This document shows positions 1-64,000 of a DNA stretch of 64,000 bases, piece after piece. A model generated the notes under the pieces. The model saw only the letters and a program-made list of their open reading frames with translations, did not search any database and was not told the DNA's origin. The stretch covers positions 68,289,241 through 68,353,240 of the forward strand of contig NC_092091.1 in assembly GCF_045679555.1 (NCBI RefSeq), given 5' to 3'. Both the position numbers and the translations under genes were made by a program. Source of the stretch: Salvelinus alpinus. Lineage: Eukaryota > Chordata > Actinopteri > Salmoniformes > Salmonidae. Every line of letters starts with the position of its first letter. The first letter of the stretch is position 1.

Positions 1-1085
1 CGTCCATAAGGCTAGGAGCTAAGCTTCCCCTAAAGTAAATTGGCAAAATTATATAGCCTAATTATCTTACTCCTGTCGATACAGAAATTCATAAAATAAT
101 TCAAAATAAGCTACTACACCAGAAAGCATGATTTGGCCACAGAGGATCATTAGCTTCTTTAAAAACATATAAGCTGTGGATCCTCGTAAAACTGACTATC
201 CTACCGATCCTTGACTTCGGCGATGTAATTTACAAAATAGACTCCAACACTCTACTCAGCAAATTGTATGCAGTCTATCACAGTGCCATCTGTTTTGCCA
301 CCAAAGCCCCATATACTACCCACCACTGCGACTTGTATGCTCTCGTTGGCTGGCCCTCGCTTCATATTCGTCGCCAGACCCACTGGCTCCAGGTCATCTA
401 TAAGTCTTTGCTAGGTAAAGCTCCGCCTTATCTCAGCTCACTGGTCACCATAGCAGCAGCAACCCAAAGCACGCACTCCTTATCTCAGCTCACTGGTCAC
501 CATAGCAGCACCAACCCATAGCACGCGCTCCAGCTGGTATATTTCACCCCCAAAGCCAATTCCTCCTTTGGCCACCTTTCCTTCCAGTTCTCTGCTGCCA
601 ATGACTGGAATGAATTTCAAAAATGACTGAAGCTGGAGACTCATATCTCCCTCTCTAACTTTAGGCACCAGCTGTCAGAGCAGCTCACCGATCACTGCAC
701 CTGAACATAGCCCATCTGTAAATAGCCCATCCAACTACCCCATCCTCAAACTGTTATTCTTTTTATTTTAATTGCTCCTTTGCACCCCAGTATCTCTACT
801 TGCACATTCATCTTCTGCACATCTATCACTCCAGTGTTTAATTGCTAAATTGTAATTATTGCGCCACTATGGCCTATTTATTGCCTTACCTCACCTCATT
901 TGCACACACTGTATATAGACTTTTCTATTGTGTTATTGACTGTAATGTTTGTTTATTCCATGTGTAACTCTGTGTTGTTGTTTGTGTCGCACTGCTTTGC
1001 TTTATCTTGGCCAGGTCGCAGTTGCAAATGAGAACTTGTTCTCAACTGGCCTACCTGGTTAAATAAAGGTGAAATAAATAAAAAA
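1..1085 (+). mobile_element. Decayed LINE 3' fragment
   Basis: The stretch around 264-470 translates in part to a peptide resembling the C-terminal end of a non-LTR reverse transcriptase (pattern RR..HWL..IYK.LLGK.P.YL). Frames are broken, so no intact protein remains. Positions 860-1085 match the 3' tail seen on many salmonid LINE copies: a GCAAATGAGAACTTGTTCTC segment followed by a CCTGGTTAAATAAA-type end and an A-rich tail. The assignment to an L2/CR1-like group is from family knowledge. The 5' end lies outside the window. It sits in what I read as RNF150 intron 1. Confidence 0.6.
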
Positions 1086-1732
1086 AATGTCATTGCCTAC
1101 AGTCAGAAGGCACCACAATTTAGGCAGCGCGCCTGGCAAATAGCCACATAGATGATTGTTGAGTTGCGAATGTCAGTGAAAAGTAGAAGCCCAGCCAGGT
1201 ATATCGCAATATTTCAAAATACAATTGAAGGAAAACATCATTTGGAAAGCAAATGTCTATTGCTGTAAAGAAAAGACAATGAAAATAATAATCTGTCTTT
1301 TGGTTATCAAAATTCTCAATTAATTGAGTGAACAGTAAAGCCTATCTTATTAGCACCAGCTAATATATGCGCACTCACATTCCTGGTGAGTGCGCATATT
1401 CACTCTTTCATGGTTGGATTAGTGCTACTTGAAAGTCAGTTTTTGGACAATAATTTCCTCCTCCAGGTTAGATGAACGTCATAATTGTGTGTGTCTACAC
1501 TTCTCATAGGACGATTAGATGGATCAGACAACATGGTTTTAATTGATCTGTTTGTCAGTGTCAGCAGAGTAGGCTACTCTGTAATTTTTGTCGTATTAAA
1601 AAAAGATTCTGCTAATGTCTCCAGTCATATAAAGTGTAGTAGAATTGCATGAAATGTGTTCATATAAGGCCATCTGTCTCAGCCTCCAGTAGCTTGTGTC
1701 GGGGGGCTAGGGCCAGTCTGTTATCTGTGTTG
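1086..1732. other. Intronic sequence, no gene seen
   Basis: AT-rich sequence without a supported reading frame. The only structure seen is a short perfect hairpin at 1365-1399. Confidence 0.5.
1365..1399. repeat. Perfect 14-bp hairpin
   Basis: ATATGCGCACTCAC at 1365-1378 is followed by a 7-nt loop and its exact reverse complement at 1386-1399. No known element is recognised. Confidence 0.7.
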
Positions 1733-1841
1733 TGTTATATATATATATATATATCTCTCTCTGCATTTTTCTGGTGAAAATCACGTCAGGTGAACAGGTC
1801 AGGGTTCCATAGCTGCAGGCAGAACAGTTGAAACTGGAGTA

Positions 1842-1873
<32 letters not shown>
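1733..1873. repeat. TA, CT and GA microsatellites
   Basis: A TA run (about 1734-1754) passes into a short CT run, and a GA run lies at about 1843-1873. The GA run borders the SINE that follows, as often happens at salmonid SINE ends. Confidence 0.8.
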
Positions 1874-1875
<2 letters not shown>

Positions 1876-1879
1876 TTTC

Positions 1880-2130
1880 CTCCAATGTGGAGGAGGAAAC
1901 CCCGTGCACCTGGCTCCCTTGGTTAGCGCGCACTGCGCCCGGCCCACCACAGGAGTCGCTGGTGCGCGATGAGACAAGGATATCCCTACCGGCCAAACCG
2001 GTAGCCCGGACTACGCTAGGCCAATTGTGCGTCCTCCCGGTCGACCTCCCGGTCGCGAACCCAGAGTCTCTGGTGGCGCAGCTAGCGCTGCGATGCAGTG
2101 CCCTAGACCACTGCGCCACCCGGGAGGCCC
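1880..2130 (-). mobile_element. Salmonid tRNA-derived SINE (SmaI/HpaI type)
   Basis: Read on the minus strand it starts with a tRNA-like head, CCCGGGTGGCGCAGTGGTCT, holding an A box and a TTCGCGACC B-box-like segment. It continues through the ACACATTGG-type body common in salmonids. The CCCGGG at the head is a SmaI site. The exact subfamily name is inference. Confidence 0.75.
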
Positions 2131-2285
2131 CAGGTTCTGGCCTTTCTAGGGAGTTTTTCCTAGCCACCGTGCTTCTACACCTGCATTGCTTGCTGTTTGG
2201 GGTTTTAGGCTGAGTTTCTGTACAGCACTTTGAGATATCAGCTGATGTAAGAAGGGCTTTACAAATAAATTTGATTTGATATAGC
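2130..2285 (+). mobile_element. LINE-like 3' tail
   Basis: The sequence ends CAGCACTTTGAGATATCAGC ... AAATAAATTTGATTTGAT, a dispersed 3' tail seen in many salmonid repeats. It directly abuts the SINE. There is no coding content. Confidence 0.55.
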
Positions 2286-3562
2286 CTACAGCCATGCATT
2301 CAATGATTATGTTATATTATTAGCCTAAATTAAGACTATCCAATCTACTCATCACATTAGGAATAGTAGGCTATTTTACATAAGTCTGCAAATATGATGA
2401 TGCATGGAATGCTTTATTATAAAGGTGCATTTTTCTGGTGAAAATTTGCTTCCCCAAACTTGAATCTCACACGCCTATGGGATACGGCATGCACGGTATG
2501 CTAATTTCCCTTGGCAGAGTTGCATGACTCACATCTGTACAGGTCTAGCTAACAGTGAGAATAGGTAAAAATACAGTGGGTGAAAGAGGGTGGTCAAAGA
2601 ACAGAGGGAAGAGATGGAGGAGACAGAATACAACTCTTGTTTCTCTGTTCTCTCGGTCGGTCGCCATGGCGCCCAGTTTCATGACGTGGTCCTGGAAATA
2701 AACCTCAAGGTGTGTGTGTGTGACGCAGGGACTGATCCCCCATGGATCCCCCAAAGGCGCAATGCATTATTATGCTCATAAATCTCCATATGTAACTAGT
2801 TCGTCGTAAGAGACATACAGCCACAGGTTTATGGAGAGAAAGGAGAGCAGATCAATAGATCTACATAATAATAATCTTTACTAGCCCAACTCTTCGTATG
2901 GGTCCAAAAGCTGCACTCTTGAAGCTTTTTCTCATAGGCGTATTGTCTTGAAACGGAAGTTAAAGGGCTACTGGCAAAGTGTGCTTTTTTTCGGCTTCAG
3001 ATTGCCTAATTGTTTCCAAAAAACTAAAACGACTAGACTAAATCTAATAATACACAGCATTCTAATGAAATAAGAGCATCAGGAATGAAGAGCTCTGGAG
3101 CCAATGTCCTGGCATAGACGGGGCCTAAATCACATTGTGATGCAACAGTGCACAATGGATAGTAGGCCGGAGGCTACTGTGTTATCCTGCATATAGGGTT
3201 TACACACAGCAAAGCACAATGCATTAGGTCCAAGGACGCCACATATAGGCCTATATGCAAACAAGCGCACACACACACACACACAGTTGGCTGAATTAGC
3301 AACGAGTGTTGCAGCAGCACCATGGTTTGTTCATACATAACTGTTAAGGGTAGCCACTCCTAATGCAATCAGCGGCACAATCACCGGCAGAAAAACAAGG
3401 CTGTGTGTGCACGGTAAACAGATCTCACGGCTGCTAATACTATTACGTTAACACTGAGCCCTACACCCTGACAAACGCTACACAGCTTAAAAAAAAACAT
3501 CATAGGCTTGCTAACCTAACCAGATACCCCTCAACCGATGTGCATAAATAAACTGCCTGGAC
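2286..3562. other. Intronic sequence with a CA repeat
   Basis: No gene is supported. A CA dinucleotide run lies at about 3267-3285. Confidence 0.45.
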
Positions 3563-3766
3563 ATGAGGGCACAATCCAACATGGATGCCAAAAGTTTAGT
3601 AGCAACACATGGCCTCAAGGAGTGGATTAACTTCTTCACCTCTATGAGCCTTGATAACAATATGACCATGGTAAAGGAACACACTGACAAAGTTGTACGG
3701 TCTGCAGAGCTGCTTTTGCACACTGGCCATGCTTCAGCTGTTAAGTATGAGATCTTAAGTAGGTAG
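3563..3766 (+). other. Unassigned 67-codon open frame
   Basis: The frame encodes a non-repetitive, helix-prone peptide (GLKEWINFF ... HTDKVVRSAELLLHTGHAS). The last part weakly resembles a spectrin-like repeat end. AG at 3764-3765 followed by GTAGTG would allow a splice donor. No family can be named, and its place inside an intron of the opposite strand makes a chance frame or a gene relic possible. Confidence 0.2.
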
Positions 3767-3829
3767 TGCAGAGTAGACTCAAGGTTTTAGCCATCTTTAC
3801 CATCTGGGTGGGATTTTGGATTACATAGA

Positions 3830-3931
3830 CTGGTCCCTGATCTGTTTGTGCTGTCTTGCCAACTCCTATGGTCATAGTCACGTCAATAACCATAGGAGTT
3901 GGCAAGACACTACAAACAGATCTGGGACCAG
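3830..3931. mobile_element. Hairpin MITE
   Basis: Arms of about 43 nt, from CTGGTCCCTGATCTGTTTGT on the left to ACAAACAGATCTGGGACCAG on the right, are nearly perfect inverted copies around a 16-nt loop. This is a foldback element of a type common in salmonids. Confidence 0.7.
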
Positions 3932-4177
3932 GCTAGAAATTACAACCCAGATGAAGGAGACAAGAATACTGACACAAAGATATTCCACAAAGGGGCAACA
4001 CATTTTATCACCACTGTCTGCAAGTAGTTGGCGAATCCATTTCATTTAGAGAGAGAGAAAGAACAAGAAAAACAAAATAGCTGCTTCTAAAAATCAAAGC
4101 AGTGTGTAATATCAACCGATGGCCCGACAGAGGCTGAACTGGACCAAAATCTCTCCTCTTTGAGGACACCCATTAGC

Positions 4178-4238
4178 AAGAATGGTGCATAATAAGCCAA
4201 GATGGTGCATAATAAGCCACAATGGTGCATAATAAGGA
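4178..4238 (+). repeat. Three-copy 21-22 bp tandem repeat
   Basis: ATGGTGCATAATAAG occurs three times in direct order, spaced by about 21-22 nt. Confidence 0.8.
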
Positions 4239-5070
4239 AAGCCAGGTGGAATAGAGAGCGAGTGAGCAGTTGATTTTTAGAGGAAGGGCGCTAACCTGTT
4301 TAGTGCTGCTGAGGATTAGCTTTTGCTAGCAGCCTTGAGGGCAGCATAACCTGCTGTGTAGTGGATAATAGTATTTGGTTAGCTGTAATTAAACAGCACA
4401 AATCCTTATTCAATATCAACAGTGTTAGTCTGTCCAGCGAAAATGTGCATAAAAATATAAAATAATTAATACATGTAGCCACCGAAATTTGCATAGCCAA
4501 GATGGCCGACAAAACAACTGCCTAAAAAACCATGGTCAGGAAAGAAAAACTGAAAGGATCTGGCAGAGGGAGGGAGCCACGTCATACAGTAATCTAGTGA
4601 TTAATTCCAGCTCTCAGAAAATGTCCTCCACATGCTCATTGCTTTCCCTCCATATAAAAGCCAGACTGCAAATGGCAAGTCTTTCATAAAGATCAGCCCT
4701 GATAGGATTCATACGTGTCCTGTCCACACAGAGGTCTGAGTGTTCTCATACAAAAAGGCCTTGTATGCATTCTTTGTCACAGGTGGGGCCAACCTAATTA
4801 AGATGAGAGAGAGAGGGAGAGAGAATGAGATTCTTGGCTCTCGGTTACCCTGGCCGATACAGTCCACTTCTGTTGGCCCACCGAGGACTGTTCTTTCTCT
4901 CGCTTTCTTTTAGTCCCCCTTTCCCTCATCATTACTCTCTCTCTCTCCTCCATCTCTGTCTGTTCGTCTCAGGGCTGGGAGTATGAGTCTTAGCAGCCCC
5001 AGAAATAGCACAGTCTCCTCTTTTCCGTAGGTACCCAGGGACTGCCGTCCCGCTGTACCCTCTCAGCAGG

Positions 5071-5101
<31 letters not shown>

Positions 5102-6340
5102 GTGTGGCTAGTATCCACATGCTTCCCAGACAAAATAGTTTGGAAGAGTTAGTGCATATATAATGCAGACTTTTTGTGACGTTTTTGTTCACTTCAGTTG
5201 TTCAGGCATACAACAATTGTTTTTGAGGCAGGCGGAAGTCAGTAGCCGAAGTCTACGCCCCTTCGTCGGTGATTGGTCAATAATAGGGAATCTTCACTAA
5301 AGTCTTTGTTGTCATTCAACGAGAGATGACTCATTTTCATGTAAAAAATAAGAGACAAATACTGCAAACATCTTAGTTAGATGTAAAATTGCGAGACTAA
5401 GATCTCCTCAGCAAAAACTTCAAAATTAATAACAGATTTCTTGAGTTATCTTAGATTAATTTGGACTATTTTGAAGAAGTGTATACTGGCTACGGCGTCT
5501 CAAAATGGACAAACAATACTATCGCCACTTTTTAACGGAGTATACAAGCACACTTGTTCGGTTCACCTAGCCGAGCTCGGCGCCAGCTGAACTGAAGAAT
5601 GCTGACGCCTTAACAGACACATCTCTTGGGCCTGTGCCAGCCAAGCAGGGAGGGACCCAATGGGGGTCTCAGAGAGCTCACCAGGGGTGGCCACCCACCC
5701 CCCAAACCCCTCTCCTCGGCTGGCCCCATGTGTCTGAAGCATCTGGTAGGGCCTTCCATCATCTCTCCTCACTTCCCCATTAGGAGCCAGCATGCTGGCA
5801 CACCACTATCCAGTCCAGGTGATGATGCAGATGGGGCTTGGAATCTGTCAGAGACTGCCAGTGAATGTGAACAAAGGGGTTTATATGAATGTAATTACCT
5901 GTTGTGATCCACATGGCGTAATCCTCAGTTAAAAGAAGCCAAAACGTCAGCAATGGTAACCATTCCATTGACGCCAACGATCATGGCAACCCGATCACCT
6001 GCACAGCTTGGATGCCCATACAGACAGACACCACTCTGTACTGGTTGGAGGAGGTGTGTCAGTGCTTTTGCAGCAGGCTAATGCAGTTTGGCAGCGTGCT
6101 AACAGGGTGATGGGCTGACCGGCAGTGCATAACCTATTGTGGGGGAGGGTGCTACATTTTACAGCACGTCGTCAAACCAGTCGCACAGTCAGGTTGTGTT
6201 AAGACACAGACATGGTTCGTTTAGTTTCAATCCATTAACATGATCTGTCTCAGTAAACAGAGCTACAGTAAAGACAAAGGAGCATAGCCGAGCTCAAAAC
6301 GTATGTGGGCAACCACACACACACACACGTCAGAGTCATA
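4239..6340. other. Intronic sequence, no gene seen
   Basis: The stretch contains a GT microsatellite at about 5074-5101, short GA/CT-rich patches (4800-4950) and a short CA run near 6315-6328. No coding region or named mobile element is recognised. Confidence 0.45.
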
Positions 6341-7882
6341 GAGTGCATTCGGAAAGTATTCAGACCCCTTGACTTTTTCAAAATTTGTTACATTACAGCC
6401 TTATTCTAAAATGTATTAAATATTTTTTTCCCCTCATCAATCTAAACACAATACACCATAACGACAAAGCAAAAACAGGTTTTTAGAATTTTTGCAAATG
6501 TATATATATATATAAAAAAACTGAAATTTCACATTTACATAAGTCTTCAGACCCTTTACTCAGTACTTTGTTGAAGAACCTTTGGCAGCGATTACAGCCT
6601 CAAGTCTTCTTGGGTATGACGCTACAAGCTTGGCACACCTGTATTTGGGGAGTTTTTCCCCCAATCTTCTCTGCAGATCCTCTCAAGCTCTGTCAGGTTG
6701 GATGGGGAGCGTCGCTGCACAGCTATTTTCAGGTCTCTCCAGGGATGTTCGATCAGGTTAAAGTCCGGGCCCTCCTGGCTGGGCCACTCAAGGACATTCA
6801 GAGACTTTTCCCGAAGTCACTCCTGCATTGTCTTGACTGTGTGCTTAGGGTCATTGTCCTGATGGAAGGTGAACCTTCACCCCAGGCTGAGGTCCTGAGC
6901 GCTCTGGAGCAGGTTTTCATCAAGGATCTCTCTGTACTTTACTCCGTTCGTCTTTGCCTCAAACCTGACGAGTCTCCCAGTCCCTGCCGTTGAAAGACAT
7001 CCCCACAGCATGATGCTGCCACCACCATGATGCTGCCTCCACCATGCTTCACCGTGGGGATGGTGCCACGTTTCCTCCAGACGTGACGCTTGGCATTCAG
7101 GCCAAATAGTTCAATCTTCGTTTCATCAGACCAGAGAACCTTGTCATTTTCCTTTTATTGAGGAGGGGCTTCCGTCTGGCCACTCTACCATAAAGGCTTG
7201 ATTGGTGGAGTGCTGCAGAGATGGTTGTCCTTCTGGAAGGTTCTCCATCTCCACAGAGGAACTCTAGAGCTCTGTCAAGGCCCTTCTCCCCCGATTGCTC
7301 AGTTTGGCTGGGCGGCCAGCTCTAGGAAGTGTCTTAGTGGTTCCAAACTTCTTCCATTTAAAGACTATGGAGGCCACTCTGTTCTTGTGGACCTTCAATG
7401 CTGCAGACATTTTTTGGTACCCTTCCCCAGATCTGTGCCTCAACACAATCCTGTCTTGGAGCTCTACGGAAAATTCCTTGGACCTCGTGGCTTGGTTTCT
7501 GCTCTGACATACACTGTCAACTGTGGGACATCATATAGACAGGTGTGTGCCTTTCCAAATCATGTCCAATCAATTGAATTTACAACAGGTGGACTCCAAT
7601 GAAGTTGTAGAAAAAACTCAAGGATGATCAATGGAAACAGGATGCACCTGAGCTCAATTGAGTCTCATAGCAAAGGGCCTGAATACTTATCTTATTAAGG
7701 TGTTTTTTTTATTTGTAATAAATTGGCAAAAAAAATCTAAAAACCCATTTTCACTTTGTCATTATGGGGTATTGTGTGTAGATTGCTCAGGAAAACAAAA
7801 TATTTTATACATTTTAGAATAAGGCTGTAATGTAGTAAAATGTGGAAATAGACAAGGGGTCTGAATACTTTCCAAGGTACTG
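6341..7882 (-). mobile_element. Tc1-like transposon, degraded
   Basis: The two ends are long inverted repeats: GGAAAGTATTCAGACCCCTT and TTACAGCCTTATTCTAAAAT occur near 6352-6412 and, inverted, near 7810-7875. TA dinucleotides flank both ends (6339-6340 and 7883-7884), as expected for Tc1/mariner target sites. On the minus strand, 7446-7264 encodes the helix-turn-helix part of a Tc1 transposase (RHRSGEGYQKMSAAL, then GRPAKLS). The rest of the transposase, down to about 6560, is frameshifted and stopped, so the copy is dead. Length is about 1.54 kb, close to full size for the family. Confidence 0.9.
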
Positions 7883-7884
7883 TA

Positions 7885-9892
7885 TATGAAGACTAGACTG
7901 CATGTGAAAAGATAAGGAATGTGGAGAGAAGGTATGGATCGTGGATGATCAGGGATAGAGAGGAGAGGAGGAGGGTGTTTTGTGTAGGACTCATAAGATG
8001 CCCGAACCCTATGTTTCTCCTAAGACCTTTTTCTTTGCACCGATGGTGCAAGTGTACAGAGTGGCCAGAGCCCACCACCACCAAACTGTCACTTGCAGAG
8101 CTAGAGGGGCCTACCCAGCCTAGATATTGAAAGAGAGCGGTCTACAGTGGAAACTTGGCAGCCAGTTAACACCAGTTTTGTCTATTAAAGCCTTCTCTGC
8201 TAGCTCCAGTATTGGACCCGGACCAGACGGAAACACCTTCGACTGAGGGATAACATACCCAACTGATTAAAATGTCCATTGGATGTGCTTGGGGGGACTC
8301 AGATATTCCCAAGGACAGACTCTCCAAGCTGGCTCATCTTAAACATGTCCACCCACCACTACGCTGTGATAGTTAAATTAAAAGCACGCCACGAAATCAG
8401 ATGTCTAAGAAAAGTTGTCATAGTAACTGCCGCTTTCCGTAGATGTTCAAGCCAAGGCTAAACAGAGATAACTCAATTAGTACATTTGAATTAGCCTGTC
8501 GACCCCATTACTACACTAAGTGTATTTATGGTATTTCAGTGTCACCGTTGAATTGGATAGGTTTTATGAACGCAAACAAACGCTCTTCTACGTGCACACA
8601 CACACTAAGTTGACAGAAGCTGTACCAATATGGATTGCCATTTGGATCTCTTGCAAAGCAGGAATCAGTTTTACAACCCAAAAATTGAAATAATTTTGGG
8701 ATGAAATCGTAACTGTGCTAAATCCTTCTTCCATTAATATTTATGTCCACCTAAAACTAAAATCCTCCTACTTCCTGCCCCCTCTGCTCCTCTTTGTCCT
8801 TGATTCTTTCCTACATGGCTCAGGGTGAGAGCAGGAGACAGGCTCTAAATTGTTTAAAAAAAAATCTGTCTCTTCATCTCCCTTCATCTGCACTGATTGG
8901 AACATACTTGACAAGTGAAAACAATAATGGTGGAAGCTCATCATGAGGCTGGCTTTCACCTGGAAAGTTGTCAGTGCTGAAGAAGAACAGGGAGCGAGGT
9001 GAGGTCAGATTTTGATGCGGTAAAGAATGAGCCGGAGAGAGAAATTACAGGAGAACTCTTTAGCTTACACAACAGCCTCAGCCTGGTCTGAGCCAGTACC
9101 ATGCCAACCCCTGACTCAACATTTGGCCCAGTTCAGAATCAGAATCAGCAAGAATTAGATATGCATTACAATTAGATATTGGCTAAACTGTATAGGGAAT
9201 GTGTAGGATATCAGAGCCTGACTGATGATCTATCCCAATGCAGTCAGGGAAACATGCATCAATAGTCTATACGAGCTGGGTGGATACAACTCCCAGAGTG
9301 TCATGGCGAGTTCATGCATGAGCTATGCAGCATAATATCAACATATATATTTTACACAAGGGGCCCATTCCCTTAAAAAGATCCTTAATCTAGTTTTGTG
9401 GAGAAAAGTTGTTCATTGATAATCCTCACACAGCTAGGAGGAATGAGGAGTGATGCCGGTTCACTGTTGAATTATAAACTAATACATTATCAGTTCACCA
9501 AACAGTTGTCTCGACAGACAATGATACATCAAAATGGTTTAGGGTTTGAGGACTGCATTGAGCTTACATACTGTTATGATTTGCACTTGTAGGCACAACT
9601 GGCAGCAAATGGACAATGTGCTTCTTTGTTGATTAGTGCAATATATAATAGTGAGTTTGACAGTTTTGAGCTTGTAGCTTACTGACATGAATGCCTTGCC
9701 AGTCTTCAACAGCCTAAAACAATGTGTGCCATTGCCATAACGACATGATAAGAGGGCAGAGCACTTGTAAACTGTCACCAAGTCACAACAGTGACAAGTA
9801 CAGTGTATCTCATACAAGTGATGCAGTGCATCGCATACAGTCATGTAAGCTTGATGAGTATGATGCATTGCTCCCCCGAAAGTGTAGTTTAC
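7885..9892 (-). other. Intronic sequence of RNF150, no further exon seen
   Basis: Open frames here are short and have no recognisable family. The exon 1 donor of RNF150 lies at the right edge of this stretch. Confidence 0.5.
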
Positions 9893-10349
9893 CTTGATGA
9901 GGCATTGTTATGGTATCGTTGACATTAGTGGAGCCCACGTTATAAATTATGACTGCAGAAGCGTTGTGGAGTGCAGCGACGTTGCGAATTTTATCTCTGA
10001 ATGTACAATTCCCTGCAGCTATCAACGCCATCCAAGCATTGTTTTGATAAGGCAGGGGATACTTAGCGTTGGGGTCGCAAGCTTGTCTCTCTTGCAAAAG
10101 CAAAGGCATCAACACTTGCCCTCTTGCTTCTTTCTTGGGGGAGTGCTCGCCATATCTTCCACACTCAGTCTTCTCTGTTTTGATTTCTGAAGTCACGGGA
10201 TCCACATAAGTAATGTTGACAAACGCGGTGTACCATTCTTCTTTCTCCGCCACCGTAAAGTCCAGGCACAGAAAATGCACGAAGCAAAAGGATAGCAGCC
10301 ATGTTGAGAACGCTAGACTGCGGCAGGCTTGGATGAGGGACGTTGCCAT
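9893..10349 (-). CDS. rnf150: RNF150 coding exon 1 (E3 ubiquitin ligase, partial)
   Basis: This exon encodes the N-terminal 152 residues of a Goliath-type transmembrane RING E3 ligase. Residues 1-35 form a hydrophobic signal sequence (MATSLIQACRSLAFSTWLLS start). The rest is the luminal protease-associated (PA) domain, including EKEEWYTAFVNITY, EKTECGRYGEHSPK, GNCTFRDKIRN and DTITMPHQG, with several N-glycosylation sequons. EKTECGRYGEHSP separates RNF150 from RNF130. The start at 10349 is chosen because MA.SLIQAC matches the family start; an upstream in-frame ATG at 10433 adds 28 unconserved residues. The exon ends in a phase-1 GT donor at 9892-9891. The transmembrane segment and RING finger must lie left of the window. 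Most of the call rests on recalled family sequence. Confidence 0.9.
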
Positions 10350-10796
10350 GTTCAGTCCGAGGATATAGCGAGCGTTTCCCTCTCCTCCAAACCTAAAAGC
10401 TGCCTCTCGCTGGTAGCCTCCCCACCTTTCCAAGCTCGACGACTACGATTTCGGACTACCCTGAAGATGAAATACTTGAAAAGTGATGCAGCAAACCAAC
10501 TGATTAAAGGTAGTTTCTGGTTGTTGACAGAAATGTTTTTAAACAGTTGGTTGTAGTCGTGCTTCTCCACCCTGCCTACTGCTACCTAAGCGACTGGCCT
10601 GTAATGTTGTTGTCAGTCAGCTGTGCGCGCTGGACAAGCTTTCTTAACATGTGACCTGGGCGGGGATCACGAAGATAGTCGAACCTGTCCCCCATAATAC
10701 AGGGTAGTGTTCGCCTGTACAGGGATCGGCAATAGGCGTCCGCGAATTATTGATTTTCGCCCACCAAAGTTGTTAGTAAAAAAAAGCAAATATATA
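10350..10796 (-). promoter_or_regulatory. Probable RNF150 5' UTR and promoter region
   Basis: This is the sequence directly upstream of the RNF150 start codon. No TATA box or defined transcription start is visible. The assignment rests only on position. Confidence 0.3.
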
Positions 10797-11012
10797 CACT
10801 ACAGGTCAAACGTTTTAGAATACCTACTCATTCAAGGGTTTTTCTTTATTTTGACTATTTTCTACATTGTAGAATAATAGGGAAGACATCAAAATGAAAT
10901 ACACATATGGAATCATGTAGTAACCAAAAAAGTGTTAAACAAATCAAAATATATTTTATATTTGAGATTCTTTAAATAGCCACCCTTTGCCTTGATGACA
11001 GCTTTGCACATG

Positions 11013-11013
<1 letters not shown>
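10797..11013 (-). mobile_element. Tc1-like element, one-end fragment
   Basis: It starts after TA (10795-10796) with CACTACAGGTCAAACGTTTT and runs through CATTCAAGGGTTTTTCTTTA to a GCCTTGATGACAGCTTTGCA segment. This matches one terminal part of a common salmonid Tc1 family. The other end is missing, and a TA microsatellite (11019-11050) follows. Confidence 0.75.

Positions 11014-11018
<5 letters not shown>

Positions 11019-11050
<32 letters not shown>
11019..11050. repeat. TA microsatellite
   Basis: An uninterrupted AT/TA run next to the broken end of the Tc1 fragment. Confidence 0.9.
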
Positions 11051-11052
<2 letters not shown>

Positions 11053-11180
11053 TTTATTATGGGAGGTTTTAGCAATGGTAAAATAATGTAAAATCATCAG
11101 GAATTCAGCCAAACTGTAATTTAATGTAGAACATATCTTCCCAAGTATTCCAACAAATAAAAAAAATGTGTTGCTTGCAA

Positions 11181-11411
11181 TATGTAATCACAATATTTAT
11201 CCAGCAGAGGGCAATATTGTTTACTTGATTACAGGTCACAGCCCCCCCCCCCCCCCCTCCACACACACACACACAATTTACATTGGGGGTTTCGAATTAC
11301 AGGTTAATATTGTCAAGACACATTGCAGAAAAATAATATGACCATAGCCGTGGGTCTGTGACCTGTAATCAAGTAAACATTGCCCTCTGCTGGGTAAATA
11401 TTGTGATTACA
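11181..11411. mobile_element. Foldback element with about 60-bp arms
   Basis: The left arm (about 11182-11243), containing CAGCAGAGGGCAATATTG and TTACTTGATTACAGGTCACA, is repeated inverted at about 11352-11411. The roughly 106-nt centre contains a poly-C run and a CA run. I recognise no named family; it looks like a short MITE. Confidence 0.65.
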
Positions 11412-11924
11412 TTCTGTACATTTTTGTACAGTAATAAGGTGACAGGTTGTTGCATTTCCACAGCACAGCCTGGGGAAGGGAGATTTCACTGGAAATAACA
11501 AGGCCATGTCTCCATCTAATCACTTTCCTTACCATTTTGAAGTAGGAAACCAAAAGTATTTTATGCCATTGCCACCACATATGAAATGACAAAATCGATT
11601 CCATTTGATCTGCATTTGCCAAGGCGTAAAACTATTGACGTAATAATTTTGGAGTCAATTCAATCAAACTCACAGTGCAGTATTTGCACAAGACTGTATG
11701 AATTTGTCCCTCAGTCAGTGGTCAGGTGCCTTGTTAATAGTAAACAAATTGTGAAATATATATCTCTTGCAGTAGCTGACAGCTAGCTGACATTCATTAT
11801 GTTGGTATCAGAGACATGGGGGAAGTTTAAGGAAATGACTCAGAACACAGAATGACACAGAACACATCAACAACAGCACAGTTTCTGTTTGAGCCATCTC
11901 ATTATACTTTGTGGTGGTTACAGC
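11412..11924. other. Intergenic, nothing recognised
   Basis: Short open frames only. No motif or repeat family is supported. Confidence 0.4.
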
Positions 11925-12565
11925 ACCTACACATAATAACCCCATAATGTCAAAGTGGAATTATATATTTATTTTTTCTACAAATCAATTAAATATGAAA
12001 ATCTGAAATGTCTTGAGTCAATAAGTATTCAACCCCTTTGTTATGGCAAGCCTAAATAAGTTCAGGAGTAAGAATGTGCTTAAGTCACAGAATACAGTAG
12101 GTTGCATGGACTCACTATGTGCAATAATAGTGTTTAATACTGTAGTGGGCTAAATCAGGGTCACAGTGATTATTGGTAGTCTTAAACAAATCTACATTGA
12201 AACAAAGTATATACCTCACACACATGGTTATGGGCTTAAAAAAAAGTCACCTATACCATGTCTGATATAGAGTTGATGTATTACATTTTGATTTTGCATC
12301 CCAATATTACACTTTATATACATCACAAAAGACTGAAATATAACAAAACTGTTTGACAGAAACATTGTAATTTGTCTGTTTTAAAAATATATATTTATTA
12401 ATAAAACTATGAATAATATTAATAACATTCCACCCATGAGGCCAAATAGGGTGCTTTGGTCATTGACTGCAGGAAATGGCTACAATGATTTTTGAATGCC
12501 TACCTCGTACCCCACACACAATTATCTGTAACGTCCCTAAGTCGAACAGTGAATTTCAAACAGCG

Positions 12566-12795
12566 CATGCACGCTGACACGGTCGCCAGTTGTACAGTGT
12601 TTCCTCCGGCACATTGCTCCTGCTGGCTTCCGGGTTAAGCGAGCAGTGTGTCAAGAAGTAGTGCGGCTTGGCAGGGTCATGTTTCGGTGGATGCATGTCT
12701 CTCCACATTAGCCTCTCCCGAGTCCGTACGGGAGTTGCAGCGATGGGACAAGACTGTAACTACCAATTGGGTATCATGAAAAAAGGGTAAAAACT
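12566..12795 (+). mobile_element. SINE 3' body inserted in the Tc1 copy
   Basis: GGTCGCCAGTTGTACAGTGT, GGCTTCCGGGTTAAGCGAGC and CGAGTCCGTACGGGAGTTGC are parts of the long salmonid tRNA-SINE body, ending in a GGGTAAAAA tail. The tRNA-like head is absent, so the copy is 5'-truncated. Confidence 0.65.
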
Positions 12796-12885
12796 TTATA
12801 AATAAAGCTAAGCACAGACTAAATCCTAGAGGAAAGCCTGGTTCAGTCTGCTTTCCAACAGACACTGGGAGACAAATTCACCTTT

Positions 12886-13802
12886 TGTCACGTGTGCTCC
12901 CTCTCCGGCCTCTAGGTCACCAGGCTGCTCGTTATGTCGCACACCTGCCACCGTCGTTACGCGCACCTGCGCATCGTCAGACTCATCTGGACTCCATCAC
13001 TTCCCTATATATGTCACTCCCTTTGGTTCCTTCCCCAGGCGTCATTGTTTATTTTTCTTGTTTTGTATTATGTGCCGTTTATTTTACTAAAACACTCACT
13101 CCCTGAACTTGCTTCCCGACTCTCAGCGCACATTGTTACAGAATGACGCCTCACCTAAGGGAAGCGGGAATGACTTTGTGTCCGGGAGCTGCTACAGGCT
13201 TGCATGCCTCAGACAGATCGCCAGGCTCCCCGGCCTTCGCGGGTTCGTCAGGCTCTCAAGCCTCAGCTGGATCGCCAGTCTCCCCTGCTACAGCCGGCCC
13301 GTCGGTCTTTCATGTCTTCACCGGATCGCCAGGCTCCCCTGCTTCCACCGGCTCGTCAGGCTCTCATGCCTCAGCTGAATCGCCAGGCTCCCCTGCTTCC
13401 ACCGGCTCGTCAGGCTCTCATGCCTCAGCTGGATCGCCAGGTTCCCGCGCCTCAGCAGAGGTGATCGGTCCGCTCCTGATCCCGAGATCGTCCCTTTGGT
13501 CGGCGTCTTGCGGCTGGAAGGGGGTACTGCCATGTGTGCTTCCTCTCCGGCCTCTAGGTCACCAGGCTGCTCGTTATAGTGCACACCTGTCACCATCGTT
13601 ATGCGTACCTGCGTGTCGTCAGACTCATCTGGACTCCATCACTTCCCTGAATGTCACTCTCTTTGGTTCCTTCTCCAGGCGTCAATGTTTCTGTTTCATG
13701 TCTGTGTGCTGTTAATGTTTCTTGTTTTGTATTATGTTCCCTTTATTTTCTTAACACTCACTCCCTGAACTTGCTTCCCGACTCTCAGCGCACATTGTTA
13801 CA
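12886..13802 (+). mobile_element. Short LTR retrotransposon (TRIM-like)
   Basis: Two direct repeats bound the element: LTR1 at 12886-13140 and LTR2 at 13528-13802. Both begin TG and end CA, and they share long blocks such as CTCTCCGGCCTCTAGGTCAC and CTGAACTTGCTTCCCGACTC. The 5-bp sequence CCTTT occurs just before LTR1 (12881-12885) and just after LTR2 (13803-13807), a clean target-site duplication. The interior is only 387 bp. It contains a purine-rich tract (GGCTGGAAGGGGG) right before LTR2 and an imperfect 54-bp tandem repeat (about 13323-13432) with a Gly/Ser/Pro/Ala-rich frame. No gag, protease, reverse transcriptase or integrase is visible, so it would need proteins from elsewhere. Confidence 0.85.
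13323..13432 (+). repeat. 54-bp tandem repeat inside the LTR element
   Basis: Two nearly identical units carry CGCCAGGCTCCCCTGCTTCC and CGTCAGGCTCTCATGCCTCA. More degenerate copies precede them from about 13215. Confidence 0.8.
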
Positions 13803-14048
13803 CCTTTCAGCAGGACAATAAAATAAAACACAAGGCCAAATATACGCTAAAGTTGCTTACCAAGACAATATTGTATGTTCCTGAGTTTTGACTTAAATCT
13901 ACTTGACAGCGCTTGAAGAAATGGGATTTCAATAAAAAAATTGTACAATCCAGGGGTGCAAAGCTCTGACTTACCAAGAAATATGCACAGCTGTAATCAC
14001 TGTCAAAGTGTATTCTAACATGTATTAACTCAGGGGTGTGAATACTTA

Positions 14049-14910
14049 CACTACTGTTCAAAAGTTTGGGGTCACTTTGAAATGTCCTTGTTTTTGAAAG
14101 AAAAACATTTTTTTTTGTCCATTAAAATAACATCAAATTGATCAGAAATACAGTGGCGACATTGTTAATGTTGTAAATTACTATTGTAGCTGGAAATGGC
14201 TGATTTTTTTATGGAATATCTACATAGGCGTACAGAGGCCCATTATCAGCAACCATCACTCCTGTGTTCCAATGGCACGTTGTGTTAGCTAATCCAAGTT
14301 TATCATTTTAAAAGACTAATTGATCATTAGAAAACCCGTTTGCAATTATGTTAGCCAGCTGAAAACTGTTGTGCTGGTTAAAGAAGCAATAAAACTGGCC
14401 TTCTTTAGACTAGTTGAGTATCTGGAGCATCAGCATTTGTGGGTTTGATTACAGGCTCAAAATGGCCAGAAACAAATAACTTTCTTCTGAAAATTGTCAG
14501 TCTATTCTTGTTCTGAGAAATGAAGGTGAGAAATTGCCAAGAAACTGAAGATCTCGTACAACGCTGTGTACTACTCCCTTCACAGAACAGCGCAAACTGG
14601 TTCTAACCAGAATAGAAAGAGGAGTGGGAGGCTCCGGTGCACAACTGAGCAAGAGAACAAGTACATTAGAGTGTCTAGTCTGAGAAACAGATGCCTCACA
14701 AGTCCTCAACTGGCAGCTTCATTAAATAGTACCCGCAAAACACCAGTCTCAACGTCAACAGTGAGGTGTTGAGGTGACTCCGGGATGCTGGCCTTCTAGG
14801 CAGAGTTCCTCTGTCCAGTGTCTGTGTTCTTTTGCCCATCTTAATCTTTTATTTTTATTGGCCAGTCTGAGATAGGGCTTTTTCTTTGCAACTTTACCTA
14901 GAAGGTCAGG
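14049..14910 (+). mobile_element. Second Tc1-like transposon, 3' truncated
   Basis: It begins after a TA with CACTACTGTTCAAAAGTTTG, a well known fish Tc1 inverted-repeat end, and continues through the 5' non-coding part and a broken transposase start region (about 14500-14800, short helix-turn-helix-like pieces). It ends near GCAACTTTACCTAGAAGG without the matching right inverted repeat. It abuts the previous Tc1 element directly. Confidence 0.75.
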
Positions 14911-15193
14911 AATTTTAATTAGGAATTTTCTATTACGGTATCTTTACTTTTACAGAATTATGACAATTGGATACCTTTTCCACCACTGGTTAGAGGTAAT
15001 AATACAGACAACAGCAATAACACAATCTTCAAACAGGCCGACTGTTCTCTTTCTTCAAGGCTTCACTATCGACCCGTTTGATCTGCATGTGGTCTTCTCC
15101 ATTTCTCAAAAGCCCCCTTCATTCCTTGAATGTGGAATGAATCTGTCAATAACCAATAATAAACTGCCATTTTTTATTTAGGTTCCCTACACC
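14911..15193. other. Intergenic, nothing recognised
   Basis: No supported gene or repeat family. Confidence 0.4.
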
Positions 15194-15739
15194 CAGTGGT
15201 GGAAAAAGTAGCAGTTGTCAGACTTAAGTAAAAGTATAGATACCTTAATTTAATAGAATGTTCCTCAACTAAAAGTGAAAGTCACCCAGTAAAATACTAC
15301 TTGAGTAAAAGTCTAAAAGTATTTGGTTCTGAATATACTTAAGTATCAAAGTAAATGTAATTGCTAAAATATACTTAAACATCAAAAGTCAAAGTCAAAG
15401 TATAAATCATTTCAAATTCATTATATTACGCAAAACAGGTGGCACCATTTTCTTGTTTTGAAAATGTACGGATAGCCAGAGGTGGATGACCACGCATTCT
15501 TTTGATAAGTGCGTGAATTGGACAATTTTCCTGTTCTGCTAAGCATCCAAAATGTAACGAGTACTTTTGGGTGTCAGGGGAAATTAATGGGGGAAAAAGT
15601 ACATTATTTTCTTTAGGAATGTAGTGAAGTAAAAGTGAAAGTTGTCAAAAAGATAAATAGTAAAGTAAAGTACAGATACCCCAAAAATCTACTTAAGTAG
15701 TACTTTAAAGAATTTGTACTTAAGTACTTTACACCACTG
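15194..15739. mobile_element. Non-autonomous hAT-type element
   Basis: The ends are CAGTGGTGGAAAAAGTA and the inverted TACTTTACACCACTG, typical of hAT MITEs in fish. The flanking 8-mers are CCTACACC (15186-15193) and CCTATACC (15740-15747), an 8-bp target duplication with one mismatch, as expected for hAT. The interior is rich in AAGTAAAAGT and ACTTAAGTA motifs and has no transposase frame. Confidence 0.85.
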
Positions 15740-15787
15740 CCTATACCCTAGAAATAGCCTAAATATGACATACACTAACTATGCTAT

Positions 15788-16056
15788 TCTGGGGTGCCCA
15801 GGTAGCCTAGCAGTTAAGAGTGTGGGGCCAGTAACCGAATGGTCTCTGGTTTGGATCCCGAGTCGGCAAGATGGAAAAATCTGGTCTTTTGCCCTTGAGC
15901 AAGGCAGTTAAACAACAACTGCGCCGATGACATTGAATAAGGCAGCGCCTTGCACCTCTCTGATTCAGAGGGGTTGGGTGAAATGCGGAAGACACATTTT
16001 GGTTGAATGCATTCAGCTGTGCAGCTGACTAGGTATCCCCCTTTCCTTATTCAGTT
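15788..16056 (+). mobile_element. AvaIII-type tRNA SINE
   Basis: A tRNA-like head (GGTAGCCTAGCAGTTAAGAG, then TTTGGATCCCGAG) is followed by CCTTGAGCAAGGCAGTTAAA and by a body with GGTTGGGTGAAATGCGGAAG and GAATGCATTCAG. The ATGCAT is the AvaIII site after which the family is named. Confidence 0.75.
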
Positions 16057-18430
16057 ATATACTGGGGAAATCCTTACTTTAGGTGTTTTCTCCTTCAAGG
16101 AGTGTTTACCGTAGCACCGCTGTATTGATTTCGGGGTTTTGGCAGCTCACAACAGAACAGGGGCAGGAAAAGCAACATTTCCTTAGAATGGGAACCCTTG
16201 TTTCAGTTCTGCTTCCGTTTTTTTTAAGGGAAGGACTGCTTCTAAAATGGGGATGTGAGGATGTGTCAGATGCAAAGCTATGGAACAGATAGTTCTGTTT
16301 TGGTTCTGTGATGGTAAGAGAAGGCAGGGAGGAAGGCCCTACTGCCAAGCGGAAAGCAGCTCTCCACGATCAACTCAACCATGAAGGGTTTAACTCGACT
16401 GGGACTGAGAGCGAAGCTTGAAAGCCTCAATCCCTGATGTCTGCCTGACAGTAAAAAAGCATTGAAGAAATCCCCATCTCTGTCAGGAGAGCTTGTCTCA
16501 GTAGGAAATGGAAGTCTAAGCCATTTAAACTGACAACTATTTCAGTAATGGGATTAAAACATCTAACTAACTGGTTGGATTAGTTTAGAAAAATGTGTTA
16601 TTTATTTTTGTGTAGCATAACATTTAATGAACTCTACACATAAACCCAATCCAATTATGAATTAATTTGCCCCTCTGCCCACTAAATGGCAGAAAGGTAA
16701 GCCTCACTTGAATCCTGCCCTAGATTTAAGGTGCTTTTGAGTGACAGAAGAAAAGTTGAGGCTAGAAACACAAAAAGTTTTGTAGATGAAACAGGGTGAA
16801 ACTTAGAGGGACTTTTCGATCTAGTGGAAGAGTGTAAAAGGTATCTTTAAGAAAGAAAAGAGAACAGAGTAAACTTCAGTTGGAAATGAGATCTTGTGAA
16901 CTCAATTACACGTATTTAGGGGGTCCCTTTGAGTCGGCATTATGTCAGTGGGTTTGTTTGTTAGTCCTAAATGTCAAGTTTCCATCCCCCACATCTGTGG
17001 TTGAAACTGCTCCTCCAGACTATGTACACAAACACTGACTGAACAGAGCCCCTAACATAGCCCCACTGTGGTTACTGGTGAATAGGTGGAGGGTAAAAAA
17101 ATTGTGCACTATGCACATCTGCTTGTCCCTACCTTCGGCCTCAGTCTAAACCGACAAAAACAAAAAACAGAAAACGTAGCGACATCGGTCTCGTCTCTGC
17201 AGCGCCGAAACCCTTTTACTTAATGTGGTCTGTCGAGGGAAAGTCGAGCAACCTCAGACAAGGTCTCCCACGCGTCGATGGAAGCTGTGAAACCTTAAAG
17301 TGCAGTCAGTTTAGCAAAGCTAGACCCACACACATAGATATAAAAAAAGCACAGTTAAGTACAGGCCTTTAGCAGACCATGGACCACATACTGTAGACAG
17401 AGAGACGTTGTGGAATATAAACCATTTCTATCTCCATCAAATCCCACATATTTACCCAACATGTTGACACACAAACATTTGTTGACTCATGTCTGACAGG
17501 TTTGTGGGTGTGTGGTGTTGAAGGAACTGATGTTTGAAACTGGATAGGATTTTTGTGTACCTTTTCAGCCCTCTAACTGGGAATTTACAAATTCAACGTT
17601 TTCATTCTTAAACACCCCCTTCTCAAGTTTTTAAGAAATCCCAAATGTGTGTGGCATGTCATTGTAAAACCCACTGGACATAGGTGTAAGTTATGGCAAT
17701 TGTATTTGCTTATAATATTGCTTTGATTGTATTTGCATTAAAGAATAAAGTACAGATGAAGGAAACCATTACAATTGATCCACTAATTGGTACCAGGTGG
17801 CAAAAACAACAAATGCAAAACAGCAAGAGCCAGCAGTGACAGCTTTGCGCCTGAAGACAGCTTCGACACCTGATATTTGTAAACAGTAGCCAAGTCATAT
17901 CGATGAACAACTTTAGTCATTTGAATTCATACTTTATTACCACGTAGGGCCTAGGCTATAATTATGCAACCACCTCCCACAAAGTTGACGTAGTGATGTG
18001 GCCACTCTATGACGCGTGTTGTTGATACCGAGCTGTGCCGTAGCGGCGCTAGAGAGTGGGTTGTATTAAATGACATTGTTGTTCGATGTGGAGGCAGGCA
18101 GCATACATATATGTTGGATAGTAGGTTGTAAATAGCCTAATGGATATAACGTGCTTGTGGGCACATTATTTTGCGTCCAACCATCGCTCATTCTGAAATA
18201 TCTGACGACCGATGAACGAGGACTCGTCCGCGGCATCGATATCCACCTGACAGCGGTTACAACACAGATGATAAACAACAAAGACCGAACCGAAGTGTCG
18301 CTCTCAGATCCATCCCTACCGAAATCTGTCAGATTCGGTTGTTTTAATGCGAAAACCGCTTTATTGTGCCACCTAGTAATTGAGTTCCACTGAATGTATT
18401 GCACACCTTTTTTTTTGCATATTTGGCGTG
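16057..18430. other. Intergenic region upstream of TBC1D9
   Basis: No gene or named repeat is supported here. The right end grades into the TBC1D9 promoter and 5' UTR. Confidence 0.4.
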
Positions 18431-18709
18431 CACGGCTGGAATCCAATCACCTCTCACGCAGCCGTGAATGGAAGTTTGGAGAGTGTATTTTATTTTTGCG
18501 TGTTTTTAGCGAATAAATAGGGCCTTCATGCTGTCATAGTTCTATACCTACCCTGTAACCAAGTTGTCCTTGTCCAATTGTACGTGTTATTCGGTGGACC
18601 TGCATCGAACCTCAGCCACTGGACAGACCGAACCAGCATTCCAGTTCATTTGACAGGCACCGCCTGAATCAGCTGGATTTGATGTGCTTTTAGAATCAAC
18701 AAGACGAAG
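18431..18709 (+). promoter_or_regulatory. TBC1D9 5' UTR / proximal promoter
   Basis: This is the sequence immediately upstream of the TBC1D9 start codon. No TATA box at a clear distance and no mapped start site can be given. The extent is a guess. Confidence 0.35.
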
Positions 18710-18830
18710 ATGTGGGTGCACCCTGAAGAGGTGTTGCAAGCGGGTGCGTTGTGGATAACCGAGCGAGCAAATCCCTATTTCATCCTCCAGAAACGCAAGG
18801 GCCACGGGGACGGCGGAGGAGGACTAGCGG
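18710..18830 (+). CDS. tbc1d9: TBC1D9 coding exon 1
   Basis: Residues 1-41 (MWVHPEEVL ... GGGLAG). The ATG matches the family start MWV.PEEVL. The donor is G|GTGAGA, phase 1. The glycine run differs in length from mammals. Confidence 0.95.
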
Positions 18831-21800
18831 GTGAGATACATATAACTGTCTCTCTCTCCGTCTCTAAATCATGGATTATTGTAGCCAAGCATAGCTCAAC
18901 TCCACGAATGTTCTATCGTCGAGTTCAGATATACTTGGCTAGGATTATTTAACGCTATTACAGCTGTGATGCAAGCAGTGCCAAACCAAATGATTGTCCC
19001 CTGGCCGGGTCTCTCGCTTGGTTTGGGAGATTATTCATGCCTCACAGATGTTTAGTGATGGAGAGAAGATTGCATGCGTAGTGAGGGATAGAGGTCAGGT
19101 CACTCGGGTATCAAAGGGGTGACAATGGCATGAGGGGATGTAGACCGGTATGAATGAATAGACACGTGACCCTAATAGCCCCTACTACTATATTTTATTT
19201 ATTTAACTAGGCATGTCAGTTAATAACAAATTCTTATTTTACAATGATGGCCAAACCCTCCCCTAACCCGGATGACGCTGGGCCAATTGCGCGCCACCCT
19301 ATGGGACTCCCGATCACAGCCGGTTGTGATACAGCCCGGGATCGAATTGAGATGCAGTGCCTTAGGCCGCTGTGCCACTCGGGAGCTACTATAACTAGAC
19401 AAATGCAGGTGTGATTTTATCTGAATGATTTTATCTGAATGTTTTAGGCTCAGAATAGTCATAGGGCCATTGTTGTATATTTATGGACCACCCCCCACAG
19501 AACTACATGGAGTTGTACCCTTATGGAGTTAGTGGGCATTCAGCAGCTAATGTACCCTATTGATCAGCATCCCAAGATCTGGGCTATTTATGTAGGCCTT
19601 TGTACTTTAGGTGATCCTGGAAAATTGTAACTAATATTGTTGCAAAGAGTAAGCCTTCTATATACCCTTTAAACCATTAAGAAAACAAGGAAAGAAATGC
19701 ATAGATTTGTTAAATAGATAATCATTGACTGTGCTTAGTTCACTCCAATTGTAATCTCATTAGGCTACTAGCTAGCTAACATAAGGCTGGACACATCTCC
19801 CCTGACAGGGAAGACATATTCCAGCACTTGCGTCTGTTAAAAGGCTCCAATAAATGGAAATGAACATGTGATTGATTAGAGCCCAGCACGCCCAGGGAAT
19901 GTTAAAATGGCTGGTGATGTGTCATTCCCCGTACTGAATTTTGAATGCCACTGAGACAACCCATACACAGGGAGACATGCAGAGCAAAGGCACACTCTTT
20001 CTTCCCGGCAGGAGTAGTACATGCTGAATCATCTCTCCCTCTCCTTTCTCTACTCCTCTCCTCTATTCCTCTTCTACTTCACTCACTCATCCAAATTAGT
20101 CCACAGTCACTAGGAGGACTGCTACATCAGGGAGGAGCAATAATTTTAAGGACCATAGGTCCTGTGTCTGCATCTAAAATGGTGCACTATTTCCTATGTA
20201 GTAGGAAATGTAGTCCTATGTAGTCAAAGAGAGTTGGACTGTGTACTGCTGTCCTCAGTGTTAGCCAGCCAGTAATGAATATGACAAGGGGAGACAAAAT
20301 GGCCTGCAAGTATCTCACTTCATTGGTCAGCAACAAGACATTTCGCTGACATTTTACTGATGGACGGAGCCGTTATTTTTCCCGCATGCCAGCGACTGAA
20401 AGTTAGCCCCCGAACCAACACTCTGCCTCTCCCTATTGTCTCGGGGCAGCGACAATAGCGACACAAAGCGTGCGGTGGCGATATGTGATGATGTCATTGT
20501 TATGTGAATACTGAGCGGACCGTGTGGTGTGCCAGTTGGCCTGCTGAGGAGAGGAGAGAGCCCGGGCACAATGACTGGCACTGCCCAGTAAACACCCCCT
20601 TTCAGCGGGCAGAGAAAGCCAAGCGAGCACCTGGTCCTCCTGGGGCATATGGAAGGGCACCAGGGCCAACGCTTTTTGACTTATAGCCATATTTATGAGG
20701 CTACTTGATATGAGGAAAAGTCAACATTATCATTTTTTTGATTTAATTGATTTATAGAGACTGGAAACAGATTTTTCTTTTACAGTTTCATTATAGACGA
20801 CTAGTTCCCCTAAATCAATCTTAAGTCATAAGATTTGAAAAATGTCACGCTTCAATTGTGAAATGTTGACGATAATAATTTGGTAGGTGCTTATATTGGT
20901 TCTATTTCCCACTTGTACAATTGTGTATTAATACACATGTGAATTGGAAATGTTTGTTTTTGCATATCCCCACTCCTTGAGACACCCTCGGAGAGTGGTG
21001 TCTCTGCCAGGGTCTGCCATTATCTTCGGCGACGCTGGAGCAATTTGGGTTAAGTGCTTTGCTCAAGGGCACATGGGCAGATTTTTCACCTTGTCGGTTC
21101 GGGAGTTAGAACTAGCGACCTTTCGGGTACTGGTCCAATGCTCTAACCACTAGGCTACCTTCCACCCCAAATGTTGGATTGTAGCTTATTCACCATATGA
21201 TACTTTCAATGCAAAAATGACACTATCCAAGGGACAATAAGCTAACCTATATTACCTAACATTTCACAATAGTGTGACATTTTGGAATCGTTATGACCTG
21301 AAACTCTACTAGGCCTACATGTGTTGGGTGACTAACATCACGTACACATGATGACATCGCCCTCAATAGACACTTGGACTAGACTTCTAACCATCGACCT
21401 CTTTAACCATCGACCATTACCCACACAATCATCTGCTGCTTTACATCACCTATCTGTCTTATCTGGTGACCTCTGACCTGGAGGTACACATTGAGGCTTG
21501 GGAAAGAAGAAAAGGAATAACACTACAGTTGTGTTACAGGGGGTTCGGTTAGAGAAACATGACTTAAAATAACATGTATGGTGTGACTTCGTATCAGGTT
21601 CTTGTTATTTGAAACAACATTGATTCTCAGCCAGTGGGGTGATTAGGTGCTGTGTCAGTACTTGGGAGAATATAGACCAGTGTTTCTGCTGGTGGTGGTG
21701 CTGGTGGTGGTGCTGGTGGTGCTGCTCCACAGCAAAATCATTACCGCCACGTCCCAAAAAATATTGAACATGAGAAAATATTTCTGCCGATGATAGAACA

Positions 21801-24800
21801 GTCCACATTTACTTTTCCTCTGCAAACAAACAAGTAATGAATATAGAAATCGGGTAACCCCGTAGTAGAATAGTTCATCTTTTATAGTCGGCTTGTTTTT
21901 GTGTGTTCTATGCAAGATAAATATTATTTCCGTGGCACATTCAAGTGCCATAAGGAGGGAAACATGCATTCTGACAAGCAGTCGATGCATGCATATTTCT
22001 CAACTCCTAAATATGCACGAACTGCACCAGGCAGTTTTTAGTGCATTGGGGATATTTGGGATAAATGTAACACTGGTCAATTGTAGGATAACTTTGAGGT
22101 AAAACACCACCATACCTTAAGTACAGGCAGGGGGTGTGTTACCCCGGGTGACTAGTTACCCTAACAGGTAGCTAGCTCTACATTATATTCACTGTGTTTA
22201 TGCATAATAACTAGTTAAAATAATTGGCTAATGATTAGCCCAATAGGGTAACTGCAGACAGGTAGTCCCATGCTTCAGACTATTTATTTGCACTTCTCTG
22301 CATCAGTTGGGCTACAGGTGATAATGCTTATTGCTAATGGCATACCTGATAATATGGACCATGCATAGACTATATGCATTGTCCAATATGTTAAAATATT
22401 TTTTCAAAATAATTTTACAAATGTGTTAGTGCGCTCATTTCTGGAGGTGGAAATTATATTTTAGATGGTGTCAGCATAATTAAATTTTTGGAGTAGAAAG
22501 TCATTTTTTTAATAAGTCACCAGTACTGCGCTACTCAGTCCTTCTCCATAAAAATGATCTGGCAGGGAACCCAGACCCCCAAAGCAAGGGTGAGGAGGGA
22601 CCCTTCCTTCAATCCCCATTGGAACTTCCTCTACACTGCTACACATTTTTCCAGATGAAACACTGAAATAGACCCAACAGAAAGCAGGACGGAGACCGAT
22701 GAAAAGGAGAGGAAAACCGATTGCTTTTGCTCAAAGATGTTTTTTTCCCCCACTCTTGAGTGGAAAGTAGGAACTAGCCGTCTCAGCTGAACAGAGAATG
22801 GAGCTTTACTAAGTAACAATAGGCAGCCCAGCTTCTGACCTTGTTTCCTGGCTTCTCCAATCTATAAAAAGTCCAAAACATCACATGATGCTGGTCTGTT
22901 CTCCAGTCTACTGTATGTAGACTCGGGCTCGTTTCTTTCCATCCCCACCCACAACAAAGGAAGCATTTCTCATCATTGGAGCTTAGTTTCTGTACATCTT
23001 GTTTTTCTTTGGTCGTGTGTGTGTGTGTTAGTTACGTGGGAGGTGTTGAAAGTACAATCAAATGTATAGGAACATATAGTCACAGACAATTGTGTGGTTT
23101 CCCAAAGTTCATGTTATAGATTAAAGGGTAAACACCAAGCTATAGGTCTGGGGTCCGCCTTCTCTTCACCATATACAAAACACCACAGTACAGTAGCTCA
23201 TGTTAACTCTTGTTATTATAGCATGGTGTAGGATCATGTGTTCTGAGGGGAAAGTAGCCCTCTGATCAAAACAAATAATATTGTCACGATGATGTAGGGT
23301 GCACTAATTCATTCTTCATAAAATACCATGCATACTAATCCTCTCCATTGCTGTTGATATCTTAACTGTGTAGATTATTTGGAGTGCGCGGTGTGAGCTG
23401 TAGGTTGCATGCAGTCGTAGAAGTCACAGGATGTTGTGGGTGTCATCCTTCAGTGGGTCTCACTCGTCAGTGGTCTCTTTTGTTGTGCTTGACACCTGTA
23501 TTTCCTGTGTTAACCCCTAACACACATCCCTGCAACACCGCTGGGTTCAGGTCATGCCCTGCCTACCCAACTGAGGTGCTTCACAGGTATTGGTTCAGTG
23601 TTCTGCAAATCCATGTCTTGAGGTAACCCCCATGGTTGCACATGTGTCAGCCCAGCACAAGCACATTCAATTCAACTAGTCAACTCATGTTCTTAGTTGA
23701 ATGTGGTGTTAGTGCTGGGCTAGACCAAAAATGTGCAACCCTGGGGGTTCCAGAACTGGACTTAACACTGTTCAACAGAAACAAGTGTTTGAAACTGAAA
23801 ATGTCATTTTATGCCCACAACATGTTTGTCAGAAAAGCCCAGATCCTGTCATTAGCCAGCCCCAAGTAACAACAACAGCTTCGGTGTCTGTGCTAACCCT
23901 TTGAAATGGAGGCTAACACACAAACCTTTTGTATATCGGCCAAGCTGTTCTGTTCTCTCCCATCTAGTTTATTTTCTGTTTCCCTGTGATTTCATACTGT
24001 AGCTTTGTTCTGCTTTGCCATTGTAGTTAACACTTGAAACAAATAAATATTATAACTGTACAGTAACCTTATCAATGGTGACTAATGTGAAGATACAGTT
24101 GAAAGTTTGTCTGCTGGGTTTTGTTCACGGTGAGTGCAACTACAGGTATAGGCTTAGTTCAGATGGGAAATCTCAAGCCCTTAACACTTGTCAGAACCGA
24201 CGGCCATATTGTTTACGACCATCCAGTGTGAAACCTGAATTGCCCTTACTGCCTATTAAAGGCCCACTCTGTGATATTTACAGCCGTTTTTGATCATATT
24301 CAATTAATATGTTAATGATATATTAATTATCTATTTGCCTTTAATCATTATTTAAGCACTTCTCATTGAATTCGTCCTAACCTTTTATTGCGCCCTGCAT
24401 AGGATTAAAAGAGAGAAAACAGGAGAGAGGAGAATAGAGGGAGGGAGAAATGGAGCCCCAGAGATGTAATTGTATTCAGATGTCTTCATTAGAGCAGCTA
24501 GTGGAGATGAGTGGTGTCCCAGAAGTCCTCCAGCAGACATTATGTATAGAGGGAAGAATATCATCCAGACTGGCTGTTTTGGTTTCTCTTGCTCCATTTC
24601 TGCATGTCTATCTCTCTCCCTGTCTGTCTCTGTCCCCCTCTCTCCCCATATTGCTCTTTTCGTCTATCTCGGTCTGTGTGACTCATAGAATTGTATGCGT
24701 CCGATGCGCCACTGGCAAAAAGCTGTCGTGGCAATGGTAAAATTCCCAATAGGGAATAAAGTTTCGGGGCAAACTGTGGAATATGGCAGTCAAAAAGCTT

Positions 24801-27800
24801 CTTTCTATCAAAGGTTGAGTTTGTTGGAGTGTCATTTCCACTCAAACTTTGATGACAACATGTTAGTGTAGACCCCAAGGCATAAAAAAAACGAGACTTT
24901 TTTTGGAATTGTGGTACCAGTTTCTTCTGATTTTCTGATCTTGTGGTTTACAATAGACAGTAGCTAGACACTAGTCATGTATTATTACTGTATCAGAGAT
25001 GAGAAGCATTAGAGTGATAAAACAACTCTTAGAGACAGGAGTTATTGGCTTCTTTCAGCTGTCATAAGTCCGTAATCTGTCCATCTATCTCTCCACTTCC
25101 CTCGTTCACTAGATTATAGGGGATTCATCCCTTCTCCATTAGATTATAGGGGATTCGTCCTTTTTATTCCAGGTGACTTTACTCTCACCTTCTCTCCGCA
25201 TCGATCTGTCACATGGGAAATCTGAGCTCTGTGCCATCTGCCCATCCACCCCACTTCTCCATACAAGAACATTGATACCAGATTCACACATTAGTGCCAA
25301 CCTGAACCGAACTGTGCTGGCTGGGATATTTTTTTAACTTTCTTTTCCAGCACAGTTCCAGCAACTAGGGTGGATGTGTAACCAGGCCAGCCCAGACCCC
25401 ATCCACTAAATGTCTCAGAGTAGGAGTGCTGATCTAAGATCAGGTCCCCACCTGTCCATATAAACGTATCTAATTACGATCTAAAAGGCTAAACCGATCT
25501 GAGTTCAGCACTCCTACTCTGAGATGCTTTGTAGATACGGGCACAGCCCTGGTTTGTGTGGCTCGGTTTGGTCCTATAATATAAATTGGGCATGAAGCAG
25601 TCAAGACAGGAAAGCCACAGCTGCCCGTCAGCCCTAAATGCCCCTTCCTCCTCCCTCTATTTCATAAGTGGTGATCTCATAGCCGGAGGGCTCCATCAAG
25701 GGCCTTTCGAGGAGAGCATAAGTGGTCTAACAAGGGTTAATGTACCAGAACGGTCTGCTGTCTCACATGGTGGAGGGGGGTGCTTTGTTACGTGTCCGAA
25801 ATGGGCTAAAACAGAAACTCTTTTGTTGGGTTTTGCTTTGAAGTCATTTTTTAGGGGGAGGATTCATGACTTGTTTGTATTTGCTTTTAAGTTCTTGGAT
25901 CACTTACAGGTTTTATTTTCCATCCTCAAGACAATCAATGCATTATCTATTCAATTTCCAAAGAATGTTGTATACATGATCATGATATTCCCACAGTGTC
26001 TCCCTCCCTAACCCACGGTATTCCCTGCTCCTCCCACCGCAGGTCTGTTGGTGGGAACACTGGACGTGGTGCTGGACTCCAGTGCTCGAGTGGCCCCCTA
26101 CAGAATCCTTTACCAGACACCTGACTCCCTAATCTACTGGATCATTGCTCATGGTGTGTACTGTGTGTGTACTGTCTGTGTATAGTTCTCTCTCGCTCTT
26201 TCTTTCTCTCCCCCCTCCCCCTTGCACACAAGGTCCTCTCTTCCTGCACCATGTTCTCACTTCCTGCTAATGCCAAGCATCACGTCATGGCCCACTGCTC
26301 TTAAAGGGCTAGACTGGGGGGAAACGGATACCAGGAATGGGAATTGATGGTGATTCGCTTAAAATATGAGGGGCTGTCATGATTTTTTTTGTTAATTAGC
26401 TAGCATGGTAAATCTTACATTACATCTGCTCACTTCATCCGTTAACACTCTCTCTTTGCATGTTAAAGGGTTAACCACCCTAATGTCCTATATGGAAAAG
26501 CTAAAAGGTTAACTCAGGGCTGTAAATGTAAGATACTGACATGATCTCAACCAAATGGGCTATCTCATCACACCTCTTTTGGCTAGTTACAATGGTTTGT
26601 GACATCACAGAAACCCCAATCTTCACCTGCCTCTTTCCTTGAGCAGTTATGTCACACAAATCATTTATTACTGCGGAGGAGCCATGATGCAATCACACGG
26701 ACCCAACATGACAAGCGGGCGGGAAAGGAAAGATTTATTTTTAAAGAGGGATCATTGTGTAAGTAAGGAGAGGCTTCAGAACTATACTCCCCAGACGTAA
26801 TGAACAATGGCTCTGTTGTTAAATGAACGGAGAGACACACTCACACTGCAACCCTTTTGACCATGACTCTTGAGTTTAGTTTTAGTTAGGGGGTCACGGG
26901 TGCCAGGTAGGTCATGCCTACCGGTAATGTTTTGATTTCTCCTTTTTGTTTGTGAGTCAGTCTCATCTGTCAGACATATAGTCTAGACCAATACAAAGGA
27001 CTGATGACAAAGTCGGTATTAGAATGTAAACTTTTCCTAAGTCCTTATAACATTGATAGAAATAACTTAGTTATTTTGCGTTGTATTACCCAAAATGAAA
27101 TGATCACGGAAATAATAAGATCAAAACACATTGCACACAACAATTTGACTTTTCTCATCACAAAAGAATAATATGTTGACTTAGGAAAGTCCTGCACACA
27201 CACAGCATCCATGATACAATAGAAAGGTCTGTAGCTCAATCTGGCTTTATGGGGGGAAGACGGAGGTGGTGGATCGAAAAGCCTGTGTTGTGTTGGAGGA
27301 CTTTGAATAGTGTGTGACTACGCGCATGTGTATTTGCCTTAGTGAGTGCTCCCATATGGAAAAAGGAGTAGGGGAAAGAAACAGGAGAGAAGACCCTCTC
27401 TGAAATGGAAGCCCAGAGAAGAAGACTCCTGAGGGCTGGCAACCACTCCTTCCTCCCCTCTCCCTATCTGCCCATCCTCCAGCACAGAGGGAGAGTGGAG
27501 CAGTCTGTCTGCCAGACGTCATCACTAATGTAGCTAAGAGATGAGCAGCAGTGGGCTACTTACAGGGGAGACGGATGAGGCCTCTAACGATAGTGGACAC
27601 TGCACTGAGGTTTCTGTGCTAGCAGGCTCTGCCTTGACTGGCTCTCAGATTTCACTAGCGCTAAGTAGCTGCTAACAAGTAGCCACAGTAGCACCAATAG
27701 GGATTTGCCTGCCAATACTATTCAAAATTCTCCCTGAATTTAAGGTGTGCTGTATCGCAGGGCATTATTATTTCACCTTTTTAAGTAGGATCGTAACATA

Positions 27801-30800
27801 TCTGAAGCTAATTAGCCAATAGCGCTCTAGCCATGAACTTATCGCCATATGTGTGGTAGTAAATCTAGGCCGAGCAGAGGGGATGGCCAAGTAATCTCAG
27901 TGGCTGGGCTGTCTAGATTTAATCAAACTTTATTTATATAGCACATTTCTTAGAGGATGCGTTTTAAAGTGCTTAACAAATAAAATAAAAGGTGAGAAAG
28001 ATAAAAACAAAGTTTTCTATTTAAATGACTAAGACAATAAAAAATGTAAGAGACAACTTAAAATAGTAAAATAACAGTACACATGAGGCTAATGCATTAA
28101 AATAAATGTGATTATATATGGGAATATGATTAAAAAGAACCCTAAGTAAAAGCATGTCTAGAGGCTGTTCTAAAGGCCAGGACCATAGTGGTTGAAGGCA
28201 GCCTCACCAAACGTTGTGGTTCAGAGTGACCTTTGGAACAGCTGAAAGGCCAGTGATAGAGGATCTGAGGGACAACCTGGCACATATGCTTTTAAGATAT
28301 CAGACATGTATTCAGGTGCAAACCCACGTAGTGCTTTAAAAATCAATAAAGCCATTTTAAAATCCGCTCTAAAACAAACAGGCAACCAATGCAGTGACTG
28401 TGCTCTCCTCCTGGCCTTTGGAAGCACACGTGCTGCGGCATTCTGAATGAATTAAAGCTGGCCAATGTTTTTTTTTGAGGGGGGAGACCAGACAGGAGTG
28501 CATTGCAATAATCAAGCCTGTCAGTAATAAAGACATGCATTAGTCAGTGTGGACTTGACAGAGGAATGGTCACACTTTGACAATATTTCTAAGGTAATTA
28601 AAAAGCTGATTTGTTCACATTTCTGATGTGGGCCTTCACTGGCCCAATGCTCTAGCCTAGTGGTTAGAGCGTTGGGCCAGTAAACGAAAGGTTGCTAGAT
28701 TGAATCCCCGAGCTGACAGGGTAAAAATCTGTTGTTCTGCCCCTGAACAAGGCAGTTAACCCACTGTTGCTAGGCCGTCATTGTAAATAAGAATTTGTTC
28801 TTAACTGACTTGCCTGGTTAAAAAAAAATATATATATTTTTTAGGTCAGTCTAAAATAACACCTAGGTTTATAGCCTGGTGGGTTGTGTCTAGTAGTCTT
28901 GATTAGCCGTCTGAACAGCTGGTTACTGCTGTCTGTACTGTCTTTCCCCTTGTCTCTGTTACTGGTCCTGAATCATGTACTTCCATACTACTTAGTATCC
29001 AGAAGAGTAGGTTAGGATTCCAAGTATGATAAACATGTTTAATTTGCATACAATTGTAAGAATGATGAAGAGCGTATCAGACGACATGCTGTAATGTCTC
29101 AAAGAAAATGAGGAATGGGTGAATCTCCATGCCTCCACATTCTCCTGGGAGCCCATTGTAATCTCCTCCTCCGTCTCTTCTCCCCTCCCTCGTTCCATAG
29201 GGTGCTCCCGTAAGGAGATCACAGAGCACTGGGAGTGGCTGGAGCAGAACCTCCTGCAGACACTGTCCATCTTTGAGAACGAGAATGACATCACTACCTT
29301 TGTCAAGGGCAAAGTTCAGGTACTGTTTAGTGTATATATGAGTCACTTAGCACATGCTGGTCTCTAAAGAAACAGTATGGACTTCTCTGGGATTTGGAAG
29401 GTTGGTTGTGTTTAGAGGGGTTGCATGGTGGGGTTTGGAATTTCACAATTCTTTGTGATGGTGTTTGTGACAATAGTAATGGTGGTTGTCAGCAATTCAT
29501 TTTGACAGTTTGGACATTGAAACGTATGACATTTACCTGTGAAATGTTTGTCATGCCAGGTGTAATATTAGCCTAGCATGTAGTCAAACTAGTATTGTCA
29601 AAATAACTCCTGCCAGGGGCAAAATAACAAAGCCCGGCTGTATTTACTATTGTAACCTAAAAACAGGTCCAGCTACTGACACAGCCTCTAAATCAGGTTC
29701 TGTATTTATCTGTATGGAGATAAAGTCGTTCTTACTCAATGAATAGATTACAAAAGCTAGCCAGATAAGATTTATTTTGTTCTCTCACTTTGTCTGCCAC
29801 TCACTCTCTCACTTTCTTGCTATCTCTATTTTAAAATGAATTGTTGAACTTTTTTATTGATTTTCTCTCTCAAAGTCCTTCACTCCCTCTATTTCTCTCT
29901 TGCCCCAGGGTATTATCGCCGAGTACAACAAGAACCACGACGTGAAGGAGGACGATGACACTGACAAATTCAAGGAGGCCATCTGTACGTTCCGTAAGCT
30001 GTTTGGCATGCCTGAAGAGGAGAAGCTGGTCAACTACTACTCCTGTAGCTACTGGAAGGGCCGTGTGCCCCGGCAGGGCTGGCTCTACCTCAGCATCAAC
30101 CACATCTGCTTCTACTCTTACCTGCTGGGGAAAGAAGGTAGGGACCACTGGCATGCTGGCACAGGTACACACACCACTGCATCACTGGTGGGTACTACAT
30201 ACCGATTATGCATAGCTTTTGAAGACCCTTCAGAAGTCCCAAAAATAGTACAACCCCTTGATATTTTTCTGGGTGGATACAATGTATTTTTTAAGATGAA
30301 GTGATGTATATTTGAAACGATCAGCTTTTATGCAACCAAAAAAATGAATAAAGGCAACCATCTATCTTTCCCTCTCTGTCTCTCTCGCCCTCTTTCTTCC
30401 CCCCTCAGCCAAGCTGGTGATCCGCTGGGCCGACATCACCCAGCTGGAGAAAAGCGCCACCCTCCTCCTCCCCGATGCAGTCAAGGTGAGCCTTGTAAAT
30501 GATATCAACTATACTGCATGTTACCATCGCTTTAACGTCTCTTTTGTCCATCCACACACCCCTCTAACCTTCATTCATGCTTCCATTCCTCGGGCCAAGG
30601 TGAGCACTCGGGTGACTGAGCACGTCTTCTCGGTCTTCCTCAACATCAACGAGACCTTCAAGCTGATGGAGCAGCTGGCCAACATCGCCATGAGACAGCT
30701 CCTTGACAACAAGGGCTTTGAGCAGGACCGCTCTCTGCCCAAACTCAAGAGGAAGACACCCAAAAAGGTGTCTGCCCTCAAGAGGTGAGGTTTGATGGAG

Positions 30801-33800
30801 GGGGTTCTGGGGAGGTTCTGGGAAGGTTTGGTGAGGCTGGATGTTGTAGTTGAGAGATTTTTGTTGATCTCCCCTCAATAGGTTCGGTTGATAGTTGAGG
30901 AGGATTGGTTTCTGGGGAGATGCAGTAAGTTTAGTCATGATGTAGTCATTTATAATGCTGCACAACATTCTTTGCTGCGGGTGACCTATAACCATTCACA
31001 ACCATTCCATGTGGTTGCATGGCGTTGTAAGTTTTACACAGTTTAATAAACAATATACCAAGACTTAACTCAATGACTACATAAGACCACCAACAAACAA
31101 CTAAAATGACTTCAGAGGAAAGAAATGTATAGTCTTGTTCCAACATGCCTGAAGGAAAAGCAGCTGAGGAGGTGTTAGTAGTATATTAAAACGGGCTTCC
31201 TTTCTAGTAGTTTGGCTCACAGCCACTTTTGCATTCTTTAAATCTACAGCACGACTTTGTCATAATCCTTTTAGGTACAGCTCAACTTTTACTGGCGCTA
31301 TTAACTTTGAACACCCAAGCTTGCGTCATTGGCCCAAGACTTTCAAATGTATTACCCTCAAGACAGATTCCAACTTTCTAACCACTACCCATACTGTTGC
31401 CCCATCTAGATGTCTATTGTAGTAGTAACTGTTGCCCCATCTAGATGTCTATTGTAGTAGTAACTGTTGCCCCATCTAGATGTATATTGTAGTAGTAACT
31501 GTTGCCCTATATAGATGTCTATTGTAGTAGTAACTGTTGCCCCATCTAGATGTCTATTGTAGTAGTAACCGTTGCCCCATCTAGATGTCTATTGTAGTAG
31601 TAACCGTTGCCCCATCTAGATGTCTATTGTAGTAGTAACTGTTGCCCCATCTAGATGTCTATTGTAGTAGTAACTGTTGCCCCATCTAGATGTCTATTGT
31701 AGTAGTAACTGTTGCCCCATCTAGATGTCTATTGTAGTAGTAACTGTTGCCCCATCTAGATGTCTATTGTAGTAGTAACTGTTGCCCCATCTAGATGTCT
31801 ATTGTAGTAGTAACTGTTGCCCCATCTAGATGTCTATTGTAGTAGTAACTGTTGCCCCATCTAGATGTCTATTGTAGTAGTAACTGTTGCCCCATCTAGA
31901 TGTCTATTGTAGTAGTAACTGTTGCCCCATCTAGATGTCTATTGTAGTAGTAACTGTTGCCCCATCTAGATGTCTATTGTAGTAGTAACTGTTGCCCTAT
32001 ATAGATGTCTATTGTAGTAGCAGCTGTTGCCCCATCTAGATGTCTATTGTAGTAGTAACTGTTGACCTATATAGATGTCTATTGTAGTAGTAACTGTTGC
32101 CCCATCTAGATGTCTATTGTAGTAGTAACTGTTGACCTATATAGATGTCTATTGTAGTAGTAACTGTTGACCTATATAGATGTCTATTGTAGTAGTAACT
32201 GTTGCCCCATCTAGATGTCTATTGTAGTAGTAACTGTTGCCCCATCTAGATGTCTATTGTAGTAGTAACTGTTGACCTATATAGATGTCTATTGTAGTAG
32301 TAACTGTTGCCCCATCTAGATGTCTATTGTAGTAGTAACTGTTGCCCTATATAGATGTCTATTGTAGTAGTAACTGTTGACCTATATAGATGTCTATTGT
32401 AGTAGTAACTGTTGCCCTATATAGATGTCTATTGTAGTAGTAACTGTTGCCCTATATAGATGTCTATTGTAGTAGCAGCTGTTGCCCTATATAGATGTCT
32501 ATTGTAGTAGTAACTGTTGCCCTATATAGATGTCTATTGTAGTAGTAACTGTTGCCCTATATAGATGTCTATTGTAGTAGCAGCTGTTGCCCTATATAGA
32601 TGTCTATTGTAGTAGTAACTGTTGCCCTATATAGATGTCTATTGTAGTAGTAACTGTTGCCCTATATAGATGTCTATTGTAGTAGTAACTGTTGCCCCAT
32701 CTAGATGTCTATTGTAGTAGTAACTGTTGCCCCATCTAGATGTCTATTGTAGTAGCAACTGTTGCCCCATCTAGATGTCTATTCTAGTAGCAACTGTTGC
32801 CCCATCTAGATGTATATTGTAGTAGTAACTGTTGCCCCATCTAGATGTCTATTGTAGTAGTAACTGTTGCCCCAGCTAGATGTCTATTGTAGTAGTAACT
32901 GTTGCCCCATCTAGATGTCTATTGTAGTAGTAACTGTTGCCCCATCTAGATGTCTATTGTAGTAGTAACTGTTGCCCCATCTAGATGTCTATTGTAGTAG
33001 TAACTGTTGCCCCATCTAGATGTCTATTGTAGTAGTAACTGTTGCCCCATCTAGATGTCTATTGTAGTAGTAACTGTTGCCCCATCTAGATGTCTATTGT
33101 AGTAGTAACTGTTGCCCCATCTAGATGTCTATTGTAGTAGTAACTGTTGCCCCATCTAGATGTCTATTGTAGTAGTAACTGTTGCCCCATCTAGATGTCT
33201 ATTGTAGTAGTAACTGTTGCCCCATCTAGATGTCTATTGTAGTAGTAACTGTTGCCCCATCTAGATGTCTATTGTAGTAGTAACTGTTGCCCCATCTAGA
33301 TGTCTATTGTAGTAGTAACTGTTGCCCCATCTAGATGTCTATTGTAGTAGTAACTGTTGCCCCATCTAGATGTCTATTGTAGTAGTAACTGTTGCCCCAT
33401 CTAGATGTCTATTGTAGTAGTAACTGTTGCCCCATCTAGATGTCTATTGTAGTAGTAACTGTTGCCCCATCTAGATGTCTATTGTAGTAGTAACTGTTGC
33501 CCCATCTAGATGTCTATTGTAGTAGTAACTGTTGCCCCATCTAGATGTCTATTGTAGTAGTAACTGTTGCCCTATATAGATGTCTATTGTAGTAGTAACT
33601 GTTGCCCCATCTAGATGTCTATTGTAGTAGTAACTGTTGCCCCGTCTAGATGTCTATTGTAGTAGTAACTGTTGACCCATCTAGATGTCTATTGTAGCAG
33701 TAACTGTTGCCCCATCTAGATGTCTATTGTAGTAGTAACTGTTGCCCCATCTAGATGTCTATTGTAGTAGTAACTGTTGCCCCATCTAGATGTCTATTGT

Positions 33801-36800
33801 AGTAGTAACTGTTGCCCCATCTAGATGTCTATTGTAGTAGTAACTGTTGCCCCATCTAGATGTCTATTGTAGTAGTAACTGTTGCCCCATCTAGATGTCT
33901 ATTGTAGTAGTAACTGTTGCCCCATCTAGATGTCTATTGTAGTAGTAACTGTTGCCCCATCTAGATGTCTATTGTAGTAGTAACTGTTGCCCCGTCTAGA
34001 TGTCTATTGTAGTAGGAACTGTTGCCCCGTCTAGATGTCTATTGTAGTAGTAACTGTTGCCCCGTCTAGATGTCTATTGTAGTAGTAACTGTTGCCCCAT
34101 CTAGATGTCTATTGTAGTAGTAACTGTTGCCCCATCTAGATGTCTATTGTAGTAGTAACTGTTGCCCCATCTAGATGTCTATTGTAGTAGTAACTGTTGC
34201 CCCATCTAGATGTCTATTGTAGTAGTAACTGTTGCCCCATCTAGATGTCTATTGTAGTAGTAACTGTTGCCCCATCTAGATGTCTATTGTAGTAGTAACT
34301 GTTGCCCCATCTAGATGTCTATTGTAGTAGTAACTGTTGCCCCATCTAGATGTCTATTGTAGTAGTAACTGTTGCCCCATCTAGATGTCTATTGTAGTAG
34401 TAACTGTTGCCCCATCTAGATGTCTATTGTAGTAGTAACTGTTGCCCCATCTAGATGTCTATTGTAGTAGTAACTGTTGCCCCATCTAGATGTCTATTGT
34501 AGTAGCAACTGTTGCCCCATCTAGATGTCTATTGTAGTAGTAACTGTTGCCCCATCTAGATGTATATTGTAGTAGTAACTGTTGCCCCATCTAGATGTCT
34601 ATTGTAGTAGTAACTGTTGCCCCATCTAGATGTCTATTGTAGTAGTAACCGTTGCCCCATCTAGATGTCTATTGTAGTAGTAACCGTTGCCCCATCTAGA
34701 TGTCTATTATAGTAGTAACTGTTGCCCCATCTAGATGTCTATTGTAGTAGTAACCGTTGCCCCATCTAGATGTCTATTGTAGTAGCAACTGTTGCCCTAT
34801 ATAGATGTCTATTTAGTAGCAGCTGTTGCCCTATATAGATGTCTATTGTAGTAGTAACTGTTGCCCTATATAGATGTCTATTGTAGTAGCAGCTGTTGCC
34901 CTATATAGATGTCTATTGTAGTAGTAACTGTTGCCCTATATAGATGTCTATTGTAGTAGCAGCTGTTGCCCTATATAGATGTCTATTGTAGTAGTAGCTG
35001 TTACCCCATCTAGATGTCTATTGTAGTAGTAACTGTTGCCCTATATAGATGTCTATTGTAGTAGCAGCTGTTGCCCTATATAGATGTCTATTGTAGTAGT
35101 AGCTGTTACCCCATCTAGATGTCTATTGTAGTAGTAACTGTTGCCCTATATAGATGTCTATTGTAGTAGTAACTGTTGCCCTATATAGATGTCTATTGTA
35201 GTAGCAAATGTTGCCCTATATAGATGTCTATTGTAGTAGCAACTGTTGCCCTATATAGATGTCTATTTAGTAGCAGCTGTTGCCCTATATAGATGTCTAT
35301 TGTAGTAGCAACTGTTGCCCTATATAGATGTCTATTGTAGTAGCAGCTGTTGCCCTATATAGATGTCTATTGTAGTAGCAGCTGTTGCCCTATATAGATG
35401 TCTATTGTAGTAGTAACTGTTGCCCTATATAGATGTCTATTGTAGTAGCAGCTGTTGCCCTATATAGATGTCTATTGTAGTAGCAACTGTTGCCCCATCT
35501 AGATGTATATTGTAGTAGCAACTGTTGCCCCATCTAGATGTATATTGTAGTAGCAACTGTTGCCCCATCTAGATGTCTATTGTAGTAGCAACTGTTGCCC
35601 CATCTAGATGTATATTGTAGTAGCAACTGTTGCCCCATCTAGATGTCTATTGTAGTAGTAACTGTTGCCCCATCTAGATGTCTATTGTAGTAGCAACTGT
35701 TGCCCCATCTAGATGTATATTGTAGTAGCAACTGTTGCCCCATCTAGATGTCTATTGTAGTAGTAACTGTTGCCCCATCTAGATGTCTATTGTAGTAGCA
35801 ACTGTTGCCCCGTCTAGATGTCTATTGTAGTAGTAACTGTTGCCCCATCTAGATGTCTATTGTAGTAGTAACTGTTGCCCCATCCAGATGTCTATTGTAG
35901 TAGTAACTGTTGCCCCATCTAGATGTCTATTGTAGTAGTAACTGTTGCCCCATCTAGATGTCTATTGTAGTAGTAACTGTTGCCCCATCTAGATGTCTAT
36001 TGTAGTAGTAACTGTTGCCCCATCTAGATGTCTATTGTAGTAGTAACTGTTGCCCCATCTAGATGTCTATTGTAGTAGTAACTGTTGCCCCATCTAGATG
36101 TCTATTGTAGTAGTAACTGTTGCCCCATCTAGATGTCTATTGTAGTAGTAACTGTTGCCCCATCTAGATGTCTATTGTAGTAGTAACTGTTGCCCCATCT
36201 AGATGTCTATTGTAGTAGTAACTGTTGCCCCATCTAGATGTCTATTGTAGTAGTAACTGTTGCCCCATCTAGATGTCTATTGTAGTAGTAACTGTTGCCC
36301 CATCTAGATGTCTATTGTAGTAGTAACTGTTGCCCCATCTAGATGTCTATTGTAGTAGTAACTGTTGCCCCATCTAGATGTCTATTGTAGTAGTAACTGT
36401 TGCCCCATCTAGATGTCTATTGTAGTAGGAACTGTTGCCCCATCTAGATGTCTATTGTAGTAGTAACTGTTGCCCTATATAGATGTCTATTGTAGTAGTA
36501 ACTGTTGCCCCATCTAGATGTCTATTGTAGTAGTAACTGTTGCCCCATCTAGATGTCTATTGTAGTAGTAACTGTTGCCCCGTCTAGATGTCTATTGTAG
36601 TAGTAACTGTTGCCCCATCTAGATGTCTATTGTAGTAGTAACTGTTGCCCCATCTAGATGTCTATTGTAGTAGTAACTGTTGCCCCATCTAGATGTCTAT
36701 TGTAGTAGTAACTGTTGCCCCATCTAGATGTCTATTGTAGTAGTAACTGTTGCCCCATCTAGATGTCTATTGTAGTAGTAACTGTTGCCCCATCTAGATG

Positions 36801-39800
36801 TCTATTGTAGTAGTAACTGTTGCCCCATCTAGATGTCTATTGTAGTAGTAACTGTTGCCCCATCTAGATGTCTATTGTAGTAGTAACTGTTGCCCCATCT
36901 AGATGTCTATTGTAGTAGCAACTGTTGCCCCATCTAGATGTCTATTGTAGTAGTAACTGTTGCCCCATCCAGATGTCTATTGTAGTAGTAACTGTTGCCC
37001 CATCCAGATGTCTATTTAGTAGCAGCTGTTGCCCCATCTAGATGTCTATTGTAGTAGTAACTGTTGCCCCATCTAGATGTCTATTTAGTAGCAGCTGTTG
37101 CCCCATCTAGATGTCTATTGTAGTAGTAACTGTTGCCCCATCCAGATGTCTATTGTAGTAGTAACTGTTGCCCCATCTAGATGTCTATTGTAGTAGTAAC
37201 TGTTGCCCCATCTAGATGTCTATTGTAGTAGTAACTGTTGCCCCATCTAGATGTCTATTGTAGTAGTAACTGTTGCCCCATCTAGATGTCTATTGTAGTA
37301 GTAACTGTTGCCCCATCTAGATGTCTATTGTAGTAGTAACTGTTGCCCCATCTAGATGTCTATTGTAGTAGTAACTGTTGCCCCATCTAGATGTCTATTG
37401 TAGTAGTAACTGTTGCCCCATCTAGATGTCTATTGTAGTAGTAACTGTTGCCCTATATAGATGTCTATTGTAGTAGTAACTGTTGCCCCATCTAGATGTC
37501 TATTGTAGTAGTAACTGTTGCCCCATCTAGATGTCTATTGTAGTAGTAACTGTTGCCCCATCTAGATGTCTATTGTAGTAGTAACTGTTGCCCCATCTAG
37601 ATGTCTATTGTAGTAGTAACTGTTGCCCCATCTAGATGTCTATTGTAGTAGTAACTGTTGCCCCATCTAGATGTATATTGTAGTAGTAACTGTTGCCCTA
37701 TATAGATGTCTATTGTAGTAGTAACCGTTGCCCCATCTAGATGTCTATTGTAGTAGTAACTGTTGCCCCATCTAGATGTCTATTGTAGTAGTAACTGTTG
37801 CCCCATCTAGATGTCTATTGTAGTAGTAACTGTTGCCCCATCTAGATGTCTATTGTAGTAGTAACTGTTGCCCCATCTAGATGTCTATTGTAGTAGTAAC
37901 TGTTGCCCCATCCAGATGTCTATTGTAGTAGTAACTGTTGCCCCATCTAGATGTCTATTGTAGTATTATACTGTCATACTTGTTTGCAAATTGCTCTTTC
38001 ACTCCATTGACCTGATTTTATTTTATTTTTCATACAAAGGAAAGAAAACATTTGAAATAGTTTTTGGGATGCATTTTAGGATACATGGGAAATATAAAAC
38101 ATTGGCCAAATGTATTTTAATGTGTGACATACATTTACAAATGTATTTGGAATACATAAATGTGTATGGAAATACACTGGGTACAAAACATTAAGAATGC
38201 CTGCTCTTTCCAAGATATAGACTGAAGTGGAGGAGAAAGGTTAAAGAAGGATTTTCAAGCCTTGAGACAGTTGAGTCATGGATTGTGTATGTGTGCTATT
38301 CACAGGGTGAATGGGCAAGACAATAGATTTAAGTGCCTTTTGAACAGGTTATGGTAGTAGGTGCCAGACGCACCGGTTTGTGTCAAGAACTGCACCGACA
38401 GTTAGTCTCAATTTACTGCTGCTATTTAAAGACAACAGATTATGTTCCGAATTAGATTCTTGACAGTCACTAGACTAGACAATCTCTTGAACCTTGCTGT
38501 CTCACCCAGGGACCTGGATGCCAGGGCTAAGAGCGAGCGTTACCGGGCCTTGTTCCGTCTGCCCAAGGATGAGAAGCTGGACGGACACACGGGCTGCACC
38601 CTTTGGACCCCCTTCAACAAGATGCACATCCTGGGCCAGATGTTTGTCTCCACTAACTACATCTGCTTCACTTCCAAGGAGGAGACCCTGTGCAGCCTCA
38701 TCATCCCCCTAAGAGAGGTGAGTCTGGCTGGGTACAGACTCTGGTGATTGACCGTAGTCCTGGAGCTTAGTGTTGACCCGGAGCAGTAGTCTGCATTGAC
38801 TGGAGCTCTCTGGGATTTCGGGTTGGTGACCGTTGAGCTAGACTTTTGTGACAATGTTGGATGATGCTAAGACATAAGTCAATGTGGGAGCACTATAGAT
38901 TTGAGATTTTCCATCAGGAAAGAAAGGTTACCTTTGACAAGTTGTGCTGCTGTAGGGGGTGTACTAGCAGGGCAGTTAGAAAGAGCAGCAGCCGGCTTAA
39001 CACTCTGGTAGGGGCTGTCACTCCCAATCTGCTTTAGTCACTGGCTGCCCCTCGCCCAGCCATTGCCTTGTCGATCAGGATTCCCCCCCCCCTGTCAAAT
39101 CCTATCCCCATCAGCCATCTTAAACTACCAATCGCTGGCAGGGCAGAATGTGGATCGACGTCTAGTGTTACGATGTGTGGCACTGAATCAATTCAGTCAC
39201 CTAGTATGTGGTTTGAACTGTTGATATGGTGAGACCTATTGTGTGCTTGGTATGGTATGTTGGCCTTTGGTCATTGCACATGAGAATATTGGCCTAAGTG
39301 GTTAGATGGGGAAATAAATCAATACACATGCGATGGGTTACTGTAATTCGTGTTCTACATCGAACACTTTCTCATATGAAATAGGAGATTTATATCTTGT
39401 GTTGCATCCCCATATCTTATGACTGACATGTGACTGGCATGTCTGTTGTGACTGGCATGTCTGTTGTCTGACACAACCCTGCACCTTGATTAATCAACCC
39501 TGCACCTTAGAGGCTGCTGCCCAATATACATGGAATCACTGGTCACTTGAATAATGTTTACTTACTGCATTACTCATCTCATATAATATATTTTATACTG
39601 TATTCAATTTACTAGTATTTTAGTCAATGCCACTCTGACATTGCTCGTCCTAATATCTTAACTCCATTCTTTTACTTTAGATTTGTGTGTATTGTTGTGA
39701 ATTGTTAGATACTACTGCAGTGTTGGAGCTAGGAACACAAGCATTGCACTACACCTGCAATAACATCTGCTAAATATGTGTATGTGACCAATAACATTTT

Positions 39801-42800
39801 ATTTGTTATGACTGGCATATCTGTTGTCTGACATATGACTGACATCTATTGTGACTGACATACCTGTTGTGACTGATACATAAATGACATATCTGTTGTG
39901 ACAGACCTCTGTGTCTCTGTCCCTCCCAGGTGACGATAGTGGAGAAGGCGGACAGCTCCAACTTTTTGCCCAGCTCAGTGTCCATCAGCACCAAGAACAG
40001 GATGACTTTCCTGTTCGCCAACCTCAAGGACCGGGACTTCCTGGTCCAGAGGATCTCTGACTTCCTGCAGCAGACCACCTCCAAGATCTACTTCGAGAGG
40101 GAGATCACCGGGAGTGTGAACAGCTCCGACGATGAGGTGAGGGCACATCTATGTCATTGTATATCTAGGATGTTGTACATAATTTAGGTCTATACTCTTC
40201 CACAACTGCTCCCCAAGTTTGCTGATAAGTCTCCCTCTACTTCAGGTCTTCAGTAAATACTTTAGCATGATTATTATCACAGGTCTCTGATCAGCTCTTA
40301 TCATAAAGCACACTGCATTAACTATCCTTACCCTGATCCTGGACTTGTTCTGCTCTCCACCAGGTGTATTCTCAGTAATATTAGTATGGCATCTCATCAC
40401 AGGTCTCGGAACAGTTGTTATGATAAATTCATGATAATTGACTGCGTTAACAATCTCCTAATTCTGATCCTGAATCTGTCTCTCTCTCCTCTAGTTGTAC
40501 TCCCAGCAGGGCTCTCTCCTCTCCAGCAGTCCCCAGCGCAGCAGTCTGGGCTCAGAGGGCTCCTCCGAGGGTGAGCGCCAGTTTAACCTCAATGACAACA
40601 GCGTGCCCACCGCCACCCAGGCCCTCATGACAATGTACCGCCGCCGCTCGCCGGAGGAGTTCAACCCCAAACTGGTACGGTCATTGAATGGTCACGGAAT
40701 ATGCAGTTCTGTTCACATGTTGGGGGCTCCTGAGTGGCGCAGCGGTCTAAGGCACTGCATCTCAGTGCTAGAGGTGTCACTACAGGCCCTGGTTCGATTC
40801 CAGGCTGTATCACAACCGGCTGTGATTGGGAGTCCCATAGGGCGGTGCACAATTGGCCCAGCGTCGTCCGGGTTAGGGTTTGGTCGGGTTAGGAATGTCA
40901 TTGTAAATACGAATTTGTTCTTAAATGACTTGCCTAGTTAAATAAACATGTGGTCGAACACAAGAAGATGCTCTATTGCTATAGTAGAGAATTGGAAAGA
41001 TTGCACATGATTGATGGAACTGAACTGGGACTAAATGAATTGAGTTAAACTCTTATTTACAGTGACAAAATATTGTAACAAACTGTAATTGCGTGTATAT
41101 ACCTACATGCTGAATAAGACATTGGGAATCCAATTTTCTGCATGTAATAACCTGAGGCTTTTCTCAAGCCTCAAATCAAATTGTTTTGCTTGCGTACACC
41201 TATTTAGCAGATGTGATTGCGGGTATAGCGAAGTGCTTGTGATCCGAGCTCCAACAGTGCGGTAATATCTAACAATACAAAACAAAGTTGCTTAGGAGCC
41301 AGAAACAGAGCGGCCATGTCTATCGGCGCCATCAGTGTCTCAACCTTGATCTAAAACAATGCTTGGGTTGCAGTCAGTGTGTTCTGTTCCTGCTCTAACC
41401 TCCAGCTGGCTTTGCATTGCACAGTTCAAAGGCCTGCAGGGAAGTTGCTGATGTAGACCAATGGAGGGGGAGTGTGTGGAAAGTATATTAGATCCGAGTT
41501 AATTGAAGTAAATAAAGCCTTAATGAAGTTCCTCAGACCTCTTGGGGAGTATTTGTGCTACATACGTCTGTGTCCAAAGTTAGAAATATTGTTTAGGCTT
41601 TGAAGGTTCTCTGGCTCGTTATTTAATGAGGTGGGATTTTTTTTTTGACTCCTACGAACCATCCTGATCTCTCGAGCTTACATTCTGCGTGTATTGAAAC
41701 AATGTAAGCGTGCCAGATTAGGATGGTTCGTACGAGGCTAGTCATTTTTTTTGTGCTTTTTTTTTTGCTTTCTGCAGAGAAGTCGGGTTGTTGGCTCAGC
41801 TGTTACAAGGGTGTCTACTTTCTTTCTCTCGCTCTCTCTGTCCTTGAACATTCTGTAGTTCTCTCTAAGGGGAGCTTTACTGGCATGAAATGTGTCTCTT
41901 ATGACATTTCTCTTTTTTTCTTTTTCTAACACATGCAAGATTATTAACTGTCAATTTCAATATTTCCCCAGGCCAAGGAGTTCCTGAAGGAACAGGCGTG
42001 GAAGAACCACTTCACCGAGTACGGCCAGGGGGTGTGTATGTACCGTACAGAGAAGACCAAGGACCTGGTGCTTAAAGGCATCCCAGAGAACATGAGGGGA
42101 GAGCTGTGGCTGCTCTTCTCTGGTGAGGCCAACAGTCGCACGCGTTCTCACAAACAGTCAGACGTGGGCATGATCTCACAATACACTCTCACATTCACTG
42201 TACATAGTCATTTGTATATGACATTATGCCCCCCGGTTCTTGACATTCATATACTCGACTTTCACTCATTCTGTATCTCCACAAGCCGTGCTGATACACA
42301 CGCTCAAAGACCACAGATAGACAGTACTACGTGCTCATACACCAACTCCTAACCTGCATTCAGCATCGTGTGGTGGGACCACACATCTCATTACTATAGT
42401 TATTGTTACCACAGGAGGAAAAACAACAGTAAAAACACATCAGGTTTGGGGTTTTCCCAAACCCCCCTTTGTGGTATGAGCACAGAATGGTTCATCATCC
42501 AGGTGTATTAGAAGTATTGACAGTCAAATATTAGCTATTCTTTCAGTGTACATATGGATTTGGGTAGCCTCATTAAACATGCATTAGCTTGGCCTTGGCA
42601 ACGCATTCCATTCCCATCTCCTGCCTGAGCAGCAGTATCTAACCCGTAACTGGGCTGCGTCCTTCACGTCCACTGCTACAGCATATTACAGTGAGAGCAC
42701 ACATTCTATAGTCTGCTTATTGTACGCCAAACTGAACACTGTCAGTCTGGTTTAACCAGGCTTTACAAACACAGCAGCTTATGTAGGGGTTGTGTTAGAG

Positions 42801-45800
42801 ACGTAGGCCTACATTGTGACCACCGTAGCTGTGAAAAGCTGACCTATATAAATAAACCTGAAGAACCAGTTGGCCTACAGGGAGAGTCACTGCGAAGATC
42901 ACCAAACAATGTTTTATTCTTCTTCCTGGAGGAAATGCCTTGCACCCACACGACAGCACTAACAATTAGCGACTATCTACCTGCTCTTTCCGTCCCCTAG
43001 TGACCTACTTGTGGTACCTTCCGCAGTCGCCATGGCAGCCATACATCTGCACTTCCTGGAGGGACTGGTGTGTTTACATGTTAGCCTAGCGTCTCTGTTG
43101 GCGAAGCTCGCTAGCTGTGTTTTTATGTGGAAGAAGATGCAGCATTTGAATGCAACCTCTATACTTGTCCCTCTACTCACACTCACTGTCACAGTGGGAA
43201 CAGTTGATAAGCCTGAGTTTGACTGCGCTAGAAGAGTGAGTTTGAGGGTGGTCTGATTCAACAGACTTTTACCCAGGACCCCCCCCCCCCCCCTCTTAAT
43301 GGTTTAGCCTGTGTTGTTGTTGCTGCTTCCACAGCTGGGAGTACGGGAGGGGGAGGGTTATAAAGGCACTAAGGTTTCAGTGTAGAAGGGATTCTGCCTA
43401 AAGTGAGAGTGAAAGGCTTACAACTGCATGTCTACTGGCTGCTTGCCACATCCGTCCGTTAGTAGAGATGGCATGTCTTGAGTTCTGGTTTCATCACTCT
43501 AACCATTTCTGAAACTGATTACATTGAATATGCAATGCCATTGCAATGCTAGCCTAACTTAGCCAGATGTAAAATAAACGCCTGAAACTAGATCCCATAT
43601 ATGGTCTTGAAGAGAATCAAAACATAACTTTTGGGGGGAGGTTCTCTTCTGCACTGTTCATCCAATCCAGTAAATGTGGAGGAGTCCAGATGGAGCGTTG
43701 CCTTGTTAACGTCCAAATGCGGAAGTCGCATCACAGGCTCTCTTTCCATTTCCCCCTGAAAACTGGAACATCCGTTTGTTAGCAATTCTCCTAAGGCTGT
43801 TGGTTGAAAGGTGGGCCTGACATTAACTTTGTTTCACCAGACCAATTTTTTTAAACAGCAATTGGCTGATGTTCTGGTGCCAGTGGGCCTCGTTTAACGC
43901 TATACTAACTGTGGTCACTATATTCCCCCCCCCCCCTCCCCCCCAGGGGCGATCAATGAGATGGCGACCCACCCTGGCTACTATGAGGACCTGGTAGAGA
44001 AGTCTATGGGGAAGTACAACCTGGCGACGGAGGAGATCGAGAGAGACCTGCACCGCTCCCTCCCTGAACACCCAGCCTTCCAGAACGAGATGGGGATCGC
44101 TGCCCTACGAAGGGTCCTTACTGCCTACGCCTTCAGAAACCCCAACATAGGCTACTGCCAGGTACACACATGGTATATAGTATACACACATGGTATATAG
44201 TGTACGCACACAGACGCACCAGTCCTGTCGCTCAAGATCCACTGCCAATTAGACGTCCGTCCAGGTAAGCAGGACGTCATGAGATTACTTCAAAACCGGC
44301 CTCTAGGGGCAATGTTGGCGCTATTACCTTTAAGTCCTGTGGACAGGGATGGCGGATGGGCGTAAACTGCGAGCTCCGGCTCTGAAAGTCGCGTGTTCAA
44401 TCCCAGTGCTAAGCACTATTTTTGTCTATCCCAAACCTTAACCCTTAACTTAACCATTCGGAATGAATGCCTAATCTTCAAAATGTTATGTTTGTGGACA
44501 AACATCTGATTCTGCAGTGAGACCGTGAGCTTGTTACACACACACACATACACACTTATTTTACAACACAATCATTCACACTGCGCTTCAGTTTATAAAG
44601 GGTTAAGTCACATAGTAGTTTGCCACTTCTATAGCTGTCCTGACTCCCCCGCGGGTCCCTAATCTTGGTTCCCCCTGCGGGTCGAAGCCATGCGGTTCCC
44701 TCTTGACTGCCGGTCCATCTGTTGGCAGCTTGATACTCTGAAGACGTTTAACTCAGGCTGAAAAGACCTACTGTCACATAGCTGTTTATTTTGATTCTTG
44801 TTTTGCTTTTTGAAGGGTTTTAAGATTCTGTAAAGAAAAACGCTATAGAAGTTGAATGTATTATTCTGAATAATCTTGGTGGTTCTTCCTAGGCCATGAA
44901 CATTGTGACGTCGGTGCTGCTGCTGTATGCTAAAGAGGAGGAGGCCTTCTGGCTGCTGGTGGCTCTGTGTGAGCGGATGCTGCCTGACTACTACAACACC
45001 AGGGTCGTAGGTCAGTTGGAAGCTTCTGGAATGAGGCTGTAGTAGGGCAATGGGTGGCTTTGTGGTCGACTGGTGTGTTTGCCTCTGCGTTTTTAACTTG
45101 GTCTCAGTGTCTCTATTTTATGTTTTGTGTTCAGATCTGTGTATGTGTCCCTCAGTCTTTGTGTATATCTGTTGGTATCGTTCTCCCTCTTACTGTATCA
45201 GTGTCCGGCATAGGCCTCTTTTTTCTGTCTTGCTAACCTCCCACTTCCTCTTCTCCAGGAGCTCTGGTAGACCAGGGTGTTTTTGAGGAGCTGGCCAGGG
45301 AGTACGTCCCTGAACTCTACGACTGCATGCAGGACCTGGGAGTCATCTCTACCATTTCCCTCTCCTGGTTCCTCACCCTGTTCCTCAGTGTCATGCCCTT
45401 CGAGAGTGCTGTGGTGGTGGTCGACTGCTTCTTCTACGAGGGCATCAAGGTCATCTTCCAGCTGGCGCTCAGCGTGCTGCACGCCAACATCCACCAGCTG
45501 CTGGGGGCAAAGGACGATGGAGAGGCCATGACCGTGCTGGGAAAGTGAGGACGGGTGGGGGTGGAAGACTGACAAGGGGCCAAAGATACTAAAACAGGGC
45601 TTTTCAATTTCGGTCCTGGAGGGCAGAAACACTGCTTGATTTGTTTCTACCTGGTAGTTAATTGTATTCACCTGGTGCACCAGGTCTGATGAAACCAGAA
45701 GGGTTTTAGCACTGCAGTACCAGAATTGGAACAGCCCTGGACTAAAGGGACATGACTGGTAGGCAAACTCATGACTGGAACACTGAACCTAACCTAACCT

Positions 45801-48800
45801 GAACCTAAACTAAAACACTAACCTTTGCCCTGACCTTAATCCTAACCATAACCAATTAGGTCATTCAACATGGGTTTGCTGGTCAGTCATGCTACTTTAG
45901 TTTTTCACTCAAAGAGCAGACCCCATGAGTCGGGTCAAAGGTCAAATTGTGTTGGCGGAAGTGACACGAGAGATCATCTTGTTTTGAAACACTGCAATAA
46001 GAACACTTCTTAATTCAATTAAAGCTTGATATTGATAAGCTGTCAGTATAAAGGATTTGGTTGTGTGACACATTTGTGTGTAGGTACCTGGACAGCGTGA
46101 CCAATAAGGACAGCACCCTGCCTCCCATCCCCCACCTGCACTCCCTGCTGACAGACGATGGGGATCCCCACCCAGAGGTGGACATTTTCAAGCTGGTCCG
46201 CAGCTCCTACGAGGTGAGTCTTCGCACCATGACCAGGGCACTGCCCATCCACCCGTCATTCAATCATTCCTTCAATCTGTCAGAGATGGGGTCAATTCCA
46301 TTTCAATTCAGTCAATTAAGTTGAAATGGAATTCAGCCCAACCCTGCTTCCTAGACCCATATGTATTCACTGGTAGAACTGTCACTCTGTTTTGACCTTT
46401 ACTCTGGCTGGTGATTATGCAGTCTCAGTGAATATCCCAGCCGTAGGATAGCAGCAGTGTTGACCTCTCTCTCTCGGTCCCGTGTGGCTGTTTGTAGAAG
46501 TTTGGCTCCATCCGGGCAGACGTGATCGAGCAGATGCGCTTCAAACAGAGGCTAAGGGTCATTCAGACCATCGAGGACACCACCAAACGCAACGTGGTAA
46601 CGACCCCTGCTATTACACACACTGTATGGTACACCAGATGTTGGGTGTGGAGGATTTCAAGTCATTTTAAGCCATTGTTTCTGCACTCAGGGATGTTCTT
46701 TAGAGGTTTAGGAGTGTGTGTTACTGATTGTATTCAATGCTGGTTAGTTCTGATCTCCTCACACAGCTCCTAAATCCACTGTTCTCTTTCAGGTCAGAAC
46801 CATTGTCACGGAGACTGCATTCAGCATCGACGAACTGGAGGAGCTCTACGTTCTGTTCAAGGTGAGTGACAGCCATGCTGTAGCCAATAGGAACTTAAAG
46901 GAACTGACCTCTAACCAATAGGAACTTAAAGGAACTCATCTCTTCCTGTATTGCTTTTCCTCAGCCTCCCTTTCTCTATGGAAGGGCGTCTCAGTTCTCC
47001 TAGCTCTCACATAGTGCCCTGCTGCCACGGCAACGCTGAATTATGGGCTATAATTGGAGCCGGGACTTAATATCCATAGAGACAGACCTAAAACCCTGGC
47101 AACAGCATTTTACTCTTCATCCATTAACACAACGGACGCTCACTGCTCAGTCCTGTTAGAGGACATGGAGAAAGACGGATGAGACTTCAGCACAGTTCTG
47201 ATGGTCAGGGGTGCTGGTATAAGATGTGAGAAGTAGAGAACTTTTAATACCCAATGTTGTGCAATGTTCACATTGTTCTCTGTTGATATCAAGTACTTAT
47301 CCATTAGAAACATTGTGCAAAGCAATTCAGCCGTATCTATATGCATTTCCTCACCGTGGGCGACCACATTTTCCCACATGTAGCATAGGTATCACCATTT
47401 GGTCTCATTCCACCTCGCTTCTTTATACTTCAACATTTTCTAGAAAACTGCTATATAGATGTAATATTTCTTTCATTCACATTAAAACCCTGTTGAATCT
47501 ATTTCTATAATTGAATCTATCAAATCTATTTCTACCATCTTCATTCTCCAGGCGGAACACCTGACCAGCTGCTATTGGGGCGGAACGGGTGGCAGCAACC
47601 CCACGGAGCGCCACGACCCCAGCCTGCCCTACCTGGAGCAGTACCGCATCGACCTGGAGCAGTTCAGCGGGCTGTTCTCCCTGCTCTTCCCCTGGGCCCC
47701 TGTCAACGGGGCCCACGCAGACCCCCTGGCCCTGCGCTTCTTCAGGCTCCTGGACCATAACGGAGACTCTCTGATTAATTTCCGGGAGTTTATTAGTGGA
47801 CTGAGTGAGTATTGGTGGAGGTGGGTGAGGGGGTGTATCAAATAGAAGTTGACAAATTATTGTAGCAACTGGTCAAAATGGATATTAAGTCTATATAGAC
47901 ATAATGAAATGTTATGACAAATTATCGCATCTATGGTGTATTTCAGGTGTTTTATGCCACGGGGATCTGACTGAGAAACTGAAGCTCCTGTACAAGATGC
48001 ATGTGATTCCTGGTAAGTATGTGTGTGTGTACTGTTCACAGAGAGGGAAAGAAGTCCAGAGGGAAATCTATACTCCTTATATGCTGTCATAACTGAGTGA
48101 GGGGGAGGCTGTTTTAAGGATAGGGGATTGGATTTATTTACTGTAAAGGAGGAAAGATGAATTATTTTGTTCTCTCCCTCGCTTGGTTGAGCATATGGAG
48201 CACCAACCGCAGCTTCCCTTCTCAAGACTCACACAGCAGTATTTTAACTCGGCTGGAAATCTACCTCTCAATCAGAAGAGCTTTCATGGCTCTCTGGCTC
48301 AGCTCCCGTTAATTCCCTGTATAACAGCAAAGCCTGAAGCAGCTATTGTTTTGGTTCTCGGAATGATGGGGTTAGCTTTTTTCCTTTGCCAGCCACAAGG
48401 AAACATGGAAATATGGTCTCTGGCAGAATGATATATGTTGAGAACTAACAGATGTTTAGCAAGAAGAGGATACAGAAATGACTGATAAAGGCATTGATTT
48501 CAGACTTATGATCAAACATTGGGATGTGTGAGGCCTCGATGGAAAGATAATGATAAATTGATACAATTTATATTGCACTTTTTCAACTGCAGTATTTGAG
48601 GCATTATGATAACGCCCCTTACAGCACTTTGAGCATCTGGAAAGGCGCTATATAAATGCTATCAATTATAATAAAAATGATAAGGCCCAAAATGTTGTAT
48701 CTTCCTGTCCCCTCCCAGAGGTGACCCATGAGCAGGAGGAGCCAGACTCTGCCTTCGAGGCCACCCAGTACTTCTTTGAGGACATCACCCCGGAAACCAA

Positions 48801-51222
48801 TGGTAGGCCATGTCCTCATCAACACGCCAGCGGTTACACAATGTTTGCACCCCAAATTGCACCCTTTTCCCTATATAGTCCACTAATGTTGACCAGAGCC
48901 TTATGTGCCCAAAATCACAGTCAACTCATGGCGCTCACCTTTTTTTTTTTTCTTCTTCAGATAACTTTCTTAATGTGTCCTTTGACCTTTGCACTCTTGA
49001 CCTTTCCCTTCCTCCAGGCCTTGACCCCAAGTGCAAGAGCGAGAAGGATGATGGCTTTGTCAGGGTCACGTTCAAGACTGAGAAAGGTACGCACTGCTAT
49101 AAAACAGTTATGAGACATAGATATCTATCGCTAGTTTGTAAATGCTCCAATCTAAATGATAGTACCTTAAGCCACAAGGTCTACTGTTCATGTTCCTTTT
49201 TTTTGTTGCAAAGGCCTTTATTTACTGTACCTCAAGAACACTTATCTCACTGTAAGGAAGTTAGCTGTAGCTAACAGGGTTGGGTTCAATTCCATTTAAA
49301 CTCAGTCAATACAGGAAGTAAACAAAAATTCCAATATCAATTCCAATTTCCTAATTTCCTCCTATGAGAAAAAAATACTTCCTGAATTGACTACACTGAA
49401 ATGGAATTGAATCCAAACCTGGTGCTACTACTCACAGAGAGGGCAAGGAGGGGTGGGCTCTCAGCTGATCATTCAGGTACAGTCCCTGTTGGTGTCTCAA
49501 CAGGCCCAGACACTTGCACCACCGTTGGTCTTTAGGGCTGGGGCAGTGGTATGGCCTCTGCTGGTGCAGTCTCCTTCCACCTTCATCTTGGCCCCTACCT
49601 CTTTCTCCCTCCTCACATCTTCATCCTTTCTCTCCCTCCTCCCTCTCTTTCAGCTCACCTCTTTCAGCTCACCTCCTCCCTCTCCCTCATCTCACCTCTC
49701 GCTCTCTCTCTCATCTCCCTCCTATTTGAAATTATTTCAAACCATATTTGACTCCACACACACGTGTGTGCACACATCCCAAAACTCTGGGATGAAAAGG
49801 GGAAGCACAGTTACTTTTCTATGTATCATGTTTTCTTGGGGCAAAAATTGTCTACGGTTGCTGATTAGGGACGATATACTTACTGATTTTCCAGACAATA
49901 ACATTCCCATTAAAGCAATAGATTCCTAATAGAATTGAACAGTTTCAAAGTGCAACTGGAAGTGTCGCATGTTAAATGGTCCCCAAGCTAGGCCTGCATG
50001 CCACTTCAGTTTATTGAGGGCATTATTTGTGCATGTTCTCTAATTCATTAAACACTGTCTCCTTGACAACAACACATACATTAGTTGTTGTTATGGCCTC
50101 CTATAAATAGTCAAAGCGTGCCAGGCTGCTAGCTTTAACTCTTAACGGCCACCTCTGTTTCTACAGTGAAGAAACTGCACACCCCTGACTACCGCCACTA
50201 CCTGAGGCTGTGGAACCAGGGCACCAAGAACAAGCTGGACAACATGAAGGATCTGCCCAAACTCAACCAGGTAAAAGCATTAATAACCACTCCACCTCCT
50301 CAGGGGTAGTCAGTGGAGTCCACTTGATCAATGTGGCTGTGTATGAAGTTGTGTGTGTCGTGCCAATGAATCTACCTCATCTTCCTTCCCAGTCTAACCT
50401 GTATGTCTTCCCCTCTCTCTCCTTCAGAGCCAGTTCATAGAGCTGTGCAAGACACTGTACAACATGTTCAGCGAGGACGCCCAGGAGCAGGAGCTGTACC
50501 ACGCCACGGCCACCGTCACCAGCCTGCTGCTGGAGATGGGCGAGGTGGGCAAGCTCTTCTGCCATTCCAAGGACCAGGAGGAGCAGGACCAGGACGATCC
50601 AGAGGAGGCCAAAACCAGTGGGCCAGCCCAAGATGGAGGGACCAAGCCTGGGGGTGTCTTCCAGCAGAGGGGCCAGGGAGAGGGGGAGGAGAGCCAGGCC
50701 AGGCCGTGTGGCCCTGCGAAGAGGGACGGCAAGGGCGAGCAGCTGTCTGCCATGGAGGACATTAAGCTGGAGGACTCGTCCCCGAAGGACACAGGGACAT
50801 CGTCCTCCATGCTCATCTCAGATGACGAGACCAAAGACGACACGTCCATGTCGTCCTACTCTGTGCTCAGCGGCGGCTCCCATGAGCTCGACGACAAGCT
50901 TCACTGCGAGGACATTAATGACGACACGGTCCTGGTGCGCAGCGAGAACAGGCCCCATGGTGGAGGGGGAGGGAACGGGCCTCACGGTGAAGGTGGGCCC
51001 CATGGCAGAGATGGGGGGCTGCCTCACAGCACCAGCATAGATAAAGACTGGGCCATCACCTTTGAGCAGTTCCTGGCATCGGTGCTCACTGAGCAGGCCC
51101 TGGTGCTTTACTTTGAGAAGCCAGTGGAGGTGGCCGCACGTATCACCAATGCCAAGAATGTGAGGAAAGTGGGGTGCTCCCTACTGTTCCCTAGCGACTA
51201 TGAGATCTCCCTGTCTGGGTAA
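18710..51222 (+). CDS. tbc1d9: TBC1D9, Rab GTPase-activating protein (22 coding exons)
   Basis: The 22 exons listed separately join in frame to 3,876 nt, giving 1,291 residues against about 1,266 in human. Every intron is GT-AG. Domains in order: GRAM 1 (about 146-213), GRAM 2 (about 293-361), TBC (about 515-702) and an EF-hand (loop 903-914, D-H-N-G-D ... E). The TBC domain keeps both GAP fingers: I560-D563-R566 (IxxDxxR) and Y599-x-Q601 (YxQ). GRAM domains bind membrane lipids and TBC domains stimulate GTP hydrolysis by Rabs; the target Rab is not known from sequence. The C-terminal 260 residues are low in order: acidic and Ser-rich, with a Gly/His insertion. Introns 1 (7.2 kb) and 6 (7.7 kb) are largest. 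Salmonids have a genome duplication, so a second copy may exist elsewhere. Identification rests on near-continuous match to recalled TBC1D9. Confidence 0.97.
19190..19386 (-). mobile_element. tRNA-derived salmonid SINE
   Basis: Minus-strand reading: GAGTGGCACAGCGGCCTAAG, GATTGGGAGT-type, then GTCCGGGTTAGG and a tail near TTAAATAAATAAA. The tRNA B-box region is partly deleted (GAATTGAGATGC joins head to body). Confidence 0.75.
20965..21166 (-). mobile_element. tRNA SINE, AvaIII/V-SINE type
   Basis: On the minus strand: GGTAGCCTAGTGGTTAGAGC, GTCGCTAGTTCTAACTCCCG, then CCTTGAGCAAAGCACTTAAC and a core with GCTCCAGCGTCGCC. The 3' part is short. Confidence 0.7.
21684..21726 (+). repeat. GGT/GCT trinucleotide repeat
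   Basis: The pattern (GGTGGTGGTGCT)n lies within TBC1D9 intron 1. Confidence 0.85.
23622..23751. mobile_element. Foldback MITE-like repeat
   Basis: The left arm GGTAACCCCCATGGTTGCAC ... AGCCCAGCAC is mirrored by TAGTGCTGGGCT ... TGTGCAACCCTGGGGGTTCC on the right. The arms are imperfect, suggesting an old copy. Confidence 0.6.
25412..25526. mobile_element. Foldback MITE
   Basis: TCTCAGAGTAGGAGTGCTGA on the left pairs with CAGCACTCCTACTCTGAGA on the right. This pair is widespread in salmonid genomes. Confidence 0.7.
26043..26153 (+). CDS. tbc1d9: TBC1D9 coding exon 2
   Basis: Residues 41-78: [19 protein letters not shown] and the [14 protein letters not shown] segment. The acceptor is CCGCAG and the donor G|GTGTGT, phase 1. 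Confidence 0.95.
27915..28560 (-). mobile_element. L2-like LINE 3' fragment
   Basis: Minus-strand frames at 28540-28343 ([16 protein letters not shown]) and 28427-28221 ([20 protein letters not shown]) are typical of the C-terminal reverse transcriptase region of L2/Rex-like LINEs. They are joined by frameshifts. The tail near 27920-27950 is a TATAAATAAAGTTTGATTAA-type 3' end. It lies in TBC1D9 intron 2, opposite to the gene. Confidence 0.8.
28645..28836 (+). mobile_element. HpaI-type tRNA SINE
   Basis: Head GCCTAGTGGTTAGAGCGTTG, B-box region TAGATTGAATCCCCGAGC, an AAGGCAGTTAACCC segment containing the HpaI site GTTAAC, and tail AACTGACTTGCCTGGTTAAA. Confidence 0.85.
29201..29319 (+). CDS. 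tbc1d9: TBC1D9 coding exon 3
   Basis: Residues 78-117, [18 protein letters not shown] through TFVKGKVQ. Acceptor CCATAG, donor CAG|GTACTG, phase 0. Confidence 0.95.
29909..30137 (+). CDS. tbc1d9: TBC1D9 coding exon 4 (GRAM 1)
   Basis: Residues 118-194, including [17 protein letters not shown] and the first GRAM core [20 protein letters not shown]. Donor G|GTAGGG, phase 1. Confidence 0.95.
30409..30485 (+). CDS. tbc1d9: TBC1D9 coding exon 5 (end of GRAM 1)
   Basis: Residues 194-219, [19 protein letters not shown] and LLPDAVK. Donor AAG|GTGAGC, phase 0. The following intron is only 114 nt and stays open in frame. Confidence 0.95.
30600..30784 (+). CDS. tbc1d9: TBC1D9 coding exon 6
   Basis: Residues 220-281, [20 protein letters not shown] through KKVSALKR, linking the two GRAM domains. 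The acceptor itself is AAG|GTGAGC and so resembles a donor. Donor AG|GTGAGG, phase 2. Confidence 0.95.
31392..37965 (+). repeat. 35-bp minisatellite array, about 188 copies
   Basis: The unit reads TAACTGTTGCCCCATCTAGA followed by TGTCTATTGTAGTAG, period 35. Copies run without interruption for about 6.57 kb, mostly identical. Main variants: CTATATAG replacing CATCTAG (two linked base changes), CAGCTG or CAACTG instead of TAACTG at the unit start, GTATATTG for GTCTATTG, CCCGTCTAG, and four 34-bp units (about 34812, 35265, 37010, 37080). The standard unit holds the palindrome CATCTAGATG. All frames contain stops, so it is non-coding. Array length in an assembly may be collapsed or expanded. Confidence 0.98.
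38175..38398 (+). mobile_element. Tc1-like element, 5' end fragment
   Basis: After TA it begins CACTGGGTACAAAACATTAA and continues through AGAGCAGG-type and GTGAATGGGCAAGACAATAG segments to GCACCGGTTTGTGTCAAGAA, as in a common salmonid Tc1 family. It is then cut off, and part of the 5' region is also deleted. Confidence 0.75.
38510..38717 (+). CDS. tbc1d9: TBC1D9 coding exon 7 (GRAM 2)
   Basis: Residues 281-350, [20 protein letters not shown] and the second GRAM core [16 protein letters not shown]. Acceptor CACCCAG, donor GAG|GTGAGT, phase 0. The frame stays open upstream to an ATG at 38442, so a start inside intron 6 cannot be excluded. Confidence 0.95.
39660..39805 (+). mobile_element. Dispersed LINE-like 3' tail
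   Basis: TTGTTAGATACTACTGCAGT, then CACCTGCAATAACATCTGCT and GTGTATGTGACCAATAACAT, is a tail seen at many salmonid sites. A minus-strand copy lies at about 41155-41290 and a short copy at 56080-56140. Confidence 0.6.
39930..40136 (+). CDS. tbc1d9: TBC1D9 coding exon 8
   Basis: Residues 351-419: [10 protein letters not shown], then [20 protein letters not shown] and the [12 protein letters not shown] helix. Phase 0 at both ends. Confidence 0.95.
40495..40674 (+). CDS. tbc1d9: TBC1D9 coding exon 9
   Basis: Residues 420-479, a Ser-rich linker followed by [20 protein letters not shown] and FNPKL. Donor CTG|GTACGG, a weak match at +3 to +6. The frame stays open into the intron and through a SINE to 40941. 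Confidence 0.93.
40727..40950 (+). mobile_element. tRNA-derived salmonid SINE in intron 9
   Basis: Head GAGTGGCGCAGCGGTCTAAG, B box GGTTCGATTCCAGG, body GATTGGGAGTCCCATAGGGC and tail CTTGCCTAGTTAAATAAACA. It is in sense orientation, starting 52 nt after the exon 9 donor, and its tail carries AATAAA at 40941-40946. Confidence 0.9.
41155..41290 (-). mobile_element. Dispersed LINE-like 3' tail, minus strand
   Basis: The reverse complement reads GTTAGATATTACCGCACTGT ... CCCGCAATCACATCTGCTAA, the same tail as at 39660-39805. Confidence 0.55.
41650..41738. mobile_element. Short foldback element
   Basis: TCCTACGAACCATCCTGATC is mirrored by GATTAGGATGGTTCGTACGA, with inner arms CTTACATT and AATGTAAG. 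Confidence 0.6.
41972..42122 (+). CDS. tbc1d9: TBC1D9 coding exon 10 (start of TBC)
   Basis: Residues 480-530, [19 protein letters not shown] then [19 protein letters not shown], the entry of the TBC domain. Phase 1 donor. Confidence 0.95.
42123..43946 (+). other. TBC1D9 intron 10
   Basis: No exon or named repeat is seen. Poly-C runs lie at about 43279-43292 and in the acceptor tract (43926-43945). Confidence 0.7.
43947..44161 (+). CDS. tbc1d9: TBC1D9 coding exon 11 (TBC catalytic fingers)
   Basis: Residues 530-601. It contains the arginine finger motif IERDLHR (R566) and ends at YCQ (Q601), the glutamine finger, so both GAP residues lie in one exon. Acceptor with a long poly-C tract. Confidence 0.95.
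44340..44520 (+). mobile_element. Possible degraded SINE/repeat
   Basis: GCGTGTTCAATCCCAGTGCT resembles a tRNA-derived B box, followed by CTTAACCATTCGGAATGAAT, a segment seen in a dispersed salmonid repeat. The edges are unclear. Confidence 0.35.
44893..45010 (+). CDS. tbc1d9: TBC1D9 coding exon 12 (TBC)
   Basis: Residues 602-641, [20 protein letters not shown] and [19 protein letters not shown]. Phase 1 donor. Confidence 0.95.
45259..45544 (+). CDS. tbc1d9: TBC1D9 coding exon 13 (TBC)
   Basis: Residues 641-736, [20 protein letters not shown] through [20 protein letters not shown] and [12 protein letters not shown], the C-terminal half of the TBC domain. Donor AAA|GTGAGG, phase 2. Confidence 0.95.
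46084..46213 (+). CDS. tbc1d9: TBC1D9 coding exon 14
   Basis: Residues 736-779, [20 protein letters not shown] through [12 protein letters not shown]. Phase 0 donor. Confidence 0.95.
46498..46596 (+). CDS. tbc1d9: TBC1D9 coding exon 15
   Basis: Residues 780-812, [20 protein letters not shown] through TTKRNV. Basic, helix-rich. Phase 0 at both ends. Confidence 0.95.
46793..46861 (+). CDS. tbc1d9: TBC1D9 coding exon 16
   Basis: Residues 813-835, [20 protein letters not shown] then LFK. Phase 0 at both ends, so skipping would keep the frame. Confidence 0.94.
47552..47804 (+). CDS. tbc1d9: TBC1D9 coding exon 17 (EF-hand)
   Basis: Residues 836-920, [11 protein letters not shown] through [20 protein letters not shown]. 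The EF-hand loop is [12 protein letters not shown], with acidic or amide ligands at loop positions 1, 3, 5, 9 and 12. Phase 1 donor. Confidence 0.95.
47947..48012 (+). CDS. tbc1d9: TBC1D9 coding exon 18
   Basis: Residues 920-942, [20 protein letters not shown] then P. Human has [11 protein letters not shown] here. Phase 1 donor. Confidence 0.93.
48540..48680 (+). mobile_element. LINE-like 3' tail
   Basis: TTACAGCACTTTGAGCATCT, then AAAGGCGCTATATAAATGCT, is a frequent 3' tail of fish LINE copies. It lies just before exon 19. Confidence 0.5.
48719..48802 (+). CDS. tbc1d9: TBC1D9 coding exon 19
   Basis: Residues 942-970, [20 protein letters not shown] then PETN. Phase 1 donor. Confidence 0.93.
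49018..49086 (+). CDS. tbc1d9: TBC1D9 coding exon 20
   Basis: Residues 970-993, [20 protein letters not shown] then EK. It diverges from human but aligns at DDGFV. Phase 1 donor. Confidence 0.88.
49087..50166 (+). other. TBC1D9 intron 20
   Basis: The intron holds an imperfect foldback repeat at about 49275-49425 (TTCAATTCCATTT against AAATGGAATTGAA) and a CT-rich tract at about 49595-49725. No exon is seen. Confidence 0.6.
50167..50270 (+). CDS. tbc1d9: TBC1D9 coding exon 21
   Basis: Residues 993-1027, [20 protein letters not shown] through DLPKLNQ. Phase 0 donor. Confidence 0.93.
50428..51222 (+). CDS. tbc1d9: TBC1D9 coding exon 22 (last)
   Basis: Residues 1028-1291 and stop TAA. It encodes [17 protein letters not shown], an acidic Glu/Asp/Gln-rich stretch, [33 protein letters not shown], a Gly/His insertion (about 50951-51030), and the conserved end [12 protein letters not shown] through YEISLSG. 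Confidence 0.95.
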
Positions 51223-52395
51223 CTAATGCCTCAATGGAAAAGAGAGAATTTAGAGACTGACTCTTGCTCTGTAGGTTGACTGCTTCGGAAAACAGGGAAA
51301 CATGTCATGTAAATGTACGTGAGAACCCAGTCTTCTCCTCTTTGTTGGGTGACAAGAATGACAGTCTGCTAGAACTGAAAAGTCTAACATTTGTGTGCAA
51401 TACTGAAAGAGTTAAAAAAGAAAAAGGAAAAAAAGAAAAAAAACTGCTCTTAGTAATGTATTTTACCAGATGTCAACAACCTGTTTTATCTTTAGGGTTA
51501 GAAGATTCTGTTCAGCAGAGGGACCAGGGAAGGACAAAAAGGGCTTTATTGACCTTTGACCTCAAAAGGAATTCAGGCAGAGATGTGGTGTGTACTGTAC
51601 ATGTATTAGCTGAGCTTGCTGTACTTTATATGAAGTCATGTATACATGTTACTAATAATCGCTAAACCAGTTAGACTACTACGTATCATGATGTTTAAGT
51701 CTTACAGACCACCAGCCCAGTCCAGGAGTGGCCTGTCACAGTCCCCGAGGAAAACACTGCTCAGTCGTTGTAGAGTTCTGTTAGTCCATTAGCCTAGCGG
51801 CTAATGAGTTAGAGGCTAACAGCAATCTGTGGTGCAGTGTTACTCGCTGCTAATCTATTAGCCGCTAATTTACACTAGAAACAATGGGTAAGACAGGTAG
51901 CATCTGTTAGCTACAATGAAGAAGTGACTGTACTTCTAGAGTTGGAAAGATTAGTTGCAGCCTCTTCAGGATAACCCACACTTGCACTGGAATGAAATAT
52001 GAATGGTGGTGAAAGCTTTATCTGACTAGATGTACTTCTGTAAATTCACTAAGGAAAGCACTGTTTAGATTTAATTTGTGTGGTAGTTTAGCCTGCATAC
52101 TGAACTGTAGAGCACACGCACTTTGTTTTATCAGGAACAAATTACATTTACAACATCTTCCCTTTTTAATTCCATAAGCATGTTGTCTGCCTTTTTTCTG
52201 TGCCACTCCTGCACTCATCGTCAGCACACTCCAAAAGCTTATTTTTTTTTAACGATGTTTAGAACTTTTTGCTCTGTATATTTTTACGCTGTTTTTATAT
52301 TTTTTTTGTTCCAATGTGAAGGATTTTGTCATGTACAAAGGTCATGATTTTAAGTGTACCACTTCAAATAATTAAAAAGTGTAGAATGAACGGTC
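51223..52395 (+). other. TBC1D9 3' UTR
   Basis: Non-coding sequence after the stop codon, with AT-rich stretches. It runs up to a likely ATTAAA poly(A) signal at 52371-52376. The end is inferred. Confidence 0.5.
52371..52376 (+). terminator. Possible TBC1D9 poly(A) signal ATTAAA
   Basis: ATTAAA lies about 1.15 kb after the stop codon. It is the second most common poly(A) hexamer. No earlier AATAAA is seen in the UTR. Confidence 0.45.
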
Positions 52396-53664
52396 CTACG
52401 CTACATATTAAAAATGTCTCATGTCTCTTTATGGGATTCATCAATTAGGGTTGCCTGGGATAAATATTGATACGCTCAGTTTCGACATTGAGGGGAAGAC
52501 ATATCTATACAGAGATGGAGACAGAGCACCCTCTAGTGGAGAAGAGGATGTTCCAGAATCAGACCCAATATCCTGTAATGCCTCCAAAGATGAGGATAAA
52601 TGAAGATGCTTCACTCAGGCTGTGTACCATTGAAAGAATGGTCAGTTCCTGTCTACTTAAGGGGGTGGCTCTCCCATAGACACCAATGCGATAGCATTTG
52701 GGTCTGGTCTACTCAGCTCATTGACTAACATATGAAACAAAAATAAGGGAGTAGAATATCTCTTCCATCTCTGATGCCACCACTGCAAATACCTTTCTCT
52801 TTTCAACCTTTCAGTAAAAGGAAGCGATGGGTTAATGGCTAACATCTTTGCAGTTCTCTAGCTTTGACAATGGTGCGCAGTGTCAGCGTGTGAGACATGC
52901 TGAAATAGAGACTTTGTCACACAAAGGTGGTTTGTGAAATCTCTCGCTTTCTTCTTATTGCTGTGCTGCTCTGCAGACGCTTGGGGGTGTGGTTCGGGTT
53001 GACCAATAAGAGCTTGCCATTGTAATGCATATGGGCACATTCTCTAGCAATGATTAATCCATTAACGTAGTAATGGATTGGGTTGAAGTGTTTAACTGAC
53101 GTCTAGTTGTAACTGGTCTGCTAATACGTCATTCTCTGTCCTCCTTTTACTGCAGTTATGTAATATTGTTCATCCCAGGACCTGAGCAAACGCATCATGT
53201 CCCTAAATTATGGATTCAAAGGTCATTAGAATGTAGAACAGGGTTTCCCAAACTCGGTCCTGGGGCCCCCCTGGGTACACGTGTTTGCTCTTGCACTACA
53301 CACTTGATTCAGGACCGACTTTGGGAAACTGATGTAGAACACTGGATTTTAAATAATGTTCTGTGTTAGGATAAAGAATTTGATCTATTAAATCATAAAC
53401 ATCTAATTAATCATAATGTATGATGCTGAATTATAGCGGGGGGGTTTTACCATTCATCCCAGAGCCTATACGGTAGGTGCTTAGTCTTATGTATGGTAGC
53501 AAACAAAGTCCTCAATTCCCTCTTGCTTTCAGGATTGTTTTCTGTTTATACTCCACCGGTTTTTCCTCTTTTTCCACAGGGGTAATACGTTAACCAATAA
53601 TGTTCTGTTTATCAAGTTCTCATTCCTGTGTGTTTACCATGAATCTGGGTGGTCAGCCTAACCG
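52396..53664. other. TBC1D9-UCP1 intergenic, no gene seen
   Basis: It contains a short foldback at about 53240-53335 (GGTTTCCCAAACTCGGTCCT against AGGACCGACTTTGGGAAACT), a repeat seen widely in fish. Nothing else is recognised. Confidence 0.5.
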
Positions 53665-53975
53665 CGCTTCTTAACACCCGGAAGCTAGCCGCACCAATGT
53701 GCCTGAGGAAACTGTTCAACTGACGACCGAGGTCAGCATGGGGGCGCTCAGCCCGCCACAAGTAGTCGCTAGAGCGCGATGAGCCAAGTAAAGCCCCCCC
53801 CCCCCGGCCAAACCCTCCCCAAAACCCGGATGATGCTGGCCCAATTTTGTGCCGCCCTATGGGACTCCCGATCATGGCCGGTTGTGATACAGCCCGGAAT
53901 CGAACCCGGGTCTGTAGTGACGCCTCTAGCACTGCGATGCAGTGCCTTAGACCGCTGCGCCACTCGGGAGGCCCA
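53665..53975 (-). mobile_element. Near full-length tRNA-derived SINE
   Basis: Minus-strand reading: CTCCCGAGTGGCGCAGCGGT head, B box GGTTCGATTCCGGG, body GATCGGGAGTCCCATAGGGC, then a poly-G run and the extended 3' part down to CTTCCGGGTGTTAAG. Confidence 0.85.
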
Positions 53976-54734
53976 GGGTCATTTTTTATAAGTCTTTTAC
54001 ATAAGAAGGTGGCGTTTCTAGGTAGCTGAGCTGAAGAGGGAGAGCTGGAAAACACCCTGCTGTAAGGCAATACTCTTATCAGTCCCTTTGACCTTTAGTC
54101 CCTAGTTCACGTCACAACCCTCCCACTTCTGTCACCTCTGCATATTGACCGAGAGGCAAACTCTTCACTCCACATGTACCAGCATTACGATTTGAACGGT
54201 TCTGGGACATCAGTCCATTCCAACATGTGCTCAAACATTTTGTCCCCCTAAAAATAAAAAATTGTTCATAGTGGTTGGTTAAACCAGACTGAACACTACA
54301 GCCTGGTATGTTTAAACCTCTTTATCAATAGGCAGCCAATTGAAATTAAGCCAACTATCTCACCTGGTCTGTCACAATTTCATCAGGAACACCAGTTACC
54401 TTTTGACAGACTGTCATGAATCTGGCTGTTAGCCAATGAAACTCTCCCACCTTAAGCCCCTGTCCTTCACACCCTAACTCCTATTGGCTGAGAGCTTAGA
54501 CAAGCCTCTCGACAGCTGGTACGATGGGTCCCCTGCACGTTACTGATGTTATTGGTAGACATGTTGTAGATAAGCAACATATTGGTGTAATGAAGTGAAT
54601 GATTACATTCAGTAAACCCATCTTCGTGTTACTGATACTTCTGCTATTCATATAGGTCTGCTGGTAGCTGTGGGGTGAACAGAGTAAAAGAGCCCCAGTG
54701 GTTCCAAATACTCTGTGGTAGATAGCTATGTAAA
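53976..54734. other. Intergenic, nothing recognised
   Basis: No supported gene or repeat. Confidence 0.4.
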
Positions 54735-55640
54735 CCCTGTCTTTCAAAGATAATTCGTAAAAATCCAAATAACACAGTTTCCCATGCTTGTTCAATGAAC
54801 CATAAACAATTAATGAACATGCACCTGTGGAACGGTCGTTAAGACACTAACAGCTTACAGACGGTAGGCAATTAAGGTCACAGTTATGAAAACGTAGGAC
54901 ACTAAAGAGGCCTTTCTACTGACTCTGAAAAACACCAAAATAAAGATGCCCAGGGTCCCTGCTCATCTGCGTGAACGTGCCTTAGGCATGCTGCAAGGAG
55001 GCATGAGGACTGCAGATGTGGCCAGGGCAATAAATTGCAATGTCCGTACTGTGAGACGTCTAAGACAGCACTACAGGACGGACAGCTGATCGTCCTCGCA
55101 GTGGCGGAGCACGTGTAACAACACCTGCACAAGATCGGTACATTCGAACATCACACCTGCGGGACAGGTACAGGATGGCAACAACAACAACTGCCCGAGT
55201 TCTGCCATGGCCAGCGAAGAGCCCGGATCTCAATCCCATTGAGCACGTCTGGGACCTGTTGGATCGGAGGGTGAGGGCTAGGGCCATTCCGCGCAGAAAT
55301 GTCCGGGAACTTACAGGTGCCTTGGTGGAAGAGTGGGGTAACATCTCACAGCAAGAACTGGCAAATCTGGTGCAGTCCATGAGGAGGAGATGCACTGCAG
55401 TACTTAATGCAGCTGGTGGCCACACCAGATACTGACTGTTACTTTTGATTTTGACCCCCTTTTTGTTCAGGGACACATTATTCCATTTATGTTAGTTACA
55501 TGTCTGTGGAACTTGTTCAGTTTATGTCTCAGTTGTTGAATCTTGTTGTGTTCATACAAATATTTACACATGTTAAGTTTGCTGAAAATAAATGCAGTTG
55601 ACAGTGAGAGGACGTTTCTTTTTTTGCTGAGTTTATGACA
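54735..55640 (+). mobile_element. Internally deleted Tc1/mariner transposon
   Basis: The start of a transposase (54949 onward, VPAHLRERALGMLQGGMRTA helix-turn-helix) is followed after about 240 nt by the C-terminal end (WPAKSPDLNPIEHVWDLLDR, with the DDE-region NPIEHVW motif) at about 55200-55434. The central catalytic part is missing, joined near CTGCCCGAGTTCTGCC. The right end shows GACAGTGAGAGGACGTTTCT and TTTTGCTGAGTTT. The left inverted repeat is mostly lost, so the copy is inactive. Confidence 0.85.
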
Positions 55641-56209
55641 AAAGGTACCAAAAGGTACCATTACACAATGAGTGGTGAATGTTGCCACATTGCACTGGGA
55701 TTAATGAAATATTCCCATTAAATGTTGCATTGTAGTTACAACGTAATGTACCGGTAAATGTGTTGTTTTTCACAAATGTTAGAAGCTGTGTGCTGCTGTA
55801 GGGTTGATTTGGACGTTGACTTTCTTGACAGTGAGTGGACTTTGGTTTGGCCCGTGCTCCTGTACACAGTAACGCCTCTCTCTGTGGCAAGTCAGTAAAA
55901 AATCGAATAAATATGAGGATGCACAACTCCTTGTTTCAGGGTTAGGGCTGGCTCCCTGGGACTGTAGTTTGGGCTCTCACGTCCTGCAGTAAACCAATAG
56001 CTAGTCAAACGGAATTTAATCCACTGGATTAATAACAATGTAAGTACTCTCAGATATTACCTGTTAGATTTCGCTACACTCGGAATAACATCTGCTAACC
56101 ATGTGTATGTGACCAAAACAATTTGATTTGATTTGACCAACATGGTTGAAGTTTTTGTTGTTGTTGATTAGACCTAATATAGGTTTTGTAAATCTTGGTT
56201 TATTTTTGA
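55641..56209. other. UCP1 upstream region
   Basis: It contains a short LINE-like tail at about 56080-56140 ending in TTTGATTTGATTTGA. No gene is seen. Confidence 0.45.
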
Positions 56210-56805
56210 GATGTGTTGCACCATTTAATTTTAAACCTGGATTAGTTCATCTAAGGTTCAATCTTTAAACTATGATTAGTTACACGTGTCATAATGGATT
56301 CACCATAGCAATATGTTCTCATTCTATTTCTATGGAAACAAATTTGCACTGGTCATTGCTAGCTTGCTAGCTAGCTAGCTAGCAAATTAAGTTTGAAATA
56401 CAGGCTATTAAAACTATACTTTTTGGTCAAATTAGTTAGCTGGCTAGTTTACTTTTGCAATCATGGTATCCACAAGAGCGTTAATCACACTGATAATAAA
56501 GCACATACACTGACATTTTATCAATTTAAACCTCCTGCAGGTGCAGTTTAGAATAATCCCTTATCTACAGTTTAATTTGATTTTAAAACAATGGAGCAAG
56601 AAGATTTAAACTAAGAACAAAATTAAACTTAGTTTAGAAGAAGGTTTAAATTGAACTAAGATTAATTTAAAACTAGGTTTAAAATGTTGTGCAACAAGAT
56701 TAATACGTAAACCTTGATTTAACCCAGTTAATAAACCTTGATTAAACCCAGTTTAAACCTTGATTAAACCCAGTTTGAGTTAATCCATGTTGGTGCAACC
56801 CACCC
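56210..56805. mobile_element. MITE-like element upstream of UCP1
   Basis: The left end (GTTGCACCATTTAATTTTAA, then ACCTGGATTA) is roughly mirrored by the right end (TAATCCATGTTGGTGCAACC). The right part has several AACCTTGATTAAACCCAGTT-type repeats. The central 56243-56507 segment recurs at 58756-59009. It ends about 310 bp before the UCP1 start codon. Confidence 0.6.
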
Positions 56806-57116
56806 CTATATATAACTGATGTTTATTTGATCTGGTTGATTGTATAGATTATTATAATCAATGCTGTTCAGTTGTTATTATGATGTAATGTCTTTTCAAA
56901 TATCACAAAATCCCTCCTGCCACAACAATAGTCTACACACTGCACAGGCTATTGTACTTTTGAAACCGAATCAACAAATTGACCGGCATATTTACCCAAC
57001 AATTTCCTAAGTATGCACAGCATTTTACTAAATTCCAAGGATGGTAAGAGAGAATAGATGCGGCAGTGTTGACATCCTTCCCTCTTCCTCCTTCACTGTC
57101 TGCAGTACCAGGGACC

Positions 57117-57242
57117 ATGGTGGGAATGAAGCCCTCCGATACACCCCCTACCCTGGGGGTGAAGCTGCTGAGTGCTGGCTCAGCGGCCTGCATCGCTGAC
57201 CTGGTCACCTTTCCCCTGGATACAGCCAAAGTCAGACTCCAG
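57117..57242 (+). CDS. ucp1: UCP1 coding exon 1
   Basis: Residues 1-42, [16 protein letters not shown] to [10 protein letters not shown], the first carrier motif. Donor CAG|GTAATG, phase 0. Confidence 0.95.
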
Positions 57243-59798
57243 GTAATGGTTCACTGTCCACCTCCAGCCCTGAAGACTTGAGTCTGACCTCCTGTAACAC
57301 TGAATTTGACTGGCACGTCCTGTAACACTGATTCTTGTGGGGACCTCCGTTAACACTGACACTTGTGGACCCCAGATTCAGGGAGAGAAGGTGGCGTCGG
57401 AAGCTACCAAGGGCATCCGCTACAGGGGGGTGTTTGGGACAATCAGTACCATGATCCGGACGGAGGGGCCCAGGTCGCTGTATAACGGTCTGGTGGCGGG
57501 CTTACAGAGACAGATGTGTTTTGCCTCCATCAGGATCGGCTTCTATGACAACGTCAAAAACTTCTACTCTGGCGGATCAGACAGTAAATTAGGATAACAG
57601 TTATTCATCGGAGATAATAATCTGTGATATGTTACATATTTTGTACCAAGAGAAGAAGCATCATATAGTACCTCAATCATCATCCTTTCAGTACTTAACA
57701 AACCCTCTTACCCCCTCTGCCCCTGTCCTATCCCAGCTGCAAATATTGGTATCCGTATCTTGGCCGGCTGCACCACAGGGGCCATGGCTGTGTCTTTCGC
57801 CCAGCCCACTGACGTGGTGAAGGTCCGCTTCCAGGCCCAGGTCAACCTGACCGGGGTGGCTCGTCGCTACACGGGCACCATGCAGGCCTACAAACACATT
57901 TTCAACCACGAGGGCATCCGCGGGCTCTGGAAAGGTTAGTCAGTACAACCCTGGGCCCCGCCCCATCGGTTGATTTGCCAGTAACACCAATCTCCATTGG
58001 TTGTGTTGCTGCTAACCTTGAGCCCCATTGATTGTGTTTGTCCGTAGTGGAACTGTTTGCATAGAAAATACCAAAGATTGTTGTCTATGGCAGTATGTCA
58101 CTGTCATCCAATGTCAGGGATGTACAGATATTGATTGGAGCAGATGTTGCAAAGTTGATGATCCCATAGGACAGAACTAGAGTGCATCTGAATATAAAGC
58201 TTGGCTTTGCAGGTTGTTGAGTTTTCTAGGGCATTTTACTAATGATAGACTAGTGGTTTAATTCTGGTATAACTATTGGGGTTATTAACCAACCGACCTG
58301 CTTCTTGTTCACTCCAGGCTGTCTACCCAACATCACTAGGAACGCTCTGGTCAACTGCACAGAGCTTGTGACCTATGACCTCATCAAGGAGGCCATTCTT
58401 AGGCACAACCTGTTGTCAGGTGAGTGGGTGCTATTGGTGCATACAGTCACAGCGAGACAGCTGACTGGGCAGAAGTCCACATGCCCGCTCGCTCTTTTGT
58501 CCTTCATGTGTCTTGAAAGCCTGATAACAGTATACATATTGGTACATAATATTCTGTCCAGCTATGGAATAACAGGGAGCTAACATTTATCTAATGGATT
58601 TTTATTGCACCTTTCACAACAAAGCGGTATAAAACAGAGATATGGGTTTCCTGCAGGCCTTGAGACAGAGGCCTTATACAGTACAGTGTATCTGCATGGC
58701 ACTACTTGAACATTAACTTCAGTGTCAGCATTTCTGTCATACATCTGTGTTTATCAACTAGTTCATCTAAGGTTCAATCTTTAAACTATGATTAGTTATA
58801 CGTGTCATAATGGATTCACCATAGCAATATGTTCTCATTCTATTTCTATGGAAACAAATTAGCACTGGTCATTGCTAGCTTGCTAGCAAGTTGAGTTTGA
58901 AATACAGGCTATTGAAACGAATTGCTCTTTTTGGTCGAATTAGTTAGCTGGCTAGTCGACTTTTACAAACATGGTATCCACAAAATCTAAAATCGTTAAT
59001 CATACTGAAAATAGGTGCCCATTGATATCTTTGTGACAGTGTTTCAAAAGGGCTTGTGATGACCGTTTTCCCACAGATAACCTCCCGTGCCATTTTGCTT
59101 CTGCGTTTGGCGCCGGCTTCGTTACCACCTGCATTGCCTCTCCGGTGGACGTGGTGAAGACACGATACATGAACTCTCCGCCGGGCCAGTATAAGAGTGC
59201 CATCAACTGTGCCTGGACCATGGCCACCAAAGAGGGACCCACGGCCTTCTACAAAGGGTGAGCTCACAGACAGTCACACACACTGTACAAACAGACCGGT
59301 GTCCTTCAGTCTGTTGATAGAACAAGGCAGTTGGATGTAGTTGTACATTTTAGAGTCCTCAATGATATATAATTGATTTTGCTGTTTTGGGTGGTTACCT
59401 TGACACAGTAACTCTACCAGAGGAGGCTGGTGGGAGGAGATATAGGAGGACTGGCTCATTGTAATGGCTGGAATGGAATCAAACATATTTAAACCACGTT
59501 TGACTACGTTCCATTTATAACATTCTAGCCGTTACAATGAGTCCGTCCTCCTATAGCTCCTCCCAGCAGCCACCTCTGAACTCTACTAAGCAAAACTTTG
59601 GAGCATTCGCAGGGATCTTTAGTTGAAAGTCTCTCCCAGACAAGCCAACTAATGTTTAATTTGTCCTCTCTTGTTCCCTGTAGATTTGTGCCCTCATTTC
59701 TAAGGCTGGGCTCATGGAACGTTGTGATGTTTGTGTCGTTTGAGCAGCTCAAGAGAGTCATGATGGTAGGAAAGAAGAAGATGGAGGACAAAAGTTAA
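57117..59798 (+). CDS. ucp1: UCP1, mitochondrial uncoupling protein (6 coding exons)
   Basis: Six exons join to 930 nt, 309 residues, the usual length for UCPs. It is an inner-membrane carrier; in mammals UCP1 leaks protons, while the role in fish is less certain. Three carrier signatures are present: [10 protein letters not shown] (exon 1), [10 protein letters not shown] (exon 3) and [10 protein letters not shown] (exon 5). The arginines linked to nucleotide binding are kept in LQRQ, NITRN and SFLRLGSW. The His pair of mammalian UCP1 (SHLHG) is replaced by VNLTG. The start at 57117 matches the family start MVG.KPSD. A CTGCAG acceptor at 57100-57105 suggests a non-coding 5' exon. The location between TBC1D9 and ELMOD2 marks it as UCP1 rather than UCP2 or UCP3. 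Confidence 0.95.
57376..57583 (+). CDS. ucp1: UCP1 coding exon 2
   Basis: Residues 43-112, IQGEK through [33 protein letters not shown] and [16 protein letters not shown]. Donor A|GTAAAT, phase 1. Confidence 0.95.
57737..57934 (+). CDS. ucp1: UCP1 coding exon 3
   Basis: Residues 112-178, [20 protein letters not shown] and [20 protein letters not shown] through EGIRGLWKG. Second carrier motif. Phase 1 donor. Confidence 0.95.
58318..58419 (+). CDS. ucp1: UCP1 coding exon 4
   Basis: Residues 178-212, [20 protein letters not shown] then [13 protein letters not shown]. Phase 1 donor. Confidence 0.95.
58756..59009 (+). repeat. Second copy of the UCP1-upstream repeat, in intron 4
   Basis: GTTCATCTAAGGTTCAATCT through CATGGTATCCACAA repeats the 56243-56507 segment in the same orientation, with small differences and a shorter CTAG run. 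Confidence 0.85.
59077..59257 (+). CDS. ucp1: UCP1 coding exon 5
   Basis: Residues 212-272, [40 protein letters not shown] and [12 protein letters not shown]. Third carrier motif. Phase 2 donor. Confidence 0.95.
59419..59577. mobile_element. Foldback MITE in UCP1 intron 5
   Basis: Left arm AGAGGAGGCTGGTGGGAGGA ... CTCATTGTAATGGCTGGAAT; right arm CCGTTACAATGAGTCCGTCC ... CTCCTCCCAGCAGCCACCTCT-like. This is a very common salmonid foldback element. Confidence 0.8.
59684..59798 (+). CDS. ucp1: UCP1 coding exon 6 (last)
   Basis: Residues 272-309 and stop, [20 protein letters not shown] then [17 protein letters not shown]. Acceptor CCTGTAG. Confidence 0.95.
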
Positions 59799-60642
59799 CT
59801 TCATTCCTACGTGCAAAGAGCCCTTTGCAATGATGGATTGACAAGCGCACAAACCCTAGCCATATTGAGTTGGACCAACAATGTAGTGTAGACTACAGGA
59901 ATACTATGGACCACGATCCATAACGTTAAGATTCCTATGTGTTCGACTGTCAGCATGTATGAATAATGAGGAATCCTTTGTTAAAAAAGGAGTTATGAAA
60001 GTGCATTTGAAGTGCATCTACCTTGGAGAATAGTTTTATTTTCTCTATTTTTATTTATTTTGACCTATACTTCTAAGGTCTCAAACCAGTCCTTGGGGAC
60101 CTCTAGCCATTCTCTATAGTGTATTTAGCACACCTGCCAAATGTGAACTAATCAGCAAGCCGCCGTTCATTTAAATCAGGTGTACTAGGGTTAGGATACA
60201 GTACTCTAGGAACGACTGCTAGGCTACCAGGACTGGGTAGAAAAAGGCTTCCCTTGTATTGTGTGTTTAAATTTAAGCCCCAACAAGAACTGCTCCCCGG
60301 TCGCCGATGACGTGGATGTCGGTTAAAGCAGCCCCCTCCGCAACGCTCTGATTTAGAGGGGTTGGGTTAAATGCGGAAGACACATTTCAGTTGAATGCAT
60401 TCAGTTGTACAACTGACTAGGTATCCCCGTTTCCCTTAATTCCCCCCCAAAAACATTTAATAAGTTATAGTTTAATAATTAGTATTTAGATGTTGGTAAT
60501 TTGCAATATATTGAACTTTATAAATATACTTATTTTGTTTGTCTGTGTTCATTGTATTGTTCATTACACGCTCCATTTAATCTCAGCCTGACAGCTGACA
60601 GTCATCACACACTCATCCGAAAACATCACATTAGAAGTTTAA
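59799..60642 (+). other. UCP1 3' UTR and convergent intergenic sequence
   Basis: No AATAAA on the plus strand was found close to the UCP1 stop, so the UTR end is undefined. The stretch includes an AvaIII SINE piece. Confidence 0.4.
60275..60440 (+). mobile_element. AvaIII-type SINE, 3' part
   Basis: CTCTGATTTAGAGGGGTTGG, TAAATGCGGAAGACACATTT and TTGAATGCATTCAGTTGTAC match the element at 15788-16056. The tRNA-like head is missing. Confidence 0.75.
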
Positions 60643-60648
60643 TTTATT
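60643..60648 (-). terminator. Possible ELMOD2 poly(A) signal AATAAA
   Basis: AATAAA on the minus strand lies about 840 nt after the ELMOD2 stop codon. Confidence 0.5.
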
Positions 60649-61487
60649 AACACTGGGCATGTGTCAGTCATTACAAAGATCCATACTGGGTCTACAAAAT
60701 GTAAAATCCTCTTCAAAAAAAATCAGGGCCCGCGGCCTATAAATAACAGACAAAATACCATACAAAGACAATATTGTACGAATGTGTGGAATAGGCGGCG
60801 GCGTAATAACCAGTAATCTCAGCACCACCTATTGAAATGTATTGACAACAATGACGGTATCAATTCAAACATGCACAGAGCTTTCAGTGTCTGAGTATGT
60901 AGTACAACCATTGAGCATTAGGTAAACAAATGATTCCTTAGTTTTAAGTCTACTACGATATAAATTCCCTCTCTGGACACATATTTGATTCCTGAGCAAG
61001 AAGGACAAATACGAGAATGAGTAGGCAAAGTTATTATGAATACATGCGAGACGGCACTTGTTGACTTTGTTAAATAAATTCAAACCTAGTTACCAGCAAG
61101 TTAATATTATTCACCAATCTCCATTTCCTCTAAAACTATTGTGTAATTCCTTTCCATGTCCACTGAAAAGTACACAGCCAATCAACTACATAGAACTAGT
61201 GCCCTACTATTTTATTTCCCCTTTTTTAATATTTTAAGCATTGGAATGGTCATTATTTGAGGCAGAGGGTTGAATTCCAGTCTCCTGGTCTTATTTCTAA
61301 AAGCTACTAAAGTCACTAATTTATTAAAAAAAAAAAAAAAAAAAGGTGTGTAGATTGGGTCTAAACTAAGATCGAAGGGATAGCTAGCTCAAAATGTCCC
61401 TTATAGATTTGGAAGTACGCTATAGTGTATCGAGGTTCTGGTGGTCCCAATTAGGTCCAAGCGAGACCCGTTCAGTCGGTTGGTCGG
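60649..61487 (-). other. ELMOD2 3' UTR (inferred)
   Basis: Minus-strand sequence between the stop codon and the AATAAA. It includes an A-run at 61326-61344 on the plus strand (T-run in the transcript). Confidence 0.45.
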
Positions 61488-61648
61488 TCAGTTACTTCTT
61501 GGACTATCCGTCATGGTGAGGGCCACGGCGGGGTCCAGTAGTTGAATCTTGATATTGTCGTGGAACTTTTCCCTGTAGTGGTTGAACTCCATGATGCTCT
61601 CGGGCTGCTCCTCCACCCAGAACTTATCAAACTTGTACACCAGGTAAC
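61488..61648 (-). CDS. elmod2: ELMOD2 last exon
   Basis: It encodes YLVYKFDKFWVEEQPESIME then FNHYREKFHDNIKIQLLDP and VALTMTDSPRSN, stop TGA at 61490-61488. Acceptor TTCAG at the 61650 side. Confidence 0.93.
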
Positions 61649-64000
61649 CTGAAGCAGGGAGGCCAAGACAGAGTTAGGGGTTTAGGTAACCTGAAGCAGG
61701 GAGTTATCCCCTATGCTACCGACAAACAGAGTTGAGCGCGATTAGCATACACTTACAGAACAGCTGATGGAGGTGCTGCAGTTGGGGTCTCCCAGACACA
61801 GTGTTGTAGAAGTGGGGTTTGAGAGCACCACTCTTCAGTAAACTGTACGCCATCTCCGTCAGGTTGATACCCACTATGGCATAGGAGTACCTGAAACATG
61901 ACACACATATGATAATCATTAAAAAGCTATAAATGTTGTCAAAGTAGGTTTACTTTGGGTGTGCTTGTTTTATCTTGTTTGGTGCCCAGGTGGGCAGAGG
62001 TTTCACTTCAGGACTAATGGAAAAGTCTCAAATGTGTAAACTCCACCCACCCAGTAATTGGGCAAGCTAAAAAAACACAACTATTGATAGATGAGTNNNN
62101 NNNNNNNNNNNNNNNNNNNNNNNNNNNNNNNNNNNNNNNNNNNNNNNNNNNNNNNNNNNNNNNNNNNNNNNNNNNNNNNNNNNNNNNNNNNNNNNNGATG
62201 AGTGAATATACTGAAAAGTGCAACAGAACCATAGCTGACATATAAAGAACAGAGTTCAACAGGCCAGTCAACTCCTAAAAGTAGGTAATTACGTGATCCT
62301 TACCCATGTTTGGGATGGTTTGCGTGGGACAGCACTTGCCGAGCCTCTTCAGTGTAGTTCTCACTAAAGAACCTGTAATAAACAAGATAACGAATTTAAA
62401 AAGTTACGAAATCTAGCTTAAACTTGAGAAGAAAAAAAATACAACTTTTCAGAATACTGATGAGCAAGGTTAGATTGTTAAGGACTGGACAGTCATTCAG
62501 ACAGCATAACTCACACAAGGTTGGTTAGGCCCAACATGCCCATTCCTCGGAAGTCAGTCTTGGGGTCATCGCCTTGGAAACCAATGTCGCCCCACTGTTT
62601 GGTAACTCTGGACTCCAGTTTGACCTCGGGCATCAACAGGTCCCATAACTGTAGAGTCAGACAAGTCCATTCCTGTTAATACTTTACACTTACCTTTAAA
62701 TAGAGATATTAAAGAGTTTGAAACAGTCATGTTGAACCATCTCACCCAGAAACACTCCATTGCTCCATGCTAGTCATTGACATAAAAAAATGAACGGCCG
62801 CAGTACCTTCAAAAGCATTTCCTCGTGTTGGACTTTATCCGAGTCAAAAGTCTCCTTCCTCAACTCTTCCACGGACGTGAATAAGTTCCTGTATCCCGTT
62901 ATTTGTAAGAGACACAGCTTCAGATTCACCTTAAACCTAGGACCAAAGAGACACACACATTAGTAATCAATACATATCATATAAAATAATATATATAAAA
63001 TAGTAAAGGGTAACAAGACTGACGTGGGATCCCTCTGCGTTTTGACATTCTTTTCCCTCATGATAAGATCCAGATACTTCTCCAAACCATCCTCCTCCAC
63101 ATTCACAGCAGCTCTTAATAGCTGGAGAGAGGGAAGGAGAGAGGAAGAGAGGAGAGAGGGAAGGAGAGAGGAAGAGAGGAGAGAGGGAAGGAGAGAGGAA
63201 AGGAGAGAGGAAGAGAGGAGAGAGGGAAGGAGAGAGGAAGAGAGAGGGACAGAGGAGAGAGATGGTATGATTAGTTATCTCATCCATGGTAATAGCTTAG
63301 AGTTTGTGTTAGTACTTCTCCTACAGACTATGCTGTCATAACACGCACGATGAGCACTGAGGTCAGAGGATGGAACAACCAATTATGTATTACCTACTGC
63401 CTTGACTATGTATGGGGGAAATGCCATAGTAACAGAGTGATGCTGAGACTCAGAATTGTCCCCTTTAAAATGGATGCCAAACAAAAACGAATATTTGCAA
63501 AGTAAAGCAAAACCATACAACTATGCACAACGACGACTTCCAACAGTGCAGATGCAAAGGTTTGGTAAGTGAATGACGACACCAACAGCACAAACCGTCA
63601 TTTTATTAACAAACTTTGCATCTGCAATGTTCAACTAAATGTGTTTTTGTAAAATATTCAGTGGAAATTGTTAAAAGTAGTCATGTGCTTAGAGTTGTGT
63701 GGTTTGTTTAACTTTGCAATCATTGGTATTTGTTTGCCATTCATTTTAAAAGTGAAAAATCAGAGTCTCTGCATGTCTCTGTTACCATGGAAATGCCCAT
63801 GAACTGTTGATAAGAATGTGCTTAGCATAACAAGAATAACAACCGTCGCGGTACTGATCAATGGATTTCTTAAGTGGGTTAAATGTAACAGTTGATTGTG
63901 GTTGTCTGTATGATAACTAGTCAACGATGCATTCCTGCTTCAGTAAAAATCAAGTGAAAGGAATGATTTCCAACATTTACCTTAGATTTGGAGTTATTGA
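61488..64000 (-). CDS. elmod2: ELMOD2, ELMO-domain GAP (3' part, seven exons placed)
   Basis: ELMOD2 stimulates GTP hydrolysis by Arl2 and Arf-type GTPases without being a classical Arf GAP. On the minus strand the exons are 64000-63981 (cut by the window edge), 63121-63024, 62936-62807, 62648-62515, 62372-62304, 61890-61757 and 61648-61488, all GT-AG and in frame. The ELMO domain GAP motif is present in 62648-62515: KQWGDIGFQGDDPKTDFRGM, with the catalytic Arg in DFRG. Other matches are LCLLQITGYRNLF, YSYAIVGINLTEMAYSLLKS and PESIMEFNHYREKFH. The C-terminus VALTMTDSPRSN is longer than the human VALTLKV. Calling ELMOD2 rather than ELMOD1 rests on NLTEMAYSLLKS and the position next to UCP1. 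The first exons lie right of the window. Confidence 0.93.
61757..61890 (-). CDS. elmod2: ELMOD2 exon (ELMO domain)
   Basis: It encodes YSYAIVGINLTEMAYSLLKS then GALKPHFYNTVSGRPQLQHL and HQLF. Donor T|GTAAGT, phase 1. Confidence 0.93.
62097..62196. other. Assembly gap (100 N)
   Basis: Exactly 100 N, a standard placeholder for a gap of unknown size. It lies in an ELMOD2 intron, flanked on both sides by GATGAGT. Confidence 0.99.
62304..62372 (-). CDS. elmod2: ELMOD2 exon
   Basis: It encodes FFSENYTEEARQVLSHANHP then KHG. Donor GG|GTAAGG, phase 2. Confidence 0.92.
62515..62648 (-). CDS. elmod2: ELMOD2 exon (GAP motif)
   Basis: It encodes LWDLLMPEVKLESRVTKQWG then DIGFQGDDPKTDFRGMGMLG and LTNLV, the ELMO GAP core with the DFRG arginine. 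Donor GT|GTGAGT, phase 2. Confidence 0.93.
62807..62936 (-). CDS. elmod2: ELMOD2 exon
   Basis: It encodes FKVNLKLCLLQITGYRNLFT then SVEELRKETFDSDKVQHEEM and LLK. Phase 0 donor AAG|GTACTG. Confidence 0.93.
63024..63121 (-). CDS. elmod2: ELMOD2 exon
   Basis: It encodes LLRAAVNVEEDGLEKYLDLI then MREKNVKTQRDPT, aligning with DKYVDDIMKEKNINP of human. The acceptor CTCTCCAG follows a 135-nt purine/pyrimidine repeat tract. Confidence 0.88.
63125..63262 (+). repeat. GA-rich tandem repeat abutting an ELMOD2 acceptor
   Basis: Repeats of GAGAGGGAAGGAGAGAGGAA form a purine tract of about 135 nt. On the minus strand it is the pyrimidine tract of the next exon's acceptor. Confidence 0.9.
63263..63980 (-). 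other. ELMOD2 intron, nothing recognised
   Basis: No exon or named repeat is supported. Confidence 0.5.
63981..64000 (-). CDS. elmod2: ELMOD2 exon, cut by window edge
   Basis: The minus strand gives NNSKSK followed by AAG|GTAAAT, aligning with SLTYSKNK just before the VLQKA block of human ELMOD2. The phase fits the next exon. Only 20 nt are visible. Confidence 0.6.

Follow-up and report, generated by a model that had tools for sequence, protein, structure and literature searches.

The closest described systems are human. CACNA1C TRACT is described as an intronic VNTR with a 30-bp unit, a common allele of ~6 kb and units distinguished by point variants (PMC13131567), and, judged by analogy, the array reported here, in intron 6 of the tbc1d9 gene of Salvelinus alpinus, is like it in form. 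Long perfect tracts occur in both, comprising 26 units in the shortest long-class alleles described for CACNA1C TRACT and 19 units in tbc1d9 (PMC13131567). The two differ in gene, unit and species and, whereas length variation and an association with expression were measured for the human array (PMC13131567), the present account is one of sequence only. TERT VNTR6-1, with a 38-bp unit, shares the location in an intron 6 and a similar unit length; it is described as having 24–66.5 copies and as forming G-quadruplexes, whereas the sense strand of the tbc1d9 array is free of runs of three or more G (PMC11830802). What is described for these human intronic arrays indicates that a functional role is possible (PMC13131567, PMC11830802). 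MSY1, a 25-bp minisatellite of the human Y chromosome, also has an A+T-rich, self-pairing unit and variants that lie partly in blocks; it is, however, haploid and 75% A+T, and units of variant length are described as never observed in it, whereas the tbc1d9 array is 60% A+T and 4 of its 188 units are 34 bp long (PMC2599865).

A further precedent concerns genome assembly. A gap that separates near-copies on a single scaffold is described as a hallmark of false duplication (PMC9516828), and the locus presented here resembles the false heterotype duplications of that report in having near-copies split by a gap on one scaffold. There, the duplications were tested by read depth and k-mers; here, the judgement is made from the assembled sequence.

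In our view, the tbc1d9 array is most probably an intronic VNTR that is neutral and changes fast. To the fuller reading, that it would be a neutral VNTR of a single locus and that an apparent second array upstream would be its other allele, misplaced, we give a probability of about 0.8. The window referred to below is the whole stretch of DNA analysed, 64,000 nucleotides long, which corresponds to C6:68289241-68353240 of the 2.37-Gb assembly. No publication on the tbc1d9 intron 6 array was recognized among the open-licence papers searched.

The array and its host intron

Minisatellites are head-to-tail arrays with units of roughly 10–100 bp, on a kilobase scale; the tbc1d9 array, with 188 units of 35 bp in 6.6 kb (6582 bp), is a clear example. 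Within the 64-kb window, TRF returned it with period 35, 188.1 copies, 97% matches, 0% indels and a score of 12000, against 304 for the next-best tandem array, in line with the first-pass annotation, which had given about 188 copies and had called it far longer than any other tandem repeat here. That annotation had also placed the array at 31392..37965: the place was right and the right end too short, as 37968 is the final base of the last unit and the TRF call reaches 37974. The features concerned are as follows:

30600-30784, plus strand: exon 6 of tbc1d9, identical in the upstream copy and without a Pfam hit of its own
30785-38509, plus strand: intron 6 of tbc1d9 (GTGAGG...CCCAG), phase 2, 7725 bp, from sequence and splice scores
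31393-37974, plus strand: 35-bp minisatellite array, 188 units, consensus ACTGTTGCCCCATCTAGATGTCTATTGTAGTAGTA, from TRF and a unit parse
38510-38717, plus strand: exon 7 of tbc1d9, second GRAM domain (Pfam E=8.5e-12)

The unit parse resolved 26 unit types, with a mean pairwise identity between units of 95.6%, and 108 of the 188 units match the consensus exactly. Unit length is 35 bp in 183 cases and 34 bp in four, the remaining, final unit running into the flank; the 34-bp units are all of a single form, which is the sole internal length variant. There are no Ns inside the array.

The exons of the host gene carry, according to Pfam, two GRAM domains and a RabGAP-TBC domain, and the exon numbering includes matches to exons 1–3 near 18.75, 26.1 and 29.2 kb of the window. 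The reading frame stays open across intron 6, ...VSALKR being joined to the exon 7 protein. In human, the gene order is RNF150–TBC1D9–UCP1; the neighbours of the present gene, a PA-domain gene upstream on the minus strand and a mitochondrial carrier gene downstream (both from Pfam), fit this order and, together with the protein sequence, are the reason why we take the gene to be tbc1d9. Both the assignment of the repeat to an intron of TBC1D9 and the claim that it fills 85% of that intron were thus borne out, the measured share being 85.2%. Further family members on C4 and C7 have 75–81% protein identity in exons 4, 6 and 7, and an intron of ~0.3 kb, without an array, at the position of intron 6; exon 7 has 79–80% matches to two paralogues. 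On these sequences, we regard the C4 and C7 genes as probably the two duplicates of a different family member, and not as the direct duplicate of tbc1d9; the genome search did not reveal a direct duplicate dating from the salmonid genome duplication.

The unit is confined to this locus. A pattern search of the 2.37 Gb with a 29-bp core of the unit, allowing up to three mismatches, gave 287 matches, all on one strand (none in reverse and none for a reversed control), and the 173 in the window array plus the 114 in a second array on C6 account for all of them. At up to three mismatches over 29 bp, it is therefore a single-locus minisatellite, and a dispersed satellite, the outcome that the first-pass annotation had wished to see checked, is excluded; the two C6 arrays are the only ones at this stringency, in keeping with the one or few loci of a minisatellite. 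Collections of prokaryotes and viruses contained, as expected, no exact match to a 33-bp unit pattern. Separately, a 13-bp array (AGACATCTACAAT; 56 copies, 85% matches) at C1:29449441-29450171 has a weak, diverged match (67–76%) to the reverse complement of part of the 35-bp unit, a likeness that may reflect convergence or distant kinship; exons 4–7, each searched alone and in the right frame, were not found in the 20 kb surrounding it. Other elements of the window are three tRNA-like SINE heads (GTGGCGCAGYGGT), at 40734 (+), 53951 (−) and 2107 (−), of a family that we take to be common in salmonids, and a DDE_3 transposase fragment at 55064-55432 (+; Pfam E=4e-07).

The second array and the upstream near-copy

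The second array occupies C6:68278609-68283010, starting 42 kb upstream of the window array, and runs for 125.6 copies before it stops mid-unit at a gap of 100 N (C6:68283011-68283110). The flank before it is 100% identical to that of the window array over 1513 bp, and the duplication extends much further: ~39 kb and an array are present twice around the gap, as C6:68239663-68283010 and in the contig from 68283111, the stretch concerned being window positions 1-31392 plus the 6.1 kb before the window. The part inside the window is:

1-31392, no strand assigned: stretch with a near-copy just upstream of the window (C6:68245787-68278608), ~93–100% identical by piece

The right contig aligns to the left contig from its first base, at 99.87% over 6189 bp, and onward to the array, with no duplication junction seen in the alignment. 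Comparison in 26 pieces of 1.5 kb, 25 of which aligned (the 26th being a remainder of 22 bp), gave a mosaic, with identities of 99.6–100% in 12 of the 25 and of 94.3–98.9% in the other 13, three of the latter alignments being partial, short by more than a third. The near-copies also differ by one indel of 1.2 kb and by smaller ones. The upstream copy reproduces exons 4–6 exactly, as well as those pieces of exons 2 and 3 that were tested, but not the piece tested around exon 1, and the genome search with exon 7 returned one 100% match, plus two paralogues. At 13195-13453, where there is a 54-bp repeat of 4.8 copies, the alignment of the two regional copies falls into overlapping pieces, which suggests a difference in length between them. 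The sole N run of the window, a 100-N assembly gap at 62097-62196, showed no duplication between its two sides in the stretches that were compared.

The near-copy upstream, which takes in the 5′ half of tbc1d9 as far as exon 6, probably arose by false haplotype duplication, and the second array is most likely the other allele of the window array, misplaced in the scaffold. The assembly seems to have broken at the array, apparently counting part of tbc1d9 twice: one haplotype's contig would break inside the array, and the other haplotype's contig would be placed beside the broken one in the scaffold, giving rise to an apparent second array. The 100 N between the near-copies on C6 correspond to the described hallmark of such errors. 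Moreover, the second array contains nine units of irregular length, all within units 80–115 of 125, as expected of a poor contig end.

That the duplication is instead real, a recent partial tandem duplication of exons 1–6 and the array that left two true arrays on the chromosome, is unlikely, albeit with some probability left to it by the middle of the stretch, which diverges by 1–6%, a high value for two alleles; furthermore, the two copies stand in order on C6, and mosaic identity over ~39 kb could also be attained by gene conversion between tandem copies. Nevertheless, such an event is opposed by the lack of a junction, with the right contig matching the left from its first base, by a break that consists of a 100-N gap inside the array, by the return of a single 100% match for exon 7, and by the status of a gap between near-copies as a hallmark of false duplication (PMC9516828). 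Least probable of all the alternatives weighed here is an inflation of the array by the assembly from a few copies: the assembly did break within an array of this unit, and the second array has its error-like units, but the window array is free of Ns, comprises 26 unit types and has one 34-bp form (4/188) as its only internal length variant, and more than 100 units stand in sequence on either side of the gap.

Unit turnover within and between the arrays

Within the window array, homogenization is local. Identical neighbours make up 87 of the 187 adjacent pairs, against 63.6 ± 3.8 and a maximum of 76 in 2000 shuffles of the units, and the mean difference between units, 0.98 for immediate neighbours (lag 1), climbs to 1.79 at lag 20; the homogenization proposed in the first-pass annotation was supported in this local form. 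Perfect tracts of at least five units contain 83 of the 188 units, and variant units are gathered in blocks, the limits of which were set by eye on the unit map:

31391-31397, plus strand: ATACTGT at the left edge of the array, recurring at the right edge (37968-37974)
31988-32687, plus strand: first of two blocks with many variant units of the CCCTATATAG type (units 18–37), from the unit map
32898-33562, plus strand: 19 consensus units in an unbroken row (units 44–62), the longest perfect tract

A second block of the CCCTATATAG variant lies at ~34788-35485. The pattern is that of local slippage or exchange, and the greatest divergence between units is not located at the array ends. Past lag 20, the mean difference goes up and down, with values of 1.12 at lag 80 and 1.66 at lag 100, and we count this unsteadiness against an account by local homogenization. 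Large-block duplication inside the array was not demonstrated, as the best self-alignment, with a score of 21.0, was equalled in 28 of 100 neighbour-preserving shuffles, compared with none of 100 within-block shuffles.

The maps of the two arrays, at 188 units and at least 125 (the second ending at the gap), are related yet unlike. A nine-unit word, EPHAQAAAA, is common to both, at unit 39 of the window array and unit 33 of the second; it has four non-consensus letters, including a unit type that occurs once in each array, and a shared word with four such letters was reached in 1 of 200 map shuffles. Alignment of the whole maps scores 16.4, better than all 30 shuffles (maximum −17.6). However, 38 units precede the word in the window array and 32 in the second, the consensus units following EPHAQ number 19 and 4, respectively, and only 15 unit types are common to the two sets of 26 (window) and 31 (second). 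In the 7.5 kb preceding the array, 7 substitutions and 4 gap bases separate the two copies. Provided that both arrays are correctly assembled, the repeat has changed far faster than its flank, although part of the difference between the maps may be assembly error. The earlier suggestion of a highly variable locus would hold to the extent that the arrays, with the same unit, a near-identical 5′ flank and unlike maps, are alleles, as we infer.

As to origin, 35–36 bp of tbc1d9 intron 6 would have been duplicated in tandem, perhaps between ATACTGT repeats; the pair at the array edges is a possible founding direct repeat, although it implies a founding unit of 36 bp rather than 35 bp, which counts against the proposal. 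Growth and local homogenization may then have proceeded through strand slippage, unequal exchange or conversion between neighbouring units. A transposon origin was rejected: neither flank has an inverted pair of at least 12 bp inside it, and a comparison of the two 300-bp flanks with each other yielded inverted and direct matches of 10 bp at most.

Splicing, RNA structure and the probable role of the array

The first-pass annotation had raised an effect on splicing or transcription, and this was not supported. In scores based on position weights, with four real donors of tbc1d9 and three real acceptors other than that of exon 4 as references, the best donor of the consensus unit reaches 1.8 bits, compared with 9.1–11.6 bits, and its best acceptor 3.8 bits, compared with 4.8–12.8 bits. 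Among 3000 random 35-mers of the gene, 58% had no better donor and 32% had an acceptor at least as good; the sites of the unit being this ordinary, we rejected the idea of splicing decoys. Acceptor-like sites of at least 3 bits reach a density of 50 per kb in the array, three to four times that of the remaining gene sequence (13–16 per kb), whereas those of at least 5 bits are rarer (0.9 versus 5.5–8.8 per kb), and donors of at least 3 bits are absent from it (10–12 per kb outside). Single variant units peak at 2.2 bits for donors and, in one site at the left edge, 5.8 bits for acceptors.

RNA folding was assessed by comparing six-copy arrays of the unit with six-copy arrays of shuffled units (n=500); z-scores from controls that destroy the repetition overstate stability. 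With dinucleotide shuffles, controls as stable or more so numbered 36/500 for the consensus and 18/500 and 8/500 for two variants in the sense direction, and 52/500 for the consensus and 2/500 for one variant in antisense; with mononucleotide shuffles, the sense counts were 107, 27 and 6, and the antisense counts 134 and 9, of 500. Folding of the consensus is thus unremarkable, and the excess for the variant is a weak signal, since that variant was picked among several; an RNA-structure role was rejected. No Rfam match was found within the window. Canonical G-quadruplexes need closely spaced G-runs: the sense strand of the array has no run of three or more G, and its C-runs of at least three bases, 183 over 6582 bp or approximately one per unit, are too far apart to provide a canonical quadruplex on the other strand, so that a VNTR of the TERT VNTR6-1 type was also rejected. 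Overall, a role in splicing, in regulation or at the RNA level finds no good support here, and little in the sequence points to one.

It is accordingly very unlikely, on the analogy with TERT VNTR6-1 and CACNA1C TRACT, that the array would be a functional VNTR tuning the splicing or expression of tbc1d9 by copy number or unit type. A long array inside a transcribed gene, human intronic 30- and 38-bp arrays described as associated with effects on expression or splicing (PMC13131567, PMC11830802), a variant that folds better than most dinucleotide-shuffled arrays and a raised density of weak acceptor-like sites could all be read in its favour. Against it, the consensus folds unremarkably on both strands, the stronger acceptors are scarce and donors of at least 3 bits missing, the best splice sites are ordinary for random 35-mers of the gene, and neither sense G-runs nor an Rfam match are present. 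Marginally less probable still is a hypermutable version, in which allele length or hairpin-prone blocks of variants would alter the processing of tbc1d9 pre-mRNA and the fish would carry two strongly different alleles. With splice-like sites that are ordinary, consensus folding that is unremarkable and no Rfam family, we prefer a neutral single-locus minisatellite, which would be transcribed with tbc1d9 and most likely removed with the intron, to no effect and with no selected function.

The array can be read unit by unit in two assembled versions, and it thus offers a ready marker and a case for the study of minisatellite turnover in fish. It also illustrates how a minisatellite can break an assembly and leave behind an apparent partial second copy of a gene; such apparent copies would mislead counts of gene duplicates.
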